61,934 bases of DNA from Flavobacteriales bacterium (GCA_947380375.1 CANCQX010000003.1:1-61934); one strand, 5' to 3'; counted from the first letter of the stretch, positions 1-61,934 are shown. The notes: generated from the sequence alone by a model not told the origin. A program made the numbers and translations.

Positions 1-243
1 GCTGCAAAAAAAGGAGATTTAATTGAAATTGCAGATGCACTCGGAGATCAATTGTATATTTTGTGTGGAACTATTTTAAAACACGGTTTACAAGAGAAAA
101 TAATTGAAGTTTTTGAAGAAATTCAACGATCAAATATGAGTAAATTGGATGAAAATGGGAAAGCAATATACAGAGAAGATGGTAAAATTCTAAAATCTGA
201 CTTATATTTTAAACCAGACATTAAAAGTATTTTAGAAAAATAA
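1..243 (+). CDS. Phosphoribosyl-ATP pyrophosphohydrolase-like (PRA-PH/MazG fold) protein, 5'-truncated
   Basis: The reading frame is open from the first base of the window, so only the C-terminal 80 residues are present and the true start lies upstream. The fragment contains the helix IADALGDQLYILCGTIL, whose DxxxD spacing matches the metal-binding helix of all-alpha NTP pyrophosphohydrolases. It continues with the SNMSKL...DENGK...DGKILKS tail typical of the Cof-like or phage-type PRA-PH proteins. Such enzymes hydrolyse nucleoside triphosphates to monophosphates and act in nucleotide clean-up. The stop overlaps the ATG of the following Nudix gene (TAATG), which implies translational coupling and a shared sanitation role. 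Family assignment is by motif memory; the substrate is unknown. Confidence 0.7.
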   Translation, partial: AAKKGDLIEIADALGDQLYILCGTILKHGLQEKIIEVFEEIQRSNMSKLDENGKAIYREDGKILKSDLYFKPDIKSILEK

Positions 244-683
244 TGAAAAACTTTAACGTAAGAGTTTACGGCTTACTAATAAATACGAAAAATGAAATAC
301 TTGTTTCAGATGAAAGGAGAGCAGGTATTTCATTTACAAAATTTCCAGGTGGAGGCTTGGAATTTGGAGAAGGGTTATCAGAAGCTTTGAAACGAGAATT
401 TTCAGAAGAAATGGGTATTATAATTACCGTTGAAAATTTATTTTATGTAAACGATTTGTTTCAAATTTCTGCTTTTAATGAAGATCATCAACTTTTGAGT
501 TTTTATTATCTTATTAACTATTCTCATACAGATAAAATTGGAAAATTGGAATACACTTATCCTTTAAATGAAGATGGTGAAAAACAACGATGGGTATCGA
601 TTTCTGAACTACACGAAGATAATTTCACTTTTCCAATTGATAAAAAAGTAATCCAAAAATTAATTACAGACTACAAAAAATAG
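243..683 (+). CDS. Nudix hydrolase
   Basis: This 146-residue protein carries a complete Nudix box at about residues 39-61: G-x5-E-x7-REFSEEMG followed by a hydrophobic residue. This is the Mg-binding catalytic helix that cleaves nucleoside diphosphates linked to another moiety. Only the single Nudix domain is present, with no accessory domain, so the substrate cannot be named from sequence. The start overlaps the stop of the upstream pyrophosphohydrolase by one base, so the two are probably co-translated. Both genes point toward the convergent ABC transporter gene, from which they are separated by only 26 bases with no obvious terminator hairpin. Confidence 0.9.
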   Translation: MKNFNVRVYGLLINTKNEILVSDERRAGISFTKFPGGGLEFGEGLSEALKREFSEEMGIIITVENLFYVNDLFQISAFNEDHQLLSFYYLINYSHTDKIGKLEYTYPLNEDGEKQRWVSISELHEDNFTFPIDKKVIQKLITDYKK

Positions 684-709
684 AAATAAACTATTTAATA
701 ACCAATAAA

Positions 710-2482
710 TTATATTCTACTTTGATAGGTAAACAATTCATAATATCGACCTTGAAGAGCTATCAATTCATCGTGATTTCCTTGTTCAGCGATATGACCA
801 TTTTCTATTACTAAAATTTGATCAGCTTGGCGAATTGTACTTAATCTATGAGCTATAACAAATGTAGTTCTATCCTTAATTAATTCAGATAAACTTTGTT
901 GAATCAACGATTCACTTTCTGTATCTAAATTTGATGTTGCTTCATCTAAAATAAAAATTCTAGGATTTGCTAAAATCGCTCTTGCAATCGTAATTCTTTG
1001 CCTTTGACCTCCCGAAAGTTTAACACCCCTCTCCCCTATTACAGTATCTAATCCGTCATCAAAACGATCTGTAAATTCATTTACATATGCTGACTTAACA
1101 GCAAAATCTAATTCTTCAGTGGTTGAATTTGGTCTAGGAAAAAGTATATTTTCTCTGATTGTTCCTTGAAATAAAAAATCATCCTGAAGTACAACTCCTA
1201 AATTATTTCTATAACTTGAAAGACTAATTTTTGATAAATCTTGACCATCAATTGTTATAGTTCCTGAGGAAGGATTTAAAAAAGTAGCTACCAAACCTGC
1301 AATTGTAGATTTACCTGAACCTGAAGAACCTACAAGTGCTGTTACCGATCCTGCTGGTGCTTTAAAACTTATACCGTGGAGAACTTCTTTTTGCTCTTCA
1401 TAACTGAAAGAAACATTATCAAAAATGATATCTCCTTTTAAAGAAGTAAGATGAAACGGCCTAGCTATTGCATCGTCTTCAGGATTCATATTCATAATCT
1501 CTTGTGTACGTTCTAAACCTGCAAAAGCTTCCGTTAATTGACTTCCAATATTACTCATTTGAACAATTGGAGCAATCATAAATCCTAATAACAAAGTGAA
1601 ATAGATAAATTCACCTGTAGTCATTTGACCTTTTATTATTAAATATCCACCAATCCCCATAATCCCAGCAGAAGCAATTCCTAATAAAAAAGTAGCAGAA
1701 CTTGTAATTAATGAGGTAGAAGTTAACGTTGTTTTTACATTTTGAAATAAAGATTCGGCACCATTTTCAAAAATTTTATTTTCTTGTTCTTCAGCATTAA
1801 ATCCTTTAATAACCCTTACACCATTTAAAGTTTCTGTTAATCTTCCAGTAACTTCAGCATTTAAAACTCCTCTTTTTTTGAAAATTGGTCTCATTTTACC
1901 AAATGCTTTAAGAGCAATAAAAGCAAAAACACCAACTGGTAACAAAGTCGAAATTGTCATCCAAGGATTAATTTTTATCAATAAAATAAGTGCTACAACA
2001 GCAGTTAAAGTACCACCTACAAGCTGAACTAAACCTGTTCCTATTAAATTACGAACACCCTCAACATCAGACATAATTCGAGAAACTAAAGCTCCACTTT
2101 TATTATTATCAAAATAACTTACAGGTAGTGAAAGTATCTTTTTTTGAACTTGAACTCTCAACTGAGAAATTAAATTTTGAGCTTCAACACTTAAAAGTTT
2201 TGTCAAAACAAAAGAGGTAACAGATTGAATAGCAATAGCAATTACAACTTTAATGATTAATTCGATTAAACTTTGAAAATCTTTATTTGGTAAAATCGTA
2301 TCCAATAATTGCTGACTTGCATATGGAAGATACAATCCTGATAATCTACTAATTACAATTAAAATCAAACCTAAAAATAAAAGTTTTCTTCGAGGCCACA
2401 TAATTGTTTTAAAAACAGAGGACATTGTAACAGTTTTCTGTTTTTTTGTAGTTTTAGTAGAATCTTCTTTCATATGTCTCAT
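710..2482 (-). CDS. ABC transporter, type I exporter (fused permease and ATPase, MsbA-like)
   Basis: This is a 590-residue half-transporter. An N-terminal membrane domain with about six hydrophobic spans (first near residues 33-55, last near 275-305) is followed by a nucleotide-binding domain. That domain has Walker A GSSGSGKST at 385-393, the signature LSGGQRQR at 489-496, Walker B FILDEATSNLD near 510-520 and the H-loop histidine at 545. Such proteins work as homodimers exporting lipids, lipid A or drugs; which of these cannot be told here. The start may instead be the in-frame ATG at 2473. It lies 10-20 bases after the DEAD-like gene and is probably co-transcribed with it. Confidence 0.93.
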   Translation of the reverse strand: MRHMKEDSTKTTKKQKTVTMSSVFKTIMWPRRKLLFLGLILIVISRLSGLYLPYASQQLLDTILPNKDFQSLIELIIKVVIAIAIQSVTSFVLTKLLSVEAQNLISQLRVQVQKKILSLPVSYFDNNKSGALVSRIMSDVEGVRNLIGTGLVQLVGGTLTAVVALILLIKINPWMTISTLLPVGVFAFIALKAFGKMRPIFKKRGVLNAEVTGRLTETLNGVRVIKGFNAEEQENKIFENGAESLFQNVKTTLTSTSLITSSATFLLGIASAGIMGIGGYLIIKGQMTTGEFIYFTLLLGFMIAPIVQMSNIGSQLTEAFAGLERTQEIMNMNPEDDAIARPFHLTSLKGDIIFDNVSFSYEEQKEVLHGISFKAPAGSVTALVGSSGSGKSTIAGLVATFLNPSSGTITIDGQDLSKISLSSYRNNLGVVLQDDFLFQGTIRENILFPRPNSTTEELDFAVKSAYVNEFTDRFDDGLDTVIGERGVKLSGGQRQRITIARAILANPRIFILDEATSNLDTESESLIQQSLSELIKDRTTFVIAHRLSTIRQADQILVIENGHIAEQGNHDELIALQGRYYELFTYQSRI

Positions 2483-2492
2483 AGTCCTATAT

Positions 2493-3146
2493 TTATTCCT
2501 CTTCGTCGGATTTGATTTCTTCTTCCAATTTCTCTTCTACTTCAAAAAACGAAGGAAAAGTCATAAATAATTCGGAAGCATTTTTCATTCTGTCACTATA
2601 TTTATCATTGATCATAATATATTGACATTTATTAATACTTTCTGTTAATCGAAGAATTTCAGTTTGTAAACCAGCTTTCAAAATTGCTTCGGCATCATCA
2701 ATAATAATCATTTTTACTTTGGCTAAATTTAAACCATTGTAAATATACATTTCATACAATCTTTTTGCTGTACCAATAACAATATCGGCTCCTGTATATA
2801 AAGCGTTTCTTTGTTGAACTTTATGTCCTTTATCATGAATAATTTCAGTGATTAAATCCATGTGTCTTCCTAGTCGTGAAAATACAGCCTCCATTTCTAA
2901 CGTTTTCACTTTGTCTGTAAGAATTACAATTGCTCTAGGAGCATCATCTTTAGATTGTTTATCAAGGCGTTGTAAAACTCCAGAAGCAATTGCTGTTGAT
3001 TTTCCAGCACCGTTCGGACCAATTCCAATAAAATCTTTTCCTTCTTTTAATTTAGAAATAAAAATCTTTTGGAATTCTGTTTGATTTTCAAAACCTGCTT
3101 CAATTAAAGCAGTTTGAAGGACTTCGTTGTATTTTTTGAGTGACAT
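2493..3146 (-). CDS. Stand-alone DEAD/DEAH-like RecA1 domain protein, degenerate helicase
   Basis: The protein resembles only the first RecA domain of a DEAD-box RNA helicase. It has a Q-motif-like segment near residues 20-26, Walker A GPNGAGKS at 43-50, a Ib-like GTAKR near 125, and motif II altered from DEAD to DDAE at 150-153. A short acidic tail (204-217) takes the place of the second RecA domain with motifs IV-VI, so it cannot be a conventional helicase. An upstream TTG at 3185 would add 13 residues. I chose the ATG at 3146 because a -7-like element, TATCTTTA on the minus strand, lies at 3188-3195 and its transcript would start near 3180. A role in RNA or DNA binding is inference. Confidence 0.75.
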   Translation of the reverse strand: MSLKKYNEVLQTALIEAGFENQTEFQKIFISKLKEGKDFIGIGPNGAGKSTAIASGVLQRLDKQSKDDAPRAIVILTDKVKTLEMEAVFSRLGRHMDLITEIIHDKGHKVQQRNALYTGADIVIGTAKRLYEMYIYNGLNLAKVKMIIIDDAEAILKAGLQTEILRLTESINKCQYIMINDKYSDRMKNASELFMTFPSFFEVEEKLEEEIKSDEEE

Positions 3147-3187
3147 TTTTTCTGTTTTGATTAGCTTTTTTTTATCAAAAGTCAAGG

Positions 3188-3195
3188 TAAAGATA
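3188..3195 (-). promoter_or_regulatory. -7 promoter element (TATCTTTA) for the DEAD-like gene
   Basis: On the minus strand the octamer TATCTTTA matches the Bacteroidota -7 consensus TAnnTTTG except for the last base. It is 42 bases upstream of the ATG at 3146. It implies a start separate from the upstream MazG gene and argues against the TTG start at 3185. No clear -33 TTTG was found. Confidence 0.45.
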
Positions 3196-3217
3196 AGTAA
3201 TTAAAAGTGAGTAAGCT

Positions 3218-3547
3218 TTACTCTTTCAATTTATCGTTGGAATGATGTCTATCGGCATCACGAATGGTTTTTTTTTCAAGATTTTTTTTCAAAGCACTCT
3301 CAAGGTCAATTCCAGTTTGGTTTGCTAGACAAATAAGAACAAAAAGTACATCTGCAAATTCATCTCCTAAATCTTTGTTTTTATCGCTTTCTTTTTCGCT
3401 TTGTTCTCCGAATCTACGTGAGATTATACGAGCAACTTCACCCACTTCTTCAGTTAATATAGCTAAATTTGTTAATTCGTTAAAATATCGTACACCGTAT
3501 TCTTTGATCCAAGTGTCAACATTTTTTTGTGCTTCTTTTATCTCCAT
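3218..3547 (-). CDS. MazG-type nucleotide pyrophosphohydrolase
   Basis: This 109-residue single-domain protein has the MazG metal-binding signature EEVGE at 33-37 and DEFAD at 62-66, on an all-alpha scaffold. Enzymes of this kind hydrolyse (d)NTPs to monophosphates and pyrophosphate and remove aberrant nucleotides; the exact substrate cannot be read from the sequence. The start is only two bases after the SGNH-like gene's stop, so it appears to be the last gene of the rsgA-dtd-MBOAT-SGNH-MazG transcription unit. Confidence 0.88.
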   Translation of the reverse strand: MEIKEAQKNVDTWIKEYGVRYFNELTNLAILTEEVGEVARIISRRFGEQSEKESDKNKDLGDEFADVLFVLICLANQTGIDLESALKKNLEKKTIRDADRHHSNDKLKE

Positions 3548-3549
3548 AG

Positions 3550-4554
3550 CTATAGATTTTTGGTTTTAATCAACTTATTTTTTAACTGTTTTGAAACAGA
3601 TTTAGCAACCTGTTCACGGCCGTCTGATTTGTAATGTTCTGTTGGGAAGTCTTCAAAAAAGTAGGAAGCATTTAACATATCAACATCATTGATAACTTGA
3701 GCATTCGTTTTTGAAAAATGCTTCTGGAGAAAAGTTACATTTTGTATACAGAGCTTTTTCAATTTTTCTCCAGCTTTTAGCGACATTCCTTCTAAATTTT
3801 CAGGTAGAATTAAAAAGATAATCGGAATTTGTTTTGACGTACAGTATTTTACAATTTTATCGTACTCCAATAACATTTGGTTTTTTTTATCGATTTTAAA
3901 ACCAAAATGAATAACCATTTCAGCTCCTATTGGATCAAAACTAGGTTTATTTCGAATGGAATCTGTCCATTTTTTTATTGTTTGACAAGAATCTTTAAAC
4001 GGTAATTTTTTAAATTTCTCATCGTATTGTATTAATTCAGATCTTTCGTGATAAGGAATATATGAATAGTTTTTTAAAGAAGCTCTGATTCTATTGATTA
4101 TACCAGGATAATTATTCCAATAAACTAAATTTCGTTGCAAACCGTTTTCTAAACCTGATTGAATCCACATATTTCCAAAACTTCGGAGGTTTAAATCCAT
4201 CACAATTAATTTTGGTTTATAATCCGAAGGCATTTGTTGGAGCGCGTGTAAAAAGATACCTGCGTGAATAGCTCCAGTATCCATTGCTTCAATTTTATCA
4301 ACTTTTAAATAAGATTGGATTTTTTGAGCGATGCTTCTTTTATCAAGATCTCTTTCGAAATAAGCTGCATTTGGAGAGGCTGAAAAGTAAATAATGTCCG
4401 GCTTTTTTGAAAAGGTATTTTTCCCCATCGTTTTTAACCACCCTTCAGTTTGGATTGTTTTTGGGTATAAAAAGTATTCATAAAAAATCGATATAATTAC
4501 TGCGAAAACAAGTAAAACGAGAATTCTTGGAATGAAATAATTTACCTTCTTCAT
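3550..4554 (-). CDS. SGNH/DltD-like membrane-anchored protein, partner of the MBOAT acyltransferase
   Basis: The 334-residue protein starts with one hydrophobic helix (about residues 8-27) and then a soluble, probably periplasmic domain. Near the start of that domain, IIYFSASPNAAYF occupies the place of the SGNH block-I GDS motif but lacks the usual Gly-Asp-Ser. Near the C-terminus, TEHYKSDGREQVA resembles the block-V histidine motif (H...G...A). This layout is typical of DltD- or AlgX-like proteins encoded next to MBOAT transferases. A longer frame reaches 4641, but the first 29 residues would overlap the MBOAT gene. The ATG at 4554 sits two bases after that stop and begins with MKK plus a membrane helix. 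Transfer or hydrolysis of an O-acyl group on a surface glycan is inferred from the pairing. Confidence 0.65.
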   Translation of the reverse strand: MKKVNYFIPRILVLLVFAVIISIFYEYFLYPKTIQTEGWLKTMGKNTFSKKPDIIYFSASPNAAYFERDLDKRSIAQKIQSYLKVDKIEAMDTGAIHAGIFLHALQQMPSDYKPKLIVMDLNLRSFGNMWIQSGLENGLQRNLVYWNNYPGIINRIRASLKNYSYIPYHERSELIQYDEKFKKLPFKDSCQTIKKWTDSIRNKPSFDPIGAEMVIHFGFKIDKKNQMLLEYDKIVKYCTSKQIPIIFLILPENLEGMSLKAGEKLKKLCIQNVTFLQKHFSKTNAQVINDVDMLNASYFFEDFPTEHYKSDGREQVAKSVSKQLKNKLIKTKNL

Positions 4555-4556
4555 AC

Positions 4557-5963
4557 TTAAAATTGGAAATAAATAAATGGTAAATCGCCTGTATTTGCAA
4601 ATAACAATATGTACGAGATCAAAATCAAATACATTGTCCATCTTGTCAATAAGGATTTATTTGCTAAAAATTCATCGGGTCTATTTTTTCTTATAATTAA
4701 TTCATAAACAATGAATAACACTAAAGGGATGTAAAGTGAGTATTCAAAATTAATGTCGGAAATTGAATTTAGAGTTGATGTGAAAAATAATTTTACTTTT
4801 CGCATTTGATCGATTCGGAATAATAACCAACCAAAACTTACTACCGACATTGTGAAAATCCATCGAACAACTTTTTCCCACAAAGGTAAAATTCTTCCTT
4901 TTTTTACTGGAAAGAAAGCTTGCTCGATCAAATAATATACACCGTGAAGGATTCCCCAATAAATAAAGTTAACCATAGCTCCGTGCCATAACCCACTCAA
5001 AAAGAAAGTTGCGAAAATAGCTAAAAACCATCTGAATTTGTTTGATTTACTTCCTCCCAAAGGAATATAAACATAATCTCTAAACCAGGTCGATAGTGAA
5101 ATATGCCAACGTGACCAAAATTCTTTAAGTGAGTAAGAACCATAAGGAAGTTGAAAATTGTTCATTAATTGTACCCCGAAAAATTGAGCACAACCAATTG
5201 CTATTAATGTATATCCGTTAAAATCGGTGTAAATTTGGATACCAAACAAAACGACAGCTGACCATTTAATAAATATAGAGTAGTATTCAGGTTGTTCAAA
5301 AATAGGGGCTACAAATGTCCCTATATTATCAGCTATGGTCATTTTTAGAAAGAAGCCACAGAGCATTATTTGTAGACCTGTTCTAAAATGCTCCCATTTG
5401 GGTTTAAATTTCTTAAATATTTGTGGATGAAGGTGTTCGTAACGTTCAATTGGACCAGCCACTAATTGAGGAAAAAAGGTAATATAGAGTGCAAATTTGG
5501 CTAAATTATTTTCCGGTTCAATTCTTCTTCGGTAAACATCGACAGTATAACTAACTGACTGAAAGGTGTAAAAAGATATTCCGACAGGAATTCCGTATTC
5601 GAACACAAATTGAAGCCACATCGCATCGTCATTTGTATTAGCGAGATGTTTAAACCAAGAACTTCCTCCAATTAGAAAGTGAAAATATTTGAAGAGGATT
5701 AGAAGTGAAAAATTTGAAACTAAGCTTAAAGCTAATAACCATCGTCTTCTGATTTGATTTTTTGCTTTATAAATTAAATTCGAAGCAAAATAATCGATAA
5801 CTGTAGAAAAGACGATAAGTCCAAGGTATGACATTTTCCAACCAGCATAAAAAAAGTAACTAGCGATTAATAAGAAAATCCATCTATATTTTTGATTGAT
5901 AGCATAGTAACCTATTAAAACAATCGGTAAAAAAATAAAAAAGTCGAGCGTTGTAAAAAGCAT
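4557..5963 (-). CDS. MBOAT family O-acyltransferase (AlgI-like)
   Basis: This 468-residue polytopic protein has the MBOAT/AlgI hallmarks: the WHISLSTWFRDYVYIPLGG segment at about 286-304 and the catalytic SGLWHG with His near 327. About ten hydrophobic spans surround these motifs. Members move an acyl group, usually acetyl, across the inner membrane for transfer to a polysaccharide or other surface polymer. The gene starts on the last base of the dtd stop (TAATG) and is followed two bases later by an SGNH-like gene, the usual arrangement in which the second protein finishes transfer outside. No glycan synthesis genes are nearby, so the acceptor is unknown. Confidence 0.9.
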   Translation of the reverse strand: MLFTTLDFFIFLPIVLIGYYAINQKYRWIFLLIASYFFYAGWKMSYLGLIVFSTVIDYFASNLIYKAKNQIRRRWLLALSLVSNFSLLILFKYFHFLIGGSSWFKHLANTNDDAMWLQFVFEYGIPVGISFYTFQSVSYTVDVYRRRIEPENNLAKFALYITFFPQLVAGPIERYEHLHPQIFKKFKPKWEHFRTGLQIMLCGFFLKMTIADNIGTFVAPIFEQPEYYSIFIKWSAVVLFGIQIYTDFNGYTLIAIGCAQFFGVQLMNNFQLPYGSYSLKEFWSRWHISLSTWFRDYVYIPLGGSKSNKFRWFLAIFATFFLSGLWHGAMVNFIYWGILHGVYYLIEQAFFPVKKGRILPLWEKVVRWIFTMSVVSFGWLLFRIDQMRKVKLFFTSTLNSISDINFEYSLYIPLVLFIVYELIIRKNRPDEFLANKSLLTRWTMYLILISYILLFANTGDLPFIYFQF

Positions 5964-6415
5964 TATTCTTTATTTTTAGAATCGATTGAAATTGTAACAG
6001 GACCATCGTTTACTAATGAAACTCTCATATCAGCCCCAAACACCCCAGTTTCGACTGTTAGATTTGTTACTGATTTTAATTTTGAAACAAAATATTCGTA
6101 CAAAGGAACTGCTTGTTCTAGCCTAGCAGCTTGAATAAAACTCGGTCTATTTCCTTTTTTAGTCGAAGCAAAAAGGGTGAATTGTGAAATCACCAAAAAA
6201 GATCCTTTAATATCTTGAATTGAAAGATTCATTTTCCCCTCTGTATCCGAGAAAACACGAAGTCCTGAAATTTTCGAAATGAGCCAATCAGCATCTAATT
6301 CTGAATCAGCTAATTCAATTCCGAGCAAAACAAGAAATCCACCATTGATTGAACCATTGGTGCAACCATCTATTTTTACAGATGCTTCTGAAACTCTCTG
6401 TAAAACGATTCTCAT
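5963..6415 (-). CDS. dtd: D-aminoacyl-tRNA deacylase
   Basis: The 150-residue protein is full length for DTD. It shows the N-terminal MRIVLQRVSEASV strand, the SQFTLFA motif at 77-83 and the NDGPVT motif (Gly-Pro cis loop) at 136-141. These two motifs form the chiral proofreading pocket that removes D-amino acids, and glycine mischarged on tRNA-Ala. The start overlaps the rsgA stop by four bases (ATGA), and its own stop overlaps the MBOAT start, so it is in the middle of a tightly coupled operon. Identification is firm. Confidence 0.96.
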   Translation of the reverse strand: MRIVLQRVSEASVKIDGCTNGSINGGFLVLLGIELADSELDADWLISKISGLRVFSDTEGKMNLSIQDIKGSFLVISQFTLFASTKKGNRPSFIQAARLEQAVPLYEYFVSKLKSVTNLTVETGVFGADMRVSLVNDGPVTISIDSKNKE

Positions 6416-7365
6416 TGATGTTCGACTTTTTTACGGTGAATTTCATTTTCATCTTCCGTCATTAGTTGAACGTAAGTTGTATAGCGACTTTCAGAAATTT
6501 CGCCAATTTCTAGCGCATATTTTACAGCACATTTAGGTTCATTTAGATGTTGGCAATTGTTGTATTTGCATTCATTTAAGAAATTTCTCATTTCAGGAAA
6601 ATAGTGTGAAATTACTTGTTTTTCAAGATTAACAACACCAAATGCTCTAATTCCAGGTGTGTCAACGATGTATCCACCAGAATCCAATTTAAACATTTCA
6701 GCAAAAGTAGTTGTATGTTTCCCTTGCTGATTTGCCTGAGAAATTTCTCCGATTCTTAAATCTAAAGTATGATCAAGTGCATTAACAAGAGTGCTTTTAC
6801 CAACGCCACTATGACCAGAAATCATAACTTGCTTTCCTTTAATTTCCTCCCTTAAAAAGTCAATATTTTCTTTTTTATCGGCTGATATTTTGTAACAACG
6901 ATATCCAACTTTTTCATACAAAAAGCATAATGCATCAATGTATTCAAGTTCATATAACGTATACGTATCAATTTTATTAAAAAGTATGGTTGTAGGAATT
7001 CTGAAAGATTCTGCAGAAACTAAAAAACGATCAATAAATGCTAAATGGGTAACAGGTGCAACAGTTGTAACCAAAAGATAAGCTTGGTCCACATTCGCAG
7101 CTAAAATTTGCATTTGTTTACTCAAGTTAGTTGATTTACGAACAATATAATTTCTTCTTTCTTCGAAATCTTCAATTACACGATTACCGTCTTCATCAGT
7201 AGATTCAGACACAATCACTTGATCTCCAACGGCAATAGGGTTAGTAGTACGTAAATTACTCATTCGCATTTTCCCACGAATTCTACAATTCACCAAAGAA
7301 CCATCTTCTAATTCAACATTGTACCATTTACCGGTTGACTTTAATACTTTACCTTTTAACGCCAT
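6412..7365 (-). CDS. rsgA: Ribosome small subunit-dependent GTPase A
   Basis: The 317-residue protein has the circularly permuted GTPase order that defines RsgA: N-terminal OB fold (about 1-70), G4 NKID at 130-133, G1 GHSGVGKST at 184-192 and G3 DTPG at 235-238. A C-terminal zinc site follows, with Cys266, Cys271, His273 and Cys279. RsgA acts late in 30S subunit assembly and releases RbfA. It is the first gene of the minus-strand operon. A TATCTTTA promoter element lies 7 bases upstream of the ATG, implying a very short leader. Confidence 0.97.
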   Translation of the reverse strand: MALKGKVLKSTGKWYNVELEDGSLVNCRIRGKMRMSNLRTTNPIAVGDQVIVSESTDEDGNRVIEDFEERRNYIVRKSTNLSKQMQILAANVDQAYLLVTTVAPVTHLAFIDRFLVSAESFRIPTTILFNKIDTYTLYELEYIDALCFLYEKVGYRCYKISADKKENIDFLREEIKGKQVMISGHSGVGKSTLVNALDHTLDLRIGEISQANQQGKHTTTFAEMFKLDSGGYIVDTPGIRAFGVVNLEKQVISHYFPEMRNFLNECKYNNCQHLNEPKCAVKYALEIGEISESRYTTYVQLMTEDENEIHRKKVEHQ

Positions 7366-7371
7366 AGAGTG

Positions 7372-7379
7372 TAAAGATA
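7372..7379 (-). promoter_or_regulatory. -7 promoter element (TATCTTTA) for rsgA operon
   Basis: The minus strand reads TATCTTTA just upstream of the rsgA ATG at 7365, one base from the TAnnTTTG consensus. Transcription would begin almost at the start codon, so rsgA mRNA could be leaderless or nearly so. Confidence 0.45.
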
Positions 7380-7393
7380 ATTATTATAATTAC

Positions 7394-7465
7394 AGATTGG
7401 CAAATTACAAATTACAAATTAAATGTAATTTCAATCTATAATTTGTAATCTTTAATTTGCAATCT
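7394..7465. repeat. Long imperfect inverted repeat built from ATTACAAATT words
   Basis: The left arm (7394-7420) and right arm (7440-7465) pair over about 26 positions, with one single-base bulge and two mismatches, around a 19-base spacer. The left arm itself contains the word AAATTAC twice in tandem. It fills most of the rsgA-gldA divergent spacer, and the right arm runs into T6 at 7465-7470. As RNA it could act as a terminator, but no plus-strand gene lies upstream. I read it as an intergenic repeat element rather than a terminator. Confidence 0.7.
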
Positions 7466-7498
7466 TTTTTCCTATCTTCGCAATTAAAATCTTGAACT

Positions 7499-8398
7499 AT
7501 GTCTATTGAAGTAACAAATCTTTCAAAATATTACGGTGAACAGGCTGCTGTTCGCGATATTACTTTTTCAGTTGGAAAAGGAGAAATTGTAGGGTTTTTA
7601 GGTCCAAATGGTGCTGGAAAATCAACTACAATGAAGATTATTACAGGATTTATCCCTTCAACTTCTGGTGAAGTGAAAGTTTGTGGTCTACCAGTAGATG
7701 TTGATTCTCTAGATACAAGACAATTAATAGGTTATCTTCCAGAACACAATCCGTTGTATTTGGATATGTATGTGAAAGAATATTTAGAATTTGTTGCAAA
7801 AATTTACAAAATGTCTGATGTTCGTGATCGTGTTTCAGATATGGTAAAAGCAATTGGTTTAGACGTTGAACAAAATAAAAAAATAGGCGCATTATCAAAA
7901 GGATACCGTCAACGTGTTGGTTTAGCTCAAGCAATAATTCACGATCCACAGGTATTGATTTTAGATGAACCAACTTCAGGATTAGACCCAAATCAATTGG
8001 TTGAAATCCGTGAATTAATCAAAAAAATAGGTAAACAGAAAACGGTTATGCTTTCAACTCATATTATGCAAGAAGTTGAAGCAATTTGTGATCGAGTTGT
8101 AATTATAAATAAAGGTCAAATTGTTGCAGATGACAAAGCTTCAATTCTACAAATTGACAAAGGGCATCAAACAGTTTATGTTGAATTTGAAGGGACTGTT
8201 TCTAAAAATCAATTATCTAAAATCAGACAAGTTTCAAAAGTAGAAGCCTTTGAAAATGGCTGGTTGTTAGAAGGGAATGGTGAAGAAGATTTAAGAAAAG
8301 TAATTGCTCAATTCGCTCAATTAAATAATTTATTAGTTCTAACTCTAAGAACCGAAGAAAAAACATTAGAAGAGGTGTTTAAAGAATTGACTCGATAA
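7499..8398 (+). CDS. gldA: Gliding motility-associated ABC transporter ATPase GldA
   Basis: The 299-residue ATPase has Walker A GPNGAGKST at 35-43, the signature LSKGYRQR at 132-139 and Walker B LILDEPTSGLD near 153-163. It ends in the KTLEEVFKELT tail typical of GldA and related ABC-2 ATPases. In gliding Bacteroidota GldA works with the membrane proteins GldF and GldG. Those genes are not adjacent here, so the permease must be encoded elsewhere. A TATCTTCG sequence at 7473-7480 may be the -7 element. The presence of T9SS substrates elsewhere in the window fits the gliding/T9SS background. A generic ABC-2 ATPase cannot be excluded. Confidence 0.85.
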   Translation: MSIEVTNLSKYYGEQAAVRDITFSVGKGEIVGFLGPNGAGKSTTMKIITGFIPSTSGEVKVCGLPVDVDSLDTRQLIGYLPEHNPLYLDMYVKEYLEFVAKIYKMSDVRDRVSDMVKAIGLDVEQNKKIGALSKGYRQRVGLAQAIIHDPQVLILDEPTSGLDPNQLVEIRELIKKIGKQKTVMLSTHIMQEVEAICDRVVIINKGQIVADDKASILQIDKGHQTVYVEFEGTVSKNQLSKIRQVSKVEAFENGWLLEGNGEEDLRKVIAQFAQLNNLLVLTLRTEEKTLEEVFKELTR

Positions 8399-8420
8399 GA
8401 TTGAGATTAAGGTTAAGATT
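8397..8420. repeat. Four tandem hexamers (AAGATT type) overlapping the gldA stop
   Basis: Four hexamers follow each other without gaps: AAGATT, GAGATT, AAGGTT, AAGATT. The first overlaps the last two bases of the gldA stop codon. This is another short-word repeat in an intergenic space, between gldA and the convergent DUF6089-like gene. Confidence 0.6.
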
Positions 8421-8450
8421 AAAATAGATGTTGAGTTATTTAATTTTCAC

Positions 8451-9299
8451 TTAATTATAGTAAAAACAATTGGACGGATTTCCTAATTTAAAAGTTAACA
8501 TCATTCCAGTAAAAACATACCAATCATTTGTTGACGAAGTACCTCTTTTACCAAATCTCGAACCGTCTAAGCTTCGATTCGAAAGGGCAGCTGCAGTTGA
8601 ACCATTCTGAGATTCCAACTTCACAGGATCAATATAGGTATCCGAATGAACGTCATCAATATAATCCGTAAAAGTCTTTCTCAATCCAAATTCTATATTT
8701 AGAGAGGCTCTTTCTCCAATAGAGATTCTTATTCCTGTACCAATTGGTATACAAAGTTGAGTCAAACTATAATTTTTATGTGATGATAAACTTGTGCCTT
8801 GACCTTCTGTACCTAAAGGTTGTAATGCTATATCTCCCCCCTCAAACTTTGTCATAGGATTCATGTGAAAAAAACCTATTTCCGTCAAAATATAAGCAGT
8901 TCCTTTATAACGATCGTGACCTATTTCAAATGGTAAATAATTAAATTCTAGGCCACCTGTTAATTCTACAATTGAAGAATTAAAATTTAAATTTCTATTT
9001 TTAATTAAACTAGATGAAGACTGAGAATCATCACCTTTTATATTTCCATAAATAAAATTTCCCCTAAAACTAAGTCGAGAATGAATATTAAACCGATACA
9101 TCAAACCACCTGCTAATTGAGTATTTTTAAATTGTTGAATTGGATTTAAATCGCCAATATAATACATCCCTCCAACTAAAAAACCAAATTCTGATCTAGA
9201 TAAACGGGTTGCTCTTTGAGCATAGAGATTTAATCCAAAAAAAACACAACAAATTAGTATACATTTATATTTCAGCATGAAATTATTCAAGTTTCTCAT
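8451..9299 (-). CDS. DUF6089-like outer-membrane beta-barrel protein
   Basis: The 282-residue protein starts with a basic stretch and a hydrophobic segment ending in LNLYAQ, a plausible signal peptide. It continues with alternating strands and aromatic girdles: EFGFLVGGMYYIGDLNP, AGGLMYRFNIHSRLSFRGNF, and a C-terminal strand near GMMLTFKLG. The MYYIGDLNP block and overall length recall the DUF6089 family of Bacteroidota envelope proteins. No enzymatic motif is visible. The start could be the internal methionine at residue 8 (MLKYK), which also leaves a complete signal peptide. Function unknown; an outer-membrane location is inferred. Confidence 0.72.
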   Translation of the reverse strand: MRNLNNFMLKYKCILICCVFFGLNLYAQRATRLSRSEFGFLVGGMYYIGDLNPIQQFKNTQLAGGLMYRFNIHSRLSFRGNFIYGNIKGDDSQSSSSLIKNRNLNFNSSIVELTGGLEFNYLPFEIGHDRYKGTAYILTEIGFFHMNPMTKFEGGDIALQPLGTEGQGTSLSSHKNYSLTQLCIPIGTGIRISIGERASLNIEFGLRKTFTDYIDDVHSDTYIDPVKLESQNGSTAAALSNRSLDGSRFGKRGTSSTNDWYVFTGMMLTFKLGNPSNCFYYN

Positions 9300-9385
9300 T
9301 CAATAACGATAAAATTAAGAATAAATTATGTTTAAATTGAGATCATGATTTGGGATAAGATTTAGTTTATGAATGAGGATAAACA

Positions 9386-9413
9386 AAAATGCTACCTGAT
9401 TGAGTAGCATTTT
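9386..9413 (-). terminator. Intrinsic terminator for the 9433-9810 gene
   Basis: A 10-bp perfect stem (AAAATGCTAC pairing with GTAGCATTTT) has an 8-base loop. Read on the minus strand it is followed by a U-rich run. It lies just beyond the stop of the small gene at 9433. Confidence 0.85.
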
Positions 9414-9432
9414 ATTTTAGCATAAGCTAATA

Positions 9433-9810
9433 TTATTTAATTTTTATATTTGAAAGGAATCTTTCTAAATTTGGATTTTCTAATAAATGATCAGAACCAA
9501 CTACTAGAATATTCTTACAATTATTTCTCTCTAACCAAAAAGTAAAATTAGAAACACCTACAACTAAAGTACCATTTATATCTATCTTTTGAATTGGTTT
9601 TTGTTTCAAATCAAATAAATCTCTTAATTCGCTAGCTTCTTTTTCAATAGTTTGATTTTCCGTAAAAATAAGTAAACCATCCATATGGTCAATTTCCTCA
9701 ATATTTCGTTCGTGAAATTCAAGTATTTCTAAAGGAAATTCTTGAGCCCAGTCAGTAAGAGATTTTGCAAACTTAGTATGTGATTGTAAATAAAATTTAT
9801 CTATTTTCAT
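9433..9810 (-). CDS. Hypothetical protein, 125 residues
   Basis: I do not recognise this family. The protein has no signal peptide or membrane helix. It alternates predicted strands and helices: DGLLIFTE near 45-52, TLVVGVSNFTFWLE near 80-93 and NILVVGSD near 99-106. These hydrophobic strand-plus-Gly/Ser patterns suggest a small alpha/beta cytosolic fold. It is a single-gene unit with its own TAACTTTG promoter element at 9862-9869 and its own terminator, so it is very likely a real gene. No neighbour indicates a function. Confidence 0.75.
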   Translation of the reverse strand: MKIDKFYLQSHTKFAKSLTDWAQEFPLEILEFHERNIEEIDHMDGLLIFTENQTIEKEASELRDLFDLKQKPIQKIDINGTLVVGVSNFTFWLERNNCKNILVVGSDHLLENPNLERFLSNIKIK

Positions 9811-9861
9811 TTTAATTATAATAGTGTCAATCGTTTTTTTGTTGTTAACTCAAACGAAATA

Positions 9862-9869
9862 CAAAGTTA
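9862..9869 (-). promoter_or_regulatory. -7 promoter element (TAACTTTG) for the 9433-9810 gene
   Basis: A perfect match to TAnnTTTG on the minus strand, 52 bases upstream of the ATG at 9810. It implies a leader of about 45 nucleotides. Confidence 0.6.
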
Positions 9870-9921
9870 GTCTTTTAGAGCCACATAGACCTCAAAAAAG
9901 GAAACAAATATTAAGAATAAA

Positions 9922-11313
9922 TTAATAACCTAATATTTTTAAGTAATCAGCAGCTGTTTGTTCCTCAGAAAAAATCTCTGTATTCAATTTACCGTTTTCA
10001 TCTCTTCTAATCAGAATATGCTTAGGTTCAGGTATTAAACAATGTTTAAGTCCTCCAAATCCACCAATCGTTTCTTGATAAGCTCCTGTATTAAAGAATC
10101 CAAGATATAATGTTTTGTTTTTATTAAACTTTGGTAAGTAAATTGCGTTGGAGTGTTGTTCTGAATTATAATAATCATCACTATCACATGTAAGACCACC
10201 TAGAAGAACTCTTTCATAATCATCATTCCACCTATTTATAGGCAATAATATAAAACGCTGATTGATAGCCCATGTATCAGGAAGATTCGTCATAAAAGAA
10301 GAATCTATCATATTCCATTTTTCCCTATCATTCTGTTGTTTTTGATGAAGTATACTAAATATAGCACCACCACTTTCTCCTACAGTAAATGATCCAAATT
10401 CCGTAAAAATATCTGGATCTGGTATATCATTATCCATACATACTCGTTTAATCTGTGTTAAGATTTCACGAACCATATACGCATAATCAAAATCGAAAGC
10501 TAACGACTTTTTAATAGGAAATCCACCTCCAATATTTAAAGAATCTAATGAAGGACAAACCTTTTTTAGATCACAATAAATACGTAATAATTTGGTTAAC
10601 TCATTCCAATAATATGCCGTATCATTGATTCCTGTATTAATGAAAAAATGTAACATTTTAACTTTAACTCTAGGATTATCTTGAAGCATTGCTTTATAAA
10701 AAGGAACAATTTCACGGTAACGAATTCCTAAACGAGAAGTATAGAATTCAAATTTAGGCTCTTCCTCAGAAGCAATACGAATTCCTATGTTAATTTCCTT
10801 ATCAGTAGAATCTAATAAATGTTGTAATTCTTGAATATTATCTACGACAGAAATAACATTCAAATTTGTATCTTCTATTAAGCTAGCGATATTCTTGATG
10901 TAATTATCTGTTTTAAAGCCATTACAAATAACATAACGACCTTCAGTTAATTTACCAGAATCATAAAGATTTCTAACAATATCAATGTCAAAAGCGGAAG
11001 ATGTTTCGATATGAACATTGTTTTTCAAAACTTCATCGAGTACAAAAGAAAAATGAGAACTTTTTGTGCAATAAGAATAATGGTAATTCCCACCATACCC
11101 TAAATTATGCATGGCTTCTCTAAACCAACCTTTTGCCCTTTGTATATTATTAGATATTTGAGGTAAGTAATTAAATTTCAATGGTGTACCATACTCCTCG
11201 ATCAAACGCATTAAATCAATTCCATGAAAGAATAAACGTTCATCACGTAAATTAAATTCATCCTGTGGAAAATCAAATGTCTGATCAATTAAATCAATAT
11301 ACTTCGTTCTCAT
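9922..11313 (-). CDS. speA: Arginine decarboxylase, Bacteroidota type (PLP fold III)
   Basis: The 463-residue protein belongs to the alanine-racemase-fold Orn/DAP/Arg decarboxylases. The PLP lysine is probably Lys84 in YSYCTKSSHF. The glycine-rich phosphate loop is LNIGGGFP, and the active-site cysteine motif is CDSDD in LLGGLTCDSDDYY near the C-terminal domain. The opening MRTKYIDLIDQTFDFP and the length match the biosynthetic arginine decarboxylase of Bacteroidota, which makes agmatine for spermidine synthesis. No other polyamine gene is adjacent. Substrate specificity rests on family resemblance; lysine or diaminopimelate are less likely. Confidence 0.82.
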   Translation of the reverse strand: MRTKYIDLIDQTFDFPQDEFNLRDERLFFHGIDLMRLIEEYGTPLKFNYLPQISNNIQRAKGWFREAMHNLGYGGNYHYSYCTKSSHFSFVLDEVLKNNVHIETSSAFDIDIVRNLYDSGKLTEGRYVICNGFKTDNYIKNIASLIEDTNLNVISVVDNIQELQHLLDSTDKEINIGIRIASEEEPKFEFYTSRLGIRYREIVPFYKAMLQDNPRVKVKMLHFFINTGINDTAYYWNELTKLLRIYCDLKKVCPSLDSLNIGGGFPIKKSLAFDFDYAYMVREILTQIKRVCMDNDIPDPDIFTEFGSFTVGESGGAIFSILHQKQQNDREKWNMIDSSFMTNLPDTWAINQRFILLPINRWNDDYERVLLGGLTCDSDDYYNSEQHSNAIYLPKFNKNKTLYLGFFNTGAYQETIGGFGGLKHCLIPEPKHILIRRDENGKLNTEIFSEEQTAADYLKILGY

Positions 11314-11390
11314 TCTGTTAATAAAATCTGATTACAAATGTCCTTTAAATATTTGTTTTATGAAAGGGAATTAGTCATTAATTTTTAGAA

Positions 11391-11420
11391 TTTAGTTTTT
11401 AGTTCAAACTAAAACTAAAA
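11391..11420. repeat. Inverted repeat of TTTAG words beside the kinase stop
   Basis: TTTAGTTTTTAGTT (11391-11404) and AACTAAAACTAAAA (11407-11420) are inverted copies differing by one A. Each arm holds two tandem copies of a TTTAG-type word. It sits between the stop of the PhoR-type kinase and the arginine decarboxylase start. It could end the kinase transcript, but it has no U tract. Confidence 0.55.
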
Positions 11421-11421
11421 G

Positions 11422-12510
11422 TTATTTAATTTGAATTCCTCTCGAAGAATACAGCGCATTCACTCCTACTTTACTTTTATCTAAGGTAAATGAAAATGTA
11501 CTTCCCAAACCAACAGTACTTCTCACAGATATTGTCTGATCATGAGATTCTATAATATGTTTGACAATTGCCAAGCCAAGACCTGACCCACCTTCGTTTC
11601 TATTTCTACTTTTTTCAACTCTATAAAAACGTTCAAAAAGTCTTGGTAAATACTGATCTTCTATACCGGGACCATTATCTGAAACTTCTATCGTAACTAT
11701 TCCGTCAACAACATAAAATCGAACTATTGTTTGACCGCCTTGAGTACCGTAAAATATAGAATTACCTATTAAATTAGTCAAAACTTGACCTATCTTACTT
11801 CTATCTCCTGCTACAATTATACCTCCAGTATACTCTTTTGAAAACATTAATTTAATATTTTTCTCCTTGGAAATAATCTCTAATAAATCAAAAACTTCTT
11901 GAGTTAGTTCACAAATATCAAAAGGTCTGAATTCAATTTTTAAATCATCAACTTCTAAACGGGTGATCTGGTCTAAATCTTCCAAAATACTAGCCATTCT
12001 ATCTGTTGCTTTGGAAGCTCGTTCTAAAAAAGTTCGATTAACGGTTTCATCTTCTAATGCTCCATCCAAAAGAGTTAAGACGTATCCTTGAATAGAAAAA
12101 ACAGGTGTCTTTAGTTCATGAGCTAAGTTTCCTAAAAATTCACGTCTAAATTCTTCTTGATCTTTTAATTTAGAGATTTCTTTGTTTCTATCATCACTCC
12201 ATTCTCTAGTTTCTTTTTCTATATCAGAAATAACATTATCAGTCAATCTAAAACTAATTGGATTATCCTCAGTTATTTTACCTTTTCTTATTGATCGATA
12301 AATTAATTTTAAACGTTCATTTAAAAAAACATTTATAAAGTAATAGAAAATTAAAAAAATAGATGTTGTTATAATAATTGGATATGATATCAAAACCCAA
12401 ATTGGAATTTCAACTAAAAAAAAAGAAATAACCAAAAGCATAATAAATGAAAAAACACCTATTATGAAACTTCCGCTTACTAATAAAAATAATGGTTTTT
12501 TATTTTTCAA
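11422..12510 (-). CDS. Sensor histidine kinase, PhoR-like without a periplasmic domain
   Basis: The 362-residue kinase starts with two membrane helices (about 9-32 and 38-62) with almost no loop between them. It continues with a short linker, the HisKA H-box EFLGNLAHELKTP (His131), and the ATPase motifs: N-box near LTNLIGNS, G1 DNGPGIE, F-box and G2 GGSGLGLAIVKHI. The lack of an extracytoplasmic sensor domain resembles PhoR kinases, which read phosphate state through the Pst/PhoU system. The start overlaps the stop of the upstream PhoB-type regulator by four bases, so the pair is co-translated. A phosphate role is inferred from the neighbouring TonB receptor and the 11-bp-pitch repeats. Confidence 0.88.
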   Translation of the reverse strand: MKNKKPLFLLVSGSFIIGVFSFIMLLVISFFLVEIPIWVLISYPIIITTSIFLIFYYFINVFLNERLKLIYRSIRKGKITEDNPISFRLTDNVISDIEKETREWSDDRNKEISKLKDQEEFRREFLGNLAHELKTPVFSIQGYVLTLLDGALEDETVNRTFLERASKATDRMASILEDLDQITRLEVDDLKIEFRPFDICELTQEVFDLLEIISKEKNIKLMFSKEYTGGIIVAGDRSKIGQVLTNLIGNSIFYGTQGGQTIVRFYVVDGIVTIEVSDNGPGIEDQYLPRLFERFYRVEKSRNRNEGGSGLGLAIVKHIIESHDQTISVRSTVGLGSTFSFTLDKSKVGVNALYSSRGIQIK

Positions 12511-13196
12511 ACTTCACTAAATGTATATCCAACACCTTTTATTGTACGAATATAATCATTTCCTAGTTTTTCTCGAAGTTTTCTTATATGTACATCAATA
12601 GTTCTTTCTCCAACTATGGACTCATTACCCCATACTAAAGATAAAATTTGCTCTCTTGTGTAAACAGTTCCTGGTCGACTCGCTAACAATTCAAGCAATT
12701 CAAATTCTTTTTTTGGTAAAATAATTTTCTCATCCTTTATTTCAACGATAAACTTATCTCTATTTATCAATAAAGATGAAGTTGTCATTTGAGGCGCTTC
12801 GAATGACCTATTTAATCTCCTCAATAAAGATTCAACTTTACTAACTAACAATCTAGGTCGTACTGGTTTAATAAAATAATCATCAGCTCCAGCTTCAAAA
12901 CCAGCAACTTGAGAATAATCCTCCGCTCTTGATGTTAAAAAAGCAATTATGGGTTGGATTATTTGAGTATCTTTTCTTATCATTTGACATGTCTCAATAC
13001 CGTCCATAACAGGCATCATAACATCTAAGATAATTAGTGATGGATTGTATTGTTTTGCTAATTTAACACCTTCTTCGCCATTTAAAGCTGTTAGAACCTT
13101 GTATCCTTCTCTGGATAAATTATATGATAAAAATTCTAAAATATCTTTTTCATCGTCAACTAATAAAATGGTGTGACCTTTTGATACTGCTTTCAT
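12507..13196 (-). CDS. PhoB-type response regulator (OmpR family), cognate of the adjacent kinase
   Basis: The 229-residue regulator has an N-terminal receiver with acidic pair Asp14/Asp15, phospho-acceptor Asp58, Thr/Ser near 88 and the conserved Lys near 110. A winged-helix DNA-binding domain follows, containing the recognition segment VGERTIDVHIRKLREKLG. Its receiver tail and recognition helix are nearly the same as in the second regulator at 18544-19215, so the two probably bind the same DNA. A TAACTTTG promoter element (13220-13227) and a TTAACA-type repeat (13292-13308) lie upstream, consistent with autoregulation. The gene overlaps the kinase by four bases. Confidence 0.92.
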   Translation of the reverse strand: MKAVSKGHTILLVDDEKDILEFLSYNLSREGYKVLTALNGEEGVKLAKQYNPSLIILDVMMPVMDGIETCQMIRKDTQIIQPIIAFLTSRAEDYSQVAGFEAGADDYFIKPVRPRLLVSKVESLLRRLNRSFEAPQMTTSSLLINRDKFIVEIKDEKIILPKKEFELLELLASRPGTVYTREQILSLVWGNESIVGERTIDVHIRKLREKLGNDYIRTIKGVGYTFSEV

Positions 13197-13219
13197 ATAA
13201 AATTAGCTATTATTTTAAT

Positions 13220-13227
13220 CAAAGTTA
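13220..13227 (-). promoter_or_regulatory. -7 promoter element (TAACTTTG) for the PhoB/PhoR pair
   Basis: A perfect TAnnTTTG match on the minus strand, 24 bases upstream of the regulator ATG at 13196. Just upstream, 13225-13254 holds TTAAGCC and GGCTTAA as an inverted pair, with an inner AAGCC-TTT-GGCTT hairpin. If transcription began further upstream these could form alternative leader structures. Confidence 0.55.
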
Positions 13228-13291
13228 AGCCTAATAAAAAGCCTTTGGCTTAAATGAAATTTACCTTTGCATTAACAAATCAGACGATATG

Positions 13292-13308
13292 TTAACAAAA
13301 CGTTAACT
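13292..13308. promoter_or_regulatory. Putative Pho-box-like operator (TTAACA-N5-TTAACT)
   Basis: Two hexamers TTAACA and TTAACT are separated by 5 bases, giving an 11-bp pitch, about 96-112 bases upstream of the PhoB-type regulator. The same arrangement occurs upstream of the T9SS protein and the TonB receptor. The spacing equals that of PhoP/PhoB direct-repeat boxes in other bacteria. Assignment to this regulator is inference. Confidence 0.55.
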
Positions 13309-13364
13309 TAAGATGCCCTAATTTTAGAAATAGATATTAATTTTCTGATAAATTAATACATAAA

Positions 13365-13391
13365 AAAAGCTACCTGAAACAGGTAGCTTTT
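13365..13391 (-). terminator. Intrinsic terminator of the T9SS protein gene
   Basis: A 12-bp perfect stem (AAAAGCTACCTG with its complement) encloses a 3-base loop, followed on the minus strand by a run of T. It lies 24 bases after the stop at 13415 and separates that gene from the PhoB/PhoR pair. Confidence 0.9.
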
Positions 13392-13414
13392 AAAATTTGG
13401 AAAATAATTTATTC

Positions 13415-15070
13415 CTATTTAGAAATACTCATTTTGATAGTTTCAATAATAGAATCAGTACTAATTTTAGCATAATACATTCCATTTGAAAAATCAGAAG
13501 TGTTAATTGCTAATTTAGTTTCACCTTCATTTAAATTTCCATTAAACACATTTGAAACAATTTTACCAGTTACATCATAAACAGCTACATTTACAATTGA
13601 AGATTTCAATAAAGACAAAGCTAAAGTTGCTTCATTTTGAGTTGGATTAGGATATAAATTAATATTTTCAAATAATGACAACTCATCTATTCCAGCAGAA
13701 ATTCCAGCAACATCATGATTTACATTTATAAGTGCAATTGAAGTATTCGCTACTGGTCTATAATCTGGAGATAAAAAATCATAAGGTTTAACCAAAATAT
13801 TTGCTGAAGAAACCAATGAATCATTTACTTGCTGACCAAACCATTGATGTATAGTTGTGAAAGCAGATGGAGTTTGATTTGGAACTGAACCAACTAAAGA
13901 AGTTTCACAAACTAAACCTGTTGAATTTCCACCAAAAATATTGTTTTTCACTATTAAAGCACCACTTACAGCATTTTGTTCACACAATAAACCATCTATA
14001 TGAAGACCTCTTAAATGATCCATGAAGATTGTGTTGTATATCTTTAAACCTGAATTTCTTCTAATTCTAGCTCCTCTTCTGTATCCAGAAGCAACTGTAC
14101 TTGAAACATTTCCTCTTAAAGGTCCTACCATTGTACAATTTGAAAAAATCGCACTTGTTTGAGGTGCTGCAGCCGATCCAGAAGGATCGTTATCTGATTC
14201 AAACCCTTCTGAAGTAGAAATAGATGGGTTATCAGCAATTTGTGGATCCCTTACAGCTAGTCCGAATTGAACTTTACCAGAATAACCATTATCTGTATCA
14301 AAATCATCATCCAATCCTCTGTATGCAACCAAGTATTTACAATTTACAGAACCTCCAAACCATTCAAATGAGTCATCATTTGAAAATGAAACTTGAACAT
14401 GGTGAATTGAAGTTTTACTACCCACAGCTCCAAAAGTTAATCCGTTGATTTCTTTGTTTGGCGCATAAACATAACCTGCATATTCAATTCTCACAAAACG
14501 AATAGATCCTGAATTATCTGAATCATCAGGAGTTGTTCCTCCTCCAAACTCTGTATCAGTAGTTGGAGCAATACCTTCAATATTACCAATTCCACCCGCA
14601 GCATTTGTTGAAGCTTTACCTAAAAGTATAATTCCTCCCCAATCACCAGCTAATCTGTTACCCGCAGGTTGATTTGATGTAAAAACAATTGGTTTAGCTG
14701 CTGTTCCTAGTGCATTTAATTTAGACCCTTTCGTTATGAATAAACCTGCACCTACAGAATTTTTATCTCCTAAAATCGTAGTACCTTCTTGAATTGTTAA
14801 AGTAGCACCATTTTTAACATAAATCTGACCTTGAAGTAGATACACTTGATCATTTCCCCAATATTGATCCGTTTCGATATTTGAAGAAATCGTTACATTT
14901 GCTGCAGGGTAAGGAGTAGTTTGCGGATCCCAATTAGTCCATGAATCTGTCCAAGCAGCTGTAGGAGCTGGAGCAAAAGCACCTCTATAATTTGTGTACT
15001 CTAAAAAACTTTGACCAAACCCTAAATTACTTAAAGCTAATGTCAATACTGATAAATAAATTTTTTTCAT
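13415..15070 (-). CDS. T9SS-exported protein with type A C-terminal sorting domain, probable partner of the TonB receptor
   Basis: The 551-residue protein starts with the signal peptide MKKIYLSVLTLALSNLGFGQ. It has a long central region with right-handed beta-helix character (GATLTIQEGTTILGDK, GDWGGIILLGKAST). It ends in a Por secretion-type domain (LYPNPTQNEATL ... GMYYAKIS ... IKMSISK) recognised by the type IX system. The frame opens at 15088, but the ATG at 15070 gives a proper signal peptide. The central region matches a common Bacteroidota family found beside TonB receptors like the one at 15297; its biochemical role is not established. An 11-bp-pitch repeat lies 94-110 bases upstream, with a TATATTTA element at 15134-15141. 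Surface phosphate-ester capture is inference. Confidence 0.82.
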   Translation of the reverse strand: MKKIYLSVLTLALSNLGFGQSFLEYTNYRGAFAPAPTAAWTDSWTNWDPQTTPYPAANVTISSNIETDQYWGNDQVYLLQGQIYVKNGATLTIQEGTTILGDKNSVGAGLFITKGSKLNALGTAAKPIVFTSNQPAGNRLAGDWGGIILLGKASTNAAGGIGNIEGIAPTTDTEFGGGTTPDDSDNSGSIRFVRIEYAGYVYAPNKEINGLTFGAVGSKTSIHHVQVSFSNDDSFEWFGGSVNCKYLVAYRGLDDDFDTDNGYSGKVQFGLAVRDPQIADNPSISTSEGFESDNDPSGSAAAPQTSAIFSNCTMVGPLRGNVSSTVASGYRRGARIRRNSGLKIYNTIFMDHLRGLHIDGLLCEQNAVSGALIVKNNIFGGNSTGLVCETSLVGSVPNQTPSAFTTIHQWFGQQVNDSLVSSANILVKPYDFLSPDYRPVANTSIALINVNHDVAGISAGIDELSLFENINLYPNPTQNEATLALSLLKSSIVNVAVYDVTGKIVSNVFNGNLNEGETKLAINTSDFSNGMYYAKISTDSIIETIKMSISK

Positions 15071-15163
15071 TTTTATTGTTTTATACATTTAATTGAACAC
15101 TGCAAATTTGGGTTTATTTTACCTCCTTCACGTTAAATATATCCTATCAAAATGAGAATAAAT

Positions 15164-15180
15164 AGTTAATTTAATGTTAA
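15164..15180. promoter_or_regulatory. Putative Pho-box-like operator upstream of the T9SS gene
   Basis: The plus strand reads AGTTAA-N5-TGTTAA, which is TTAACA-N5-TTAACT on the gene's strand. It lies 22 bases upstream of a TATATTTA -7 element (15134-15141), a position from which an activator could contact RNA polymerase. The hexamers and spacing match those upstream of the TonB receptor. Confidence 0.6.
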
Positions 15181-15252
15181 GTGATATAAACTTTAATTTA
15201 ACATCAATCCTTTAAATTATTAAAATTAAATGAGTTACACTCAAAACAAAAA

Positions 15253-15275
15253 AAGCTGTCAAAAATTGACAGCTT
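15253..15275 (-). terminator. Intrinsic terminator of the TonB receptor gene
   Basis: AAGCTGTCAA and its complement form a perfect 10-bp stem with a 3-base loop, followed on the minus strand by a T run. It begins 22 bases after the receptor stop, so the receptor and the T9SS gene have separate transcripts. Confidence 0.9.
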
Positions 15276-15296
15276 CAAACATTAACACTAGAGTAA

Positions 15297-18251
15297 TTAT
15301 AATTTAATAGTTATGGAAGCTGACACCACTCTTCCAAAAATAGTTGACCAAATCATATTGTCTACTTTTTCATTATAGCCATTTATGTTTCGCTTACTTC
15401 CTGTAAAAATTAAATTGGACACTTCTTTTCCTGATGAAATAGTTGTATTATCCAAGTAATTGTTTTGATAGAATATTTGTTTTTGCGCCAAAATATTTTG
15501 GAAATTTAATTTACACTCTAATTTATTATTAAAAAATCCTTTTGCAATTTGAAAATCAACAAACGTTCTACTTTTTTCCCAAATATCTGCTTGATTTATA
15601 TTTCCTAAAATTGAGATTCTATCTCCTACTTTATTTACATTAATAGAAGCTGACATATTTTTTTCTTCATTAAAATAAGTTAAACCAGTATTAAATACAT
15701 ATGGAGATTGTCCTTGAAGTGGCCTTGAACTATATGGAGTTCCAATTATTCCTGATACATCAACAATAGATCTTATGATTGCCAAGTTTGAATAGAATGT
15801 AAAATTGTTCCAAGAAGAATTTGAATCTGATTTAATTAATGATCCAATTATTGTTCTAGCTTCTAATTCAATACCATAGTTTGTTGCATTTGAAACATTT
15901 TTATAAGACATTTCATTAGATACGTCAGCACGTGAGATCTGTTCTATTGGATTATCGAATTGTTTATAGAAAAAGGTACCCGATAATAATTGACCTTTTC
16001 CAGGGTATAGCTCATATCTTAAATCAAGATTTGTAATTTTTGCTCGTTTAAGAGAATCATTTCCTGACATTACAAATTGTGTGTTAAAATCATAAAAAGC
16101 AAAAGGTGCTAATTCTCTATATTCTGGTCTATTAAGAGTTTGAGAAAATGATAATCTAAAATTTTGTTTTTTATTAAAAGAATAAATAGCATTTATTGAA
16201 GGAAGTATATCTAGTTTTTTTGTAGCAATTTTTAATTCTGTATAATCAGATTTTATAGCACTTAAATTTTGAACAAAATATTCGGCTCTAGCTCCCCAAA
16301 CTAATCGTAAATTTTTTTGAATTTTATTATCTAACATTAGGTATCCTGCAGTTGTTGTTGAATTTGCAGAATAAGCATCAGTTGGCTTAGTTCCATTAGA
16401 TAGTTTAAACCCTCCAACTCCTGGTTGAAGTAATCCCATATTTTCAGAGTTAAAAATTGAATTTTGGTCTAAATATTTAAGTGTGTCTTTAAAAATTATA
16501 GAAGACTTATTATCATAGATAGTATATCCTAATTGTCTAGCGTCAAAAGTTCTATTTCTATTTTGATACATTCCTCCAATTTTCAATTCACTTTTAACGC
16601 CTATTAATTCCTTTAAGTGATATGAAAAATCAGCTTTAAAACTTGCAATATTTTCTTTATTAGTTGAAAAAAACATTCCTCCACTATAATCTGGGCCAAC
16701 TCCATTATCTATTGATGAGGAATATAAAGTGTCGCTTCCAGTTAAATTATCAGGATTGTGAAATTTTGAACGATTGTAAATTGATCTTCTTAGGTTTGGA
16801 ATTGTTCTTTTTATATTACTATAAGAACCTACCCAGTGAATTTTTAACTTTTCTTTTTTGAATAAATGTTCACCATTTACTTGACCGGAATAGATGTTGT
16901 TACTCGTAAACCAAAGTGCATTTGATTTTATCAACGCAGGATTTGATTCTGTAGGATCTCTTTCCCCAGTTCTGTTAATTACTCTATCGTCAGAATTTAT
17001 ACTATATAAATTTTTAAATCCAATTTTATTGTTAGAGTTAAATTTCATGGTGAAATTAGCCATTGCTCCTCCCAAAATTTGAGTTGAATACACTTTGTCT
17101 AAATAATCAAAATCCAATTGAGAATTTCCGTTTTCACCAGTTCCTGAATACGAACGTCTTATTGTTTGATTGAAATTATTTGTTTTGTTGTAGGTAAGTG
17201 AAGTAATGATTCCTAATTCTTTTTTGAAAAGTGTAGTGTTTATTCCCATACTATATTGAAGATTTAAGTTGGGAGTGAAAGTTTTTGAATGCAATGACCA
17301 ATCGGTATTAAATTGTTTTGCTAATAAAGCTTGATCTGACATTAATGTTGGATAATGTCCTTTTGCGGGAATTACTGAAGATATACTTCTAGTTCCATCA
17401 TCAACTCCTAACCAATCTACTTTCCCTCCTTTATATGTAACCTGATCTTTGAATGTAGTTATTGTATTGTAACCTCCTGCTAAAGAAAAAGATTGAAAAT
17501 TTTTAGCGGGAATACTTTTTGTATTAATTTGTATAATTCCTCCTGCAAATTCAGCTGGTAAATCAGGAGTCGCTGTTTTTACAATGGTAATATTATCTAA
17601 CATATTGGCTGGAAATATATCAAATGAAAATGCTTTTCTATCTGATTCTGAGCTTGGTAATGGCCCATCATTTAAATAAGCTGCATTATAACGATCATTT
17701 AAACCTCGAATAATTGCAAATTTATTATCTTGAATACTTGCGCCAGAAACACGTTTTAATACATCACTAGTTGTTCTATCTGGAGTTTTAGAAATCGCTT
17801 GAGCGGAAATTACATCTGAGCTATTCGCACTATTTTTTTTAACATTCAAGGTCCCAATATCATCTGATTTATTAATCTTTACTTTTATTACAACCTCAGT
17901 TATTGTTGTAGAAATTGGTTCTAAAGAAATATTAATAAGTTGAACATCTGAAGAAGAAACAATAACATCTGTTAATATTTTAGTTACATGTCCTGGAGAT
18001 GATATCGTTATTGAATAAGTCCCAAATTCAATACCTCTAATGTAATAGTTTCCATCAAAATCTGAAATAGCTCTATATTCGGTACCATCAATAATAATTT
18101 TAGCACCTGGAACTATTTCACCAGTTGTTCCTTCTATAAAATCTTTAACAGTTCCTTCAACTACTTTTCCTTCTATATAACCTATTTTTGGTGATTGAGC
18201 AAAAGCATTTTGAATTAAAATACAAAACAAGAATACTATAACTTTTTTCAT
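15297..18251 (-). CDS. TonB-dependent outer-membrane receptor with N-terminal carboxypeptidase-like regulatory domain
   Basis: The 984-residue protein has a signal peptide ending near AFAQ (about 1-18). Next come a CarboxypepD_reg-type beta-sandwich (about 20-115), a plug domain with RGLNDRYNAAYLNDGPLPSS and LPAEFAGGIIQINTK (about 150-250), and a large beta-barrel ending in ASITIKL. Such receptors import large or scarce substrates using TonB energy. No SusD partner is present, so it is not a SusCD polysaccharide system. The flanking PhoB/PhoR-type genes, the T9SS partner and the upstream repeat at 18297-18313 suggest a phosphate-limitation receptor. The ligand cannot be read from sequence. 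Confidence 0.9.
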   Translation of the reverse strand: MKKVIVFLFCILIQNAFAQSPKIGYIEGKVVEGTVKDFIEGTTGEIVPGAKIIIDGTEYRAISDFDGNYYIRGIEFGTYSITISSPGHVTKILTDVIVSSSDVQLINISLEPISTTITEVVIKVKINKSDDIGTLNVKKNSANSSDVISAQAISKTPDRTTSDVLKRVSGASIQDNKFAIIRGLNDRYNAAYLNDGPLPSSESDRKAFSFDIFPANMLDNITIVKTATPDLPAEFAGGIIQINTKSIPAKNFQSFSLAGGYNTITTFKDQVTYKGGKVDWLGVDDGTRSISSVIPAKGHYPTLMSDQALLAKQFNTDWSLHSKTFTPNLNLQYSMGINTTLFKKELGIITSLTYNKTNNFNQTIRRSYSGTGENGNSQLDFDYLDKVYSTQILGGAMANFTMKFNSNNKIGFKNLYSINSDDRVINRTGERDPTESNPALIKSNALWFTSNNIYSGQVNGEHLFKKEKLKIHWVGSYSNIKRTIPNLRRSIYNRSKFHNPDNLTGSDTLYSSSIDNGVGPDYSGGMFFSTNKENIASFKADFSYHLKELIGVKSELKIGGMYQNRNRTFDARQLGYTIYDNKSSIIFKDTLKYLDQNSIFNSENMGLLQPGVGGFKLSNGTKPTDAYSANSTTTAGYLMLDNKIQKNLRLVWGARAEYFVQNLSAIKSDYTELKIATKKLDILPSINAIYSFNKKQNFRLSFSQTLNRPEYRELAPFAFYDFNTQFVMSGNDSLKRAKITNLDLRYELYPGKGQLLSGTFFYKQFDNPIEQISRADVSNEMSYKNVSNATNYGIELEARTIIGSLIKSDSNSSWNNFTFYSNLAIIRSIVDVSGIIGTPYSSRPLQGQSPYVFNTGLTYFNEEKNMSASINVNKVGDRISILGNINQADIWEKSRTFVDFQIAKGFFNNKLECKLNFQNILAQKQIFYQNNYLDNTTISSGKEVSNLIFTGSKRNINGYNEKVDNMIWSTIFGRVVSASITIKL

Positions 18252-18296
18252 TTTATCTAAATTTTAGACAAAGGACGCTATATGTCATTAATGAAA

Positions 18297-18313
18297 AGTT
18301 AAGCCAATGTTAA
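18297..18313. promoter_or_regulatory. Putative Pho-box-like operator of the TonB receptor
   Basis: The plus strand has AGTTAA-N5-TGTTAA, with a weaker third repeat CGATAA one 11-bp step further (18319-18324). It is 46-62 bases upstream of the receptor ATG and 20 bases from a GTCCTTTG sequence (18269-18276) that may be the -7 element. The geometry matches that of the T9SS gene promoter. Confidence 0.6.
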
Positions 18314-18471
18314 TTTAACGATAAGTTATTTAAACAAATCTTAAAGTTTTAAAATTTTACAACTTAAAAAAAAAGATATTTAAAAAAATTAAATACCTAA
18401 TAAAAAGTATTTTAACAAAAAAATGAAACGAATTTAGATAAAAATAATTAACGTAAAAAATGTTAAGCTGA

Positions 18472-18488
18472 TTAACATTAACTTAACA
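18472..18488. promoter_or_regulatory. Second TTAACA-N5-TTAACA direct repeat, distal to the TonB receptor
   Basis: Two perfect TTAACA hexamers at an 11-bp pitch are preceded by an inverted TGTTAA at 18461-18466. The cluster lies between the regulator stop (18544) and the receptor start, about 220-237 bases upstream of the receptor. It may be a distal or auxiliary site. The rest of 18252-18543 is A/T-rich without a gene. Confidence 0.5.
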
Positions 18489-18543
18489 TTAGGCAGGAAA
18501 ATAAATAAACAAAACCTTAAAAAAGAGAAATAATAACTAGAAG

Positions 18544-19215
18544 TTATTCAGGATTAGAAAATTTATAACCTACACCTTTTACAGTTGTAATATAATTCTC
18601 TCCTAATTTTTCTCTGAGTTTTCGTATATGTACGTCTATTGTTCTATCACCAACAACAATATCAGAACCCCAGACACTTTCTAAAATAACATCTCTTTCA
18701 AAAACTGAATGTGGTTTAGATGCTAAAAGAGCCAATAATTCAAACTCTTTTCTAGGTAAATGAAGAATCTCTCCATTTCTTTCTACTATGTATTTTTCTC
18801 TATTTATGATTAAACCTGTGGAGGAAATATTTTCTTGTTGAACCTTTCCTTTTCTTCTCAGTAAAGCATTTATTCGACTCACTAATACTTTAGGCTTTAC
18901 GGGTTTAGCAACATAATCATCAGCTCCTGAATCTAAACCCGCAATTTGACTATAATCCTCATTTCTTGCGGTCAATAAACAAATAATAATGTTTTCATAA
19001 TTGGGAGTGCTTCTAATTAAATCACACACTTCAATTCCATCCATTCCAGGCATCATAACATCCAATATAACTAAATCTGGAATATTAGATTTGATTTTTG
19101 CTAATCCCTGCTCTCCATTTGAAGCGACATCAACATAAAAACCTTCTTTTTCTAAATTATATTTAAGGATATCTCTAATATCCTCCTCGTCATCAATTAT
19201 TAATATTGAAACCAT
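18544..19215 (-). CDS. Second PhoB-type response regulator (OmpR family), orphan paralogue
   Basis: The 223-residue regulator has a receiver with acidic residues Asp8/Asp9, phospho-acceptor Asp52 and Lys104. Its winged-helix domain has the segment VGDRTIDVHIRKLREKLG. Receiver tail and recognition helix nearly match the regulator at 12507-13196, which indicates a duplication. No kinase gene adjoins it, so it either shares the kinase at 11422 or has a distant partner. It reads toward the TonB receptor. No TTAACA-type repeat is visible upstream of its own start. Confidence 0.92.
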   Translation of the reverse strand: MVSILIIDDEEDIRDILKYNLEKEGFYVDVASNGEQGLAKIKSNIPDLVILDVMMPGMDGIEVCDLIRSTPNYENIIICLLTARNEDYSQIAGLDSGADDYVAKPVKPKVLVSRINALLRRKGKVQQENISSTGLIINREKYIVERNGEILHLPRKEFELLALLASKPHSVFERDVILESVWGSDIVVGDRTIDVHIRKLREKLGENYITTVKGVGYKFSNPE

Positions 19216-19365
19216 TCTATTTCTAACTTATTTCTTGTATAATACTTCTAAATGTAGACATATTATATTTAATAGAAAACATTAGTAGTTCAATCTTTGA
19301 AAAAAAAGAAAATTATTAGAACAACTTAAAAAAACATAAATACCTCAAAAAAAGAAACTTAAAAC

Positions 19366-19392
19366 ATTATATAAATATATTATTTATATAAT
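19366..19392. repeat. Perfect 12-bp AT-only inverted repeat
   Basis: ATTATATAAATA (19366-19377) and its exact complement (19381-19392) flank a 3-base spacer in the 419-bp gap 19216-19634. Being entirely A/T it may be chance, but its position 16 bases upstream of a small ORF makes an operator or promoter-region site possible. Apart from the small features listed here, I see nothing else in this gap. Confidence 0.4.
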
Positions 19393-19407
19393 TCAAACAA
19401 TAAAAAA

Positions 19408-19479
19408 ATGATATCAATTATGTTTTTTAAAACAAAAAATCAGTGGTTTACATTAAAGTATAAAGTAGATTTGACCTGA
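19408..19479 (+). CDS. Possible small ORF, 23 residues, followed by a strong terminator
   Basis: An ATG-initiated frame of 23 codons, with an alternative ATG at codon 5, encodes a basic peptide containing MFFKTKNQWF. It ends 24 bases before a strong plus-strand terminator (19504-19531). No annotated plus-strand gene lies upstream, so the terminator must serve a short transcript: this ORF, a small RNA, or the remains of a gene. There is no clear Shine-Dalgarno sequence or TAnnTTTG promoter. Coding status is speculative. Confidence 0.25.
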   Translation: MISIMFFKTKNQWFTLKYKVDLT

Positions 19480-19503
19480 TAGTAGGTTAGGTATAAATTG
19501 ATA

Positions 19504-19531
19504 AAGGCTCTGAATTCCCGTTCAGAGCCTT
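19504..19531 (+). terminator. Orphan intrinsic terminator
   Basis: An 11-bp perfect stem (AAGGCTCTGAA with its complement) has a 6-base loop and is followed by T7 on the plus strand. The nearest upstream gene is on the minus strand and divergent, so it should terminate an unannotated plus-strand transcript of the region from about 19390 to 19538. Confidence 0.85.
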
Positions 19532-19585
19532 TTTTTTATTAAAACAAGTTTCATTTTATTCTAAAATCTTTATTATTTTGCAGAT

Positions 19586-19624
19586 ATGTTTAGATTAAAA
19601 AGATGGTTTTTAGTTTACTTTTAA
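19586..19624 (+). CDS. Possible leader peptide (MFRLKRWFLVYF) upstream of the RprY-like regulator
   Basis: A 12-codon frame lies 10 bases upstream of the regulator ATG and just after TTATTTTG, a near match to the -7 consensus. If that is the promoter, the transcript would begin at or near this ATG. The peptide is basic and hydrophobic, and its MF...K.WF pattern resembles part of the small ORF at 19408. Evidence is positional only. Confidence 0.25.
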   Translation: MFRLKRWFLVYF

Positions 19625-19634
19625 AGATTAAATA

Positions 19635-20324
19635 ATGAAAATAAAAATACTTTTAGCTGAAGATGATTTAAACCTAGGCTATATGATTTCTGACCAACTA
19701 AAATCTGATGGATATGATGTAACTTTATGCATTGATGGTGCCGAAGCTTATAAACGCTTTAATGATGAAAAATTTCATATTTGTATTTTAGATGTAATGA
19801 TGCCTAAAAAAGATGGTTTTTCTTTAGCAAGTGATATTCGAAAAATAGATTCTGAAATTCCAATTTTATTTCTATCTGCAAAGTCAATGATTGAAGATAA
19901 AATATTAGGATTTAAATCTGGAGGAGATGACTATCTTACAAAACCATTTAGTATTGAAGAGCTTCAAATCAGATTAACAGCCCTTCTTAAACGAGTTAAT
20001 ATTCAAACAAAAAATCCAGAGGAAAAAATACTTAAAATTGGTAGTTATTTATTTGACCCTGAAAATTTCACTTTAAAACATTTAGAATTTCAAAAAACAT
20101 TAACAAAAAAAGAAGCTCAAATTCTCAAAATTCTATATAAATTCAAAAATCAAGTAGTTGAACGAGATGTAGTATTGAATGCGGTATGGGGTCAGGATGA
20201 TTATTTTGTTGGTCGAAGTTTGGATGTTTTTATAACAAAACTTCGAAAATATTTCAAAGAAGACGAAGGAATTCAAATATCAAATATTCATGGGATTGGT
20301 TTTAAACTTTCTATTTTAGACTAA
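19635..20324 (+). CDS. rprY: RprY-like response regulator (OmpR family), no adjacent kinase
   Basis: The 229-residue regulator has a receiver with Asp10/Asp11, phospho-acceptor Asp53 and Lys103. Its winged-helix domain ends in GRSLDVFITKLRKYFKED and NIHGIGFKL. The wording KILLAEDDLNLGY and SAKSMIEDKILGFKSGGDDYLTKPFS is close to the RprY regulators of Bacteroidota as I remember them. It is clearly distinct from the two PhoB-type regulators at 12507 and 18544. No RprX-type kinase is present here. It is followed 10 bases later by tsaB and may be co-transcribed with it. The gene symbol is tentative. Confidence 0.85.
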   Translation: MKIKILLAEDDLNLGYMISDQLKSDGYDVTLCIDGAEAYKRFNDEKFHICILDVMMPKKDGFSLASDIRKIDSEIPILFLSAKSMIEDKILGFKSGGDDYLTKPFSIEELQIRLTALLKRVNIQTKNPEEKILKIGSYLFDPENFTLKHLEFQKTLTKKEAQILKILYKFKNQVVERDVVLNAVWGQDDYFVGRSLDVFITKLRKYFKEDEGIQISNIHGIGFKLSILD

Positions 20325-20334
20325 ATTTTTCATT

Positions 20335-21003
20335 ATGATTTATATCCTTCACCTTGAAACCTCTACTAAAGTTTGCTCTGTAGCTCTTTCACTTTATGGT
20401 AAAACGATTGCCCTAAAAGAAACAGAAGAAGATGGATACTCTCACGGAGAAAATTTAACATTATTTATTCAAGATGTATTAAAAGAAGCTAATATATCTT
20501 TAACAGAATTGAAAGCTGTTTCAGTAGCTTCTGGACCAGGATCTTATACGGGACTGAGAATTGGTACTTCAACTGCAAAAGGACTTTGTTACCCATTAAA
20601 TATACCTTTGATAGCAATTGATTCTTTGACGTCTTTAAAAGAAATAGCAATCGAAAAACATCCAAATACAACATTGTGTTCCTTAATAGATGCAAGAAGG
20701 ATGGAAGTTTATAATTTATTTTATTCATCTAGCAATGAACTTGTAAAACCTATTTCCGCAGATATTATTGAATTTAATTCATATAAAGAATTTGAACCTT
20801 TTGTTTATTTTGGGGATGGTGCCGAAAAATTAAACGAACTTTGGAATACTAGAAATTGTATTACTGATTTATCAATTAAATCATCTGCTAAAGGACAAGC
20901 AAAACTGGCTTTTGAAAAATATCAAAATCAACAATTTGAAGATGTGGCTTATTTTGAACCATTTTATTTGAAGGATTTTGTAAGTAATGCTAAGAAAGCT
21001 TAA
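20335..21003 (+). CDS. tsaB: tRNA threonylcarbamoyladenosine biosynthesis protein TsaB
   Basis: The 222-residue protein has the ASKHA-fold opening ILHLETSTKVCSVAL and the segment VASGPGSYTGLRIGTSTAKGLCY typical of TsaB. TsaB is the inactive paralogue that scaffolds TsaD and TsaE in making t6A37 on tRNAs decoding ANN codons. The length is normal and it lacks the metal-binding histidines of TsaD. It follows the RprY-like gene by 10 bases. Confidence 0.94.
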   Translation: MIYILHLETSTKVCSVALSLYGKTIALKETEEDGYSHGENLTLFIQDVLKEANISLTELKAVSVASGPGSYTGLRIGTSTAKGLCYPLNIPLIAIDSLTSLKEIAIEKHPNTTLCSLIDARRMEVYNLFYSSSNELVKPISADIIEFNSYKEFEPFVYFGDGAEKLNELWNTRNCITDLSIKSSAKGQAKLAFEKYQNQQFEDVAYFEPFYLKDFVSNAKKA

Positions 21004-21038
21004 CTTCACTAAGTTAATTATTTGACAAATTAATTACT

Positions 21039-22103
21039 ATGAAATTAATTCAAAAAATAAAAGAAGCAACACGTCCTTTTTTGATTACAGGCCCTTGTAG
21101 TGCTGAATCTCCAGAACAGGTAATGAGTGTTTCTAAAGAAATCGCAAAAAATGGCAATGCTCATGTTTTGAGAGCTGGTATTTGGAAACCAAGAACACGT
21201 CCAGATTCTTTTGAAGGAATGGGAAATGTCGCATTACCTTGGTTAGTAGAAGCTGGAAAAGAAACTGGATTACCGGTTACAACTGAAATAGCTAATCGTC
21301 AACATGCAGAACTAGCTTTAAAAGCTGGAGTTGATATTTTATGGATTGGGGCAAGAACAACTGTAAATCCATTTGCGATTCAAGAAATTGCTGACTTTTT
21401 GAAAGGTGTTGACATTCCAGTTATGGTGAAAAATCCAGTTAATCCCGATTTAGAATTATGGATTGGTGCTTTTGAACGCTTAGAAAAAGCTGGAATTAAA
21501 GAATTAGTAGCCATACATAGAGGTTTTTCTGTATACAAACATCCAAAATATAGAAATGTTCCAACGTGGGAGTTACCAATTGCTTTACGAGAACGTTTAC
21601 CTGATTTGCCAATTATTTGTGACCCTAGCCATATAACAGGTAGAAGAGATTTATTACTTGAAGTTTCTCAAAAAGCAATGGATTTAAATTTTGATGGATT
21701 AATGATTGAAACTCACCCTGATCCAGATAAAGCTTGGTCAGATTCTGCTCAACAAGTTACTCCTACTGAATTAAAATCAATAATAGATCATCTTGTATTA
21801 CGATCCAAAGATATTTCTACTTCTATTATTTCTGAACTTGAAGAATTGAGAACTAAAATTGGAGATTTGGATGATAAATTATTCGATATTTTATCTGCAA
21901 GAATGTTAATGAGTGAAGAAGTTGGTCAATTAAAAAAAGCACACAATATTACAATTTTACAACAAAATCATTGGTCAAATATAATAAAATCAAGACTCTC
22001 ACAATCTGAAAATTACAAAATTTCAGAGCAATTTATTAGACAAATTATGGATGCTATTCACCAAGAATCAATTCGCCATCAAACAAAAATAATGAACAAA
22101 TGA
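21039..22103 (+). CDS. Bifunctional DAHP synthase / chorismate mutase (type II)
   Basis: The 354-residue protein joins an N-terminal DAHP synthase domain (about 1-260) to a C-terminal AroQ-type chorismate mutase (about 265-354). The first has GPCSAES, LRAGIWKPRTRPDSFEG, WIGARTTVNPF, MVKNPVNPD and CDPSHITG. The second is helical and has LRTKIGDLDDKLFDIL and RMLMSEEVGQLK. It catalyses the first step of the shikimate pathway, and the fused mutase acts at the phenylalanine/tyrosine branch and typically serves as a feedback sensor. It is followed 60 bases later by aroA, so two shikimate steps are grouped. Confidence 0.95.
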   Translation: MKLIQKIKEATRPFLITGPCSAESPEQVMSVSKEIAKNGNAHVLRAGIWKPRTRPDSFEGMGNVALPWLVEAGKETGLPVTTEIANRQHAELALKAGVDILWIGARTTVNPFAIQEIADFLKGVDIPVMVKNPVNPDLELWIGAFERLEKAGIKELVAIHRGFSVYKHPKYRNVPTWELPIALRERLPDLPIICDPSHITGRRDLLLEVSQKAMDLNFDGLMIETHPDPDKAWSDSAQQVTPTELKSIIDHLVLRSKDISTSIISELEELRTKIGDLDDKLFDILSARMLMSEEVGQLKKAHNITILQQNHWSNIIKSRLSQSENYKISEQFIRQIMDAIHQESIRHQTKIMNK

Positions 22104-22163
22104 AAATAATAAATCAACTTTTTCATAACTGAATTATTAATAATACAAATTCATTTTTAATTC

Positions 22164-23423
22164 ATGAAAAAGATCATTCAACCCGGGAAACGATTTGGAA
22201 CTATTGCAATTCCATCTTCCAAAAGTGATAGTCAACGAGCTTTATTAGCAGCAGCTTTATCAAAAGGAGAAAGTAAACTAATCAATATTGGTAAAAGTGA
22301 AGATGAATTAGCTATGATTTCAGCAATTCAGCAAATAGGTGCAAAAATAAAACGACTAGATGAATTTACTTTTTCTATTATTGGATTGAAAAAATTCCCA
22401 AAAGAACTAGAAATAAATATGGGAGAAAGTGGACTTGGTATTCGATTAATAACAAGTATTTGCGCAGCCCATAAAGGAGTATTTATGATTTATGGTAAGG
22501 GATCTTTAGAAAATAGGCCTTTAACTTTTTTTGAAGAAACATTACCTAAATTCAATGCCGTAATTTCATCAAACAATGGATTAATCCCATTAGAAATTGA
22601 GGGGCCAATGCAAGGCTCAATCGTTGAAATAGATGGGAGTCAAAGCTCTCAAAATATTTCAGGAATGCTGATGGCTTTGCCTTTATTAAAAGAGGAGAGT
22701 CGTATTCGTGTAAAGAATTTGAATAGTTTACCATACCTTCAAATGACTTTGGATACACTTGCTAAATTCGGAATAGAAATTTTGCATAAGAATTACGAAG
22801 ACTTTATAATAAGGGGAAATCAAAATTATTTATCAACTAGCTATAGAATAGAGAGCGATTGGAGTTCAGCTAGTTATTGGCTAGTCGCTTCTGCATTAGG
22901 GATGAATATAAAAGTTTCAGGACTTTCGATGACAAGCATTCAAGCTGATCGCCAAATTTTAGATGCTTTTGAATTAGCAAATTGTATCGTTGAATTTAAA
23001 GAAGATACAATTCGAATTAATGGAAAAAATAGAAAAGCTTTTAAATTTAATGCTACACATTGTCCGGATTTATTTCCAGCTTTAGTAACTTTCGCTGCCT
23101 TATGCTATGGGAAATCTGAAATAAAAGGTGTTGGTAGATTAATCCACAAAGAAAGTAATCGAGGCACTGTTCTTCTCGAAGAATTTGCAAACATTGGTGT
23201 GATAATTATTTTGGACGGAGACATCATGCATATACATGGAAAACAGAGCTTAGAAGGCGGAAAAATAAACTCTCACAACGACCATCGAATTGCTATGTGT
23301 TTTGCGATAGCAGCACTTTTTTCGGATGAAGAAATTGAGATTTCAGGTGCTGAATCTGTAAATAAAAGTTACCCTAGATTTTGGAATGATTTAGAAAAAT
23401 TAAATTTAGATTCTAGAAAATAA
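22164..23423 (+). CDS. aroA: 3-phosphoshikimate 1-carboxyvinyltransferase (EPSP synthase)
   Basis: The 419-residue protein has the EPSP synthase signatures: IAIPSSKSDSQRALLAAAL with the catalytic Lys/Ser near the N-terminus, GESGLGIRL, DGSQSSQNISGMLMALPLL, ESDWSSASYW, the catalytic-region CPDLFPAL, and NSHNDHRIAMCFAIAAL near the end. The length is typical. It joins shikimate-3-phosphate and phosphoenolpyruvate and follows the DAHP synthase gene in the same direction. Some substitutions relative to the E. coli-like consensus are normal for Bacteroidota. Confidence 0.95.
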   Translation: MKKIIQPGKRFGTIAIPSSKSDSQRALLAAALSKGESKLINIGKSEDELAMISAIQQIGAKIKRLDEFTFSIIGLKKFPKELEINMGESGLGIRLITSICAAHKGVFMIYGKGSLENRPLTFFEETLPKFNAVISSNNGLIPLEIEGPMQGSIVEIDGSQSSQNISGMLMALPLLKEESRIRVKNLNSLPYLQMTLDTLAKFGIEILHKNYEDFIIRGNQNYLSTSYRIESDWSSASYWLVASALGMNIKVSGLSMTSIQADRQILDAFELANCIVEFKEDTIRINGKNRKAFKFNATHCPDLFPALVTFAALCYGKSEIKGVGRLIHKESNRGTVLLEEFANIGVIIILDGDIMHIHGKQSLEGGKINSHNDHRIAMCFAIAALFSDEEIEISGAESVNKSYPRFWNDLEKLNLDSRK

Positions 23424-23532
23424 ATTTCAATATTATTTAAATAAAAAGAAAATAGAAATAATTTATTTAAATTTGTTTAAGTATTTTCAACTTTTCTTTA
23501 TAAATTGATTTTAAAAAATTAAAAAATATATT

Positions 23533-26190
23533 ATGAAATATAAATCTTTATTAGGCTTTAGTTTGTTGTTATTTATAAATTTTGCAATTCATTTTAATTC
23601 TTATAGTCAAATTTGTGGGACATGTACCACGCCAAATTGCTTAATCACTGATAACACCACTGCTGTAAATGGCTCAAATTCAAGTATAACTAGTTACAAT
23701 GATTGTTATACATATGTAACACCAATCACATCTGGCACAGTATCAAATTGTTATACAATTTCAACAAATGCAAATGGTATTTTAGGGTTTCGATTAAATG
23801 AACAAATTAATCAAAATCAAAACCAATTAAACCCTTGTGATTTTGCAGCAATGTCAGCTATTGATGCAAGTAGAACTTACACTTTAAAACTAGCTTCTGA
23901 CGGATGTGGAGGTTCTTCAATATTACCTAATGTTACAAATAAAAATAATTCAGCTATTGGATTTAATCCTGAATGGTATTCATTATTACCTAATACTGCA
24001 TATGTATTGTGTGTAACTATAACCATCCCTGCTGATTACTGTCAATTAGAAGAAATATGTATGGTAGGGTATCATACAATTCCTAATACACCAACTTGTG
24101 GAACAGTAGGCTTTAATTGGCAAACAGGATCGGCGCCGAGCAATTTAGATTGTACAAATAATACAGATTATAGTTTAAAAGCAAACACTAATACAATTGC
24201 AAATGGTTATATTGCACCTGGATTTACAATTAATGATGCTAGTGGAAATATTGTTTATTCTAAAATTGAAATTGAAGAAGGTATAGGAACGGGTTTTGTC
24301 AATGCAGGGGTTCAAAAAGTTGTTTCATTTTGTGCGCCATTTCTTCAATATTCAGTTATATTAACAGGTAGTGGAAGTGGAAATGTTACTTTTACAGACA
24401 ATGCAACAGGAAAAACAATTTATACAGGAGTATTTAGTTCAGGTACAACAATTATTTTACCTATAAATACTATATTGGGTTCAGCTACTTTTTCAGGACC
24501 TGGAGTTTCAAATAATAAAAAATTAAGTACTACATTAATTGGAAGTGGTTATGGCGTTTTTAATCCGTTTGGATTATCTGCAGGGCCTCATACAATAAGA
24601 TATGATTGGAATAACGGCATTGGCTGTTCTGGATTTAAAGAAATTGTTGTTAATGTTACTTGCGCCGCACCAACTTGTGGAACAGTAGGTATAGATTGGG
24701 TAACTCCCTCTCCAAATTCAGTAAACTTGGTTTGCACAAATAACACGGAATACGCTTTAAAAGCAAACACTAATACAATTGCAAATGGATATATTGCACC
24801 AGGATTTACAATTAATGATGCTAGTGGAAATATTGTTTATTCTAAAATTGAAATTGAAGAAGGTATAGGTACTGGTTTTATCAATGCAGGAGTTCAAAAA
24901 GTTGTAACATATTGTTCACCATCTCTTCAATATTCAGTTATATTAACAGGTAGTGGAAGCGGAAATGTTACTTTTACAGACCATGCAACAGGAAAACCAA
25001 TTTATACAGGGGTATTTAGTTCAGGTTCAACAATTATTTTACCTATAAATACTATATTGGGTTCAGCTACTTTTTCCGGCCCAGGAGTTTCAAATAATAA
25101 AAAATCATATCCACTATTAATAGGTAGTGGATATGGTGTTTTCAACCCATCATCAGCAGGCCCTGGAACTCATACCATAACTTACACTTGGAACAATGGA
25201 CAGGGTTGTAGTGGAACTGACACTAAAACGGTAATTGTAACTGGAACTCCTATTAATCCAACATTTACTATAGCATCAAGTCAATGTGAAAACTCAGTCG
25301 CAACAATTCTACAACCAACTTCAAATAATTCGATATCAGGAACTTGGAATCCTTTAACAGTAAGTACTGCAACTTTAGGAAAAACAACATATACATTTAC
25401 TCCTACTGTTGGACAATGTGCGACTACAGAAACTGTGGATATAACAATAAATCCAAATGTAATACCAACATTTACTTTAACTAATAAATTTTGTATTAAT
25501 ACTTTAGCACAAACACTTCCTACAACTTCTGACAATTCTATTTCAGGAACGTGGTCGCCATCATCAATTATCACAACAACTGTTGGTCCTACTTCTTATC
25601 AGTTTACCCCAGATTTAAATCAATGTGCTTCAGAAATTTCACAAACTATAACAGTTTTTGAAAATCCAATTGCTAATGCAGTACCAAGTAAATTATCAGG
25701 AAAAGCAGTCTTAGATGTTAACTTTACTAATTTAAGTACAAATGCACCAAATTTAAATTGGGATTTTGGAAATGGTACAAGTAGTAATTCATTAGGAAAT
25801 ACATCTAGTAGTTATACCAATGTTGGGAATTATAATATTACCTTGTTAGCATCAAATGGAGTTTGTCCGGATAATATTTGGAAAACAATAATCACGGTTT
25901 TACCTATTGACCCCTTAACTTTCAATATTCCAAATATTTTTACACCTAATAATGACGGTGTGAATGATCAGTATTTTATTGAATTAGAAAATGCGGCATC
26001 ATTTGAGGCAATAATTTTTAATCGTTGGGGAAATGAAATGATTTCTCAAAATAAAATAAATGAAAAATGGGATGGAAAATCTGCTTCAGGTAAAATGTCT
26101 GATGATGGAGTTTATTTCATTAAATATAAAATTATTGGACTAGATAAAAGTGTTAAAGAAGGAGTTGCTAGTTTTCAGCTTCAAAATTAA
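23533..26190 (+). CDS. Large secreted T9SS protein with duplicated module, PKD domain and gliding-type C-terminal (CHU_C) domain
   Basis: The 885-residue protein begins with a signal peptide ending near NSYSQ. It has a Cys-rich N-terminal region (about 25-185) and then two tandem 193-residue modules (about 187-379 and 380-570) that are nearly identical. Two Ig-like repeats (about 575-720, each with SNNSISGTW or SDNSISGTW) and a PKD domain (about 722-795, WDFGNGTSS) follow. It ends in a CHU_C domain with NIFTPNNDGVNDQYF and FNRWGNEM, the type B T9SS sorting signal. It is probably a cell-surface adhesin. No catalytic motif is seen. It is a single-gene unit closed by a strong terminator. Confidence 0.9.
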   Translation: MKYKSLLGFSLLLFINFAIHFNSYSQICGTCTTPNCLITDNTTAVNGSNSSITSYNDCYTYVTPITSGTVSNCYTISTNANGILGFRLNEQINQNQNQLNPCDFAAMSAIDASRTYTLKLASDGCGGSSILPNVTNKNNSAIGFNPEWYSLLPNTAYVLCVTITIPADYCQLEEICMVGYHTIPNTPTCGTVGFNWQTGSAPSNLDCTNNTDYSLKANTNTIANGYIAPGFTINDASGNIVYSKIEIEEGIGTGFVNAGVQKVVSFCAPFLQYSVILTGSGSGNVTFTDNATGKTIYTGVFSSGTTIILPINTILGSATFSGPGVSNNKKLSTTLIGSGYGVFNPFGLSAGPHTIRYDWNNGIGCSGFKEIVVNVTCAAPTCGTVGIDWVTPSPNSVNLVCTNNTEYALKANTNTIANGYIAPGFTINDASGNIVYSKIEIEEGIGTGFINAGVQKVVTYCSPSLQYSVILTGSGSGNVTFTDHATGKPIYTGVFSSGSTIILPINTILGSATFSGPGVSNNKKSYPLLIGSGYGVFNPSSAGPGTHTITYTWNNGQGCSGTDTKTVIVTGTPINPTFTIASSQCENSVATILQPTSNNSISGTWNPLTVSTATLGKTTYTFTPTVGQCATTETVDITINPNVIPTFTLTNKFCINTLAQTLPTTSDNSISGTWSPSSIITTTVGPTSYQFTPDLNQCASEISQTITVFENPIANAVPSKLSGKAVLDVNFTNLSTNAPNLNWDFGNGTSSNSLGNTSSSYTNVGNYNITLLASNGVCPDNIWKTIITVLPIDPLTFNIPNIFTPNNDGVNDQYFIELENAASFEAIIFNRWGNEMISQNKINEKWDGKSASGKMSDDGVYFIKYKIIGLDKSVKEGVASFQLQN
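24091..25245 (+). repeat. Intragenic tandem duplication (two 193-codon modules)
   Basis: Both modules begin with the bases CCAACTTGTGGAACAGTAGG, at 24091 and 24670, a period of 579 bases. The cores, roughly 24170-24530 and 24750-25110, are almost identical even at synonymous sites. The ends differ more. This indicates a recent duplication or gene conversion that is a likely site for copy-number change. Confidence 0.85.
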
Positions 26191-26205
26191 AATTATAACA
26201 AAATA

Positions 26206-26247
26206 AAAAAGACCTCTTAAAATTAATATATTTTAAGAGGTCTTTTT
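26206..26247. terminator. Bidirectional intrinsic terminator
   Basis: An 18-bp perfect stem (AAAAAGACCTCTTAAAAT with its complement) encloses a 6-base loop, with T/A tracts on both sides. It serves the convergent genes ending at 26190 (plus) and 26251 (minus). Confidence 0.93.
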
Positions 26248-26250
26248 GTT

Positions 26251-27132
26251 TCAATTTTTCAATTTTTCAATTTTTCGAAATAAATCAATTTGTTTTTCCG
26301 ATAAATCAGTTGGGATTTTAATCTGATAAGTTACTATTAAATCTCCAAATTCTACTGCTTTTTTATATACAGGCATACCTTTTCCTTTTAATTTAACCTT
26401 AGCTCCATTTTGTGTACCCGGAGGAATCGTTAATTTAACTTTTGAAGTTAACGTGTCGACCGTTATTTCTCCACCTAAAATAGCTTTATATAAATCTAGA
26501 ACATAGTCAAAATACAAATTACTACCTTCTCGTTTAAATTTTGTTTTATTTTCTATAACAAATGAAATATACAAATCCCCTTTTGGACCGCCATTAACTC
26601 CGTCACCACCGTGACCTGAAATTTTAATCGTTTGCCCATTTTCAACACCTGCAGGAATTGTAATTCTGATATTCTTACCATTAACAGTTAATGTTTGCTT
26701 ATGCGGTTCTAAAACATCCAAAAGATTTAAACGAATCTCAGATGCATAATCTTGGCCCTTATAAACTGAAGCTCTTTCTCGACCTCCTCCCATATTACCA
26801 AACATAGATTCAAAAAAACTTGAATAATCCTGATCATCAAAACCACTTTTACTACTTTGAGCCGTTCTCTGTTTTCTTGTTTGACCTTGTTTTTCGAATT
26901 CATCGGCATGTTTCCAATCCTTTCCGTATTTATCGTACTTCCTCCTTTTTTCAGTATCGCTTAGAACCTCATTTGCCTCGTTAATATTTTGAAATTTTGC
27001 TTTTGCAGATTCATCTTTGGGATTCAAATCTGGATGATACTTCCTAGCCAATTTACGAAAAGCTTTCTTTATTTCAGTATCATTTGCAGTTTTGTCAACA
27101 CCAAGAACTTTGTAATAATCAATAAATGCCAT
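26251..27132 (-). CDS. DnaJ-class co-chaperone without zinc finger (CbpA-like)
   Basis: The 293-residue protein has a J domain at 1-70 with the HPD motif at 33-35 (KYHPDLNP). A Gly/Ser/Gln-rich linker (about 85-125) and two DnaJ C-terminal substrate-binding domains (about 130-293) follow, with GDLYISFVI and GDLIVTYQI near their ends. The Cys-rich zinc domain of true DnaJ is absent, so it is a type II (CbpA/DnaJB-like) partner of DnaK. It is single-copy in the region, not next to dnaK or grpE. Confidence 0.93.
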
Positions 27133-27165
27133 TTTAATATTGGATTAATAGTTACAAAGTCAAAA

Positions 27166-27249
27166 ATGCAAACTTATTTACGAGACAACTATGATGAATA
27201 TCAATCATTTAAATTATTAATTACATATTTTGAAGCATTAAAAAAATAA
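27166..27249 (+). CDS. Possible small ORF, 27 residues
   Basis: An ATG frame of 27 codons in the dnaJ-rlmN divergent gap starts MQTYLRDNYDEYQSF and ends FEALKK. It has a protein-like composition for its size. It ends 25 bases before the rlmN -7 element. No promoter, Shine-Dalgarno sequence or homologue is apparent to me, so chance is possible. Confidence 0.2.
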   Translation: MQTYLRDNYDEYQSFKLLITYFEALKK

Positions 27250-27274
27250 AATAAATGTATCAATAACATTTTCA

Positions 27275-27282
27275 TACCTTTG
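27275..27282 (+). promoter_or_regulatory. -7 promoter element (TACCTTTG) for rlmN
   Basis: A perfect TAnnTTTG match 19 bases upstream of the rlmN ATG, implying a leader of about 12 nucleotides. Confidence 0.6.
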
Positions 27283-27301
27283 TAATGTTTATATACTATC
27301 A

Positions 27302-28375
27302 ATGACAAAAGGAAAACAAAATATTCGCAATCTTTCACTTCAAGAATTAATTCTCGCAATAGAAAATTTAAGAGAAAAGAAATTTCGAGCAAAACAAGTA
27401 TATGAGTGGTTGTGGAAAAAAAATGCAACTTCTTTTGAAGATATGACCAGTTTAGCATTACCCTTAAGAGAAAAATTAACTACTATTTTCTTTATTGATA
27501 GAATTAAATTAGATGATCAACAAATAAGTTCAGATAAAACTATAAAATGTGCTTTCTCTGTTGGAGAAGGAAAAGTTATCGAAGGAGTGTTGATACCAAC
27601 AACATCAAGAACAACAGCGTGTATTTCTTCTCAAGTTGGTTGTAGTTTGTCCTGTACATTTTGTGCGACAGGAAAATTAAAATTGATGAGAAACCTAACG
27701 GCTGGTGAAATTGTGGATCAAGTTGTATATTTGAGAGATCAAGCCGAAAATCGTTACAGTACACCCTTGACAAACATCGTATATATGGGAATGGGTGAAC
27801 CATTGTTGAACTATAAAAATGTTGTTCGTTCTTGTGAAATTTTAACTTCAAAAGAAGGTTTAGGAATGTCACCTAGAAGAATAACAGTATCCACAGCAGG
27901 CATTGCAAAAATGATTAAACAATTGGGCGATGATGATGTGAAATTTAATTTAGCGCTTTCTTTACATGCGGCAAATGATAAGAAACGAAGCCAAATAATG
28001 GAGATCAATGACAGCAATGATTTAGAAACATTATCAGAAGCGTTAAAGTATTTTTATGATAAAACAGGAACACGAGTAACTTTTGAATACATCATTTTTA
28101 AAGATTTCAATGATAAATTAGAAGATGCTCAAGAATTAGCTGAATTTGCAAAATGTGTTCCTTGTAAAATAAATATCATCGAATATAATCCTATTGATGA
28201 AGGAGGATTTCAACAAGCTTCAATTGAACGCGTAAATGCCTTTGCGAAATTTTTAGAAGACAGGAATTTAATAGTTCATATTAGAAGAAGTAGAGGAAAA
28301 GATATTGATGCCGCTTGTGGACAATTAGCAAATAAAAACAAAGCTATAACTGATGAAAATAGAAAAATGAAATAA
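27302..28375 (+). CDS. rlmN: Dual-specificity 23S rRNA A2503 / tRNA A37 C2-methyltransferase
   Basis: The 357-residue radical-SAM enzyme has the cluster motif CSLSCTFC at Cys114, Cys118 and Cys121. It also has the GxGEP-like MGMGEPLLN, the SLHAAND segment and a C-terminal catalytic cysteine in DAACGQL. RlmN methylates A2503 in the peptidyl transferase centre and A37 in some tRNAs. The length is normal. It is transcribed from its own promoter at 27275-27282. Confidence 0.96.
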   Translation: MTKGKQNIRNLSLQELILAIENLREKKFRAKQVYEWLWKKNATSFEDMTSLALPLREKLTTIFFIDRIKLDDQQISSDKTIKCAFSVGEGKVIEGVLIPTTSRTTACISSQVGCSLSCTFCATGKLKLMRNLTAGEIVDQVVYLRDQAENRYSTPLTNIVYMGMGEPLLNYKNVVRSCEILTSKEGLGMSPRRITVSTAGIAKMIKQLGDDDVKFNLALSLHAANDKKRSQIMEINDSNDLETLSEALKYFYDKTGTRVTFEYIIFKDFNDKLEDAQELAEFAKCVPCKINIIEYNPIDEGGFQQASIERVNAFAKFLEDRNLIVHIRRSRGKDIDAACGQLANKNKAITDENRKMK

Positions 28376-28394
28376 GTTTTTAGTTATTGGGTCT

Positions 28395-28442
28395 TAGGTG
28401 TTAGGTCGCGCCCAATACCTAACCCCAAAAACCTAACACCTA
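28395..28442. repeat. Perfect 12-bp inverted repeat of TTAGG words
   Basis: TAGGTGTTAGGT (28395-28406) and its exact complement (28431-28442) flank a 24-base spacer that itself contains CCTAACCCC. The arms are made of the tandem word TTAGGTG. It lies between rlmN and the polyprenyl synthase. No U-tract follows, so a terminator role is doubtful. Confidence 0.75.
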
Positions 28443-28460
28443 TTTTAAACTAAAAAAACT

Positions 28461-28468
28461 TATATTTG
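28461..28468 (+). promoter_or_regulatory. -7 promoter element (TATATTTG) for the polyprenyl synthase
   Basis: A perfect TAnnTTTG match whose end is only 8 bases upstream of the first ATG at 28476. Transcription would start within a few bases of the start codon, giving a leaderless or nearly leaderless mRNA. Confidence 0.6.
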
Positions 28469-28475
28469 TACTTAT

Positions 28476-29447
28476 ATGATGACGGTAAAGGAAATTATGG
28501 CTCCAATCAACGTGGAAATGACTGAATTTGAAATTCGTTTTCGTCAAAGTATGAAGTCTAAAGTGCCTTTATTAGACAAAATAACCCACTATATCATTCG
28601 TCGAAAAGGAAAGCAAATGCGCCCTATGTTTTTGTTTTTAACAGCAAAAATGCTTGGGAACGTTAATGATAAAACATACGATGCTGCCTCATTGGTAGAA
28701 CTTTTACATACAGCTTCATTGGTGCATGATGATGTTGTAGATGACGCAAATGAAAGACGTGGTTTCTTTTCATTAAATGCTTTATGGAAAAATAAAATAG
28801 CTGTTTTAGTTGGTGATTTTATGTTGTCAAGAGTTTTATTACTTTCCATTGAAAATAATAACATTCGTCTTTTAGAAATAGTTGCACGAGCAGTTCGTGA
28901 AATGAGTGAAGGTGAACTTTTGCAGATTGAAAAAGCTAGAAGGTTAGACATAACTGAAGAAATTTATTTTGATATTATCCGTCAAAAAACAGCTTCTTTA
29001 ATCGCAACGGTTTGTGAATCTGCAGCAGCATCAGTTGATAGAGAAGACCAAGCAAAAAATATGCGTCAATTCGGAGAATTTGTTGGTCTAGCATTTCAAA
29101 TAAAAGACGATATTTTCGATTACGGCACTCCTGGAAATATTGGAAAACCAACAGGTTTAGATATTCGTGAGAGAAAAATCACTTTACCTTTGATCCATAC
29201 TTTAAATGTTTGCGATAAAGCAACAAAAAAAGAACTGATCAATATTATCAAAAATCATAACGAAGATTCTAAATACGTTAAAAGAGCTGTTGAACTTGTA
29301 ATCAAAAATGGGGGAATTGATTATGCTTATAAACGTATGATTGAATTAACTGACCAGGCTTTAATTTGCTTAAAAGACATTCCAGAATCAGCTTCTAAAC
29401 AAGCTATTATAGGTTTGGTTGAATATACTACACAACGAGAAAAATAA
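28476..29447 (+). CDS. Trans-polyprenyl diphosphate synthase
   Basis: The 323-residue protein has both aspartate-rich motifs of all-E prenyl synthases: FARM HDDVVDDANERRG near residues 85-97 and SARM QIKDDIFDYG near 208-217. The GKQMRP substrate-binding segment lies near 45-50. It probably makes the C35-C40 side chain for menaquinone. The chain length cannot be set from sequence alone. The start may be the second ATG (28479), because family members begin at the equivalent of TVKEIMAPI. A perfect -7 element so close to the ATG suggests a leaderless mRNA. It is followed 6 bases later by a lipoprotein gene. Confidence 0.9.
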   Translation: MMTVKEIMAPINVEMTEFEIRFRQSMKSKVPLLDKITHYIIRRKGKQMRPMFLFLTAKMLGNVNDKTYDAASLVELLHTASLVHDDVVDDANERRGFFSLNALWKNKIAVLVGDFMLSRVLLLSIENNNIRLLEIVARAVREMSEGELLQIEKARRLDITEEIYFDIIRQKTASLIATVCESAAASVDREDQAKNMRQFGEFVGLAFQIKDDIFDYGTPGNIGKPTGLDIRERKITLPLIHTLNVCDKATKKELINIIKNHNEDSKYVKRAVELVIKNGGIDYAYKRMIELTDQALICLKDIPESASKQAIIGLVEYTTQREK

Positions 29448-29453
29448 TTCTAA

Positions 29454-29876
29454 ATGAAAATTACTTTCCTACTTTTTTTGCTATTGGTAGCAGCATCTTG
29501 TTCGACAGAACCGATAAAAGAAAAAATTGAAAAAATTGAAATCGAGAACCTTATTGAATACAAGGATGGAATTTATACAGAATTTTATCCTGGTAAACAA
29601 AAAGTTAAAATTCGTGGTGCACAAGATGCTAAAAAAATACGTGATGGTAAATGGGTACTACTATCTCCTAATGGTAAAGAAATGTCAATTACATTTTTTG
29701 AAAAAGGATTAAGAGAAGGACATACAATAGTAAAACATCCAAACGGGAGAATTAATTATGTTGGGGAATACCTTCATAATGAGCAAATTGGTATTTGGAA
29801 ATTTTATGATGAAAAAGGAAAACTTATTAAGGAAGAAGATTATGGTAAAACACCTGTTCAGATAACAAATTACTAA
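29454..29876 (+). CDS. Lipoprotein with MORN-like (YwqK-type) repeats
   Basis: The 140-residue protein has a signal peptide with lipobox LVAASC (Cys near residue 16). It has MORN-type repeats of the form DGKWVLLSPNGKE, EGHTIVKHPNGRINYVGEY and IGIWKFYDEKGKLIKEE. Family members are often labelled YwqK antitoxins, but there is no toxin gene next to this one. A lipid-anchored protein of unknown role is the safer reading. It lies between the polyprenyl synthase and dnaG genes with short gaps. Confidence 0.8.
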   Translation: MKITFLLFLLLVAASCSTEPIKEKIEKIEIENLIEYKDGIYTEFYPGKQKVKIRGAQDAKKIRDGKWVLLSPNGKEMSITFFEKGLREGHTIVKHPNGRINYVGEYLHNEQIGIWKFYDEKGKLIKEEDYGKTPVQITNY

Positions 29877-29891
29877 AATTTGATCTAGATA

Positions 29892-31865
29892 ATGGCAAAA
29901 ATTCCACCACATATTATTGATGAAATAATGCAAACTTCTCGCATAGAAGAAGTTATTGGAGAATTTGTAAATTTAAAAAGAGCTGGTTCAAATTTAAAAG
30001 GTTTAAGTCCGTTCACCGATGAAAAATCTCCTTCATTTGTAGTCTCACCTGCTAAACAAATATTTAAATGTTTCTCAACTGGTAAAGGAGGCTCTGTTGT
30101 TACTTTCTTAATGGAGAAAGAACATTTTTCGTATCCTGAAGCACTAAAATGGCTTGCCGATAAATACTCCATTCAACTTCCTGATGAAGTTCCTGCAACA
30201 GCTGCAGAATTAGCCGCAATAACGGAGAGAGAAAGTCTTCATATAATCAATGAATTTGCGAAAGAATACTTTATGAATTCGATGCACGAATCTGAAGAAG
30301 GAAAAGCAATTGGACTTTCTTACTTCGAAGAACGTGGATTCCGAATGGATATTGTTAAAAAATTTCAATTAGGATACTGCCTCAATAAAAGCGATGATTT
30401 CACAAAAGCAGCTTTAGAAAAAGGTTATAAGTTAGAATATTTAGAAAAAGTTGGTTTAGTAAAATCAAAAGATGATAGACAATTTGATTTCTTTAGAGGT
30501 CGGGTAATGTTTCCAATACACAGTGTTTCTGGTAGAACATTGGGATTCGGAGGAAGAACATTAATCACTGATAAAAAAATTGCCAAATACTTCAATTCAC
30601 CTGAAAGCATTATTTACAATAAAAGTGAAATTCTATACGGACTTCATTTTGCTAAAGGAGATATTGTAAAATATGATAACTGTTTTTTATGTGAAGGTTA
30701 CACTGATGTAATCAGTATGTATCAAGCAGGAATTCAAAACGTTGTGTCATCTTCAGGAACATCACTGACTAAAGAACAAATAAAATTAATTCGCCGTTAC
30801 ACACAAACAATTACCATTTTATACGATGGTGATGCTCCTGGAATTAAAGCTTCCTTCAGAGGAATTGATCTGATTTTAGAAGAAGGATTAAATGTAAAAG
30901 TAGTTTTATTTCCGGAAGGTGAAGATCCCGATTCTTATTCTAAAAGTGTGAGCTCTTCTGAATTAGAAAATTACATTAAAGAGCACACTCAAGATTTCGT
31001 TTCTTTTAAAACCGATATCCTACTTAAAGATAGTCAGGGTGATCCGATTAAAAAAGCTGAATTAATTCGAGATATTATTCATTCAGTAGCTTTAATTCCA
31101 GATCAAATAACGCGTTCCGTTTACTCAAAAAATATTTCGGAGCGTTTTGAGATGAGTGAACAAATAGTCACAAATGAATTAAATAAATTACGAAAAGGAG
31201 TAATTTCAAAGCAAATTTCAGAACCTGAAATCCGTGAATTACCTCATGATATTGAACCCGTTGATCATACTTTTCAAGGTCGACAAGAAACAAACTATTC
31301 AGATGATCACAACGAGCATGATTTAATGCGGAAAATGATAAAGTATGGTCCCTTCGCAATTGAAACAGAGCATATAAATGATAAAGGCGAAAAACATACA
31401 ATTGAAACAAGTGTAATCGAATTAGTTTGTCATGAATTAGAAAAAGATGAATTAACATTCAATAGCCCTTTATATAGTAAATTACATCAAATAATGATGG
31501 ACGGGCTTTCTGAAAACACGCTGTATAAATCTAGTTTTTTTCTTCGCCACGAAGATCAAGAAATTGTAAAATTTGTTAGTGAAATAGAATCAGAAGAACA
31601 TGAAATTAGTCCAAAATGGCTAATTGAAAAAAAAATTGAAACTAGTACAGAATTAGATAAATTACAACAGGCAATAATGGGTTCTATATACTCATTTAAA
31701 GCAGGTAAAATTGACCAACGAATAAATGAAATTTATCAATTACTTAAAGAAGTTGATAAAAATATGGATGACCAAAAATTAATGGATTTACTATCAGAAC
31801 AAATAGCTTTAGAAAAAGTTAAAAAAATGATTTCTGAAAAATTAGGACGAATAATATTACGTTAA
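29892..31865 (+). CDS. dnaG: DNA primase with degenerate zinc-binding domain
   Basis: The 657-residue primase has an N-terminal CHC2-like domain, a TOPRIM core (FLCEGYTDVISM near 270, LYDGDAPG near 310) and a C-terminal helicase-interaction region. In the N-domain the usual CPFH...CFGC ligands read SPFT...CFST, so only one of four zinc ligands is left. DnaG makes RNA primers for replication. Loss of the ligands is, from memory, common in Flavobacteriia and does not mean a pseudogene, since the frame and catalytic core are intact. It is followed 5 bases later by an MscS gene. Confidence 0.95.
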   Translation: MAKIPPHIIDEIMQTSRIEEVIGEFVNLKRAGSNLKGLSPFTDEKSPSFVVSPAKQIFKCFSTGKGGSVVTFLMEKEHFSYPEALKWLADKYSIQLPDEVPATAAELAAITERESLHIINEFAKEYFMNSMHESEEGKAIGLSYFEERGFRMDIVKKFQLGYCLNKSDDFTKAALEKGYKLEYLEKVGLVKSKDDRQFDFFRGRVMFPIHSVSGRTLGFGGRTLITDKKIAKYFNSPESIIYNKSEILYGLHFAKGDIVKYDNCFLCEGYTDVISMYQAGIQNVVSSSGTSLTKEQIKLIRRYTQTITILYDGDAPGIKASFRGIDLILEEGLNVKVVLFPEGEDPDSYSKSVSSSELENYIKEHTQDFVSFKTDILLKDSQGDPIKKAELIRDIIHSVALIPDQITRSVYSKNISERFEMSEQIVTNELNKLRKGVISKQISEPEIRELPHDIEPVDHTFQGRQETNYSDDHNEHDLMRKMIKYGPFAIETEHINDKGEKHTIETSVIELVCHELEKDELTFNSPLYSKLHQIMMDGLSENTLYKSSFFLRHEDQEIVKFVSEIESEEHEISPKWLIEKKIETSTELDKLQQAIMGSIYSFKAGKIDQRINEIYQLLKEVDKNMDDQKLMDLLSEQIALEKVKKMISEKLGRIILR

Positions 31866-31870
31866 TAATT

Positions 31871-32968
31871 ATGTTTAGCACAACACTTTTTGAATTAGGA
31901 CCTTATAAAGTTTGTTTATGGAACCTTATTTTTTTATCAATAATCATATTTGGAGCAAGTCTTTTAAAAAGATTCATTCACAGATTATTGAAAAGAATGT
32001 TGAGCCAAGCAAATATTCGAATGGAAGGTCAAAAGATAACATGGCTTCGACTTTTAAGTCAGGGTGTTTATGCTTTAGCTACTTATGTTGCCGTTTGGAG
32101 TTTCAATATTAACAATGAACATGTAACATTCAGTGAATTTATAAATTACAATTTTATAGAATCGAAAAAATTCACATTTAGCTTCTACCACATTTTAGTA
32201 ATTATAGCTATCTACTTCGCTTCAAGAATGTTAGTAAATGTTACAAAACTTTATATTTCAAAAAAATTCAAAGAAAATAATGAATCAGACCAAGGTTCTG
32301 AATACGTTTATCATCAAGTTGCAAAATATATTATTTACATCTTCTCATTTTTCATTTGCCTAAAAGCATTAGAAATTGAAATTGCTATCTTATTAACAGG
32401 GTCAGCTGCTCTATTAGTAGGAATTGGCCTTGGTTTACAAGATGTTTTTAAAGATATGTTCTCAGGAATTATTTTACTTTTTGAAGGAAATGTAAAAATT
32501 GGTGACATAGTTGAAATGAGCAATTCAGGAACAACTGAGCCTATAGTAGCAAAAATATTAAAAATTAGTGTCAGAACAACTCAAATCGAAACAAGAGAAG
32601 GTAATGTTTTAATAATTCCAAATAATAAATTAACACAAGAACATGTAGAAAACTGGTCACATGGTTCAGAACTTTCTCGTTTTAAAATATCAGTAACAGT
32701 TCCATATGGATCAAACTCAGAATTAGTTTGTCGTTTACTAAAACAAGCAGCGTTGAGTCATCCAAAAGTAAAAAAATCACAACCTGTAATTGTCCGCTTA
32801 GCAAATTTTGGAGAAAATGGTATGGAAATGGAATTACTTTTTTGGGCAGATCAGAGTTGGGATATTAATAATTACAAATCTGATATTCGACTCGAAATTG
32901 ATCGATTATTTAGAGAATATAAAATTGTAGTTCCTTTCCAACAAAGAGAAATTAGAATTTTAAAATAA
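31871..32968 (+). CDS. MscS-family mechanosensitive channel
   Basis: The 365-residue protein has four hydrophobic spans (about 12-32, 60-78, 100-118, 150-168). A pore-lining helix rich in Gly/Ala follows (LLTGSAALLVGIGLGLQDVFKDMFSGI, about 173-199), and then the beta domain with the segment GNVKIGDIVEM and IPNNKL. These are the pore and middle domains of MscS. Such channels open under membrane tension to release solutes on hypo-osmotic shock. It is probably co-transcribed with dnaG and ends 30 bases from the convergent pdxJ stop. Confidence 0.93.
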   Translation: MFSTTLFELGPYKVCLWNLIFLSIIIFGASLLKRFIHRLLKRMLSQANIRMEGQKITWLRLLSQGVYALATYVAVWSFNINNEHVTFSEFINYNFIESKKFTFSFYHILVIIAIYFASRMLVNVTKLYISKKFKENNESDQGSEYVYHQVAKYIIYIFSFFICLKALEIEIAILLTGSAALLVGIGLGLQDVFKDMFSGIILLFEGNVKIGDIVEMSNSGTTEPIVAKILKISVRTTQIETREGNVLIIPNNKLTQEHVENWSHGSELSRFKISVTVPYGSNSELVCRLLKQAALSHPKVKKSQPVIVRLANFGENGMEMELLFWADQSWDINNYKSDIRLEIDRLFREYKIVVPFQQREIRILK

Positions 32969-32997
32969 GATGAAAGTATCCGAATAAATATAGTAAC

Positions 32998-33711
32998 TTA
33001 AATCAATAACAACTTATACCTTTGAATCGTATTTTCTAAACCAAAATACAAAGCATCAGAAATAAGAGCGTGTCCAATAGAAACTTCAGCTAATTGAGGA
33101 ATATTGGTTTTAAAAAACTTTAAATTCTCTAAACTTAAATCATGACCTGCATTAATTCCAAGTCCCAATTCAGTAGCAAAATTTGCAGCTCGAATATATC
33201 CTTCAATCACTTTTTCAGGATCTAACGCAAAATTTTCAGCATAAGGGCCTGTATATAATTCAATTCTATCCACTCCTGTTTTAGCTGCATATTCAATATT
33301 TTCAAGATTAGTATCTATAAAAATAGAACTTCTTACCCCCATTTGACGAAATTGCTGCACTAAATCGGTTAGCAATGATTGATTTGTTTTAGTATCCCAA
33401 CCTGCATTTGAAGTTAATACATTTGGAGGATCTGGAACTAGGGTAGCTTGAGCAGGTTTTAAGTCATTAATTATACCTACATAACGAGAATCAGGAAATC
33501 CTTCAATGTTAAATTCTGTTTTAACAATTTTTGATAATTCATAAACATCTTTAGTTGTTATATGACGCTCATCTGGTCTTGGATGAACCGTAATGCCTTC
33601 ACAACCAAAACGTTCGCAATCAACAGCAACTTGAATCACATTTGGAGTTTCTCCGCCTCTTGCATTCCGAATCGTTGCTATTTTATTTATATTAACACTT
33701 AGTTTTGTCAT
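32998..33711 (-). CDS. pdxJ: Pyridoxine 5'-phosphate synthase
   Basis: The 237-residue protein begins [19 protein letters not shown] after the start Met and has the [17 protein letters not shown] active-site strand with His, plus [13 protein letters not shown]. These are typical of PdxJ, which condenses 1-deoxyxylulose-5-phosphate and 3-amino-2-oxopropyl phosphate. An upstream in-frame ATG at 33735 would add eight residues. I prefer 33711 because the family begins at this Met and the -7 element at 33733-33740 would lie inside the longer frame. Confidence 0.95.
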
Positions 33712-33732
33712 AAAGCCTATAATTTTACGTTT

Positions 33733-33740
33733 CAAATGTA
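33733..33740 (-). promoter_or_regulatory. -7 promoter element (TACATTTG) for pdxJ
   Basis: A perfect TAnnTTTG match on the minus strand in the divergent pdxJ-CBS gap, ending 22 bases upstream of the ATG at 33711. It decides the pdxJ start. Confidence 0.65.
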
Positions 33741-33777
33741 CATACTTAGAAAGTAATTTACTAATTTGGCAACTACA

Positions 33778-34440
33778 ATGAAAGCACTAGAACTCATATC
33801 AGAAGAAATTCCTCCGTTAACGCACACTGATACAGGTGAAAAAGCGTTAAGATGGATGGATGAATTTAAAGTTTCTCACCTACCAGTTTTGAAAAATGGA
33901 AATTTTGTAGGTGTAATTTCAGAGTCAGACATTTTGGATAAACTAGATTTGGAAGATACATTGGATAAATTATTCGATCATCTACCGCGTCCTTATGTAA
34001 ATGAAAACGCACATATTTATGAGGTTTTAGCCAAAATATCTGAACATAAATTAAGTGTTTTGCCTATTTTAGATGATAATGAAAAGTACTTAGGATGTAC
34101 AAGTATTCATCATTTAATAACAAAAATAGCTAATACTGGTAGCATCAAAGAAAGTGGTGGAATAATTGTACTAGAGGTTAATAGTATTGATTATTCTATG
34201 GTTCAAATTGCTCAAATTGTTGAAAGTAATAATGCTAAAATTTTGAGTTCATATATTATGTCTCCTTCTGATTCCTCAAAATTAGAAGTGACTTTGAAAA
34301 TTAACCAAATTGAATTAGATCGTATAATTAGAACTTTTGAAAGGTATGACTATGTTATCAAAGCTTCTTTTCAAAAAAGTAGTGGTGACGAGGATGTACA
34401 ATTCAAATATGACGCATTAATGAATTACTTGAATTTGTAA
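33778..34440 (+). CDS. CBS-domain protein
   Basis: The 221-residue protein has two CBS motifs (about 10-60, [20 protein letters not shown], and about 75-120, [23 protein letters not shown]). An ACT-like or other alpha/beta C-terminal half follows (about 125-220). It has no catalytic domain, so it probably binds adenine nucleotides and regulates a partner. The frame could open at a TTG (33766), but the ATG at 33778 matches family starts. It is followed 3 bases later by nadK, suggesting co-transcription. Confidence 0.85.
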
Positions 34441-34443
34441 ATT

Positions 34444-35322
34444 ATGAATGTTGCTATTTACGGTAAAAAAATAAATAAGCAGACAGCTTCTCATTACGTT
34501 CAGTTTCTGGCTATACTTAAAGATTTTGGTTGGAATCCGATTCTTGAAAAGGAATTGAAGGAACAATTAATTAAAAAAGTAGGAATCGCTTCTAATTATG
34601 ACGAGTTTACTTCGCGTAATGAATTTAAAAGTGGAATTGATTTAGCTTTTAGTATTGGTGGGGATGGAACCTTCATAAAAACAGTAAGTTACATTAGAGA
34701 TTCAGGTGTTCCTATACTTGGAATAAACACAGGTCGTTTAGGTTTTTTAGCTAATATTTCTACTGATCAATTGGAAGAAACAATGGAATTAGTTAGAAAT
34801 AAAGACTACGTTTTTCAAGCACGTTCACTCTTAAAAATTGAAACTGAAAGCTCTATTTTTGGAGATGAAAACATTGCTTTAAACGAAGTGACTCTTCACA
34901 AAAAAGACAATGCTTCGATGATTACTGTTCATGCCTCACTTGATGATAATTATTTAAATTCTTATTGGGCTGATGGGCTAATTGTTGGAACTCCAACAGG
35001 TTCTACAGCTTACAATTTAAGTTGTGGAGGGCCAATTGTTACACCAGGTTGTCAAATCCATCTCCTTACCCCTATCGCTCCTCACAATCTAAATGTAAGA
35101 CCAATGGTTGTTCCAGATCATATGCCTATTAAATTAAGTGTTGAAGGAAGAGAAAGAACTTATTTAATAAGTATTGATGGTAATTCTAAAAGCATTTCTC
35201 AAGGTGAGGAAGTAGTTGTAAAGAAGGCTGATTTTATGATTAACGTAATCAAATTTAAAGACAATAATTTCTTGGACACAATTAGGAATAAAATGCTATG
35301 GGGATTAGACAAGAGGAATTGA
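34444..35322 (+). CDS. nadK: NAD kinase
   Basis: The 292-residue protein has the GGDGTFIKT motif (about 78-86) with the catalytic aspartate. It also has GINTGRLGFLA, NEVTLHK, the TPTGSTAYNLSCGGPIV segment and the C-terminal APHNLNVRPMVV. It phosphorylates NAD to NADP in the cytosol. It follows the CBS gene by three bases. Confidence 0.96.
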   Translation: MNVAIYGKKINKQTASHYVQFLAILKDFGWNPILEKELKEQLIKKVGIASNYDEFTSRNEFKSGIDLAFSIGGDGTFIKTVSYIRDSGVPILGINTGRLGFLANISTDQLEETMELVRNKDYVFQARSLLKIETESSIFGDENIALNEVTLHKKDNASMITVHASLDDNYLNSYWADGLIVGTPTGSTAYNLSCGGPIVTPGCQIHLLTPIAPHNLNVRPMVVPDHMPIKLSVEGRERTYLISIDGNSKSISQGEEVVVKKADFMINVIKFKDNNFLDTIRNKMLWGLDKRN

Positions 35323-35510
35323 TAATCTGCTTTAACATCAGTGAATTCTTCTAAAAAATGAGAAATACTAATCAGAAAAACTATAACATATTAAAAAGGG
35401 CATTATGTTTGATATAAAATCAACTGAATATTTTAAGGACAAGAAATAATTGAATCAATACAATTAAAATAAATTTTTCTATTTTTACTAAATAAATTAA
35501 AAAAAACAAT

Positions 35511-37025
35511 ATGAAAAAACAATATTTCAAAGCAATTACTTTTGCATTCGCATTATTCAGCTTTTGTTTTAAGGTAAATGCTCAAGATACAAAACAATCC
35601 TATCCCGACGGTATATATGTTCAATTTAATACAAACAAAGGTGTAATCGTTTGTCAATTAGAATATGAAAAAACACCTATGACAGTTGCAAATTTCGTTG
35701 GTCTAGCAGAAGGTAAATTTACAGCTTTAGGCAATATTTACGATAAACCTTTCTATAATGGTCTGAAATTTCATAGAGTAATCAAAGATTTCATGATTCA
35801 AGGTGGTGATCCTGATGGTTCGGGATCTGGAGGTCCAAAACATAAATTTTACGATGAAATTGTTCCTGAACTTAAACATTACAGAGCAGGGATTTTATCT
35901 ATGGCAAATTCTGGTCCTGCAACGAATGGAAGTCAATTCTTTATTACTCACAAAGAAACTGCTCATTTAGATGGAAAACATACTGTATTCGGACATGTAA
36001 TTATAGGTCAAGATATAGTGAATCTGATTGAACAAAATGACACAATGAAAACTGTTACCATATTAAGATTTGGAAAAACAGCAAAGGAATGGGATGCTAC
36101 TAAGGTATTTGCAGACAAATACAACAAAATTAAAGCTACAGAAGACGCAAAAAATGCAGAATTTGAAAAAATAGGTTCAATGACAGAAGATGAATACAAA
36201 AAATTTATGTATTCTGAAATACTAAAAAAATATCCAACAGCTCAACAAAGTAATAGTGGATTGGTATATTTAATTGAGAATCCTGGATCAGTTGATAAAA
36301 TTGCGGCTGGAAATAATGTCTCTCTTCATTATAGAGGTACGTTTAGAGCAGATGATAAACAATTTGATGCTTCCTATGACAGGGGACAACCTATGGATTT
36401 TATCTATAAAACAAATCAAATGATTCCTGGTTTTGAAGAAGGAATTGGAATGTTAGGAAATGGTGGGAAAGCAAAATTAGTAATTCCTTATTACCAAGCT
36501 TATGGTAAACAAGGTCGTCCAGGAGCAATACCACCCTACTCCGATTTAGTTTTTGATATTGAAGTAGTGAATGTTTCAATTGTAAAAGATTATAAAGATG
36601 ATGGATTAGTCTTTTTAGCTGAAAATAAAAAAAACAAAGACGTAATGGTTACTCCAAGTGGTCTACAATATATTGTTATGAAAAAAGGATCGGGTAAAAA
36701 ACCTAATTCAACTTCAAAAGTTACTGTTCATTATCACGGAACAACACCTGATGGAACAGTTTTCGATAGCTCTGTTGATAGAGGTGAAACAATTTCATTT
36801 GGATTAAATCAAGTAATAAAAGGTTGGACTGAAGGTTTACAATTAATGGAAACAGGAGCTAAATATAAATTCTTTATTCCTGAAGAATTAGCATACGGAG
36901 CAAATCCTCCACAAGGTGGCCAAGGACCAATTAAAGCAAATATGCCTTTGATTTTTGAAGTTGAATTATTTAGTTTTGAAGATACCAATGCAGTTAAACC
37001 AAATACAGAAAAAGATAAAAAATAA
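35511..37025 (+). CDS. Three-domain peptidyl-prolyl isomerase: cyclophilin plus two FKBP domains
   Basis: The 504-residue protein starts with a signal peptide ending near KVNAQ. It has a complete cyclophilin domain (about 30-185, [30 protein letters not shown]). Two FKBP domains follow (about 265-365 and 380-490), the second with [27 protein letters not shown] and PEELAYG, and the first more diverged. A helical linker (about 190-250) joins the classes. It presumably folds exported proteins in the periplasm or at the surface. It is a single-gene unit with a terminator after it. The unusual mix of two unrelated isomerase folds in one chain is noteworthy. Confidence 0.93.
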
Positions 37026-37047
37026 ATTATCAATCAATAATATATAG

Positions 37048-37070
37048 GCGGGGAGAAAAATACTTCCCGC
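37048..37070 (+). terminator. Intrinsic terminator of the isomerase gene
   Basis: An 8-bp stem GCGGGGAG with CTTCCCGC (one G-U pair) and a 7-base loop, followed by T6 on the plus strand, 22 bases after the stop. Confidence 0.9.
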
Positions 37071-37109
37071 TTTTTTATTTTACAAAACTTAAAAACCAAA
37101 TAGAAACCC

Positions 37110-37117
37110 TACTTTTG
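37110..37117 (+). promoter_or_regulatory. -7 promoter element (TACTTTTG) for tyrS
   Basis: A perfect TAnnTTTG match 20 bases upstream of the tyrS ATG. No T-box or other riboswitch-like fold is seen in the short leader. Confidence 0.6.
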
Positions 37118-37137
37118 TAGCACAAAAAAACATAAAA

Positions 37138-38418
37138 ATGCCAACAGATTTTATCAAAGAACTTCAATGGAGGGGGATGATTCAGGATATTATGCCTGGA
37201 ACAGAAGAACAATTAGCCAAAGAAATGACGACAGGTTATGTTGGCTTTGATCCTACTTCAGATTCATTACATGTTGGGAATTTACTTCCAATTATGTTAT
37301 TAAAACATTTACAATTAGCTGGTCACAGACCAATTGCTTTAGTTGGAGGTGCAACAGGTATGGTTGGTGATCCTTCCGGGAAATCGGCTGAAAGAAATCT
37401 GTTGGATGAAGAAACCTTAAACAAGAACATTGAAGGAGTTGGTGCACAATTAAAACATTTTCTAGATTTTGAAAATGGAGAAAATGCTGCTGTTCTAGTC
37501 AATAATTTTGATTGGATGAAAAACATGTCTTTCATCGAATTTATTCGGGATGTTGGAAAACATATCACCATCAATTATATGACAGCTAAGGATTCAGTTA
37601 AAAAACGTATCGACACAGGTTTATCGTTTACTGAATTTTCCTACCAGTTGTTACAAGGAAACGATTTCGTTCATTTATATAATAACTACAATTGTAAATT
37701 ACAATTTGGTGGGTCAGACCAATGGGGGAATATTACTACTGGAACCGAATTAATTAGAAGAAAAACGGGTGGCGAAGCATTCGCTTTTACTTGTCCTTTA
37801 CTAACAAAATCAGATGGTGGAAAATTCGGAAAAACTGAATCTGGTACAGTTTGGTTAGATCCAGAAAAAACTTCTCCGTATGCATTTTATCAATTTTGGT
37901 TAAATGCAAGTGATGAAGATGCTAAAAAATTAGTTCGCTTTTATACTTTATTATCAAAAGAAGAGATTGAAAAATTAGAGGCAGAACACAACGAAGCTCC
38001 ACATTTAAGAATACTTCAAAAATCTATTGCAGAAGAGGTTACAACAAGAGTTCATGGTGAAGAAGCACTTAAAACAGCTATTATAGCATCTAATATTCTA
38101 TTTGGTAAATCTACTTCTGAAGACTTGAGATTACTTTCAGAAAAAGATTTTTTAGCTGTTTTTGAAGGTGTTCCACAAGCAACTGTTTCAAAGGAAGATA
38201 TTTCTACAGGACTTTCAATTATAGATGCTCTAGCTGGTAAAACAAATTTCTTAAAGTCAAACGGTGAAGCTAGAAGGGAATTAACTTCAAATGCTATTTC
38301 TGTAAATAAAGAAAAAGTAAATGAAGAATTTACATTATCAATTTCCGATTTGATTAATGATAAATATGTATTAATTGGAAAAGGAAAAAAAACGAACTAT
38401 ATATTAATTGCCGAATAA
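37138..38418 (+). CDS. tyrS: Tyrosyl-tRNA synthetase
   Basis: The 426-residue class I synthetase has the HIGH-like HVGN (in SLHVGNLLP), the tyrosine pocket segment with QLLQGNDF and GGSDQWGN, and the KMSKS-like KFGKT. A C-terminal S4-type domain follows (LKSNGEARRELTSNAISVNKEKV). The length and motifs are those of the E. coli-like TyrRS group. It is a single-gene unit with its own promoter and a terminator. Confidence 0.96.
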   Translation: MPTDFIKELQWRGMIQDIMPGTEEQLAKEMTTGYVGFDPTSDSLHVGNLLPIMLLKHLQLAGHRPIALVGGATGMVGDPSGKSAERNLLDEETLNKNIEGVGAQLKHFLDFENGENAAVLVNNFDWMKNMSFIEFIRDVGKHITINYMTAKDSVKKRIDTGLSFTEFSYQLLQGNDFVHLYNNYNCKLQFGGSDQWGNITTGTELIRRKTGGEAFAFTCPLLTKSDGGKFGKTESGTVWLDPEKTSPYAFYQFWLNASDEDAKKLVRFYTLLSKEEIEKLEAEHNEAPHLRILQKSIAEEVTTRVHGEEALKTAIIASNILFGKSTSEDLRLLSEKDFLAVFEGVPQATVSKEDISTGLSIIDALAGKTNFLKSNGEARRELTSNAISVNKEKVNEEFTLSISDLINDKYVLIGKGKKTNYILIAE

Positions 38419-38436
38419 TCAAGCTAGTAAACTAAT

Positions 38437-38472
38437 AAAAAAGCTCCGCTAGATTATCTAACGGAGCTTTTT
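38437..38472. terminator. Bidirectional intrinsic terminator between tyrS and phnA-like gene
   Basis: AAAAAAGCTCCG pairs with CGGAGCTTTTT; an inner TAGAT/ATCTA extension continues across one mismatch. A and T tracts flank both sides, serving the convergent genes ending at 38418 and 38494. Confidence 0.9.
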
Positions 38473-38493
38473 GTTTTTTAGAAATCTAGTTTA

Positions 38494-39075
38494 TTATGTT
38501 TTCTTCACATACTGAGTAATAATAACAATTGTCTGTCCTTCAACCTTTCCTTCTATATGTTCAGGATTATCGTGAACTAATTTAATATTTCTAACAGCAG
38601 CTCCTCTTTTAGCTGTAAAACCTCCACCTTTTACATTTAAATCTTTTATTAAAACTACAGAATCTCCATGTTCTAAACGTACACCGTTACAATCTTTATG
38701 AAAATCTTCAACTTCCTTATCTTCTCCTTCACCTGTAGCTTTTGCCCAATTTAAAGTATCTTCCTCTAAATAAAGCATATCTAATAAATCTTGAGGCCAA
38801 CCTTCAGGTTTTAATCTTTGCAACATTCTCCATGCCATTACTTGAACAGAAGGTGTTTCGCTCCACATACTATCATTTAAACATCTCCAATGATTTGCAA
38901 CTATAGTTTCAGGATTTTCAATTTGACCTTTACAGTTTCCACAAACTTGAATAAAATCATCAACTCGGCCATTATTTTGTATTGGTGTCACTTCAAAACT
39001 TGTTAATTCATGTTCAGCTCCACATAATTCACACTTTGAACCACTTCGAACTAATAAATCTTTCTCAATACTCAT
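38494..39075 (-). CDS. PhnA-domain protein (YjdM-like)
   Basis: The 193-residue protein has an N-terminal zinc-finger region with Cys-x2-Cys pairs (CELCGAE and CGNCKG) and a C-terminal PhnA domain (DCNGVRLEHGDSVVLIKDL ... GKVEGQTIVIITQYVKK). The middle (about 55-120) is a family extension. Despite the old name, this family has no shown role in phosphonate breakdown, and no phn genes are nearby. It lies convergent to tyrS. Confidence 0.85.
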   Translation of the reverse strand: MSIEKDLLVRSGSKCELCGAEHELTSFEVTPIQNNGRVDDFIQVCGNCKGQIENPETIVANHWRCLNDSMWSETPSVQVMAWRMLQRLKPEGWPQDLLDMLYLEEDTLNWAKATGEGEDKEVEDFHKDCNGVRLEHGDSVVLIKDLNVKGGGFTAKRGAAVRNIKLVHDNPEHIEGKVEGQTIVIITQYVKKT

Positions 39076-39206
39076 TTATAATAATTTTAAAGTAAATACA
39101 TAAACCGATGACCGATTTCTATACAAAGTTAGAAAAAGAAATGAATTTATAGAATAGTGAAATCTATATAGAATGAGTTGAAATAAGTGATTAGAATATT
39201 TCTTAA

Positions 39207-39941
39207 TTAATAAGTAACTTCCCATAAAAACAAACCATGAGCAGGAACTGAAATTGCTGCTGCCCCTCTATCTTTTTCTTCTAATATATCTAGTAAATTT
39301 TCGGATGATATTTTACCTTGACCGACCTCTAAAAGGGTTCCAACGGTAGCTCTAACCATATTTCTTAAAAAACGATCAGCAGTAATTTCAAAATAAAAAT
39401 TTGATGAATCTACTTCTTCCCAAATCGCCTTATACACTGTGCAAATATTTGTTTTAGTATCAGTATTTACCTTGGAAAATGACGTAAAATCTTGAGTTCC
39501 TAATAATAAAAGGCATGCTTCATTCATCACCTCTAAATCCAATTTTTGTTGATAATTCCAACTTAAGCCTTGCTTAAAAGGATCCTTTTTTGAATTTATA
39601 AAATAACGATATGTTCTTGAAGTAGCATTAAATCTAGCATGAAAATCAGACGACACTTCTTTAACCGAATGAATCACAATACTATCAGGAAGAATTCTAT
39701 TTAATTTAAAAATGAGTTGATTTAAATCTAGTACTTTTTCTAAATCTACATGCAAAACATAATGATTTGCATGAACACCAGAGTCTGTTCTACCACAACC
39801 AACAACTAAAATGGGTGTATTGGAATTTAATTTAGTAAAAGCATTTTCAATTTCTTCTTGTACAGAATGCTGTTTTGGTTGACGTTGCCATCCAAAAAAT
39901 GTAGACCCATTATAAGAAAGCTCTATAAAATAGCGTTGCAT
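39207..39941 (-). CDS. truA: tRNA pseudouridine(38-40) synthase
   Basis: The 244-residue protein has the catalytic motif GCGRTDSGVHA with the nucleophile Asp53, the start FIELSYNGSTFFGWQRQP, FNATSRTYRY and DRFLRNMVRATVG near the C-terminus. TruA modifies positions 38-40 of tRNA anticodon loops. The ATG lies directly next to the stop of the upstream TPR/PD40 gene with no gap, so the two are probably co-translated. Confidence 0.96.
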   Translation of the reverse strand: MQRYFIELSYNGSTFFGWQRQPKQHSVQEEIENAFTKLNSNTPILVVGCGRTDSGVHANHYVLHVDLEKVLDLNQLIFKLNRILPDSIVIHSVKEVSSDFHARFNATSRTYRYFINSKKDPFKQGLSWNYQQKLDLEVMNEACLLLLGTQDFTSFSKVNTDTKTNICTVYKAIWEEVDSSNFYFEITADRFLRNMVRATVGTLLEVGQGKISSENLLDILEEKDRGAAAISVPAHGLFLWEVTY

Positions 39942-41327
39942 TTATTTCACAACAGGATATTCAAAACCTGTCATATCAATCTCATACATGTCAATGCTAG
40001 ATTTTTGACCTACCAATTCAAATCCTGAAAGAACTGCTTTTTGCAATTCGGGATAATATTTAAAATGTGTATCATTGTTAACTGAATTAATTCTTATACC
40101 AAGATTAATAGGTTTAGACCATTTATCTCCTAAATTTTCTGAAACAAAAACATCTAAACCTCCCATTCCTAAATGACCATCAGAACTGAAAAATAAATAT
40201 CTACCATCAGGAGTAATATAAGGCGTTGTTTCAGTTCCTGTTGAATTAATTGTATCACTTAAAGGCACTGCATCTATCCAAACCTTATCTACTTTTTTAG
40301 AAACATAAATATCTGTCGATTTTTTTTGACCTTTTCTATCTGAAACAAAATAAAGAGTATTTCCATCACTAGTCATTGTAGGGGAACCTTCAAAAAAACT
40401 AGTATTAATAGTTTTATTTTTTATTCTTTTTGGAGTTGACCATTTACCTTTATTAGAAAAAGATAATTCAAAAATGTCAGAACTGTTAGTCGCCTTATCA
40501 GAAATTAATAAAGATGTATTTATGGTCATTAATGCTGTCAAACCATCTGAAGAAAGATGTGAAAATGAATCAAACCCATCTGAATTTACTCTATCTATTC
40601 CATTAGTAATGCTATCCCACATTTGAGTTTCTTCGTTCCAAATAGCTCTGTAAGTATCTTCAAAATATTCTTGATCATCAGGATTTGCTTTTCCTCCCTT
40701 TGTATCACTTCGTCTTGAAGTAAAATACATTGTTTTGCCATCTGAACTTAAAAGTTGTGAATATTCATTATAACCAGTATTAATTTCACCTTTTAATCTT
40801 AAACGAGCAGGTTTTTCGCCACTAGCTTTGAGTGATTGAGCATATTTACATTGCTCAATTTTCCAATTAATACCCAAATCCTTAGCTCTAGAAGGTGAAA
40901 TTTTGGTTAAAACATCTTCATAATTAATTATCGCTGAGTCCAATTTCCCTAATTGATGGTATGATTTCCCTAACAATTCAAAAACTTCCTCTTCAATTCG
41001 AGGAGAATTAATTTTTAATGCATCATTAGCATACTTCAGGGCAAATCCATAATTAGACATTGAGTAATGACAAACGCCAATCCAATAAATCGGCCTCCAA
41101 TTATTAGGGTCTTTTTGAACAACTGATCTAAATTGATTCAAAGCATCTCGAACTTTTCCTTCTGAAAATAATCTTTTCCCCTCTTCTAACATAACAATAG
41201 CAGCAGATTTATCTACTATTGAAGATGATGAATCTGGAGGGGTTATATTATTATTTACATGTCCATTTCCAAAAGAAGTAGAGAAGAAAAATAATGAGAA
41301 AACTAAAAAAATAAAGCGTAAATTCAT
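39942..41327 (-). CDS. Secreted TPR plus PD40 beta-propeller protein
   Basis: The 461-residue protein has a signal peptide (about 1-20) and TPR repeats (about 45-150, RPIYWIGVCHYSMSNYGFALKYANDALKI). A WD40-like PD40 propeller follows (about 175-460, SSDGKTMYFTSRRSD, SDGNTLYFVSDRKG, TPDGRYLFFSSDG). The arrangement resembles the N-terminal part of PorE-like envelope proteins, but the C-terminal OmpA domain is missing. It may sit in the periplasm or at the outer membrane, possibly with the T9SS. It precedes truA with no gap; the functional link is not obvious. Confidence 0.8.
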   Translation of the reverse strand: MNLRFIFLVFSLFFFSTSFGNGHVNNNITPPDSSSSIVDKSAAIVMLEEGKRLFSEGKVRDALNQFRSVVQKDPNNWRPIYWIGVCHYSMSNYGFALKYANDALKINSPRIEEEVFELLGKSYHQLGKLDSAIINYEDVLTKISPSRAKDLGINWKIEQCKYAQSLKASGEKPARLRLKGEINTGYNEYSQLLSSDGKTMYFTSRRSDTKGGKANPDDQEYFEDTYRAIWNEETQMWDSITNGIDRVNSDGFDSFSHLSSDGLTALMTINTSLLISDKATNSSDIFELSFSNKGKWSTPKRIKNKTINTSFFEGSPTMTSDGNTLYFVSDRKGQKKSTDIYVSKKVDKVWIDAVPLSDTINSTGTETTPYITPDGRYLFFSSDGHLGMGGLDVFVSENLGDKWSKPINLGIRINSVNNDTHFKYYPELQKAVLSGFELVGQKSSIDMYEIDMTGFEYPVVK

Positions 41328-41582
41328 TTGAAATATTTTATATATAAAATTGACTTTCGAAATTAATACAAAGAAATGGTATAACGTATTATATAAATCA
41401 TAAATTATCTAGAATTTACTAACATCAGAGTAAGGAAATCTAACAATTAATAATAAAATAATAGTAAAAACCGATTTCGAAATCAATACTTTTAAAATTA
41501 ATTGGACAACCCTAATTTAAATTAAGACTTTAAAAAAGCCATTGTTATTAATAAATCTAGAACACTATTCATTATGAATCGT

Positions 41583-41590
41583 TATCTTTG
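41583..41590 (+). promoter_or_regulatory. -7 promoter element (TATCTTTG) for purB
   Basis: A perfect TAnnTTTG match in the 323-bp gap 41328-41650, 60 bases upstream of the purB ATG, implying a leader of about 55 nucleotides. The rest of the gap is A/T-rich with no other gene, and no purine riboswitch fold is apparent. Confidence 0.65.
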
Positions 41591-41650
41591 ATGTTCAATT
41601 TTTAAAGATCAATAAGTAACGAATTTATATTTTAAATAAAAACATAAATA

Positions 41651-43006
41651 ATGACATTAAACGCATTAACAGCAATTTCTCCTATTGATGGAAGATATCA
41701 AAGTAAAACTCAAGAATTACAACCTTATTTTTCTGAATTTGGACTAATAAAATACCGAGTAATTGTTGAAGTTGAATACTTAATTGCACTAGTTGAATCT
41801 AGTATTAATCCATTAAAAGATTTCCCCAAAGAGAAATACAATGATTTAAGATCTTTATGTTCCAATTTTTCAGAAACTGATGCTCAATGGATTAAAGACA
41901 CTGAAAAGGTTACCAATCACGATGTAAAAGCAGTTGAATATTTTTTGAAAGAAAAAATGATTTTACTTGGTTTGGATAATTATATAGAATTTATTCATTT
42001 TGGATTAACTTCTCAAGATATAAACAACACTTCAATACCACTTTCTTTAAAAGAAGCTGTGAATGAAACTTACTTACCTTTAATAAGTAAAGTAGTTCAA
42101 AAACTAGTAACTCTTCAAAATAATTGGAAAGATATTCCAATGTTAGCTAGAACTCATGGTCAGCCAGCCTCTCCAACTAGACTAGGTAAAGAAATACAAG
42201 TTTTTTCTGAGCGTTTAATTAAACAAATTGAAACATTAAAATCAATTCCTTTTTCTGCAAAATTTGGAGGAGCAACTGGTAATTTTAATGCACACCATGT
42301 TTCATTTTCAGATCACAATTGGGTAGAATTCGCTAACAAATTTGTTAATAACAACTTAGGGTTAGATAGAAGTCAAACAACGACACAAATCGATCACTAT
42401 GATAATCTTGCAGCTCTTTTTGATTGCTTAAAAAGAATAAATACAATCGTTTTAGATTTAGATAGAGATATGTGGACTTATATTTCAATGAACTACTTTA
42501 AGCAGCAGCTAAAAGAAGGGGAAGTAGGATCTTCTGCTATGCCACATAAAGTAAACCCAATCGATTTTGAAAATTCTGAAGGAAATATTGGTATAGCAAA
42601 TTCACTTTTCGAACATCTTTCAGCAAAACTGCCTGTTTCTAGACTTCAACGAGATTTAACAGATTCAACTGTGCTTAGAACAATAGGAATGCCATTTGCA
42701 CATACTTTTATCGCTTTAAAATCAACCCTACAAGGACTTGATAAACTTCTCCTAAATGAAACAGCAATTGAAGCTGAATTAGCTGAAAATTGGGCAGTTG
42801 TTGCTGAGGCAATTCAAACAATACTGAGAAGAGAAGGTTTTCCTAAACCATATGAAGCACTTAAAGGATTAACTAGAAAAAATGAAGCTGTAACACAATC
42901 GACAGTTCATTCTTTTGTTGACAGTTTAGACATTTCAGAAATTTTAAAATCTGAATTAAAATCAATATCTCCACAAAATTACACAGGTATACAACTAGTT
43001 AAATAA
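41651..43006 (+). CDS. purB: Adenylosuccinate lyase
   Basis: The 451-residue lyase has the signature GSSAMPHKVNPIDFENSEGN with the catalytic serine loop, HDVKAVEYF, GLTSQDINNT and the ARTHGQPASPT segment. It acts in purine synthesis (SAICAR and adenylosuccinate). The start of the protein (LNALTAISPIDGRY) and the length agree with the E. coli-like PurB group. It overlaps the next gene by one base. Confidence 0.96.
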   Translation: MTLNALTAISPIDGRYQSKTQELQPYFSEFGLIKYRVIVEVEYLIALVESSINPLKDFPKEKYNDLRSLCSNFSETDAQWIKDTEKVTNHDVKAVEYFLKEKMILLGLDNYIEFIHFGLTSQDINNTSIPLSLKEAVNETYLPLISKVVQKLVTLQNNWKDIPMLARTHGQPASPTRLGKEIQVFSERLIKQIETLKSIPFSAKFGGATGNFNAHHVSFSDHNWVEFANKFVNNNLGLDRSQTTTQIDHYDNLAALFDCLKRINTIVLDLDRDMWTYISMNYFKQQLKEGEVGSSAMPHKVNPIDFENSEGNIGIANSLFEHLSAKLPVSRLQRDLTDSTVLRTIGMPFAHTFIALKSTLQGLDKLLLNETAIEAELAENWAVVAEAIQTILRREGFPKPYEALKGLTRKNEAVTQSTVHSFVDSLDISEILKSELKSISPQNYTGIQLVK

Positions 43007-44577
43007 TGAAAGCTGTTTTTAAACTATTTATTATAGCGATATCCGTTTTTCAATTAAATGCCCAATCTTACAATATTAAATGGGGAACGTTGGAAAAAAG
43101 AAGCGGTAGAATGCTGTCTATTATTCCTAGAAATGGTGATAATTTCTTCGCTCTTAGAAGAACTGGGGGTGCTATTTTAGGTTCATTGCAATTATCTAAA
43201 CATCAAGACCTGTCATTAATTACAACTAGCAAAATTTCCTTGAAAGTAAATGAAAGTATGGCAACTTTCGAAGGTACAACATGTGTCGACAATCACTTGA
43301 TGGTTTTTTTAAGCGATAAAAAAGATAAGAAAAATCAAATTTTCATGCAAGAATATGATGAAGATTTGGAGCCAAAAGGAAAAGCAGTAAAACTTGGCGA
43401 ATATGAATTACCTAAAGGAAGATCTTCAGGTAGTTTTAACATTATTAATTCAAATGATAGAAAATTTTTTGGTGTAATTTGGGAGACATTGGGAAGAAAA
43501 GAATCTAAAATATCATATGGTTTCCATATATATGACAGTGAATTGAATTCTGTTTCAGAGGGAGAATACGAACTCCCTTATGATTCGGATTTAGCAACGG
43601 TATATTCTCAACACCTTTCAAATACTGGTGATTATTTTATTTCTATTCTAGAGTATAATAAACCTGAAGAAAAAAAAATATTTAATAGACAATTACAATA
43701 TAAAGCTTTCCATATCTCACATGTTACTCCTGACGGATTAGATGATTTTTCGCTTAATTTAAAAGGAAAAAGAGTGGAAGCTATGACGATGCAATCTGAC
43801 AATAAACATATTTTCACAATCACTGGAATTTATGGTGAAGATAAAAAAACAGGAATATCAGGTGTATTTTATTTAAGAGCAAATTTTGACAAACAGGAAA
43901 TTATAAATCAAGGATTTCAAGAATTTGGAAAAGATTTTGTAACACAAGATTGGAGTGACAAACAAAAAAAGAAGGCAGAAAAAAAAGAAGCTAAAGGTAA
44001 AGGGGAACCTCAACTTTATAACTATGAAATGAGGGATGCAAATGTGTTACAGGACGGAAGTATTGTGTCTTCAATAGAGCAATATTATGTTGTAACAACT
44101 ACATATAACGACCCTAAAACAGGATCAGTTAGAACTACTTACACTTATTATTATAATGATATTATTGCTTATAAAGTTGGACCAAATGGTGGTTTTGATT
44201 GGTTAAAAAAAATAGATAAACACCAAGTTTCAACTAATGATGGCGGTCCATTTAGTTCTTATGCTCGTTTTATTGATGGCGGAAAAATTTGCTTTATATT
44301 CAATGACAATATAAAAAATTACAATGAAAATGGTGATTTTATAGAAAGTGATAAATTGTATCCTGCAAACTTTGGAAAAAAGAAAAATGCAGTTGGTATA
44401 GTAAAATTAGATATCAATTCAGGAGAGATAATTCGAGAAACTCTTTTCAAATCTAAAGAAATTAGTTCATTAGCCGTACCAAAACAATTTATTACTGATT
44501 ATGCTACCAAACAGTTAATTCTCTATGCTGTGTCTGGAAAAAAAGAGAAATTTGGTATATTAAATTTCAAAGATTAA
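43006..44577 (+). CDS. Secreted protein of unknown function, coupled to purB
   Basis: The 523-residue protein has a signal peptide ending near FQLNAQ. It is made mostly of beta-strand blocks with short repeated wording (FEGTTCVDNHLMVFLSDK, KFFGVIWETLGRKE, KICFIFNDNIKNY), which suggests a beta-propeller. A Lys-rich stretch (KQKKKAEKKEAKGKGE) interrupts the middle. I recognise no named family or catalytic site. The ATG overlaps the purB stop (TAATG), so translation is probably coupled, though a functional link to purines is not apparent. Confidence 0.75.
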   Translation: MKAVFKLFIIAISVFQLNAQSYNIKWGTLEKRSGRMLSIIPRNGDNFFALRRTGGAILGSLQLSKHQDLSLITTSKISLKVNESMATFEGTTCVDNHLMVFLSDKKDKKNQIFMQEYDEDLEPKGKAVKLGEYELPKGRSSGSFNIINSNDRKFFGVIWETLGRKESKISYGFHIYDSELNSVSEGEYELPYDSDLATVYSQHLSNTGDYFISILEYNKPEEKKIFNRQLQYKAFHISHVTPDGLDDFSLNLKGKRVEAMTMQSDNKHIFTITGIYGEDKKTGISGVFYLRANFDKQEIINQGFQEFGKDFVTQDWSDKQKKKAEKKEAKGKGEPQLYNYEMRDANVLQDGSIVSSIEQYYVVTTTYNDPKTGSVRTTYTYYYNDIIAYKVGPNGGFDWLKKIDKHQVSTNDGGPFSSYARFIDGGKICFIFNDNIKNYNENGDFIESDKLYPANFGKKKNAVGIVKLDINSGEIIRETLFKSKEISSLAVPKQFITDYATKQLILYAVSGKKEKFGILNFKD

Positions 44578-44644
44578 TTCTTATATAATTAGAATATATT
44601 TAGATTGAACAACGACAATTCAAGTTATTGTAATTTAATATAGT

Positions 44645-46255
44645 TTACTTGTATCTTGAAACCATTTTAAATAAACTTTTTATAAGTCCAAAACCTAAAA
44701 TGAAAACTAAAATAAAAGAAAATAGTTTACCTAAAACATCTCCATTTTTTGAGTAAAATGTTAATTCAGAATTTTTATTTAGTTCTCCCCTAATTGAAGT
44801 TTCTTTCCACCAATTTGTTTTTTGAGTGATGTCACCTCGCTGATTTATAAAACAACTTATTCCAGTGTTTGCACATCTGGCTATACTTCTTCTATTTTCA
44901 ATTGCTCTTAATCGAGAAAAACTTGCATGCTGTTTATAACCAGGAGTATCCCCCCACCAACCATCATTTGTTATAACAAAAATCAATTCAGCACCTTTTT
45001 TAACTTGTTTAGAAATAAAGTCTCCATAAATTGACTCGTAACAAATTGAAGGTGCAAAAGGAATATTATTTGCAGATAAAACTTTTGGTTCAGTTTCTAT
45101 ACCAAGAGAACCTGATGCCCCATCTAAATTTATTGCTAATTGTTCTAACCATGGAAGCATAGTTAAAAAAGGTATTTTTTCAACACCTAGAACTAACTTT
45201 GATTTATGAACAAAATAAGGAATATCGTATTGATTTATCAAAAGTGACGTATTGTAACTCTCTATAAAACCTGGTCCACTTTCAAGTTTACGAGAAGCTG
45301 TAGAATGTTTTTCTTCAAAAAAACACAAAGTTGAAGCTCCAGTATAAAAAGCGGCATTTCCCCACCTTTTCTTTCTTTGAATCATATAATTGAAAAAAGG
45401 TTGACTTTTCAGATCTTCTTCAAAAAAAGTTGAACTTATAGCTGTTTCTGGTGCTAAAATAAATTTAGTATTAGAGGTTATCTTTTTATCAGCTTGATAA
45501 AAAATCTTATCCAATTGCAACTTCAATTCAGTAGTAAACTTTTCATTATAGGGGTCAATATTTGGTTGTATAGCAACAACTTCAATTGGATTTTTAGATT
45601 CTTCGTAACTAAAATATGAAATTAAAGAATAAATTATTGGAATTAAAAAAATACTTCCAAGTATTAAAAAATTCTTAATCTGAGTATCCCATTTTTTTTT
45701 TGTGATATATATATTCTTAAATATAAGAAAAGAAATTATATTAATTAATAAAACCCAAAATGTACCACCCAAAACGCCTGTAATTGAAAACCATTGAACT
45801 ATTTGGGGTGTAATTGAAAAAACATTACCAAGATTCAACCAAGGCCAAGATAATTCCCAATGATAGTGAATAAATTCAAATGAGACCCAAGTAAAAATCA
45901 ATAATAAATAACCGGAATTTTCAGAATAGTTCTTTTTAATTTTATGAAAGAAATAAAAAACAAATGCCATTATTAGCGCATTTAAAAATATTGCAAAAAT
46001 AGCTCCTTCTGGACTTGCGTTCCAAATCCACCAAGTTGCACCTAAATTATAGATGAAAAAAGTAATAAAAGCATGAATATAAACTTTTGATGGTCGGTAT
46101 TTTTGTTTTGAAATATTGAATTCAACTAACAATAAAGGAATCCAAGATATAAAAGCGAAAAAAGTTAAACTTCCTGTATAAGGAAAAGAAATAACCATTA
46201 ATAATCCTGAAAGTATACTTAATAGGTATCTATTTTTTTTGGAAAAAGTAATCAT
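44645..46255 (-). CDS. lnt: Apolipoprotein N-acyltransferase
   Basis: The 536-residue protein has about seven to eight hydrophobic N-terminal spans and then a nitrilase-like domain. The domain carries the catalytic Glu (APETAIS), Lys (in the FVHKSKLVLGVEKIPF segment) and Cys (SICYESIYGDF) and the NDGWWGDTPGYKQHASFSRLRAIENRRSIARCANTG block. It adds the third acyl chain to lipoproteins at the inner-membrane outer face. This fits the lipoproteins found in this window. It is a separate transcript from the OmpA-type gene, from which it is divided by a terminator. Confidence 0.95.
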   Translation of the reverse strand: MITFSKKNRYLLSILSGLLMVISFPYTGSLTFFAFISWIPLLLVEFNISKQKYRPSKVYIHAFITFFIYNLGATWWIWNASPEGAIFAIFLNALIMAFVFYFFHKIKKNYSENSGYLLLIFTWVSFEFIHYHWELSWPWLNLGNVFSITPQIVQWFSITGVLGGTFWVLLINIISFLIFKNIYITKKKWDTQIKNFLILGSIFLIPIIYSLISYFSYEESKNPIEVVAIQPNIDPYNEKFTTELKLQLDKIFYQADKKITSNTKFILAPETAISSTFFEEDLKSQPFFNYMIQRKKRWGNAAFYTGASTLCFFEEKHSTASRKLESGPGFIESYNTSLLINQYDIPYFVHKSKLVLGVEKIPFLTMLPWLEQLAINLDGASGSLGIETEPKVLSANNIPFAPSICYESIYGDFISKQVKKGAELIFVITNDGWWGDTPGYKQHASFSRLRAIENRRSIARCANTGISCFINQRGDITQKTNWWKETSIRGELNKNSELTFYSKNGDVLGKLFSFILVFILGFGLIKSLFKMVSRYK

Positions 46256-46270
46256 ATTTCAAAAATAAGA

Positions 46271-46304
46271 AAATCCCTTATTTACAATAGCAAATAAGGG
46301 ATTT
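46271..46304 (-). terminator. Intrinsic terminator downstream of the DUF5723-OmpA gene
   Basis: A 13-bp perfect stem (AAATCCCTTATTT with its complement) has an 8-base loop and a U-rich run on the minus strand. It sits between the stop at 46328 and the lnt start. Confidence 0.88.
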
Positions 46305-46327
46305 AAGTTTATCTATTTCTTTAATCT

Positions 46328-48649
46328 TTATTCAAATACAATTGCCATTTCAACGCGTCTGTTTTTTTGACGACCTTCCTCAGTATCGTTACTAGCAATT
46401 GGTTTAGTCTTACCAAAGAATAATGTTTTTACTTTTTCTGTAGGAACATTTTTCGAAACTAAATAAGCTTTAACAGATTCAGCTCGTTTTTTTGATAGAA
46501 TTAAATTTGATTGGTCATTTCCAACATTATCAGTATGACCCGAAATTTGAATTTTCCATTCTGGTTTCTTTAATAATAAAGCTGCTAATTCATTCAATGA
46601 ATTATTAGAAGCATCTTTAATCACAGCACTTCCTGGAATAAATTCTAAATCATTAAATGCAGTTTTTAAAACTTCTTGAGCTGCAGCTTCAATTACAGGA
46701 CATCCTTTATTTTCTAAAACACCTTTAACAGAAGGGCAACTATCATCTTTATCTAATATTCCATCGCCATCTGTATCAATATATGGACAGCCATCATTTT
46801 GTTTAGGCCCCTTTATATTTGGACATTTATCGTCCTTATCTAATAAACCATCTAAATCTGTATCAGGCCATGGACATCCAGCATTTTCTTTTGGTCCAAA
46901 GATTTTAGGACAATTATCTAAGAAATCTAAAACACCGTCTTTGTCAGTATCGGGACAGCCTTGACTAGCTATTGGTCCGAAAGCATCAGGACAAGCATCT
47001 TCACTATTTTTTATTCCGTCTTTATCAGTATCTGGACAACCTTTAAAAGCAACTAATCCAGCTATATCAGGGCATTCGTCTTTAAAATCAGTTATACTAT
47101 CATGATCTTTATCAGGACAACCTTTCAAATACCCAACACCAGCGATATCAGGGCATTCATCATTTTGATCAATAATACTATCATGATCTTTATCTGGACA
47201 ACCTTTAAATTGAACTAATCCTGGAATATCTCTACAATCGTCAATTTTATTTGGAACACCATCTTCATCTTTATCTCTTTTTGGTCCGATTACTATGTTT
47301 AAACCAAAACTTGCATGTACATGCTTTGCATTCTCAGGATTAATTATAGCAAGAATATTATCTGTCATTACGTAAAATTGAAGTGGTCCACCTTTTAGAT
47401 TTAAACCAAACCCTATATTATTATATGAACGTCCATATGCAGAATAATTTACACTTGCATATAACCAATTTTTAAGCCTAGTATTCATTGCTATTGAAAT
47501 ACCTGCAGTATACTTAGAAGCTACAATTTCATTGTACAATAAAGCACTTGTACTGAAGAAATTATTGAATTGATATTTCCCTCCTAAATAAAATTTAGTA
47601 TGAAGTTTTGTAGAATAAGAATCGTGAGTTTGTTTTTGTTTAAAAATTCCGGATAAAGTGTCTTGAAGTTTATCTTTTGCTAAACTATCGTTCAAATTTA
47701 TTCCTGTAAATGTATATTTAAAATCATTAGAAGCATAGTTTGTGACGTTACTAGCCCATTTGATATAACCCAAATCTAATAAACTTGCGTTTAATTCAAT
47801 TTTTTTAGTAAGTCGATAACTAGCTCCTAAGTCAAAAGCTAATCCGAAATTTTTAAAATCAAATGCTGAAGTCGCTAATTTTGCTGAAGCCCCTAATGCA
47901 TCTAAAATTGGAGAATAATTAGTTGATGAATTTGTTGATAAAGAATCTAAATTAGAAGTGTTAACTTGATACCCGCCATCAATAGTTAAATCAAAAGAAG
48001 TAGCATCTGTAGAAATCCCAAACTGACTTTTATTAGTTTGAATATTTGCGATTCCGGATAATATTTTCACTCTACCTCCTACTGTAAGTTTCTCATTTAC
48101 ATCTCTATTATAACCAATTCCATATTCAAGATATGACATTAAATCAACACCTAAGCCATCAAAAGCAGCTCTTTTACCAAGAAATTCTCCACCATTACCT
48201 TCGAAAGCAAATGAAAACATATCCTTCGTATAAGAAACTCTACTTTGAAATCTATTTGTGACATTCATTGAGAAATAGCTTTTTTTCAATCGAAATCCTA
48301 AACCAAAAATCTCATTTGACATTTCCATATTAATATAATTCAATTTTGCCATTTTAGAAATAGCTAAACTAGGAGTTAAATATAAGGAATCGTCTTGTGG
48401 CCTTGTCTGTAAAATATCACTAAGCTTAAAACCCGAATTTAATACTGAAATATTTTGCATTCCCATTGGAAGGCTAATATAAACTCTGTTTTTTTGTTTA
48501 AAACCTGGATTTAAATAATTTGATTGAGCAGTCTCATTTAAATGGTAAAGGGTAAAACTTTTTTGAGATAGAACATTGTTACAAGTTAATACTAACATAA
48601 CTAATAGTAACAAGAAATTGTAATTCTTTTTAAATATTAAAGATATCAT
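46328..48649 (-). CDS. DUF5723-TSP3-OmpA outer-membrane protein
   Basis: The 773-residue protein has a signal peptide ending near NVLSQ and a DUF5723 beta-barrel (about 30-455, beginning with LNPGFKQKNRVYISLPMG). Seven or more calcium-binding thrombospondin type 3 repeats follow (about 460-640, DKDHDSIxDxxDECPD), and then an OmpA C-terminal peptidoglycan-binding domain (about 660-773, ISGHTDNVGND, LILSKKRAESVKAYLVSKNVP). The barrel is in the outer membrane, and the OmpA domain anchors it to peptidoglycan through the Ca-loaded linker. It follows the 541-residue lipoprotein by 27 bases and is likely co-transcribed with it. Confidence 0.9.
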   Translation of the reverse strand: MISLIFKKNYNFLLLLVMLVLTCNNVLSQKSFTLYHLNETAQSNYLNPGFKQKNRVYISLPMGMQNISVLNSGFKLSDILQTRPQDDSLYLTPSLAISKMAKLNYINMEMSNEIFGLGFRLKKSYFSMNVTNRFQSRVSYTKDMFSFAFEGNGGEFLGKRAAFDGLGVDLMSYLEYGIGYNRDVNEKLTVGGRVKILSGIANIQTNKSQFGISTDATSFDLTIDGGYQVNTSNLDSLSTNSSTNYSPILDALGASAKLATSAFDFKNFGLAFDLGASYRLTKKIELNASLLDLGYIKWASNVTNYASNDFKYTFTGINLNDSLAKDKLQDTLSGIFKQKQTHDSYSTKLHTKFYLGGKYQFNNFFSTSALLYNEIVASKYTAGISIAMNTRLKNWLYASVNYSAYGRSYNNIGFGLNLKGGPLQFYVMTDNILAIINPENAKHVHASFGLNIVIGPKRDKDEDGVPNKIDDCRDIPGLVQFKGCPDKDHDSIIDQNDECPDIAGVGYLKGCPDKDHDSITDFKDECPDIAGLVAFKGCPDTDKDGIKNSEDACPDAFGPIASQGCPDTDKDGVLDFLDNCPKIFGPKENAGCPWPDTDLDGLLDKDDKCPNIKGPKQNDGCPYIDTDGDGILDKDDSCPSVKGVLENKGCPVIEAAAQEVLKTAFNDLEFIPGSAVIKDASNNSLNELAALLLKKPEWKIQISGHTDNVGNDQSNLILSKKRAESVKAYLVSKNVPTEKVKTLFFGKTKPIASNDTEEGRQKNRRVEMAIVFE

Positions 48650-48676
48650 ATTGATAAAATAAATCGATTAATTATA

Positions 48677-50302
48677 TTACTTACCTTTAAGTTGGACTTG
48701 CATTGAAAGTTTAAATCCTATTTTATAAGAATCTCTTAACTTGACAACTGTACTTTGAGGTTGTGTTGTTTCAGCTACTCCAGTAATAATAACGTGTTTT
48801 ACTTTACCCATCAATAAAACATTAGCATTAGAAATTGTAGCATCGTTAGACTTAGAAGCCGTTGAAGAAACAACTCCAGAACCATCTACTGGAGCAGCAC
48901 TAATTAATTCTATAGGTTTATCAAATAAGGTAAATACCGTATTATAATGTTCGTCGACAAATAATGCCTGACCTTTAAAAGACAGTGGTAATCCATTATC
49001 AACTTTCAATCTAAACATCGCAGATTTAATAAAATTCACATCGTTTTTGTAAGAAAAATCTAAAGTATCTTTTACAGTCATTCCTGATGCATAACCTTCA
49101 AAAGGTAAATCTATATCAACTTTGATAATCATTTTACTTGTAGATTCTATATAATTTAAATTGGGTGCTTTGGGTGCATAGGGTCCTTTATACCCTTCAG
49201 GGTTTGTTGTAGCTGAAATATTATATATTAAATTTTTTGGATTAGCATCAATCAAATTTGAAATAGTATTATTTGTACTTCCATTATTCATTACAAAAGT
49301 TGTTTGAGCAGTAGAACCTTTTGGAGGTATATTTACTGATAAAATAGGTTTTGAAATTGTAATTGGTGATTTTTGTGAAGTAATAGTATTAATAGTAGAA
49401 AAATTTTTAAAATTAACATCCATTGGAATCCCAAAAGAGTTATCTATTACAAATGTTAACTTTGGATTTGTAAAGCTCAAATTACCAGCTGAAGGCGAAT
49501 CAAAAACCTTTAACAACATAGTATCTACAAAACTAGCTAGAGATTGTTGCCCAAAATAACCTGTAATATTTTTAAACTTTAGATTTGTCAAATTTATAGC
49601 TAAATCTAAATTCTCGTTACCAGTAATTGGATTTCCTGTACCTGTTATTGTTGCGTCAATCTTAATTCTTAATGTATTTTTTGCTGTATTACCAGCTGTG
49701 AAATCGGCTAAAACATCTGATAAATTAATAGTAGCTGAACTAGTATATGGTAAACTATTTAAATAATGCATAGTAATTGTTTTAGTAACTTCTTTACCAG
49801 CTAATTTTAAATCGGGAAAGCTTAACACTAAAGTAATATCATGCTGAATTGTTGAAGAAGCAGTTACAACTAAATTACCAGATTGAAAATTCAAATCATG
49901 TAATTCTGTTTCATTTTTAGCAGTATAAATGAAATTCTGAGTAGTTGAAGAAGTAGGAAGTGTCTCATAAAGATTATCGATTTTCGTCAAATTAGGAGGC
50001 GCAATATTAAAACTTTGATTTACATCACTCAAAGTAATAAAATCTTTTGCATAGATGGTATCTATATCCTTATGATAAATCAATGAAATATCTCCTGTAT
50101 TTTTATCAATATTTAATCCAGTCCCTACCGATTTTAGTATATCATGAACACCAAATTCACCATAACCTATTGAAGTTGCAAGATTTTGATCAAATGCTAC
50201 ACCTGAAATCTTGTGCAAATCATGCTTTTTACACCCGTAAATTAATGAAACAAACAATAAAATGATTGTTGTCATTAATTTCATTCTCTTGTTCATTTTC
50301 AT
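48677..50302 (-). CDS. Putative lipoprotein of unknown function, partner of the DUF5723-OmpA protein
   Basis: The 541-residue protein has a lipoprotein-type signal (MTTIILLFVSLIYGC, Cys near residue 24), then a long Ser/Thr/Asn-rich beta-strand region with no recognised domain. The start could also be at 50296 or the Met at residue 7. Its position, 27 bases before the DUF5723-OmpA gene in the same direction, with a TACTTTTG promoter at 50339-50346, suggests that the two form one envelope operon. An outer-membrane location is inferred. Function unknown. Confidence 0.75.
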   Translation of the reverse strand: MKMNKRMKLMTTIILLFVSLIYGCKKHDLHKISGVAFDQNLATSIGYGEFGVHDILKSVGTGLNIDKNTGDISLIYHKDIDTIYAKDFITLSDVNQSFNIAPPNLTKIDNLYETLPTSSTTQNFIYTAKNETELHDLNFQSGNLVVTASSTIQHDITLVLSFPDLKLAGKEVTKTITMHYLNSLPYTSSATINLSDVLADFTAGNTAKNTLRIKIDATITGTGNPITGNENLDLAINLTNLKFKNITGYFGQQSLASFVDTMLLKVFDSPSAGNLSFTNPKLTFVIDNSFGIPMDVNFKNFSTINTITSQKSPITISKPILSVNIPPKGSTAQTTFVMNNGSTNNTISNLIDANPKNLIYNISATTNPEGYKGPYAPKAPNLNYIESTSKMIIKVDIDLPFEGYASGMTVKDTLDFSYKNDVNFIKSAMFRLKVDNGLPLSFKGQALFVDEHYNTVFTLFDKPIELISAAPVDGSGVVSSTASKSNDATISNANVLLMGKVKHVIITGVAETTQPQSTVVKLRDSYKIGFKLSMQVQLKGK

Positions 50303-50338
50303 AAGTACCTAAGAGTTTTAATTTCAATAATTGAAATG

Positions 50339-50346
50339 CAAAAGTA
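50339..50346 (-). promoter_or_regulatory. -7 promoter element (TACTTTTG) for the lipoprotein / DUF5723-OmpA operon
   Basis: A perfect TAnnTTTG match on the minus strand, 36 bases upstream of the ATG at 50302. Between them, 50321-50337 holds the short inverted repeat ATTTCAA/TTGAAAT. Confidence 0.6.
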
Positions 50347-50544
50347 ATCATTTAATTAAAAAACAAAACTACTTAAAACGGCTTTATTAAGCATAAATAT
50401 CAAAAAACCTTCGATTAACTATTATTTATTAATAAAAAGTGTGTCATTTAAAAACAAAGTATTCTAGAGTTCAAATGAGAAATCTCATTTTATGGACATA
50501 CCATTTTTTGAATAATTTATTTTTATGAAAATCAGAAGCTTACC

Positions 50545-51132
50545 TTATCTTGGTAATAATGTGAATGTTTTTCGATGGTATTTACAATCTCCAAAAGCAA
50601 GAATAGCTTCCCTATGTTGTTTTGTTGGGTAACCTTTATTTTGACTCCAATTATAAATTGGGAATTCATCATGAAGTTTTTCCATGAAATCATCTCTATA
50701 TGTTTTAGCTAAAATCGAAGCAGCTGCTATACTTAAATATTTCGAATCGCCTTTAACAATACATTCATGTGGAATATTATAATAAGGTGTAAACCGATTA
50801 CCATCTATCAATAAAAACTCAGGTCTTACAATCAACTGATCAACCGCCCTATGCATAGCTAAAAAACTAGCTTTCAATATATTAATTTCATCAATTTCCT
50901 GTTCATGAACTAAACCTACCCCCCAAGCTAAAGCTTTCTCTTCGATAATTGGCCGAAGTAATTTTCGTTTAGCTTCAGAAACTTGCTTAGAATCATTTAA
51001 CCATTCATGTTTAAAATCTTTTGGTAAAATTACAGCAGCAGCGACAACGGGACCAGAAAGACAACCTCTACCCGCTTCATCACAGCCTGCTTCAATTAAT
51101 TTTTTATTCAAAAAGGAAAAAAGATTATTCAT
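50545..51132 (-). CDS. rnhB: Ribonuclease HII
   Basis: The 195-residue protein has the RNase HII signatures: [23 protein letters not shown] with the DEGR catalytic residues, the [11 protein letters not shown] block, [21 protein letters not shown] and [10 protein letters not shown]. It removes ribonucleotides from DNA and RNA-DNA hybrids. A longer frame opens at 51168. I chose the ATG at 51132 because family members begin near there and a CATCTTTA promoter-like sequence lies between the two starts. Confidence 0.95.
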
Positions 51133-51233
51133 AAATGTAAAGATGGAAAAAAAATTGTATTTTAGCATTCAATAGATTATAAATATTATAATAAATCTCC
51201 AATTGTTTTACAGTTATATAAACAACAAATCTC

Positions 51234-51608
51234 ATGAAAACATATTATTTTATCGCAGTTCTATTCATAGGTTTATCATTATCCGCTCATTGTCAAGAGA
51301 AATCTAAATCAGCTTTTGTTATAAGCAAAACTGAAATACTAAAAAGCAAAGAAAATGGAAGTTATATTTTTACACTTCCAAAAGGAACAAAAAAAGAAAC
51401 AGTAGAACAAAGTGCTAAATATTACACAATATACTTCAATGTTGTTTTTGATGAAAAAACATTAGAAGCAAAGATTGATATGGTAACAAATGATTACAAG
51501 TCTAGACATGTAATATGTAGATTTTTAGTTTCTTCCGATATTGAAATAATAAATATGGAAGGCCAAGAGTTTGTTGTAGAAGAATTTTACAAGCAATACA
51601 TGAAATAA
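51234..51608 (+). CDS. Small secreted protein of unknown function
   Basis: The 124-residue protein has a signal peptide ending near SAHCQ and a basic, strand-rich body (EILKSKENGSYIFTLPKGTKKETVEQSAKYYTIYF). There is one internal cysteine and no known motif. The body might resemble small beta-sandwich domains, but I cannot name a family. It is a single-gene unit closed by a strong terminator, so it is probably expressed. Confidence 0.7.
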   Translation: MKTYYFIAVLFIGLSLSAHCQEKSKSAFVISKTEILKSKENGSYIFTLPKGTKKETVEQSAKYYTIYFNVVFDEKTLEAKIDMVTNDYKSRHVICRFLVSSDIEIINMEGQEFVVEEFYKQYMK

Positions 51609-51627
51609 TTACTTATAATATAACTTC

Positions 51628-51669
51628 AAAAAAAATGGCCTCAAATTTAAATTTGAGGCCATTTTTTTT
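51628..51669. terminator. Bidirectional intrinsic terminator (perfect palindrome)
   Basis: A 42-base perfect palindrome contains TGGCCTCAAATTT and its complement with A and T tracts outside. It serves the plus gene ending at 51608 and the minus gene ending at 51693. Confidence 0.93.
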
Positions 51670-51692
51670 TAAAATTATATTCAACTGAAAAA

Positions 51693-53483
51693 TTAAAAAC
51701 AGTAACTATTTGCTTCAATTAATTTAGACGCGATTAGTTGTCTTGAATCTCTTGGATTGAAAGAACTTGTTTTAGTAAATCGCTTTAATCCCATAAGCAT
51801 CATTCTCAATTCATCACCCTCAGCAAATGAGTTCAACGCATCTTTTCCAGCTTTTTCAATTTTTGAAGACGCGTCATAGAAAAAAGTTTTAACTATTGCT
51901 ATTTGCGCTAAAGAAGCTTGCTCATCTTTAAGTTGAATCATTTTTTCAACGCGTAACAATACAGACTCAGCTTGGTAAATCAAAATTGCTATATCTGCTA
52001 CATTCATCAAGATTTCTTGTTCTTTAGAAAGTGTTTGCATTAATTTCTGAACGGCAGAACCCGCTATCATTAATATTGATTTTTTAAATCCTTTTAAATA
52101 AAAGTGTTCATTTGCAAACACACCTTCTTTTTCTTCTTCAGCTTCAGGTATACTCATTAATTCACTCGCAACTTTTGTTGCTGGTCCTAATAAATCTAAT
52201 TCACCTTTCATAGCTTTTCGAAGCAACATGTCTACAATCAACATTCTATTGATTTCGTTTGTCCCTTCAAAAATTCGGTTAATTCTTGAATCTCTGTAAG
52301 CTTTTTCTACCGGAGATTCAGCCGAATACCCCATTCCTCCAAATATTTGAACAGCTTCATCAGAAACATAATCTAAACATTCTGAACCAGCTACTTTTAA
52401 AATAGCGCATTCGATAGCATAATCCTCAATTCCTTTTAAAGTTGCAGCTCCTTTATCCAATCCTTCCGCTATATGACTTTTTATTGCATCATCAATATTT
52501 TGACCAGCTCTGTAAGTTGCTGATTCAACAACAAAAGTTCTAATTGCCTGTTCAGCTATTTTATATCGTATAGCTCCGTATTTATCAATTGAACGTCCAA
52601 ATTGTTCGCGTTCTCCTGCATATTTTATAGAATCGATGATTGTTGCTTTTGCACCACCCATTACACCTGCCGCTAATTTAATACGCCCAATGTTTAAGAT
52701 GTTTAATGCTATTTTAAAACCAGCTTCTCGCTCACTCAACATATTCTCAACCGGAACTTTCACATTGTTAAAGAAAACTTGACGAGTTGAAGATCCTTTG
52801 ATACCCATTTTTTTCTCTTCAGGATTCAAAGAAACACCTTCCCATTTCGCTTCAACTAAGAAAGCTGATAAATTTTTATCATCTCCAATTTTAGCAAATA
52901 CAGTCATTAAATCTGCAAAACCACCATTGGTAATCCACATTTTTTGACCTGTAATAGAATAATATTTTCCGTCTTCTGACAACGTAGCCTTTGTTTTTCC
53001 AGAATTTGCATCAGATCCTGAACTTGGTTCAGTTAAACAATAAGCAGCTTTCCACTCACCTACAGCTAACTTAGGAATGTATTTTGATTTTTGTTCTTCA
53101 GTTCCATAATACAACAATGGCAATGTTCCAATTCCTGTATGGGCTCCATAGGCAACAGAGAAAGAATGCCCCTTCCCTAAATGTTCGGTAGCTAAAAGAG
53201 ATGTTTTAAAATCAACGCCCATCCCTCCTAATTCTTCAGGAACAGACATACCTAACATTCCTAATTCACCTGCTTTATCTAGCAATGAAACCATTAAACC
53301 TTCTTCCATAGAATCAATCCTATCAATTACAGGATATACTTCCTGATCAATAAAATCATCACACATTTGAGCAATCATCTGATGCTCTTCTGTCCATTCT
53401 TCCGGTGTAAATATTTCACTTGAGTGGGTAGTACGAATCAAAAATTCCCCCCCTTTTATCGGTTTATTGTTTTCTGTTGACAT
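51693..53483 (-). CDS. Acyl-CoA dehydrogenase, large form
   Basis: The 596-residue protein has the acyl-CoA dehydrogenase signature YCLTEPSSGSDANS and a FAD-binding mid-domain. The C-terminal DEAVQIFGGMGYSAESPVEKAYRDSRINRIFEGTNEINRM carries the catalytic-region glutamate. A C-terminal extension (about 440-596) is typical of the long family and extends the helical domain. It oxidises acyl-CoA to enoyl-CoA in fatty acid or branched-chain breakdown; the chain length is not determined. The 3-hydroxyacyl-CoA dehydrogenase at 60760 may act further along the same pathway. Confidence 0.93.
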   Translation of the reverse strand: MSTENNKPIKGGEFLIRTTHSSEIFTPEEWTEEHQMIAQMCDDFIDQEVYPVIDRIDSMEEGLMVSLLDKAGELGMLGMSVPEELGGMGVDFKTSLLATEHLGKGHSFSVAYGAHTGIGTLPLLYYGTEEQKSKYIPKLAVGEWKAAYCLTEPSSGSDANSGKTKATLSEDGKYYSITGQKMWITNGGFADLMTVFAKIGDDKNLSAFLVEAKWEGVSLNPEEKKMGIKGSSTRQVFFNNVKVPVENMLSEREAGFKIALNILNIGRIKLAAGVMGGAKATIIDSIKYAGEREQFGRSIDKYGAIRYKIAEQAIRTFVVESATYRAGQNIDDAIKSHIAEGLDKGAATLKGIEDYAIECAILKVAGSECLDYVSDEAVQIFGGMGYSAESPVEKAYRDSRINRIFEGTNEINRMLIVDMLLRKAMKGELDLLGPATKVASELMSIPEAEEEKEGVFANEHFYLKGFKKSILMIAGSAVQKLMQTLSKEQEILMNVADIAILIYQAESVLLRVEKMIQLKDEQASLAQIAIVKTFFYDASSKIEKAGKDALNSFAEGDELRMMLMGLKRFTKTSSFNPRDSRQLIASKLIEANSYCF

Positions 53484-53572
53484 CTATTTAATGTTTAGTT
53501 ACTATCTTCTTTCTGCTAATGTAACAAAAGGATTTATTTTTTTATAACTAAATAACTTTTTTCTAAGATATT

Positions 53573-54340
53573 TTATTCAACTGATTGATCTTCATTGAAA
53601 AAAGATGCATCTTCAGTCTTAATTGATTTTGAAACTAAATTATTGATTTCTGACAGCTCATTTGAAGTTAAATCTCTCCATTTTCCAGAAGCAATTCCAT
53701 CTAAAGTTATATTCATTATCCTCAATCTCTTGAGACGGTATACCTTATAACCCAAATAATCGCACATTCTACGAATTTGACGGTTCAATCCTTGGGTTAA
53801 AATTATTTTGAATACAAATTCACTTTCTTGTTCAACAAAACATTTTTGAGTAACCGTATCTAAAATTGGAATTCCATTACTCATTTGATCAATAAAATCT
53901 TGCGTTATTGGCTTATGAACCATTACCGCATATTCTTTTTCATGATTATTTCCAGCTCTTAGTATCTTATTTACGATATCCCCATCATTAGTCAGAAATA
54001 TAAGCCCTTCCGATGGTTTATCTAATCTACCAATTGGGAAAATCCGCTCTTTGTGATTAATAAAATCAATGATATTACCTTCAATATCTCGCTCTGTTGT
54101 ACACGTAATCCCTACTGGTTTATTAAAGGCAATATAAATCAATTTGGATTCACGAACCAATAATTTACCATCGATAGAAATTTCATCATTTATAGATGCC
54201 TTATCACCTAAAACACCTATTTTACCATTCAATAAAACCCTACCTTCCTCGATAATTTTATCTGCTGCCCTTCTTGAACAAAAGCCCGTATCACTAATTG
54301 CTTTGTTCAAACGAATTGAATTTATAGAATTTTCTTCCAT
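53573..54340 (-). CDS. rluF: 23S rRNA pseudouridine(2604) synthase (RluF type)
   Basis: The 255-residue protein has an S4 RNA-binding domain (about 8-55, LNKAISDTGFCSRRAADKIIEEGRVLLNG). The RsuA-family catalytic segment GRLDKPSEGLIFLTNDGD carries the nucleophilic Asp, and GLNRQIRRMCDYLGY follows. The NNHEKEYAVMV wording points to RluF rather than RluB or RsuA. It follows the DEFD helicase by 15 bases, so a ribosome-assembly helicase and a 23S modification enzyme appear to be one transcription unit. Confidence 0.88.
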   Translation of the reverse strand: MEENSINSIRLNKAISDTGFCSRRAADKIIEEGRVLLNGKIGVLGDKASINDEISIDGKLLVRESKLIYIAFNKPVGITCTTERDIEGNIIDFINHKERIFPIGRLDKPSEGLIFLTNDGDIVNKILRAGNNHEKEYAVMVHKPITQDFIDQMSNGIPILDTVTQKCFVEQESEFVFKIILTQGLNRQIRRMCDYLGYKVYRLKRLRIMNITLDGIASGKWRDLTSNELSEINNLVSKSIKTEDASFFNEDQSVE

Positions 54341-54355
54341 ATTCGAAGTTATTTA

Positions 54356-55666
54356 CTATTGAGCAATTTCAATTTTTAATTTTTTACCTTTCACCTTTTC
54401 GTTCTGAATATCTTGAAGTAATTGTGAAACTTTATTTCTTTTTACTGAGGCGTAAGAACTAAAATCTTGAACGATGATTAATCCTAAATCAAATTTTTCT
54501 AAATTCCCTTTTTTAGAAAGAAATCCAACGATATCTATTTTATTAATTTTATCTTTTTTACCTCCACTCAAATAAAGAGTAACCCATTCTGGTTTTTTCG
54601 GCATAGAATTATCGTCTTTCAACTTTACTGTTTCTGGACGTTTCTTTATATAATCAGGCATATCTTCATCACGAGACATTAATAAGAACGATGTACCTGT
54701 CGCTGACATACGAGCAGTTCTTCCATTTCTATGAATAAATCCATCCTCTTTTGGAGGCATGTGGTAATGAATAATATATTTAATTTCAGGAATATCTAAA
54801 CCACGAGCTGCAAGATCTGTTGTTATTAAATAATTAGAACTTCCATTTCTGAACTTAATCATAGTTCTTTCTCGTTCTGTTTGATCCAACCCACCGTGAA
54901 AGAATGTATTTACTACTCCCATTTCAGTCAAAAAATCAGAAATTCTTTCAACTGTATCTCTATGATTACAAAAAACAATAGTAGATTCATTTGAATTCTG
55001 ACATAATAAATCAAAAAGTGTTTGCAGTTTATCTTTGTCTTCAGACATTACTAACTTCAAAGTCAGTCCCTCCGATTTTCCAGATAAATAATTAAGCTGA
55101 ATAGGATCAATAATACCCGTAAAAGAAGGGATTTCTTTCATTTCAGTCGCCGAAATAAGCATTCGTTTTTGAAGACTATTTAATTGTCCGACGATGTACC
55201 CCATTTCTTCTTGAAATCCCATTTCTAGAGATTTATCGAATTCGTCTAAGATCAAAGTTTTCACTTTGCTTAAATCTAAATTCCCCCTATTCACGTGATC
55301 ACAAATTCTACCAGGTGTTCCAACTAATACAGCTGGAGCTTGCGTGAAATTATTTTCTTCTACTTTTATAGAATGGCCTCCATAAGTTGAATTTACTTTG
55401 AAAGTTGTACCTAGCGATCTGAAAACTTCCTCAATTTGAATTGCTAATTCACGAGATGGCGTTACGATTAAGGCTTGAACGTAATCTAAATTAGCATTTA
55501 AATGACCTAATAATGGTAACAAAAATGCTAATGTTTTACCTGATCCTGTTGGAGATAATAAAACACAATCTTCTTGACCTTTGTTTGCTTCAATTGAAGC
55601 TATTTGCATTTCGTTTAAAGCTTCAATTTTTAAATTTGAAATCGCTTTTTGAATTTGATTTTCCAT
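54356..55666 (-). CDS. DEAD-box RNA helicase with DbpA-type RNA-binding tail, motif II DEFD
   Basis: The 436-residue protein has both RecA domains: Q-motif region, motif I SPTGSGKT, motif II DEFD (instead of DEAD), motif III SAT and motif VI HRNGRTAR. The C-terminal tail (about 362-436, TLYLSGGKKDKINKIDIVGFLSKKG) resembles the DbpA domain that binds 23S rRNA hairpin 92. It is probably a 50S-assembly helicase. The helicase and rluF may be co-transcribed. An imperfect hairpin lies 15 bases upstream of the start (55681-55720), in the presumed leader. Confidence 0.9.
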   Translation of the reverse strand: MENQIQKAISNLKIEALNEMQIASIEANKGQEDCVLLSPTGSGKTLAFLLPLLGHLNANLDYVQALIVTPSRELAIQIEEVFRSLGTTFKVNSTYGGHSIKVEENNFTQAPAVLVGTPGRICDHVNRGNLDLSKVKTLILDEFDKSLEMGFQEEMGYIVGQLNSLQKRMLISATEMKEIPSFTGIIDPIQLNYLSGKSEGLTLKLVMSEDKDKLQTLFDLLCQNSNESTIVFCNHRDTVERISDFLTEMGVVNTFFHGGLDQTERERTMIKFRNGSSNYLITTDLAARGLDIPEIKYIIHYHMPPKEDGFIHRNGRTARMSATGTSFLLMSRDEDMPDYIKKRPETVKLKDDNSMPKKPEWVTLYLSGGKKDKINKIDIVGFLSKKGNLEKFDLGLIIVQDFSSYASVKRNKVSQLLQDIQNEKVKGKKLKIEIAQ

Positions 55667-55680
55667 TGAGTATTTTAATA

Positions 55681-55720
55681 GATATTCTCAATCTTCCAAA
55701 GGAAGCAGGGGAAGAATATT
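55681..55720 (-). promoter_or_regulatory. Imperfect hairpin in the helicase leader
   Basis: An inner stem CTTCC/GGAAG (55693-55697 with 55701-55705, loop AAA) and an outer 7-bp stem (55682-55688 with 55713-55719) form a hairpin of about 40 bases. It ends 15 bases before the start of the DEFD helicase. As RNA it could hide the ribosome site and be opened by the helicase itself. This is inference from position. Confidence 0.4.
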
Positions 55721-55778
55721 TTAATTTTACAAAATTTATAATCACTTATTCACACATCACAAATGTCCTCCCCCTCAA

Positions 55779-55796
55779 TCCCCCTCCGAAGGGGGA
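55779..55796. repeat. GC-rich palindrome in a GC-rich intergenic island
   Basis: TCCCCCT (55779-55785) and AGGGGGA (55790-55796) flank a CCGA loop, preceded by CCTCCCCCTCAA. The base composition stands out sharply in an AT-rich chromosome. From memory, similar C-tract/G-tract palindromes recur in Flavobacteriia intergenic regions. The rest of 55667-55888 has no gene. Confidence 0.6.
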
Positions 55797-55888
55797 AACA
55801 CATTTGTAAATCTTATTCTAAACTACCTTATTGTTAAAAGTATTACATTGTGCATCTAACAAACACATATCTAAAAACTAACAGCTAA

Positions 55889-57196
55889 TTACTTATTTCC
55901 TTGCCAAGACCATTTTTTCTTTGGATTTCTATCGGCTTTTGGAACACTATCTCCAGCTGTTCTATTACCTGTACCCTTATCTTGTCTTTTATTAGGATTA
56001 ACTGGGCGTTGATTTCTAGATTGAGGAGCAGCTTTTGCTTTTCCTTCAGGAATCAAATTTTGTGCAGGAAAAGGATGATCATTATTTACTGGAAGTTGAA
56101 TATCTATCAGTTTTTGAATGTCTCTTAAATATTCTCTTTCTTCTACATCACAAAATGTAATTGCTTTTCCATTTGCCCCTGCTCTACCCGTTCTACCAAT
56201 TCGGTGAACGTATGTTTCGGGTATATTTGGAATTTCATAATTTATAACAAATGCTAATTCATCGATATCAATTCCACGAGCTGCGATATCAGTAGCTACT
56301 AAAACACGAGTTGTATGATCTTTGAAATTCTTTAAAGCTCTTTGTCTTGCATTTTGAGATTTGTTTCCGTGAATTGCTTCAGCTGTTATTCCTTCTTTAG
56401 CAAGAATTTTAACTACTTTATCAGCTCCGTGTTTTGTTCGTGTAAAAACTAAAGCCGTTACGATAGATTTATCTTGTAATGTATGAATTAATAAATCTTT
56501 TTTATTCGAATTGTCAACGTAAAATAATTCTTGTTGAATCGTTTCAGCTGTAGAAGAAACCGGAGTAACTTCAACTCTATCAGGATTTGTAAGAATTGTA
56601 CTCGCTAAAACCATTATTGATTCAGGCATAGTAGCTGAAAAGAAAAGAGATTGACGTTTAGCTGGAATTACTTTTAAAAGTTTTTTCACATCGTGAACAA
56701 ATCCCATATCTAACATTCTATCAGCTTCATCTAAAACGAAAATACCTACATCATTCAACTTAATAAATCCTTGACCTATTAAATCTAATAATCTTCCAGG
56801 AGTAGCTATTAAAATTTCAACACCTGCTTTTAAAGCATTTACTTGTGGGTTTTGAGGAACCCCCCCAAAAATTACAGTCGAACGTAAATTCGTATTTCTA
56901 CCGTAATTATTAAAACTTTCATTTATTTGAATTGCCAACTCTCTTGTCGGAGTGATAATCAATGCTTTGATCTTTCTCGGACCTCTATCGTTTCCTTTTT
57001 GATTGTACAATTGTTGTAAAATAGGAATAGCAAAAGCAGCTGTTTTACCAGTTCCAGTTTGGGCACAACCTAATAAATCGCCACCTTTTAGGATAATTGG
57101 AATTGATTTTTCTTGGATTGGGGTTGGAGTTGTATAACCTTCATTTTTAAGAGCGTTTAAGATCGGCTCTATAAGATCTAATTGTTCAAATGTCAT
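55889..57196 (-). CDS. DEAD-box RNA helicase, RhlE type
   Basis: The 435-residue protein has the Q-motif [10 protein letters not shown], motif [12 protein letters not shown], motif [14 protein letters not shown], motif III SAT and motif [13 protein letters not shown] basic, Asn/Gln/Arg-rich tail (about 375-435, [15 protein letters not shown]) probably aids RNA binding. RhlE-type helicases act in ribosome assembly, RNA turnover and cold adaptation. It has its own TATATTTG promoter at 57264-57271, with a leader of about 60 bases. Confidence 0.93.
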
Positions 57197-57263
57197 AAAT
57201 TTTGTTTCTATTGGTTCTCCTATTTTGAACTGCTAAGAACCTCAAGGAGCTTGTAATTTAATA

Positions 57264-57271
57264 CAAATATA
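57264..57271 (-). promoter_or_regulatory. -7 promoter element (TATATTTG) for the RhlE-type helicase
   Basis: A perfect TAnnTTTG match on the minus strand, 67 bases upstream of the ATG at 57196, implying a leader of about 60 nucleotides as often seen for DEAD-box genes under cold-shock control. Cold control is inference. Confidence 0.6.
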
Positions 57272-57348
57272 CAGTATTTTGTTGAATTAAAGATAATGCT
57301 TTAGATAGACGAAATAGTCCTGCTAATATTTAAATCTAAAAATTCGGA

Positions 57349-58410
57349 TTATTTTCGAGAGCGATTTATCGGAAGTCTATTCCCTAATAAAAAACCCCAC
57401 GGTTTTAATGCATCGATATGATCAAAAATAACTTTAATAATTGCCGTTATTGGAATTGACAAAAACATTCCTGATAAACCCCAAAGTGCACCACCAATCA
57501 GGACTACGATAACCGAAACGAACGCATTGATCTGAACTCTCGACGCAACTATTTTAGGTATAATATAATTATTATCAATTAATTGAATTATAGAATACAT
57601 AGCCATCACATATAGCATATAAACTGGCGTCTTTGTAACTAGAGCAACACCCATAAAAACAACTACACCAATAATTCCCCCTAAATATGGAATAACATTT
57701 AATATAGCTCCTAAAATCCCTAAAAGAATTGCATAATCAATATCTAAAACAATTAATCCAATGGAATTTAAAACAGCAATTATTATCATTTCAACTAACA
57801 ATCCAACTAGATAACTTTGCACAATTACTTTAGAATTATGGAGGACTTCTGCGACAGTTTTATGATATTCTGCTTTAAATAATTTTCTTAAAAATTCCAA
57901 AAACAAAGGTTTGTAATACAAAATCATTATAAGATATACTGGCATTATTAACACAGTTACTAATGATTGTCCTAAACGTGAAATTGATTCTCCTATTGCT
58001 AAATTACGAATTATGTCTTTTTGTGTTCCAATAATCCAAGAATTTACATCACTAACCTTGAGATTAAACTCTAATGAAATCCATTGAATAAATTGACCGC
58101 TCATTTCATTAAATTTAACTTGAAGTTTAGGAAGTGTATCGCTAAAAAATGATAATTGAGAAACGATAATATACACAATACTAAAAATAAATACCGTCGC
58201 AATTAAAACAGCACAAGTGATCGCTAAAATTCTACTCATTTTTTTCAAAAACAGATTTACCAATGGATTTAATAAAATAGCTAAAATAAGAGCGTAAACT
58301 ATAGGTGAAATTATATTTTGACCATAATGTAAAATAAATACAAATGCAAAACAACTAATTGAAATGAGAGCAATTTTTGCGTAAAAAGGGATAGTTACAT
58401 TTTTATTCAT
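57349..58410 (-). CDS. AI-2E family transporter (PerM-like permease)
   Basis: The 353-residue protein has about eight hydrophobic spans grouped as in AI-2E/PerM proteins. It has the C-terminal segment PYLGGIIGVVVFMGVAL and IDNNYIIPKIVASRVQINAFVSVIVVLIGGALWGLSGMFLSIP. The family carries out efflux or exchange across the inner membrane, and few substrates are known. A longer frame from 58464 would add 18 residues (MCIWSFKLIR...), but the ATG at 58410 better matches family starts. It follows nnrD by 65 bases. Confidence 0.85.
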   Translation of the reverse strand: MNKNVTIPFYAKIALISISCFAFVFILHYGQNIISPIVYALILAILLNPLVNLFLKKMSRILAITCAVLIATVFIFSIVYIIVSQLSFFSDTLPKLQVKFNEMSGQFIQWISLEFNLKVSDVNSWIIGTQKDIIRNLAIGESISRLGQSLVTVLIMPVYLIMILYYKPLFLEFLRKLFKAEYHKTVAEVLHNSKVIVQSYLVGLLVEMIIIAVLNSIGLIVLDIDYAILLGILGAILNVIPYLGGIIGVVVFMGVALVTKTPVYMLYVMAMYSIIQLIDNNYIIPKIVASRVQINAFVSVIVVLIGGALWGLSGMFLSIPITAIIKVIFDHIDALKPWGFLLGNRLPINRSRK

Positions 58411-58475
58411 ATCTATTTTTTTAATAATTATTAATCGAATTAATTTAAACGACCAAATGCACAATTAACAAAACA

Positions 58476-59297
58476 CTAAAAAATCTCCTTAAAAGCTTCT
58501 CCTATATTTTCAATAACATCGGAAATCAACATACTTTCCTCACTTTGATTTATTAATGTACAATCAGCAGCTAATCCGTGAATAAAAACACCTAATTGAG
58601 CGGCAATAAATGATTCATATTTTTGTGCTAAAAAAGATGTTATCATACCTGTCAATGCATCTCCAGAACCACCTTTTGCTAATCCAGAATTTCCGGTAGT
58701 GTTTAAAAATGAAGTTTCACCATTTGTTATTAAGGTAGGATTTCCTTTTAGAACAATAACACAATTTAACTCTTTGGCTTTTTGTATTGCTTTTTGTTGT
58801 CTTTCTTCTAAATTATTGTGTTCTCCGAATAATCGATCAAATTCTTTTGTATGAGGAGTTAATATTGAATTTAGCGGAAGTTTATTTAAAACATCTTTTT
58901 CAATTGAAAGAATAGTTATAGCATCTGCATCAAAAACAATAGGTTGATTAATATTATAAAATATTTTTTGAAACAAATTAACTGAAACCTCATCTATACC
59001 AAAAGCTGGTCCAATAGCGACAGCAGAAAAAACTGAAAAATCTATAATTTCATTTTCTCTAAATTGAAGAATTGCTTCAGGTAAACTAGATTGAAGAATA
59101 AATCTTTCTTCTTCAGGAATATTAACAGTTAACAAACCAACACCCGAACGTAAACACGCTTTTGATGAAATCACAGCAGCCCCCATTCTACCTTTTGAGC
59201 CCGCAAAAATTAAGGCGTGGCCAAAAGTTCCTTTGTGGGAATCTTGAACTCTAACTTTCAATAATGTTTTAATATATTCTAAACTCAAAACTTTCAT
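58476..59297 (-). CDS. nnrD: ADP-dependent NAD(P)H-hydrate dehydratase (YjeF C-terminal domain)
   Basis: The 273-residue protein has the ribokinase-like dehydratase motifs: HKGTFGHALIFAGSKGRMGAAVISS, the LTPHTKEFDRLFG segment and the GLAKGGSGDALTGMI catalytic loop with Asp. It repairs damaged NAD(P)H using ADP. The N-terminal epimerase half (NnrE) found fused in many bacteria is absent, so an epimerase should be encoded elsewhere. A longer frame from 59330 would add 11 residues; the ATG at 59297 is preferred. Confidence 0.9.
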   Translation of the reverse strand: MKVLSLEYIKTLLKVRVQDSHKGTFGHALIFAGSKGRMGAAVISSKACLRSGVGLLTVNIPEEERFILQSSLPEAILQFRENEIIDFSVFSAVAIGPAFGIDEVSVNLFQKIFYNINQPIVFDADAITILSIEKDVLNKLPLNSILTPHTKEFDRLFGEHNNLEERQQKAIQKAKELNCVIVLKGNPTLITNGETSFLNTTGNSGLAKGGSGDALTGMITSFLAQKYESFIAAQLGVFIHGLAADCTLINQSEESMLISDVIENIGEAFKEIF

Positions 59298-59455
59298 AAT
59301 ACATCTTTTCCTAATGAAATGTTCAAACAACTAAAATTCTTTGTAAATCAACATAAAAAAAGAAGATGTAAATCAATAATTCATCAAATATGACGAGAAT
59401 CAGAAAAGCTAGTTGGATTAATTCAGAAAATAGTTAATTCCTAAATTGAAAAACT

Positions 59456-59463
59456 TATTTTTG
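59456..59463 (+). promoter_or_regulatory. -7 promoter element (TATTTTTG) for the 59493 gene
   Basis: A perfect TAnnTTTG match 29 bases upstream of the ATG at 59493, giving a leader of about 22 nucleotides. It starts a probable two-gene transcript with the PaaI thioesterase. Confidence 0.6.
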
Positions 59464-59492
59464 CACCATTCAAAAATTCAATAGATTAAAAT

Positions 59493-59978
59493 ATGAAACA
59501 CGTATCCTTAAAAAGTATAGAAGCAGCCATTAAAAAAGTAGATAATCTTGATGATGATGGTTTAGAAAGATTATCAGAAACGTATGCTTTAGCGCAAGAA
59601 ACACTTCTAGGATATGTGATGTCAGCTGCTTTGGAATATGAAAATGAAAAATTAGAAGGACTTTTAATTTATTATTATTGTCTACTTTCTGAAACTTTTG
59701 CTCAAGAAGGATTGAGAATTAGAACAATTACTGAAGAAGACATTGATACTTTCGAAGAGCCTTATTTCCAAATGTTAGATTTGTATTTCGAAAATGATGA
59801 CGAAGAAGTTCTTGAATCTTTCTGTGACCAACCTGATCTTGCTCAATTTATGGCAATGGAAATAAGCACAGAAGATGTTGACGGAACAAGTTTAGATGAT
59901 GAAACAGCTACTCAATTATTCATTGTTACGTTGGCGATGATTACCTTAATGGGTAGAGCAATCATTATTGAGAATTAA
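59493..59978 (+). CDS. Acidic protein of unknown function
   Basis: The 161-residue protein is very acidic (many Glu and Asp, for example ITEEDIDTFEEPYFQMLDLYFENDDEEVLESF) and mostly helical, with no signal peptide. A hydrophobic C-terminal stretch (LFIVTLAMITLMGRAIII) could be a buried helix or a membrane segment. I recognise no family. It is followed 12 bases later by a PaaI thioesterase gene, which suggests a shared transcript. Confidence 0.75.
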   Translation: MKHVSLKSIEAAIKKVDNLDDDGLERLSETYALAQETLLGYVMSAALEYENEKLEGLLIYYYCLLSETFAQEGLRIRTITEEDIDTFEEPYFQMLDLYFENDDEEVLESFCDQPDLAQFMAMEISTEDVDGTSLDDETATQLFIVTLAMITLMGRAIIIEN

Positions 59979-59990
59979 TTAAATAAAAGT

Positions 59991-60398
59991 ATGTTAACTC
60001 CAAAACAAATTGTTTCCATTATGATGGAGAAAGACGCGTTTAGCCAATGGCTTGGAATTAATATTGATAAAATTGAACTTGGCAATTGTGTATTAAGTTG
60101 TCAAGTAAAAGAAGAAATGCTGAATGGCTTTCAAATACTTCACGGCGGAATTAGTTACTCTTTAGCTGATTCCGCTTTGGCTTTTGCCTCTAATAGTTAT
60201 GGGAATAAATGTGTCAGCATAGAAACCTCAATTTCTCATACTCGTCCTGCTAAAATTGGAGATATTTTAACCGCTACTTGTAAAGAAATTAACCGAGGAA
60301 GAACAATCGGAATCTATGAAGTTGCAGTAACCAATCAAGATCAAAAATTAATAGCCATTTTCAAGGGTACGGTAAGTATCTCTGGTGATACTTGGTGA
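59991..60398 (+). CDS. PaaI-type hotdog-fold thioesterase
   Basis: The 135-residue protein has the hotdog-fold segment MLNGFQILHGGISYSLADSALAFA with the HGG nucleophile-binding loop and Asp in the central helix, as in PaaI-like thioesterases. These hydrolyse acyl-CoA thioesters, often phenylacetyl-CoA derivatives. The lack of other paa genes here means the true substrate is open. It is probably co-transcribed with the acidic protein before it. Confidence 0.9.
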   Translation: MLTPKQIVSIMMEKDAFSQWLGINIDKIELGNCVLSCQVKEEMLNGFQILHGGISYSLADSALAFASNSYGNKCVSIETSISHTRPAKIGDILTATCKEINRGRTIGIYEVAVTNQDQKLIAIFKGTVSISGDTW

Positions 60399-60404
60399 AA
60401 TTTG

Positions 60405-60649
60405 TTTTAACCACAGAGGACACAGAGTTTTTCACTGAGTAACACAGTGTTCTTGTTTTTGATTTGAAATACTCCTAAATTAAATCTTAATCCTATTCTC
60501 TATTCATTTTGCTACAAAGTTCATAATAAACTTTATAATACTCCGTGAAGAACTCATTTTAAACACTGTATTAAAAAACTGCCACATCCCTAACAAAATA
60601 AAAACTCTGTGAGCCTCCGTGCAAAACTCATTTAACTCTGTGGTTAAAA
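60405..60649. mobile_element. 245-bp element with 14-bp perfect terminal inverted repeats (MITE-like)
   Basis: TTTTAACCACAGAG (60405-60418) and its exact complement (60636-60649) bound the element. Inside are repeats of CACAGAG/CTCTGTG and two direct copies of CTCCGTG-x-A-x-AACTCATTT (about 60542 and 60615). It holds no ORF and fills most of the 361-bp gap 60399-60759. From memory, similar CACAGAG-rich strings occur in many bacterial genomes. Origin by transposition is inferred from the TIRs; no flanking target duplication was identified. Confidence 0.6.
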
Positions 60650-60759
60650 AACAACTCTGCAATAAATTTATTTTATCACTTTTAAGTAAAGTTTTAAATA
60701 TCTTCTTACATTAGGTATTTAATTCAAAAAAGAACTCAAAACGTAATAAAAATATACAT

Positions 60760-61934
60760 ATGAATAGACACATTAAAAAAGTAGCAGTTCTAGGTTCTGG
60801 TGTAATGGGATCGCGTATTGCGTGTCATTTCGCGAACATTGGATGCGAGGTTATTTTATTAGACATCGCTCCAAAAGAGTTACTACCTCAAGAAGAAAAA
60901 AAAGGATTTACGCTTGATTCTCGTACTGTAAAAAATAGAATTGTAGATCAATCTTTGGAATTTGCTGTTAAATCAAATCCCTCTCCGATTTATAGAAAAT
61001 CTTTCGCTAAAAGAATTACTACTGGAAACTTTGACGATGATATGTCAAAAATTTCTATATGTGATTGGATTATTGAAGTTGTTGTAGAAAGATTAGATAT
61101 CAAACACGTTATTTTTGAGCAAGTTGAAAAACACCGTAAACAAGGTACGATTATCTCTTCAAACACTTCTGGAATTCCAATTCATATGATGCTTGAAGGA
61201 AGAAGCGAAGATTTCAAAACTCATTTTTGCGGTACTCACTTTTTCAATCCACCACGTTATTTACAATTATTGGAAATTATACCTACTCCGCATACTAATC
61301 CAGAAGTTATTGATTTCTTGATGAATTACGGACAGAAATTTTTAGGTAAAAAGACGGTTTTATGTAAAGACACTCCTGCTTTCATTGCTAACAGAGTTGG
61401 TGTTTATGGAATTATGGCACTTTTCCATACAGTTGAAGAAATGGGTTTAACGGTAGAAGAAGTTGATAAATTAACTGGACCGGTATTGGGTAGACCAAAA
61501 TCGGCTACTTTCAGAACGTGTGACGTTGTTGGATTAGATACGTTGGTTCACGTTGCGAATGGATTACGAGAGAACTGTCCAAACGACGAAGAAAAAGCTC
61601 TTTTTGAACTTCCTACTTACGTTTCAAAAATGGTTGAAAATGGTTGGTTAGGTTCAAAATCGAAACAAGGTTTTTACAAAAAAGTAACGAATGCTGATGG
61701 GAAAAGTGAAATTCTTACTTTAGACCTTAAAACATTAGAATACCGTTCTGCTATCAAAGCAAAATTTGCAACTCTAGAAACAACAAAATCAGTAGATGAT
61801 TTAAAAACTAGAACAAAAATGTTATTCGCTGGAACAGATAGAGCTGGTGAATTTTATCGCAAATTATTCGGTGGCTTATTCGCTTATGTAGCCAATAGAC
61901 TTCCTGAAATTTCAGATGATTTATACAAAATAGA
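60760..61934 (+). CDS. 3-hydroxyacyl-CoA dehydrogenase (FadB/FadJ-like), 3'-truncated
   Basis: The first 391 residues are present and the frame is open to the window end. They contain the Rossmann NAD-binding segment VAVLGSGVMGSRIACHFA, the SSNTSGI strand and the HFFNPPRYLQLLEIIPTPHT active-site stretch with the catalytic His and Glu. The family oxidises 3-hydroxyacyl-CoA in fatty acid breakdown, and FadB-type proteins usually carry an enoyl-CoA hydratase half too. It may be functionally linked to the acyl-CoA dehydrogenase at 51693 and the PaaI thioesterase just before. The upstream repeat element separates it from those genes. Confidence 0.92.
   Translation, partial: MNRHIKKVAVLGSGVMGSRIACHFANIGCEVILLDIAPKELLPQEEKKGFTLDSRTVKNRIVDQSLEFAVKSNPSPIYRKSFAKRITTGNFDDDMSKISICDWIIEVVVERLDIKHVIFEQVEKHRKQGTIISSNTSGIPIHMMLEGRSEDFKTHFCGTHFFNPPRYLQLLEIIPTPHTNPEVIDFLMNYGQKFLGKKTVLCKDTPAFIANRVGVYGIMALFHTVEEMGLTVEEVDKLTGPVLGRPKSATFRTCDVVGLDTLVHVANGLRENCPNDEEKALFELPTYVSKMVENGWLGSKSKQGFYKKVTNADGKSEILTLDLKTLEYRSAIKAKFATLETTKSVDDLKTRTKMLFAGTDRAGEFYRKLFGGLFAYVANRLPEISDDLYKI

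Follow-up and report, generated by a model that had tools for sequence, protein, structure and literature searches.

Candidate phosphate-controlled outer-membrane acquisition locus with two PhoB-type regulators and a single PhoR-type kinase in a Flavobacteriales bacterium

A 7.8-kb block in the genome of a Flavobacteriales bacterium is probably, with a probability of about 0.82, a phosphate-controlled outer-membrane acquisition locus of the PUSIV type known from Flavobacterium johnsoniae. The reading is drawn from gene content, from a conserved operator-like repeat and from the neighbourhood kept in related genomes. The stretch analysed, called here the window, is 62 kb long and belongs to a 3.05-Mb draft genome in 202 contigs.

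The block (positions 11422-19215 of the window) holds five minus-strand genes which, in the sense of transcription, encode a PhoB-type response regulator (RR2), a TonB-dependent receptor, a T9SS exported protein, a second PhoB-type regulator (RR1) and a PhoR-like sensor histidine kinase (HK) (Table 1). The ORF list and the Pfam matches bear out the five gene families and positions given in an initial annotation of this DNA, and also agree with it that the receptor comes without SusD and together with a T9SS-exported protein, that the kinase lacks a periplasmic domain, and that neither a pst nor a phosphatase gene occurs in the block; no SusD gene is found there either. Both regulators consist of Response_reg and Trans_reg_C domains, while HK has HisKA and HATPase only, with no PAS, HAMP or periplasmic domain in Pfam and with two hydrophobic stretches at its N-terminus. 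PhoR kinases ordinarily have no large periplasmic domain. The only Pfam match of the T9SS protein is Por_Secre_tail. The genes of RR1 and HK share four bases and, because terminator-like inverted repeats separate them, the receptor gene, the T9SS gene and RR1-HK look like three units.

Table 1. Genes, repeats and terminator-like elements of the block, in window coordinates.
Feature	Coordinates	Strand	Remarks
HK, PhoR-like sensor histidine kinase	11422..12510	-	TTG start; frame overlaps the end of RR1
RR1, PhoB-type response regulator, copy usually paired with the kinase	12507..13196	-	
Pho-box-like repeat TTAACGTTTTGTTAAC upstream of RR1-HK	13291..13307	-	17-mer score 19.1
Terminator-like (intrinsic) perfect 12-bp inverted repeat with flanking A/T runs, gap between T9SS gene and RR1	13365..13391	.	
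T9SS type A exported protein, C-terminal sorting domain	13415..15088	-	
Pho-box-like repeat TTAACATTAAATTAAC upstream of T9SS gene	15165..15180	-	
Terminator-like inverted repeat AAGCTGTCAA..TTGACAGCTT, gap between receptor and T9SS genes	15249..15275 (approximate ends)	.	read directly from the sequence
TonB-dependent receptor without SusD	15297..18251	-	CarboxypepD_reg, Plug, OMP_b-brl_3
Best Pho-box-like site of the window, before the receptor gene, at least three half-sites at 11-bp pitch	18287..18325	-	28-mer scores 20.5, 19.9
Second, distal repeat cluster TTAACATTAACTTAAC in the receptor gap, opposite orientation	18472..18487	+	
RR2, second PhoB-type response regulator	18544..19215	-	no kinase adjoining, no upstream Pho-box-like site

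The initial annotation had placed repeats of 11-bp pitch in three of the four intergenic gaps, and TTAAC repeats indeed lie upstream of RR1, of the T9SS gene and of the receptor gene, the gap upstream of RR2 having none. The pattern TTAAC-N6-TTAAC gives five strand-matches in the window, all of them inside the block, against an expectation of 0.53, and none of 100 shuffles of the window reached that number. The genome was searched for the operator by pattern and in targeted stretches; only 15 exact matches occur in its 3.05 Mb, five of them in the block, which amounts to 4 of 14 distinct sites when a palindromic overlap is counted once (binomial p ~4e-8). The other exact matches (L092-L094 and L096-L101), inside or near unrelated genes, were set aside as chance. 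A 28-mer matrix run over the whole window placed its top two sites before the receptor gene (Table 1), the next score being 13.9. This model is weak in the gaps of the T9SS gene and RR1 (13.9 and 13.5, neither of them falling on the exact repeats); a two-half-site model is strong at RR1 (19.1).

The exact pattern, found on the coding strand in 4 of 63 receptor upstream regions, is too strict across genera, and a de novo position matrix was therefore used. An unsupervised motif search upstream of the 63 receptor homologues, run without supplying the pattern and with custom scripts for discovery and scoring, returned gTTAACATttAgtTAACATtaa.tTAAt, with three half-sites at an 11-bp pitch and a log-likelihood of 625 versus 153-170 in shuffled sets. 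Related repeats were obtained upstream of the T9SS-protein homologues (likelihood 302 versus 135-154 shuffled) and of the regulators (243 versus 112-130), and the spacings of TTAAY pairs peak at 11 and 22. The matrix, trained on this 63-locus set, was then applied to mostly separate order-level loci (one of which, L170, repeats a training contig), where scores of at least 14 precede 11 of 22 receptors, 9 of 18 T9SS genes and 10 of 16 RR1-type genes, compared with 12 of 480 random 300-bp windows. The motif is conserved and operator-like; it has the tandem direct half-sites, the pitch of about 11 bp and the position upstream of Pho genes, a phosphate transporter included, of a Pho-box operator.

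The transporter is PhoU_div-Pit, which holds the genome's sole Pit phosphate transporter, and the box that precedes it, in the gap separating PhoU_div-Pit from a divergent hypothetical gene, scores 20.8 bits. Similar repeats recur in the Pit gap of several relatives, with varying orientation and strength; because the box here points away from Pit, its direct control is likely, not certain. At the PafA-like phosphatase gene of the genome no site scores like a box, and the homologue of this phosphatase is constitutive in Flavobacterium (PMC8115612). No PF01895 PhoU domain is present in the genome, whose nearest PhoU equivalent is PhoU_div/PitR, one PhoU_div protein adjoining Pit, and a PstS search of the genome found no pst operon. 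A PBP_like_2 protein (C154) was weighed as a PstS and dropped, being an orphan lipoprotein without adjoining pstCAB. It is reasonable to suppose that PitR-Pit provides an input to the kinase, because PitR of S. aureus, a PitA-linked relative of PhoU, represses PhoPR (PMC13170248).

The arrangement of the block recurs in relatives. The receptor adjoins a homologue of the T9SS protein in 71 of 78 loci, with a PhoB-grade regulator within reach in 26, and five of the seven receptor-less loci begin at the T9SS gene, at a contig end. In 22 of 28 related genomes a PhoB-grade regulator shares a stretch with a homologue of the receptor, of the exported protein, or of both, and thus the block is conserved near phoB-type genes, the absence of which the initial annotation had regarded as speaking against its proposal.

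PUSIV of F. johnsoniae (Fjoh_0541-0549), which unites phoBR, a TBDT and an "FII" protein, is induced on phosphate depletion; Fjoh_0545 and Fjoh_0546, beside phoBR, respond with log2 FC of 8.0 and 9.9 and PhoB with 3.1, and Fjoh_0545 carries PF07715, PF13715 and PF14905 (PMC8115612). This published cluster can be tied to the family of the window because the locus of a Flavobacterium MAG (L024) repeats its order of GT28, PhoR, PhoB, TBDT and FII-like protein. With PUSIV the present locus shares phoB and phoR adjoining a TBDT gene and the gene of an FII-type protein, a TBDT with the same three Pfam domains and no SusD, a pectin-lyase-like (IPR011050) beta-helix surface protein, here by predicted model, and a PhoR without extra Pfam domains; orthology to Fjoh_0545/0546 is presumed from gene order, from Pfam content and from what that paper describes. 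The two differ in that two PhoB-type regulators flank the receptor/exported-protein pair here, that glycosyltransferase, OprP and CARDB lipoprotein genes do not adjoin the block, and that the exported protein has a T9SS sorting domain, whereas Fjoh_0546 is a lipoprotein, a trait not treated as defining. The locus is filed as a PUSIV variant although no lipobox was seen in the T9SS protein, because both anchors, a T9SS domain at the end or a lipoprotein start, occur among the homologues. Since the locus resembles PUSIV, its core idea is already known; the surface capture under dedicated regulation proposed in the initial annotation largely stands in its meaning, and the system is not new in kind.

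ElpS of Caulobacter crescentus is made under phosphate starvation and released by the T2SS, the ElpS-CC0171 pair being linked to type II secretion genes (PMC2996285). Alphaproteobacterial plasmids carry a homologue of the exported protein (33-37% identity across some 300 residues) beside a homologue of the receptor (25-28%), together with type II secretion genes. Compared via Sphingomonas and Indioceanicola relatives, both systems set a homologous surface protein beside a homologous TonB receptor, but the Caulobacter pair has the T2SS linkage, no adjoining phoBR and a different anchoring. Because ORFs and Pfam reveal no gsp genes in the block and a T9SS domain is present instead, the pair described here is regarded as homologous to ElpS-CC0171 and not of the T2SS-linked kind.

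For the motif itself, the PhoP box of Bacillus subtilis consists of TTAACA direct repeats. PhoP of Riemerella anatipestifer binds, by DAP-seq, the core TTTAACA, including upstream of its own operon (PMC9603813). The predicted sites of the block resemble this box in their TTAACA half-sites and in the implied autoregulation of a two-component operon, whereas they comprise three half-sites with a pitch of 11 bp and are conserved before the receptor, T9SS and RR1 genes. In the open-access journal literature covered, no Bacteroidota Pho box was found besides the Riemerella PhoP work. Taken together, the conserved repeat, the box before the only Pit, the match to the Riemerella core and the induction of PUSIV in F. 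johnsoniae support the phosphate reading of the initial annotation.

RR1 and RR2 are 55% identical to each other and are the only PhoB-grade regulators of the genome, the next best reaching 38% identity. They are termed PhoB-type because they fall below the NCBIfam PhoB equivalog cut-offs (TIGR02154, 296.2; NF053854, 270), with 219.8 and 206.7 for RR2 and 198.9 and 198.4 for RR1; HK is termed PhoR-type for the same reason (TIGR02966, 225.6 vs 334.2; NF046044, 242.6 vs 400; NF053855, 165.8 vs 500). In a tree whose bootstrap is not fully settled, the RR1 clade (98/100, 16 rows) and the RR2 clade (98/89, 15 rows) show a similar succession of genomes. Every row that could be placed belongs to family f1, the RR1-clade row L019 coming from an unplaced MAG. 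In four f1 genomes (G014, G015, G019 and G021) the second copies fall in neither clade or sit on long branches. At least two PhoB-type copies occur in 23 of 25 genomes of the family, and mostly one in the other families of the order. PhoR-type kinases number one per genome across the family (E<=1e-45 in the source genome), the two pieces in G005 belonging to a single gene broken at contig ends; G011, with two kinases and three regulators, is perhaps a mixture, and G006 seems to retain RR2 without RR1 or kinase, perhaps through loss in the assembly. The kinase adjoins RR1 except in G016, where it stands by RR2, and in G015, G019 and G021, where it lies elsewhere. One kinase appears to serve two related regulators, in a layout common to most of the family. 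The twin regulators of the initial annotation go back to an old duplication seen across the family, alongside which there is only one kinase. The same literature describes no PhoB duplication in Crocinitomicaceae, and the family-wide duplication, with two paralogues per genome and a single PhoR, was not found described and is the new part.

Both regulators carry the recognition helix [ED]RTIDVHIRKLREKLG, and the residue differences between the two clades are few and mild, not pointing to different kinases. The two-half-site box precedes 12 of 15 RR1-clade genes and 3 of 14 RR2-clade genes (Fisher p 0.003 between clades), compared with 26 of 600 random windows. One explanation is that RR2 is no longer a Pho regulator, having kept its neighbourhood, lost its kinase partner and acquired other targets or become a redundant relic; its own promoter without a box, the lack of an adjoining kinase and its separation from the receptor in several relatives fit such a fate. 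This is rather unlikely, however, because RR2 is retained in most of the family with its receiver and DNA-recognition residues intact, adjoins PhoU_div-Pit in G020 and the family's kinase in G016, and each genome has a single PhoR-type kinase. With about even odds, RR2, an old paralogue with a matching recognition helix, would instead form a basal arm on the same boxes and under the same kinase. A shared kinase would then give the system two speeds. A wider proposal for the family, more tentative than this, is that a single PhoR and two PhoB-type regulators of ancient duplication run its phosphate response, both regulators acting on the same operators, one autoregulated and the other not, with PitR-PitA replacing the Pst-PhoU input.

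The AlphaFold model of the T9SS protein is a right-handed beta-helix (mean pLDDT 84.9). VIA-align took the place of Foldseek, whose global superpositions of this fold were poor; the nearest structures are tailspikes, AlgE6, polygalacturonase and pectate lyase (Z 19-23 over residues ~60-430), and a PDB sequence search returned T9SS-tail matches only. These neighbours would suit a carbohydrate-active enzyme such as a polysaccharide lyase or a GH28 enzyme, in a small glycan-utilisation locus, but this is improbable, given that identity to them is 9-12% in a very common fold, that SusD and any CAZyme Pfam match are missing, that the locus has Pho-type promoters, and that Caulobacter ElpS, which belongs to the related pairs of alphaproteobacteria, is produced on phosphate starvation (PMC2996285). 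No function can be read from the beta-helix fold as such. Invariant acidic loops (D238, D239 and E242; D260-262, D264 and D266; E297 and D299), within the motifs NDD.FEWFGG, LDDDFDTDNG and GFESDND of nearby helix strands in the model, suggest a cation-assisted binding or catalytic site. A YRGAF...W module is N-terminal in window-like proteins and C-terminal in others. The best guess for the substrate, at somewhat less than even odds, is phosphate-bearing polymers; a phosphate-bearing glycan would fit both the glycan and the phosphate readings.

Least probable is that the PhoB-like pair answers another envelope or nutrient signal (zinc, iron or envelope stress) with a non-phosphorus receptor ligand, as the unmet PhoB and PhoR equivalog cut-offs, the lack of a phosphatase or pst gene in the block and the broad global regulon with an ArcA-like motif reported for Riemerella PhoPR (PMC9603813) could suggest, against which stand the same box before Pit and the absence of any other PhoB-grade regulator.

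If the locus is indeed phosphate-controlled, low phosphate would lead the single PhoR-type kinase to phosphorylate the PhoB-type regulators, which would bind the tandem TTAACA half-sites of 11-bp pitch before the receptor, T9SS protein and RR1-HK units, the box before RR1-HK conferring positive autoregulation. On the cell surface, the beta-helix of the T9SS protein may bind or process a phosphate-bearing, probably polyanionic substrate, and the TonB receptor would import what it captures.

Plant-associated Flavobacteriales are reported to have no high-affinity Pst transporter (PMC8115612). For this order, in which phosphate regulation is little studied, the analysis supplies an explicit candidate Pho operator. 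It also extends a phosphate-depletion outer-membrane module across the order and links it to the alphaproteobacterial elpS-TBDR pair. Furthermore, it exposes a layout of one kinase and two PhoB-type regulators that is open to genetic testing; the two-speed design, if true, would, within the searches made, be a novelty among Pho systems.

Divergent to RR2, one of the two PhoB-type response regulators of the block, lies a third OmpR-family regulator, which is RprY-like at 264.6 bits, below the 370 cut-off, and a similar neighbour adjoins RR2 elsewhere in the genus (genomes G001, G002, G004 and G010). In G020, which belongs to another genus of the same family, PhoU_div and Pit are found directly downstream of an RR2-type PhoB. 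The nearly complete genome of G006, from the same genus as the window, has RR2, and neither RR1, the other PhoB-type regulator, nor the kinase was found in it, reflecting either loss or an assembly gap.

The Bacteroidota locus of the block also occurs in public MAG records titled Chryseobacterium gleum (L009) and Actinomyces viscosus (L012). Because the L009 contig equals contig G001:C68, from the window's genus, both in length and in matches, the title of this record is probably wrong.

Coordinates of the features discussed
Feature	Location	Coordinates	Remark
PorG, type IX secretion component	window	8451-9299	NCBIfam cut-off reached
T9SS-exported protein	window	13415-15088	
RprY-like regulator	window	19635-20324	
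PstS-like (PBP_like_2) lipoprotein	L119 (G000:C154)	3090-4016	flanked by TPR and rhomboid-like genes
Second exported-protein homologue	L121 (G000:C42)	3671-5705	about 38% identity
RR2-type PhoB with PhoU_div and Pit downstream	L177 (G020)	3681-7609	

The window's genome also holds an orphan PstS-like lipoprotein, beside which pstCAB was not found.

The gene of the T9SS-exported protein is a few genes distant from that of PorG. A second homologue in the same genome has a dockerin-like C-terminus and, in its upstream gap, a fairly good Pho-box-like site (score 16.7); neither a receptor nor a regulator is among its immediate neighbours. Across the proteins compared (that of the window, L070, L074-L079 and L082-L086), the YRGAF...W module is N-terminal in the window-like exported proteins and C-terminal in the lipoprotein forms and some T9SS forms, a placement that looks as if the exported protein had undergone circular permutation.
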